Positions 1 through 7,785 of a stretch of DNA of 7,785 nucleotides are shown here, one piece after another. The notes under the pieces are model-generated. The model ran no database searches and was not told where the DNA came from. It worked only from the letters and a program-made list of their open reading frames with translations. Source of the stretch: Syntrophobacterales bacterium. Its GTDB lineage: Bacteria; Desulfobacterota; Syntrophobacteria; BM002. The stretch spans positions 1 through 7,785 of the forward strand of contig JAUWKY010000099.1 in assembly GCA_030613915.1 (NCBI GenBank). Direction: 5' to 3'. The position numbers and the translations under genes were made by a program. Position 1 is the stretch's first letter, and each line of letters opens with the position of its first letter.

Positions 1-831
1 CCCTTCTGCACTCAATTGATCGGGCACCGCAAAGTTCCACAGACCACTCTCGAAAAAAGAGAGCTGGTTTTCTTTGGCTACCACAGTGATGTGACCAAAA
101 ATGGTTTCTTCAGAGTCTATGAGACGAAATCCGGGCCATTGCCATTCCCGACTGATCCTGTCCAAATTTGTGCTTTGGTACTGGACAAAAAAGAGGCACA
201 GAAAAATGACACCGAAGGTGGCAAGGTGAGGCCAGCGGCCACGGCTCGCCTGCAGGATCAAGATAAGACCTGAACCACAGAGAAGCAGGGCAATTCCACT
301 GGCGATCTGGATGGCATTGAAATAGTGAATGAGCAGGAGGGTAAATAGTAGGCCACCGATGCCGGCCCCAAGTCCCTCAAGAAAGTAAACCAGACCGGGC
401 GACCTCGTCCAGGCTGGTATCTGAGCAGCCAAAAGAGAGCAAGCCAGGCTGAATAGCACACCGGAGATAAGGCAGAAGGGGGCGAGGGTGAGGAAAGAGA
501 TGGCCAGCATCTGTCCTAACGTGACAAGTTCGCCGGCGCCAATTTGGAAAAGAGAGCGGGCCACCCTGATGAAGAAGATCGTTACCGTAAGGATGACACC
601 GCTGAAACTCTGAAGGTATCCAAACAGAGGTTGGCTGAGGCCGTAAGAGCGGGAAATTGTGCCCCCTAGCAGGCCGCCCAGCGCCGTCCAAAAAAGCCAG
701 GCGGCCAGAACCATGGCCACTGCCAGTTCACTTCCGGAGAAGACGGTTAGTAGTTCTCGAAGTACGAGAATCTGGCCAATAGTGGCCGTAAAGCCGACAA
801 GTATGAAAGCCAGAGTAGTAGTCACTTTCAT
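1..831 (-). CDS. Membrane-anchored spermidine-synthase-like protein, N-terminal part (runs off the left edge)
   Basis: The minus strand is open from ATG 831-829 to the window edge, giving 277 codons with no stop. Residues 1-216 are hydrophobic, with about seven likely membrane segments (roughly 6-26, 38-57, 71-91, 103-133, 146-170, 174-193, 203-216). The stretch QILVLRELLTVFSGSE near residues 20-35 and VYFLEGLGAGIGG near 148-160 resemble the membrane half of fused transporter-like/spermidine synthase proteins. From about residue 240 the soluble part begins: FGHITVV, then SFFESGLWNFAVPDQLSAE, which resembles the N-terminal beta-strand region of spermidine synthases just before their SAM-binding fold. 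The catalytic domain lies outside the window, so activity cannot be judged. An in-frame TAG at 849-847 makes ATG 831 the first possible ATG; its ribosome site is weak. The gene diverges from fur. Family assignment is fairly sure; true aminopropyltransferase activity is unknown, since many members of this fused family are uncharacterised. Confidence 0.82.
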   Translation of the reverse strand, partial: MKVTTTLAFILVGFTATIGQILVLRELLTVFSGSELAVAMVLAAWLFWTALGGLLGGTISRSYGLSQPLFGYLQSFSGVILTVTIFFIRVARSLFQIGAGELVTLGQMLAISFLTLAPFCLISGVLFSLACSLLAAQIPAWTRSPGLVYFLEGLGAGIGGLLFTLLLIHYFNAIQIASGIALLLCGSGLILILQASRGRWPHLATFGVIFLCLFFVQYQSTNLDRISREWQWPGFRLIDSEETIFGHITVVAKENQLSFFESGLWNFAVPDQLSAEG

Positions 832-945
832 GTCTTGATCAATACACTATTTTACCCGGCCAATCCAAGGGTTTTCATGAGAAAGCATTAGGGCTGTCTG
901 TCCCTTTATCGTTACCTATTAATCAGTTTCTGGCAATTAACTGTC

Positions 946-1027
946 GGCACAAGGTACAAGGTGCAAGGTACAAGGTAGAGCAAGGAGTTATTTTGTACCT
1001 TGAACCCTGTACCCTATACCCTGCACC
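946..1027. repeat. Pair of facing heptamer arrays forming a long imperfect hairpin
   Basis: The left arm has five 7-base units beginning GG (946-980; for example GGTACAA at 953 and 967, GGTGCAA at 960). The right arm has five complementary units ending CC (993-1027; TTGTACC at 993, CTGCACC at 1021). Folding 953-973 onto 993-1013 pairs 19 of 21 positions around a loop of about 19 bases. It lies in the divergent spacer between the spermidine-synthase-like gene and fur, directly before the fur promoter. There is no T-run, so it is not a classical terminator on its own. The remaining spacer (832-945) shows nothing recognisable. Confidence 0.8.
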
Positions 1028-1056
1028 TAGCTTACTGATGGCTCCTGACTTTCTTC

Positions 1057-1085
1057 TTGACAAAATTAGCACTTGTCGCTATTAT
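1057..1085 (+). promoter_or_regulatory. Sigma70-type promoter for the fur-feo locus
   Basis: TTGACA at 1057-1062 and TATTAT at 1080-1085 are separated by exactly 17 bases and match the sigma70 consensus at 11 of 12 positions. The expected transcript start is near 1092, leaving a leader of about 20 bases before the fur ATG at 1113. It is the only strong promoter seen ahead of the iron genes, which suggests that fur, fur-feoA, feoA and feoB can be transcribed from here. Confidence 0.7.
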
Positions 1086-1104
1086 CGCAATTCGTTCGCA
1101 ATAA
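1082..1104. promoter_or_regulatory. Candidate Fur operator over the -10 and start site
   Basis: An imperfect dyad, centred on 1093, runs from TTATCGCAA to TTCGCAATAA; 7 of 11 half-site positions agree. It also contains TCGCAAT as a direct repeat at 1085 and 1096, 11 bases apart. It covers the -10 box and likely transcript start, where an autoregulatory repressor would bind. It does not match the E. coli Fur box well, so the assignment is inference from position and symmetry. Confidence 0.35.
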
Positions 1105-1112
1105 GGATCCAC

Positions 1113-1547
1113 ATGAAAAGTGAAATTGAGGTATTCAGAGAATTTATTCGCAATAAGGGATTGAGAAAAACACCCGAGCGTGAACAGGTTGTCAGGGCGG
1201 TATTCGCCATCCATGATCATTTTGACGTGGATGAACTTTACGTGCTACTCCGGGGTCAGAACGAGAAAATCTCCAAAGCCACGATTTACCGTACCATTCC
1301 CCTGCTGCTTGAGAGCGGCCTCATCCAGGAAGCCTACTTCGAGGATGGGCATCTGCACTACGAACATATCTATGGGCATGAACACCACTGCCACCTTCGT
1401 TGTCTAGATTGTGGCAAGGTGGTGGAATTTACCGAAGAAATTGTCAAGGATGTAGAGGGGAAGGTTGGGGAAATTTACGATTTTCTCGTAACTGGACACA
1501 AACTCGAAGTGTATGGTCATTGTGGCAAGTGTAAGGTGCACAAGTGA
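1113..1547 (+). CDS. fur: Fur-family ferric uptake regulator (Fur-1)
   Basis: A 144-residue protein of ordinary Fur length. Residues 1-85 form the winged-helix DNA-binding half with a canonical recognition helix (KATIYRTIPLLLESG, 55-69); residues 86-144 are the dimerisation and metal-binding half. Both structural zinc pairs are present (C97/C100 and C137/C140), as is H129. The usual HHDH motif reads H91-H92-C93-H94: a Cys replaces the Asp that serves as a metal ligand in E. coli Fur. ATG 1113 is chosen because AAGGA at 1103-1107 lies 5 bases upstream and residues from there align with the family; the in-frame TTG at 993 would place 40 residues across a repeat array and the promoter. It is the first gene of the locus and probably represses it when iron is replete. 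PerR, Zur or another metal specificity cannot be excluded by sequence, but linkage to feoAB favours iron. Confidence 0.9.
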   Translation: MKSEIEVFREFIRNKGLRKTPEREQVVRAVFAIHDHFDVDELYVLLRGQNEKISKATIYRTIPLLLESGLIQEAYFEDGHLHYEHIYGHEHHCHLRCLDCGKVVEFTEEIVKDVEGKVGEIYDFLVTGHKLEVYGHCGKCKVHK

Positions 1548-1621
1548 CTAACACAGCAGACGGCAAAAGCGTGCAACAGCTTATCGACGAAATGGTGGTT
1601 GTATAAGGGATTCGAGGCTCG

Positions 1622-2320
1622 ATGGAACGCCTACACCAATACGAGAGAGATGAATTCATCAACATCTGCAAAGAGCATGGTCTGAACTATAGCGATAAGC
1701 GGTTGCTGGTGCTCGAGGCATTCTTGGGGACAACACAGCATCTCACTATTGCTGCTCTCCAGGAGCACCTCGAGAGCCAAGGCCAGCGCTTGGCCAGTGA
1801 CTTCATTGGCGAGACCTTGGATCTTCTCTGCCGCTATGGATATGCTTCCAAAAAGGAATTTGAGGGCCAGGAAATCCAATATGAACATCGTCACATCGGC
1901 TGGCACCATGACCATTTAATTTGCGCCGACTGCGGTAGAATTCAGGAGTTCCACAATAAAGAAATTGAAGCATTGCAGCGACAAATCGCCCAGGATAGGT
2001 ATTTTACCTTGCTGCATCATAACATGGAACTCTACGGCATTTGTGGAGAGTGCCGGAAACAGCGGCGGCCCGGTATTCCTTTATCTTTTGTGCTTCCCGG
2101 AGAGGAAGTAGTTATTGAGCGATTGCTTGGTGGGAAACAGGTCCAGCAGCGATTGGCTGACATGGGACTCACCCCCGGAACAGCTATAGAAGTTATCAAG
2201 GCAAGCGGACCCGGCCCTATCATCGTTGCCTTCCGAGGTAGCAGAATCGCCCTGGGACAAGGCCTCAGCCAGAAAGTGCTCGTCTCTACCAACAACAACC
2301 CCGCCAAAGACATTGGCTGA
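1622..2320 (+). CDS. Fur-family protein fused to a C-terminal FeoA domain
   Basis: A single uninterrupted frame of 232 residues. Residues 1-145 are a Fur-type protein: winged-helix half, then H95-H96-D97-H98, E109, H133 and two CxxC pairs (C101/C104, C141/C144). After a short Arg/Pro linker (about 146-152), residues 153-222 form a complete FeoA (SH3-like) domain with PLSFVLPGEE, RLADMGLTPGT and RGSRIALGQGLSQKVLV. The recognition helix is unlike Fur: where Fur-1 has ATIYRT, this protein has DFIGET (60-65), losing the conserved Tyr and Arg. FeoA is normally a separate cytoplasmic partner of FeoB; DtxR-family iron repressors also carry a C-terminal SH3/FeoA-like domain, but on a different DNA-binding scaffold. 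An in-frame TAA at 1604-1606 makes ATG 1622 the first start; GAGG at 1614-1617 or AAGGGA at 1605-1610 may serve as ribosome site. It begins 74 bases after fur. Inferred role: an iron-sensing regulator of feo expression or of FeoB itself. Confidence 0.88.
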   Translation: MERLHQYERDEFINICKEHGLNYSDKRLLVLEAFLGTTQHLTIAALQEHLESQGQRLASDFIGETLDLLCRYGYASKKEFEGQEIQYEHRHIGWHHDHLICADCGRIQEFHNKEIEALQRQIAQDRYFTLLHHNMELYGICGECRKQRRPGIPLSFVLPGEEVVIERLLGGKQVQQRLADMGLTPGTAIEVIKASGPGPIIVAFRGSRIALGQGLSQKVLVSTNNNPAKDIG

Positions 2321-2410
2321 GGAGTTCCACTCATATTGGTTCCCGGTTACAATCCTTATCATTTCTTCAGACTAGAGTGAATTCGGTCGGGGACCTTATT
2401 CGCCGGATTT

Positions 2411-2414
2411 GGAG
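2411..2414 (+). promoter_or_regulatory. Ribosome binding site deciding the feoA start
   Basis: GGAG lies 8 bases before ATG 2423 but only 2 bases before ATG 2417. This, and the match of MIPLSEF to the usual FeoA N-terminus, favours the start at 2423. Confidence 0.6.
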
Positions 2415-2422
2415 CTATGTTG

Positions 2423-2665
2423 ATGATTCCATTGAGTGAGTTCAGAGAAGGTGAGCGCGGTATCATCACACGATTGAACGGCAGGGGCACCTTTCGCAAG
2501 CGACTACAGGAGATGGGCTTTATCAGGGGATCTGAGGTGTTCGTTGAAAAATATGCTCCTCTTCGAGATCCGATTGAACTGGTGATCAAAGGCTACCACG
2601 TGTCGCTGCGGGTGGAAGAAGCGGCCCAGATAATGATGGAAAAACTGGAGCAAAAACAAGAGTGA
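2423..2665 (+). CDS. feoA: Ferrous iron transport protein A
   Basis: An 80-residue stand-alone FeoA, the usual length for this small SH3-like cytoplasmic protein that supports FeoB-driven Fe(II) uptake. Family features in order are MIPLSEFREGERG at the start, the RLQEMGFIRGSEV turn, and a C-terminal strand with VSLRVEEAAQIMM. It differs clearly from the FeoA domain fused to Fur upstream, which has GPGP and RGSR motifs, so the locus carries two distinct FeoA units. An alternative ATG at 2417 would add two residues. The stop TGA (2663-2665) overlaps the GTG start of feoB (2662-2664), implying translational coupling. The 102-base gap before it has no convincing promoter; TTATTCGC at 2396-2403 repeats a half-site word also found at 1144-1151 in the fur region. 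Confidence 0.93.
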   Translation: MIPLSEFREGERGIITRLNGRGTFRKRLQEMGFIRGSEVFVEKYAPLRDPIELVIKGYHVSLRVEEAAQIMMEKLEQKQE

Positions 2666-4845
2666 AGAAAGAAGCCATTACTATTGCCCTGACCGGCAAC
2701 CCGAACTCTGGGAAGACTACCATCTTTAATAATCTTACAGGTACTCGCCAGCATGTGGGAAACTGGCCGGGGGTGACGGTCGAGAAGAAGATGGGGACCG
2801 TGATCCATAACGGCCACCGATTGCAGGTGGTTGATCTGCCGGGGACCTACAGCCTGACCGCATATTCCATCGAGGAAATCGTGGCCCGCCGTTTTCTGGT
2901 TGACTCGAAACCGGATGTGGTTGTGGATATTGTCGATGCCTCCAATCTGGAGAGAAATCTCTACCTCGCCACCCAGCTTATAGAGATGGGGGTAAAGCTT
3001 ATTCTTGCCCTTAACATGGCTGATGTGGCACAGGCGCGCGGCCACGAGATTGACGCTGACAGTCTGGGTACTCTGTTGGGTGTGCCTGTGGTTTTCACTA
3101 TCGGTACCAAGAATCAGGGGATGAAGGAATTACTGGACAAAGTGGTGGAAGTGGTCGAAGACCGGGATACGGTGAGCCGGCACATCCACATTTCCTACGG
3201 CCACGAACTTGAGAAGGAAATAAAGAAGATCCAGGACGTTATCTGGAGGGATCCCTCAATTGGTGAACGCTTTTCAACCCGCTGGCTGGCCGTGAAACTG
3301 TTGGAAAATGATGCAGCCGTGCAGGAGAGGGTAGGATCGCTCGGGGAGATCGGCAAACAAATTTTGGCTCAAGCTGAGGCGAGTCGCGAACGGTTGGCTG
3401 AGTTTTATAAAGACGACGCTGAAATGGTGCTCACCGATCAGCGCTATGGCTTTATTGGGGGGGCTCTCAAGGAGGTCCTTAAAGTCTCCGCCAAAAGCAA
3501 ACTTGATCTCTCCAGGCAGGTCGACCTGGTACTTACCAATAGGATTCTGGGTTTTCCCGTTTTCATCTTTTTTATCTGGGCTATGTTTCAGCTGACCTTT
3601 ACTGTTGGAGCCTATCCCATGGAATGGATAGACGCCGGGGTGAGCTTGCTTGGAGCCGTTGTGACTGCCCTGCTGCCGGCGGGACTCCTACAGGACCTGC
3701 TGGTTAACGGCATAATCGCCGGCGTGGGTAGTGTCATCATTTTCTTGCCCAACATTTTGATTCTCTTTTTCTGTATTGCCGTGTTTGAGGATACCGGCTA
3801 CCTGGCGAGAGCCGCCTTTATCATGGACAGGGTAATGCACGTCATTGGGCTGCACGGCAAGGCGTTTATTCCCTTGCTCATGGGTTTTGGCTGCAATGTC
3901 CCGGCGATCATGGCTACGCGCACCCTCGAAAGCGAACGTGATCGGTTGCTAAGCATCCTGATCAACCCGCTGATCAGTTGCTCAGCCCGATTACCAGTAT
4001 ATATACTGCTGGCGGGAACATTTTTCGGAGCCAGTGCCGGCAACGTCATTTTCAGCATCTATGCTCTCGGCATTGCCCTGGCCATAGCCATGGGCAAGCT
4101 CTTCAGTGTCACTCTTTTCCGGGGTGACATAGCTCCCTTCGTAATGGAACTTCCCCCCTATCGAGCCCCTACATTGAAGAGCTTGTCGATTCACATGTGG
4201 GATCGTAGCCAGGTTTTCTTACGCAAAATGAGTGGGGTGATCCTGGTTGGCTCTATCTTGGTCTGGGTCCTCGGCAGCTTCCCCCGTAGCCCCGATCTGC
4301 ACCGGGGGCAGGCTGTGGAGAGAGGGGTTACGAGTGCCACCCAGGAAAGGGTGCTCACCGTTACTGAATCACAACAGCCAGTGTCGCCGGCGGTGACGGT
4401 TAATAATCTGAAGAATTCAGATCCGGACAATGAACTGGCTAGGCTGGAAAGCAGCTTTCTCGGGCGCTTGGGCCATTTAATTCAGCCAATCTTTGCCCCC
4501 TTGGGTTTTGACTGGCGAACGAGTGTGGCCGTGCTCACGGGATTTGTGGCAAAAGAGATTGTGGTGAGCACTCTCGGAGTATTGTATGCAGCCGGAGCGG
4601 ATGTAAACGAGGAGAGTGAAGCATTGCGTCGGTCCTTGCGGACCTCAGGGATAACACCCCTTGGGGCATACGCGCTCATGGCTTTCGTGCTCATCTATAT
4701 TCCGTGTTTGGCTACGGTGGCAGTGATTCGGCGCGAGACTAATTCCTGGAAGTGGACCGGGCTCAGCATTAGCTATTCCCTGGTCCTGGCATGGGTGGTC
4801 TCCTTCCTGATCTACCAAGGCGGGAGGATTATTGGACTAGGATAG
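2662..4845 (+). CDS. feoB: Ferrous iron transporter FeoB (GTPase-linked permease)
   Basis: A 727-residue inner-membrane Fe(II) importer. The N-terminal G domain shows G1 GNPNSGKTT (12-20), the G2-region GVTVEKK (37-43), G3 DLPG (58-61) and G4 NMAD (118-121), followed by a helical soluble domain to about 280. The first membrane segment starts near residue 294 (RILGFPVFIFF). Gate motif one has GFGCNVPAIMATR (C411) followed by SCSARLPVY (C440); gate motif two is GFVAKEIVVST (627 on); a late conserved Cys is C682 in IPCLATVAVI. Length and motif order indicate an intact gene. A polar, Ser/Thr/Asn-rich loop of about 50 residues (roughly 541-592) lies between membrane segments before LGHLIQPIFAPLGFDW. 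Translation starts at GTG 2662, overlapping feoA by 4 bases. No feoC-like gene follows; the next 203 bases are repeats. Confidence 0.97.
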   Translation: MKKEAITIALTGNPNSGKTTIFNNLTGTRQHVGNWPGVTVEKKMGTVIHNGHRLQVVDLPGTYSLTAYSIEEIVARRFLVDSKPDVVVDIVDASNLERNLYLATQLIEMGVKLILALNMADVAQARGHEIDADSLGTLLGVPVVFTIGTKNQGMKELLDKVVEVVEDRDTVSRHIHISYGHELEKEIKKIQDVIWRDPSIGERFSTRWLAVKLLENDAAVQERVGSLGEIGKQILAQAEASRERLAEFYKDDAEMVLTDQRYGFIGGALKEVLKVSAKSKLDLSRQVDLVLTNRILGFPVFIFFIWAMFQLTFTVGAYPMEWIDAGVSLLGAVVTALLPAGLLQDLLVNGIIAGVGSVIIFLPNILILFFCIAVFEDTGYLARAAFIMDRVMHVIGLHGKAFIPLLMGFGCNVPAIMATRTLESERDRLLSILINPLISCSARLPVYILLAGTFFGASAGNVIFSIYALGIALAIAMGKLFSVTLFRGDIAPFVMELPPYRAPTLKSLSIHMWDRSQVFLRKMSGVILVGSILVWVLGSFPRSPDLHRGQAVERGVTSATQERVLTVTESQQPVSPAVTVNNLKNSDPDNELARLESSFLGRLGHLIQPIFAPLGFDWRTSVAVLTGFVAKEIVVSTLGVLYAAGADVNEESEALRRSLRTSGITPLGAYALMAFVLIYIPCLATVAVIRRETNSWKWTGLSISYSLVLAWVVSFLIYQGGRIIGLG

Positions 4846-4863
4846 CCGGTATAACAAGCATAG

Positions 4864-4911
4864 GGTTGGAGGTTAGAGGAGCGGCCCTGCGGGCCTCGAG
4901 GTTGGAGGCAA
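4864..4911. repeat. GGTTGGA heptamer repeat interrupted by a GC-rich hairpin (copy A)
   Basis: GGTTGGA (4864) and GGTTAGA (4871) are followed by a hairpin block, GGCCC-TGC-GGGCC at 4883-4895, and then GAGGTTGGAGGCAA (4898-4911). The same flanking words occur at 6670-6726 around a different hairpin. The block sits in the 203-base gap between feoB and ubiE, which has no credible gene. Confidence 0.65.
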
Positions 4912-4991
4912 ATCGGAATGAAACGGAGGCTCGGCGAGGAAGACAGAACGCAGCATTAAGAAGACAAAAACTTAAACGAGAATTTCTTACC

Positions 4992-5023
4992 TCCTGGATT
5001 CTGGCTCCTTTAATTTTAGGAGC
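4992..5023. repeat. Short heptamer run ending in a hairpin before ubiE
   Basis: TCCTGGA (4992), TTCTGGC (4999) and TCCTTTA (5006) follow a 7-base spacing. The end of this run forms a stem of GCTCCT (5004-5009) with AGGAGC (5018-5023) around an 8-base loop. No T-run follows, so a terminator is doubtful. The words are the inverse of those at 7486-7520. Confidence 0.5.
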
Positions 5024-5048
5024 AATCTCTGGTTGCGATAAGGTATAG

Positions 5049-5753
5049 ATGCTAATGAAAGATTACCAAGTCAAAAGAATGTTCGAGACCATAGCCTTCT
5101 CCTATGACTTGCAGAACAGCTTTCTCTCATTAAGAAGGGATTCATATTGGAGGCGAGCCATGGCCCAGTGTCTCAAGTTCCCAGGTGAAGCCCTGGTTTT
5201 GGATATGGCTACTGGCACGGCAGAGGTTGCAGTCGAGATATGCAAGTACCACCCACAAGCCAAAGTCGTGGGTGTGGATTTTTCTCCTAAGATGCTCAAA
5301 ATGGGTCGAAGAAAAGTGAGATCCAGAAGGCTTGACAACCGTATTCACCTGAGCTTGGGGGATGGACGTCAATTGCCGGTGAAAGACGGCTATTTTGATG
5401 CTGCGACTATTGCATTCGGCATCCGAAACATAGAGGAAAGAGAGCAGGCACTGGCCGAATTCCATCGCGTCTTAAAGCCAGGTGGTCAGTTGCTGGTTAT
5501 GGAATTTGACATCCCCGACGACCTGGTGCTGGGAACGATCTACCGGCTCTATTTTGATGTCATCATGCCGCCGCTGGGGAATTTGCTGTCGCGGACCAAT
5601 TATGCTTATAGCTATCTGGCCGACTCGGTACACGGTTTCCCAACTGCAATTGATTTTCTGGAGGAGATTGGCAGCGCTGGTTTCACCTCTTTGGGCATCA
5701 AAAAGCTTACTTATGGCATTGCCAAGATATTTCGAGGGATTAAACGCGCATAG
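5049..5753 (+). CDS. ubiE: UbiE/MenG-type quinone C-methyltransferase
   Basis: A 234-residue class I SAM methyltransferase of the UbiE/COQ5 family, which C-methylates demethylmenaquinone (or the ubiquinone precursor) in the last steps of quinone synthesis. The N-terminus FETIAFSYDLQNSFLSL (12-28) matches the family's FDxIAxxYDxxN pattern. SAM motif I is VLDMATGTA (50-58), with Ala where the last Gly is usual. VGVDFSP (74-80) holds the acidic ribose-binding residue; FGIRNI (123-128) and the late SYLADSVHGFP (188-198) are family signatures. The menaquinone reaction is favoured if the host is an anaerobe, but the sequence alone does not decide. ATG 5049 has AAGG 5 bases upstream (5040-5043); ATG 5055 is a less well-spaced alternative. 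It lies 203 bases after feoB across repeats, so co-transcription is uncertain. Confidence 0.88.
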   Translation: MLMKDYQVKRMFETIAFSYDLQNSFLSLRRDSYWRRAMAQCLKFPGEALVLDMATGTAEVAVEICKYHPQAKVVGVDFSPKMLKMGRRKVRSRRLDNRIHLSLGDGRQLPVKDGYFDAATIAFGIRNIEEREQALAEFHRVLKPGGQLLVMEFDIPDDLVLGTIYRLYFDVIMPPLGNLLSRTNYAYSYLADSVHGFPTAIDFLEEIGSAGFTSLGIKKLTYGIAKIFRGIKRA

Positions 5754-5762
5754 AGCAATGTA

Positions 5763-5783
5763 CAGCTGGCAGCAAGCAGCAAG
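5763..5783. repeat. Heptamer array of CAGCAAG type
   Basis: Three 7-base units: CAGCTGG (5763), then CAGCAAG twice (5770, 5777), starting 10 bases after the ubiE stop. Part of the 267-base gap 5754-6020, which is almost wholly made of such arrays. Confidence 0.65.
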
Positions 5784-5793
5784 AATCCGGAGA

Positions 5794-5860
5794 GGCACAC
5801 GGCTCAAGGCTCAGGGCGCAAGGCAAAAATATTGTCTTCTATTGCCTTGTGCCTTACGCC
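5794..5860. repeat. Facing GGC-type heptamer arrays forming a hairpin
   Basis: The left arm has five units beginning GGC (5794-5828; GGCTCAA at 5801, GGCGCAA at 5815). The right arm has three complementary units ending GCC (5840-5860; TTGTGCC at 5847, TTACGCC at 5854). GGCGCAAGGCAA (5815-5826) pairs with TTGCCTTGTGCC (5842-5853) with one G-T wobble. The structure may end or protect the ubiE transcript, though no T-run follows. It has the same architecture as 946-1027. Confidence 0.75.
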
Positions 5861-5869
5861 TTATCTAAA

Positions 5870-5937
5870 TTCGCAATCCGCAATCCGAAACCGGGAACCC
5901 GCCCGAAGGGTGGGAGTCCGCAGGACAAATTCGCAAT
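5870..5937. repeat. CGCAATCC heptamers plus 51-base block, copy 1
   Basis: Three units of TCCGCAA type (5870-5890) run into a 51-base block at 5887-5937 whose reverse complement recurs at 7530-7580 with two differences. The block contains a GC-rich imperfect hairpin (CCCGCCCGAAGGGTGGG, 5898-5914) and ends in TTCGCAAT, another copy of the heptamer word in the same orientation. Confidence 0.85.
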
Positions 5938-5942
5938 GTCTT

Positions 5943-6007
5943 CCATGCTCCATGCCCCATGCTCTATGCTTCTCTGCTACGGACAACGGACGACAGACCA
6001 CGGACAC
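5943..6007. repeat. Two further heptamer arrays upstream of the methyltransferase
   Basis: Four units of CCATGCT type occupy 5943-5970 and four units of CGGACAA type occupy 5980-6007. Within each array 4 to 6 of 7 positions are kept. The second ends 13 bases before the ATG at 6021, so these repeats form the immediate upstream region of that gene; no clear promoter is visible. Confidence 0.75.
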
Positions 6008-6020
6008 TAGTGGGTGATAC

Positions 6021-6614
6021 ATGAAAGTCAATTGGCCTGAAAGACTATGGGTTAACAGTCCGTTGCGCTATCTAATCCAGCAACGTGAAACCCAGTTTCT
6101 CAAAAGGTTGAGGGACCTGGAGCCTGGGACTCGCTGTCTGGAGATTGGCTGTGGTCACGGTGCGGGAGCCAGAATAATTCTAAGAACCTTTCAACCGGAG
6201 CGGTTAGATGGCTTAGACGTCGACCCGGCCATGATTCGCTTGGCCATAAAGAGACAGCCACATTGGACAGTTGATCGTCTTCTGTTTTTTGTTGGTGATG
6301 CACAGCAACTGCCCTATGCCGATGGTAGCATGGATGCTGTGTTTAATTTCGGTATTATTCACCATTTAGAAAACTGGGAGCAGGGAATAAGTGAGATCTG
6401 CCGGGTTCTAAAGAGGGGTGGAGGGTTCTACTTTGAAGAGATCTACCCTGCACTTTATGCAAATGCCATTACGCGCAGATTGCTCGACCATCCCACTGAG
6501 AACCGTTTTCACGGCCCAGAGTACCGAGCGGCCTTGCAGAAGGAGGGTCTCAGGCTGCTACCCGGGTACAAGGAAACACGGTTTGCTATTCTGGGCGTTG
6601 CGGTCAAGGAATGA
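6021..6614 (+). CDS. Class I SAM-dependent methyltransferase, substrate unknown
   Basis: A 197-residue methyltransferase of the Methyltransf_11/UbiE-like type. Motif I is LEIGCGHGAG (40-49), the acidic residue closing strand 2 lies in GLDVDP (64-69), motif II is VGDAQQLPYADGSMD (91-105), and the post-strand motif is IIHHLENWEQ (112-121) followed by EICRVLKRGG (125-134). The fold is clear but no substrate-specific signature is recognised; the C-terminus (about 155-197) lacks the SVxxFP signature of true UbiE, so this is not a second MenG. ATG 6021 has only a weak ribosome site (GGTGA, 6013-6017). It follows ubiE by 267 bases of repeats and is flanked on both sides by heptamer arrays, so a link to quinone metabolism is only suggested by proximity. 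Confidence 0.85.
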   Translation: MKVNWPERLWVNSPLRYLIQQRETQFLKRLRDLEPGTRCLEIGCGHGAGARIILRTFQPERLDGLDVDPAMIRLAIKRQPHWTVDRLLFFVGDAQQLPYADGSMDAVFNFGIIHHLENWEQGISEICRVLKRGGGFYFEEIYPALYANAITRRLLDHPTENRFHGPEYRAALQKEGLRLLPGYKETRFAILGVAVKE

Positions 6615-6634
6615 GCTGGCAGGGGGCAGAAAGA

Positions 6635-6662
6635 AATCAGAAGTCAGAGGTCAGGGATCAGC
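6635..6662. repeat. Heptamer array of GTCAGA type
   Basis: Four 7-base units sharing TCAG at the same offset (AATCAGA at 6635, AGTCAGA at 6642, two more to 6662), beginning 20 bases after the methyltransferase stop. Part of the 261-base gap 6615-6875, in which no gene is seen. Confidence 0.7.
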
Positions 6663-6669
6663 AAGGATT

Positions 6670-6767
6670 GAGGTTGGAGGAGCGCTCAGGTTCGACTTGC
6701 TCACCTTCGCTTGAGGTTGGAGGCAAGAGATCTCTAGTTTCAATGTTTGTTGCCGCAAACCTCCAAC
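6670..6767. repeat. GAGGTTGGAGG repeat with internal hairpin (copy B) and inverted third word
   Basis: GAGGTTGGAGGAGCG (6670-6684) and GAGGTTGGAGGCAA (6713-6726) match the two ends of copy A at 4869-4911 but enclose a different, longer hairpin: AGCG (6681) with CGCT (6708) and AGGT (6688) with ACCT (6703). A reversed word, CCTCCAAC (6760-6767), can pair with GTTGGAGG (6716-6723). AGAGATCTCT at 6726-6735 is a perfect palindrome. Confidence 0.65.
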
Positions 6768-6775
6768 TACAGGGG

Positions 6776-6847
6776 CCCTACGCCCTATGCTCTTTGCCTA
6801 CTGGATACTGGCTACTGGGTTGAAATGCTGCAAGCTGTCGGCTGCAG
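6776..6847. repeat. Three consecutive heptamer arrays before the hypothetical gene
   Basis: CCCTACG-type units occupy 6776-6796, TACTGGA-type units 6799-6819 (three units differing only in the last base) and GCTGCAA-type units 6827-6847. The last lies just before the AGAAGGAG ribosome site of the gene at 6876. Confidence 0.75.
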
Positions 6848-6875
6848 CTGCTAGCTGGAAAAGAAGGAGTTTACA

Positions 6876-7208
6876 TTGAGTGCTGGCAAACTAAAAAACA
6901 TAATGCCAAAACGACCTCGGTACCATGAGAGGTTACCGAAAAGACTCAGTGACCGGTTATCCAAAATCTACCAGAGGCTCCAGGAGGTTCCATATATCAA
7001 TAAGCAGGAAATGGAGAAATGGCAGGAACGATTCTGTTATTCTCCAGAGCCGGAACGCGAGGCTGCCATATGGGAGTGGATGGCCAACGAGTATGAAAAA
7101 CGCACAGCTGACATCGAGGACCAGTTGGAAAAGAACCGTATATTCAAGAAACTCCTGACCGAATCTGTGGACTACGAACCTCTGGGGGTACGGAAGTTAC
7201 CGGAGTAA
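6876..7208 (+). CDS. Small charged helical protein of unknown function
   Basis: A 110-residue protein that is not recognised. It is rich in Lys, Arg and Glu, is predicted by eye to be largely helical, has no signal peptide or membrane segment and contains a single Cys (C54). A central stretch, CYSPEPEREAAIWEWMANEYEKRT (54-77, not all shown conserved), has three aromatic residues in a row of helix turns (W66, W68, Y73) and could be an interaction surface. The TTG start at 6876 is chosen because a strong AAGGAG (6864-6869) lies 6 bases upstream; the next in-frame start, ATG 6903, has no such site. The gene converges with the Cys-rich gene, 43 bases away, and sits between heptamer arrays. Good ribosome site and protein-like composition support a real gene; function is unknown. 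Confidence 0.65.
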   Translation: MSAGKLKNIMPKRPRYHERLPKRLSDRLSKIYQRLQEVPYINKQEMEKWQERFCYSPEPEREAAIWEWMANEYEKRTADIEDQLEKNRIFKKLLTESVDYEPLGVRKLPE

Positions 7209-7214
7209 AGCAGA

Positions 7215-7235
7215 GGCGCAAGGCATAAGGATTTA
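7215..7235. repeat. GGC-type heptamers between convergent genes
   Basis: Three 7-base units (GGCGCAA at 7215, GGCATAA at 7222, GGATTTA at 7229) fill about half of the 43-base convergent gap. GGCGCAA is the same word used in the array at 5815. Confidence 0.5.
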
Positions 7236-7251
7236 GAAGGGCATCGTCAGG

Positions 7252-7473
7252 TCATTCGACGGCGTTTTCTTTTGTCCGGATCGCCGCGTCATCATCTCTC
7301 ATCGTCTTTTCTTCGCGTTCTGCTGCAATTTCTTGCTGCGCCTTCCAGGCAGGACAGTACTGGCCATGCCAGGACATAACCTTCCCAAAACGGGTCTCTG
7401 GATTTCTCCTGGCATAATTACATAATGGGCAGTTGTCACACACTTTACCCAGTGTACGTTGAATGCGATTCAT
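7252..7473 (-). CDS. Small Cys-rich protein, possible Fe-S or zinc site
   Basis: A 73-residue minus-strand protein. The N-terminal half carries four cysteines in the order C12-x2-C15-x2-C18 and, 21 residues later, C40 followed by Pro. CxxCxxC...CP is the cysteine pattern of ferredoxin-type 4Fe-4S sites, but with a much longer final spacing; zinc binding is an equally fair reading. Between them lies NPETRFGKVMSWHGQYCPAW (24-43), with H36 as an extra possible ligand. The C-terminal 30 residues are highly charged and probably helical. ATG 7473 is supported by GGAGGAGG (7488-7481 on this strand) 7 bases upstream, the best ribosome site in the window. The composition and spacing look like a real conserved family, but no function is recognised. 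Confidence 0.75.
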   Translation of the reverse strand: MNRIQRTLGKVCDNCPLCNYARRNPETRFGKVMSWHGQYCPAWKAQQEIAAEREEKTMRDDDAAIRTKENAVE

Positions 7474-7485
7474 ATCTCATCCTCC

Positions 7486-7520
7486 TCCAAGGAGTCAGAA
7501 TCTAGGAGCCAGGATCTAGA
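7486..7520. repeat. Heptamer array of GTCAGAATCTAGG type
   Basis: Five 7-base units (TCCAAGG at 7486, AGTCAGA at 7493, ATCTAGG at 7500 and two more to 7520). The array abuts, by three bases, the ribosome site of the Cys-rich gene, so it forms that gene's leader or promoter region. Confidence 0.7.
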
Positions 7521-7529
7521 TAATCTTCA

Positions 7530-7580
7530 ATTGCGGATTTGTCCTGCGGACTCCCACCCTTCGGGCGGGTTCCCAGTTTC
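7530..7580. repeat. 51-base block, copy 2, inverted relative to copy 1
   Basis: It matches the reverse complement of 5887-5937 at 49 of 51 positions. Shared words include GTCCTGCGGACTCCC (7541-7555) and CTTCGGGCGGGTTCCC (7559-7574). The two copies face each other across about 1.6 kb holding the methyltransferase, hypothetical and Cys-rich genes. Confidence 0.9.
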
Positions 7581-7602
7581 AGATGCAGATTTCGCCTTTT
7601 CA

Positions 7603-7654
7603 AATCCGCAATCCGCAATTCGCAATCCGAAATAATCCAGCTCTATGCCCCATG
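7603..7654. repeat. AATCCGC heptamers and CCCCATG units
   Basis: Four units of AATCCGC type (7603-7630), in the forward orientation like those at 5870-5890, then two units of CTCTATG type (7641-7654) resembling the array at 5943-5970. They run directly into the terminator-like hairpin. Confidence 0.75.
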
Positions 7655-7655
7655 C

Positions 7656-7680
7656 GGCTCACGAAGTGAGCCTTATTTTC
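7656..7680 (+). terminator. Rho-independent terminator-like hairpin
   Basis: A perfect 7-base stem, GGCTCAC (7656-7662) with GTGAGCC (7666-7672), a GAA loop, then TTATTTTC. The T-rich side faces the plus strand. It stands 4 bases before the -35 box of the next promoter, so it could insulate that promoter from rightward transcripts. No plus-strand gene ends within 440 bases upstream. Confidence 0.6.
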
Positions 7681-7683
7681 TTC

Positions 7684-7712
7684 TTGACAATGTGAAAAGC
7701 TTACCATAATAT
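7684..7712 (+). promoter_or_regulatory. Sigma70-type promoter reading out of the right edge
   Basis: TTGACA at 7684-7689 is followed after 17 bases by TAATAT (7707-7712); CATAAT at 7705-7710 is an alternative with 15-base spacing. The preceding TTTCTTCTTGACAA is identical to the 14 bases at the fur promoter. The remaining 73 bases hold no ATG and no recognised leader element, so the served gene lies outside the window. Confidence 0.55.
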
Positions 7713-7785
7713 CCACTCGTCTCCTGCCAAAAAGGGGAATCTTTCCGAGGGAGACTCCTGAAGTTCTCATCAAAGTAGCGGTTTT

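Follow-up and report, generated by a model that had tools for sequence, protein, structure and literature searches.

The window, which is the whole stretch of 7,785 nucleotides analyzed, is an entire contig from a draft genome of 2.25 Mb that is 79% complete. It carries the genes fur, fur-feoA, feoA, and feoB in this order, all on the + strand (Table 1). The product of the second gene contains a FUR domain (PF01475) that scored 81.5 bits against a Pfam cut-off of 23.1 and covered profile positions 2-121 of 121, followed by a FeoA domain (PF04023) that scored 70.6 bits against a cut-off of 23.0 and covered profile positions 1-73 of 74. This agrees with the preliminary description, in which complete Fur and FeoA parts had been recognized in one frame inside a feo locus. 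The predicted monomer model gave the FeoA domain an SH3-like fold, 1.2 Å from 3e19_B. The companion Fur, translated from position 1110, scored 97.9 bits for PF01475; its start codon at 1113 was picked by eye.

Table 1. Genes, domains, and predicted sites in the window.
Feature	Coordinates	Strand	Remarks
Predicted Fur operator ATCGCAATTCGTTCGCAAT	1084..1102	+	10 nt upstream of the companion fur start; motif ATTGAnAnTnAnTnTCAAT, 18.7 bits
Companion fur	1113..1547	+	PF01475; canonical DNA-contact residues (KATIYRT), Tyr and Arg kept
fur-feoA fusion gene	1622..2320	+	232 aa open frame without internal stop; FUR and FeoA Pfam domains above cut-off
FUR domain of the fusion	1676..2035	+	Residues 19-138
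Former DNA-recognition helix α4 of the fusion	1796..1834	+	Residues 59-71; helical in the predicted model; placed by alignments
FeoA domain of the fusion, type 1	2075..2287	+	Residues 152-222
Stand-alone feoA, type 2	2417..2665	+	PF04023, 73.3 bits; type by motif
feoB	2662..4845	+	TIGR00437, 652.2 bits, cut-off 315.65; start overlaps the feoA end

Compared with NCBIfam, the fusion protein (P0001) was below every curated cut-off; cut-offs were compared for P0001 alone. Among the 73 members of set A2 the commonest matches were to the Fur, PerR, and Zur models. Thirteen families were matched, five of them by a single member each, and two of these five are transposase models. Elsewhere in the window, an open-ended frame of 277 aa (1-831, - strand) appeared membrane-like by eye and had no Pfam or NCBIfam match to an E-value of 0.01. 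The intergenic region upstream of the companion fur was seen by eye to contain repeated 'acaaggta'-like units opposite 'taccctgtaccc'-like units (943-1035).

A protein search identified 316 relatives, of which 120 were listed. In the best 97 (P0002-P0098) both Pfam domains were present with a single exception, the shorter P0038, for which the FUR domain alone was shown. A further protein search that used divergent members as queries gave at least 53 fusion clusters among the matches listed, including ones named Desulforegulaceae, Desulfobacteraceae, and Candidatus Adiutrix. Part of these clusters coincide with genes of the 91 loci described below. Full-length fusion loci were found in six named assemblies (L003-L008), the names being Desulfobacteraceae, Desulfobacterota, Syntrophobacterales or Deltaproteobacteria, and two more loci in this group proved to be fragmentary (L009) or to match Fur alone (L010). 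Twelve genomes share the family code of the window, and the fusion was present in 11 of them, the window's own counted. In the remaining genome (G006; a single contig, 87% complete) the fusion was absent and no match to FeoB was better than 4.8e-6. When 395 genomes of the phylum were searched with a profile built from 24 fusions, 68 genomes were matched over both domains with E-values of 1.8e-51 or better, by hand count among the matches listed. These genomes, which include that of the window and G007, span 28 family codes. An internal stop was flagged in six of these matches (G410, G127, G280, G205:C16, G404, and G252), but in all six loci a single ORF encodes the two domains (L080, L098, L105, L110, L118, and L119).

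The preliminary description had considered that two genes might have been joined by an assembly or sequencing error, or that the fusion might be restricted to one contig. Neither was encountered in the 97 clusters, in L003-L008 or in the 11 genomes of the family code, and the at least 53 further listed clusters together with the 97, the six named assemblies, and the 68 genomes rule out such an error.

The residue comparisons below were made on 91 loci. Seventy-nine of these hold one fusion ORF each, and the 91 loci also contain 46 unfused Furs, of which 34 are companions of fusions, 11 are from fusion-free loci, and one is from another fragment.

The metal sensor was found to be retained. All four cysteines of the Cys4 zinc site were present in 79 of 79 fusions, and the same was true of each of His33, Glu81, His88, Asp89, His90, and Glu101. 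The fusion protein of the window has the zinc site and all regulatory metal ligands. With its FUR domain and its zinc and metal ligands the protein belongs by descent to the FUR superfamily. The remaining site-2 ligands were not universal: His87 and Glu108 were each found in 65 of the 79 fusions (14 losses each) and His125 in 72 (seven losses). All seven His125 losses and eight of the 14 His87 losses were located in nine fusions that are divergent from a companion fur and have no feoB nearby, and His87 was also lost from the FeoB-linked fusion L140. The nine divergent fusions without feoB within 3 kb are L121, L124, L125, L129, L131, L132, L135, L136, and L139; all of them but L135 lack at least one of the two site-2 His residues. 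Among the unfused Furs, a Cys replaces the site-2 ligand Asp89 in 34 of 46, including the companion in the window.

The situation was different for the DNA-reading half. Lys15, Tyr56, and Arg57 of Magnetospirillum Fur recognize DNA, and the available part of that report gives a very weak DNA signal for Y56A, no detectable signal for R57A, and an approximately tenfold poorer binding for K15A (977 vs. 85 nM) (PMC4506495). By alignment, the fusion of the window has Asn22, Gly63, and Glu64 at the equivalent positions and thus none of the three residues of the Fur repressor. Tyr56 was kept in none of the 79 fusions whereas all 46 unfused Furs had it. Arg57 was kept in a single fusion (L103) and was Lys in four others, compared to Arg in 46 of 46 unfused Furs. 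The Lys15 position was Lys or Arg in three of the 79 fusions against 44 of the 46 unfused Furs, and Asp or Asn in 49 fusions. Two further sets gave similar figures, the sets being in part overlapping: among 98 proteins (the window and the 97 clusters) Tyr56 was found in none and Arg57 in two, and among the 53 further clusters Tyr56 was found in none, Arg57 in two, and Lys or Arg at position 15 in nine. For comparison, 88 unfused database Furs had Tyr (84) or Phe (4) at the Tyr56 position, i.e., an aromatic residue was universal, and Arg (85) or Asn (3) at the Arg57 position; Arg57 is not universal among unfused Furs because of these three. Thus, the preliminary description of a full Fur-type protein holds for the complete FUR domain, while the altered recognition helix had been overlooked. 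Judged from the residues compared, the fusion is predicted not to bind DNA and not to be a Fur repressor.

In a tree of 145 Fur domains the 78 fusions included were placed on one side of a single branch with an SH-aLRT of 100, and the value was 94 for a tree of 122 rows from which the DNA-contact stretches and the database Furs had been removed; both trees rest on few columns and include long branches, of which the program itself warned. By these trees the fusions have one origin. The Fur encoded by L152 (G057), an unfused fur-feoA-feoA-feoB locus, grouped with the other unfused Furs on a long branch.

A canonical Fur was found next to 34 of the 79 fusions, on the same strand in 25 cases and divergent in nine, while 45 fusions had no companion within 3 kb. 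The second copy in genome G002 (L150) is another pair of companion fur and fusion; it lacks feoB, closely resembles the first pair of this genome (L151), and was matched over residues 1-217. The best match to the E. coli Fur-box consensus upstream in the window was 11 of 19, no better than in shuffled sequences. We searched de novo upstream of the unfused furs, leaving out 6 of 46 regions (L004, L020, L021, L038, L039, and L150), and obtained the palindromic motif ATTGAnAnTnAnTnTCAAT, which scored at least 12 bits in 31 of the 40 regions; the sequences scored were those used for training, and the regions are related by descent. The log-likelihood of the motif was 268, compared to 31-41 in five shuffled sets that had fewer restarts and rounds. 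In appearance this palindrome resembles a Fur box. A site of this type was located upstream of 28 of the 34 fusions with a companion, and four of the remaining six have no upstream sequence. Only 5 of the 45 fusions without a companion had such a site, and seven further sites were found elsewhere in 873 kb. A division of labor is likely, in which the companion Fur acts on the operon promoter and Fur-FeoA acts on the protein.

The neighborhood of the two Furs also allows for an anti-repressor. The fusion and the companion Fur would form a one-armed dimer unable to repress, and FeoB would hold the fusion at the membrane through its FeoA domain, so that the load on the transporter is reported to transcription. 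Both proteins retain the ligands of the Fur half for metal binding and dimerization, which together with the 34 adjoining companions is in favor of such a dimer. However, the 45 fusions without a companion within 3 kb would have no partner nearby, and a long branch separates the Fur domains of companions from those of fusions, so a common dimer interface is not assured. We consider the anti-repressor unlikely.

The preliminary description had suggested a repressor that uses its FeoA domain as in DtxR. Such a protein would still bind DNA, presumably at a changed operator. Three observations run counter to a complete loss of the DNA contacts: a basic residue at position 63, beside the lost Arg, in 19 of the 79 fusions, Lys at position 64 in four, and Arg20 retained in 58. 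Against these stand the loss of Tyr56 from every one of the 98 proteins, 79 loci, and 53 further clusters, the loss of Arg57 from nearly all, and the mostly Asp or Asn residue at position 15. The charge of the recognition helix is also reversed, with a mean net charge of -1.32 (SD 1.06) in fusions compared to +2.02 (SD 0.64) in unfused Furs, and for the entire winged-helix half the values were -4.48 and +1.17, respectively. A match to the DtxR family was absent (Pfam to an E-value of 0.01). A repressor of altered specificity is therefore unsupported by these data and appears quite improbable.

The altered helix half has acquired conserved residues of its own. Phe is found at the Thr54 position (Phe61) in 92 of the 98 proteins, and Glu at the Arg57 position (Glu64) in 77 of 98. 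For four close pairs, the window with L003, L005, L006, and L007, dN/dS was 0.15-0.22 over residues 1-85, while the metal half gave 0.03-0.06 and FeoA gave 0.13-0.25. Means across the full set of 36 pairs were set aside because dS was saturated in many. In the four pairs the winged helix is thus less constrained than the metal half, with purifying selection in both, and pseudogene drift of the winged helix is ruled out by its dN/dS. The new conserved residues along with purifying selection fit better with a new contact face than with decay. The same observations make it very improbable that the Fur half is a mere iron buffer or chaperone holding Fe2+ on exit from FeoB without a regulatory switch, since a mere store, although compatible with metal ligands retained and DNA contacts lost, would not need a whole winged helix under selection and with new conserved residues.

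By simple motifs the feo operons of the sampled loci hold two kinds of FeoA, type 1 with an R-x-A-L-G-like motif near the end and type 2 with an AP-x-x-DP-like motif. Among 82 fused FeoA domains 74 were of type 1, three of type 2, and five unclassified, the three of type 2 being the second FeoA of Fur-FeoA-FeoA proteins. Among 53 separate FeoA domains 39 were of type 2, three of type 1, one fitted both, and ten were unclassified. Genome G057 has two loci (L152 and L042), each with type 1 and type 2 as separate genes, and in L152 these adjoin an unfused fur with Tyr and Arg. The separate types in G057 and the majority of type 1 in the fusions suggest that the fusion occupies the slot of the type-1 FeoA in the operon, which by this motif classification it seems to fill. 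The Fur-FeoA-FeoA proteins, in which a type 1 FeoA domain precedes one of type 2, are encoded by L097, L128, and L140, immediately before feoB, so that a single sensor chain carries both FeoA domains of the operon; judged by length, P0122, P0124-P0126, and P0128 perhaps have the same organization. Unusually long FeoA ORFs of 220-224 aa, far longer than one FeoA domain, were observed 3' of feoB in L148 (3154-3828), L153 (6843-7505), and L154 (3335-3997).

In 44 of the 79 fusion ORFs feoB follows on the same strand at a distance of at most 3 kb. Of these 44, 38 have a separate feoA, three lack any other feoA over this distance, and three are the proteins with two fused FeoA domains. For the other 35 fusion ORFs feoB was absent from the surrounding 3 kb, which argues against a role with FeoB; L004, near a contig end, is one of them. 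A domain scan of 19 neighbors of nine feoB-less fusion loci, together with the L122 fusion itself, revealed no metal transporters among the neighbors. The neighbors included P5C reductase, DNA polymerase III delta, HD, YmdB, RNase Y, and HypD, and three proteins had no match. At the genome level, FeoB (TIGR00437) was above the cut-off in 361 of the 395 sampled genomes and below it in 34, and all 68 fusion genomes had a FeoB match with an E-value of 1e-110 or better, as read from the list by eye. The hypergeometric probability of this co-occurrence was 0.0012, ignoring kinship, which should count. Since FeoB is common in the phylum, the co-occurrence is weak evidence.

Altogether, these observations make it probable that Fur-FeoA is a Fur-family sensor that kept its metal ligands, lost its DNA-reading residues and, instead of being a repressor, serves as an iron-sensing accessory subunit of FeoB. 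Post-translational, iron-responsive control of FeoB, the other role put forward in the preliminary description, is thereby the reading favored by the data; the action on FeoB and its direction are what we infer. The importer itself would then likely respond to iron inside the cell. The Fur half would bind Fe2+ and dimerize like other Furs, and binding of Fe2+ would close the Fur dimer and thereby alter the seating of its FeoA domain on the FeoB G domain. Import would be slowed or stopped within the lifetime of the protein as cytosolic Fe2+ rises, while the canonical companion Fur would lower transcription through the operator ahead of the operon. The former recognition helix, now acidic and carrying Phe61 and Glu64, may be part of a new protein-protein face. 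That the subunit would act as a brake at high iron is what homeostatic logic by itself suggests, and the structure model is that of a monomer, docking on FeoB being beyond such a model.

Both halves of the fusion have precedent as partners of FeoB. In the retrieved parts of the respective reports, FeoA of B. fragilis stabilizes GTP-bound FeoB (PMC8980893) and FeoC, a winged-helix protein (PMC7762939), is described as a shield of FeoB against FtsH (PMC10710835). The chances seem about even that a whole, ancient Fur branch abandoned DNA to become the importer's iron-sensing gate subunit. A fold that in other settings switches off feo genes would here switch off FeoB itself, and Fur would control the operon at two levels, with the companion Fur and its operator acting on the gene and Fur-FeoA acting on the protein.

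Compared to Fur, e.g., that of Magnetospirillum gryphiswaldense (PDB 4rb1-4rb3), the FUR domain, Cys4 zinc site, metal ligands, and predicted fold are alike, whereas the fusion has Lys15, Tyr56, and Arg57 replaced and a FeoA domain added. Compared to FeoA (PDB 3e19; Bacteroides fragilis 7r7b) the model predicts a full SH3-like FeoA domain (1.1-1.2 Å over 73-75 residues), to which an N-terminal Fur domain is added. The FeoAB fusion of Bacteroides fragilis, as described in the text retrieved, also has FeoA covalently joined to another part, but there it is joined to FeoB and here to a metal sensor (PMC8980893). DtxR-type repressors such as PgMntR, which has two FeoA-like domains, likewise combine a metal sensor with one or more C-terminal FeoA-like domains; according to the accessible part of the source they have a different scaffold and still bind DNA, whereas the fusion has a Fur scaffold from which the DNA contacts are gone (PMC4805248). 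No DtxR-type N-terminal domain was found in the fusion, only FUR and FeoA (Pfam to an E-value of 0.01).

FeoC is a winged-helix protein encoded with FeoB, for which a post-translational action on FeoB has been reported in the excerpts at hand; it is of about 8 kDa and of the Fe-S cluster type, whereas the fusion is a full Fur with mononuclear metal sites (PMC10710835; PMC7762939; PMC8749426). The fusion had no match to the FeoC family (Pfam to an E-value of 0.01), which is a weak test, FeoC being poorly conserved according to the available text (PMC8749426). The same text mentions FeoA with 'an additional domain' that is left unnamed there. The preliminary description knew of no characterized Fur-FeoA protein, and none was present among the text-search matches listed, which in the portions retrieved comprised strings like 'Fur-feoAB1' (e.g., PMC4506495). 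Both domains are known singly. As far as the literature matches listed show, the combination of Fur and FeoA with loss of the DNA contacts is new.

The job of FeoA for FeoB and the post-translational control of FeoB are described as unsettled in the retrieved parts of PMC8749426 and PMC8980893, and a FeoA that by nature carries its own iron sensor allows both questions to be tested. By the residues and domains compared, the fusion belongs to Fur by descent and to FeoA through its second domain, but does not qualify as a Fur repressor. It would represent a Fur-family domain working without DNA that has been retained across 28 family codes of one phylum.
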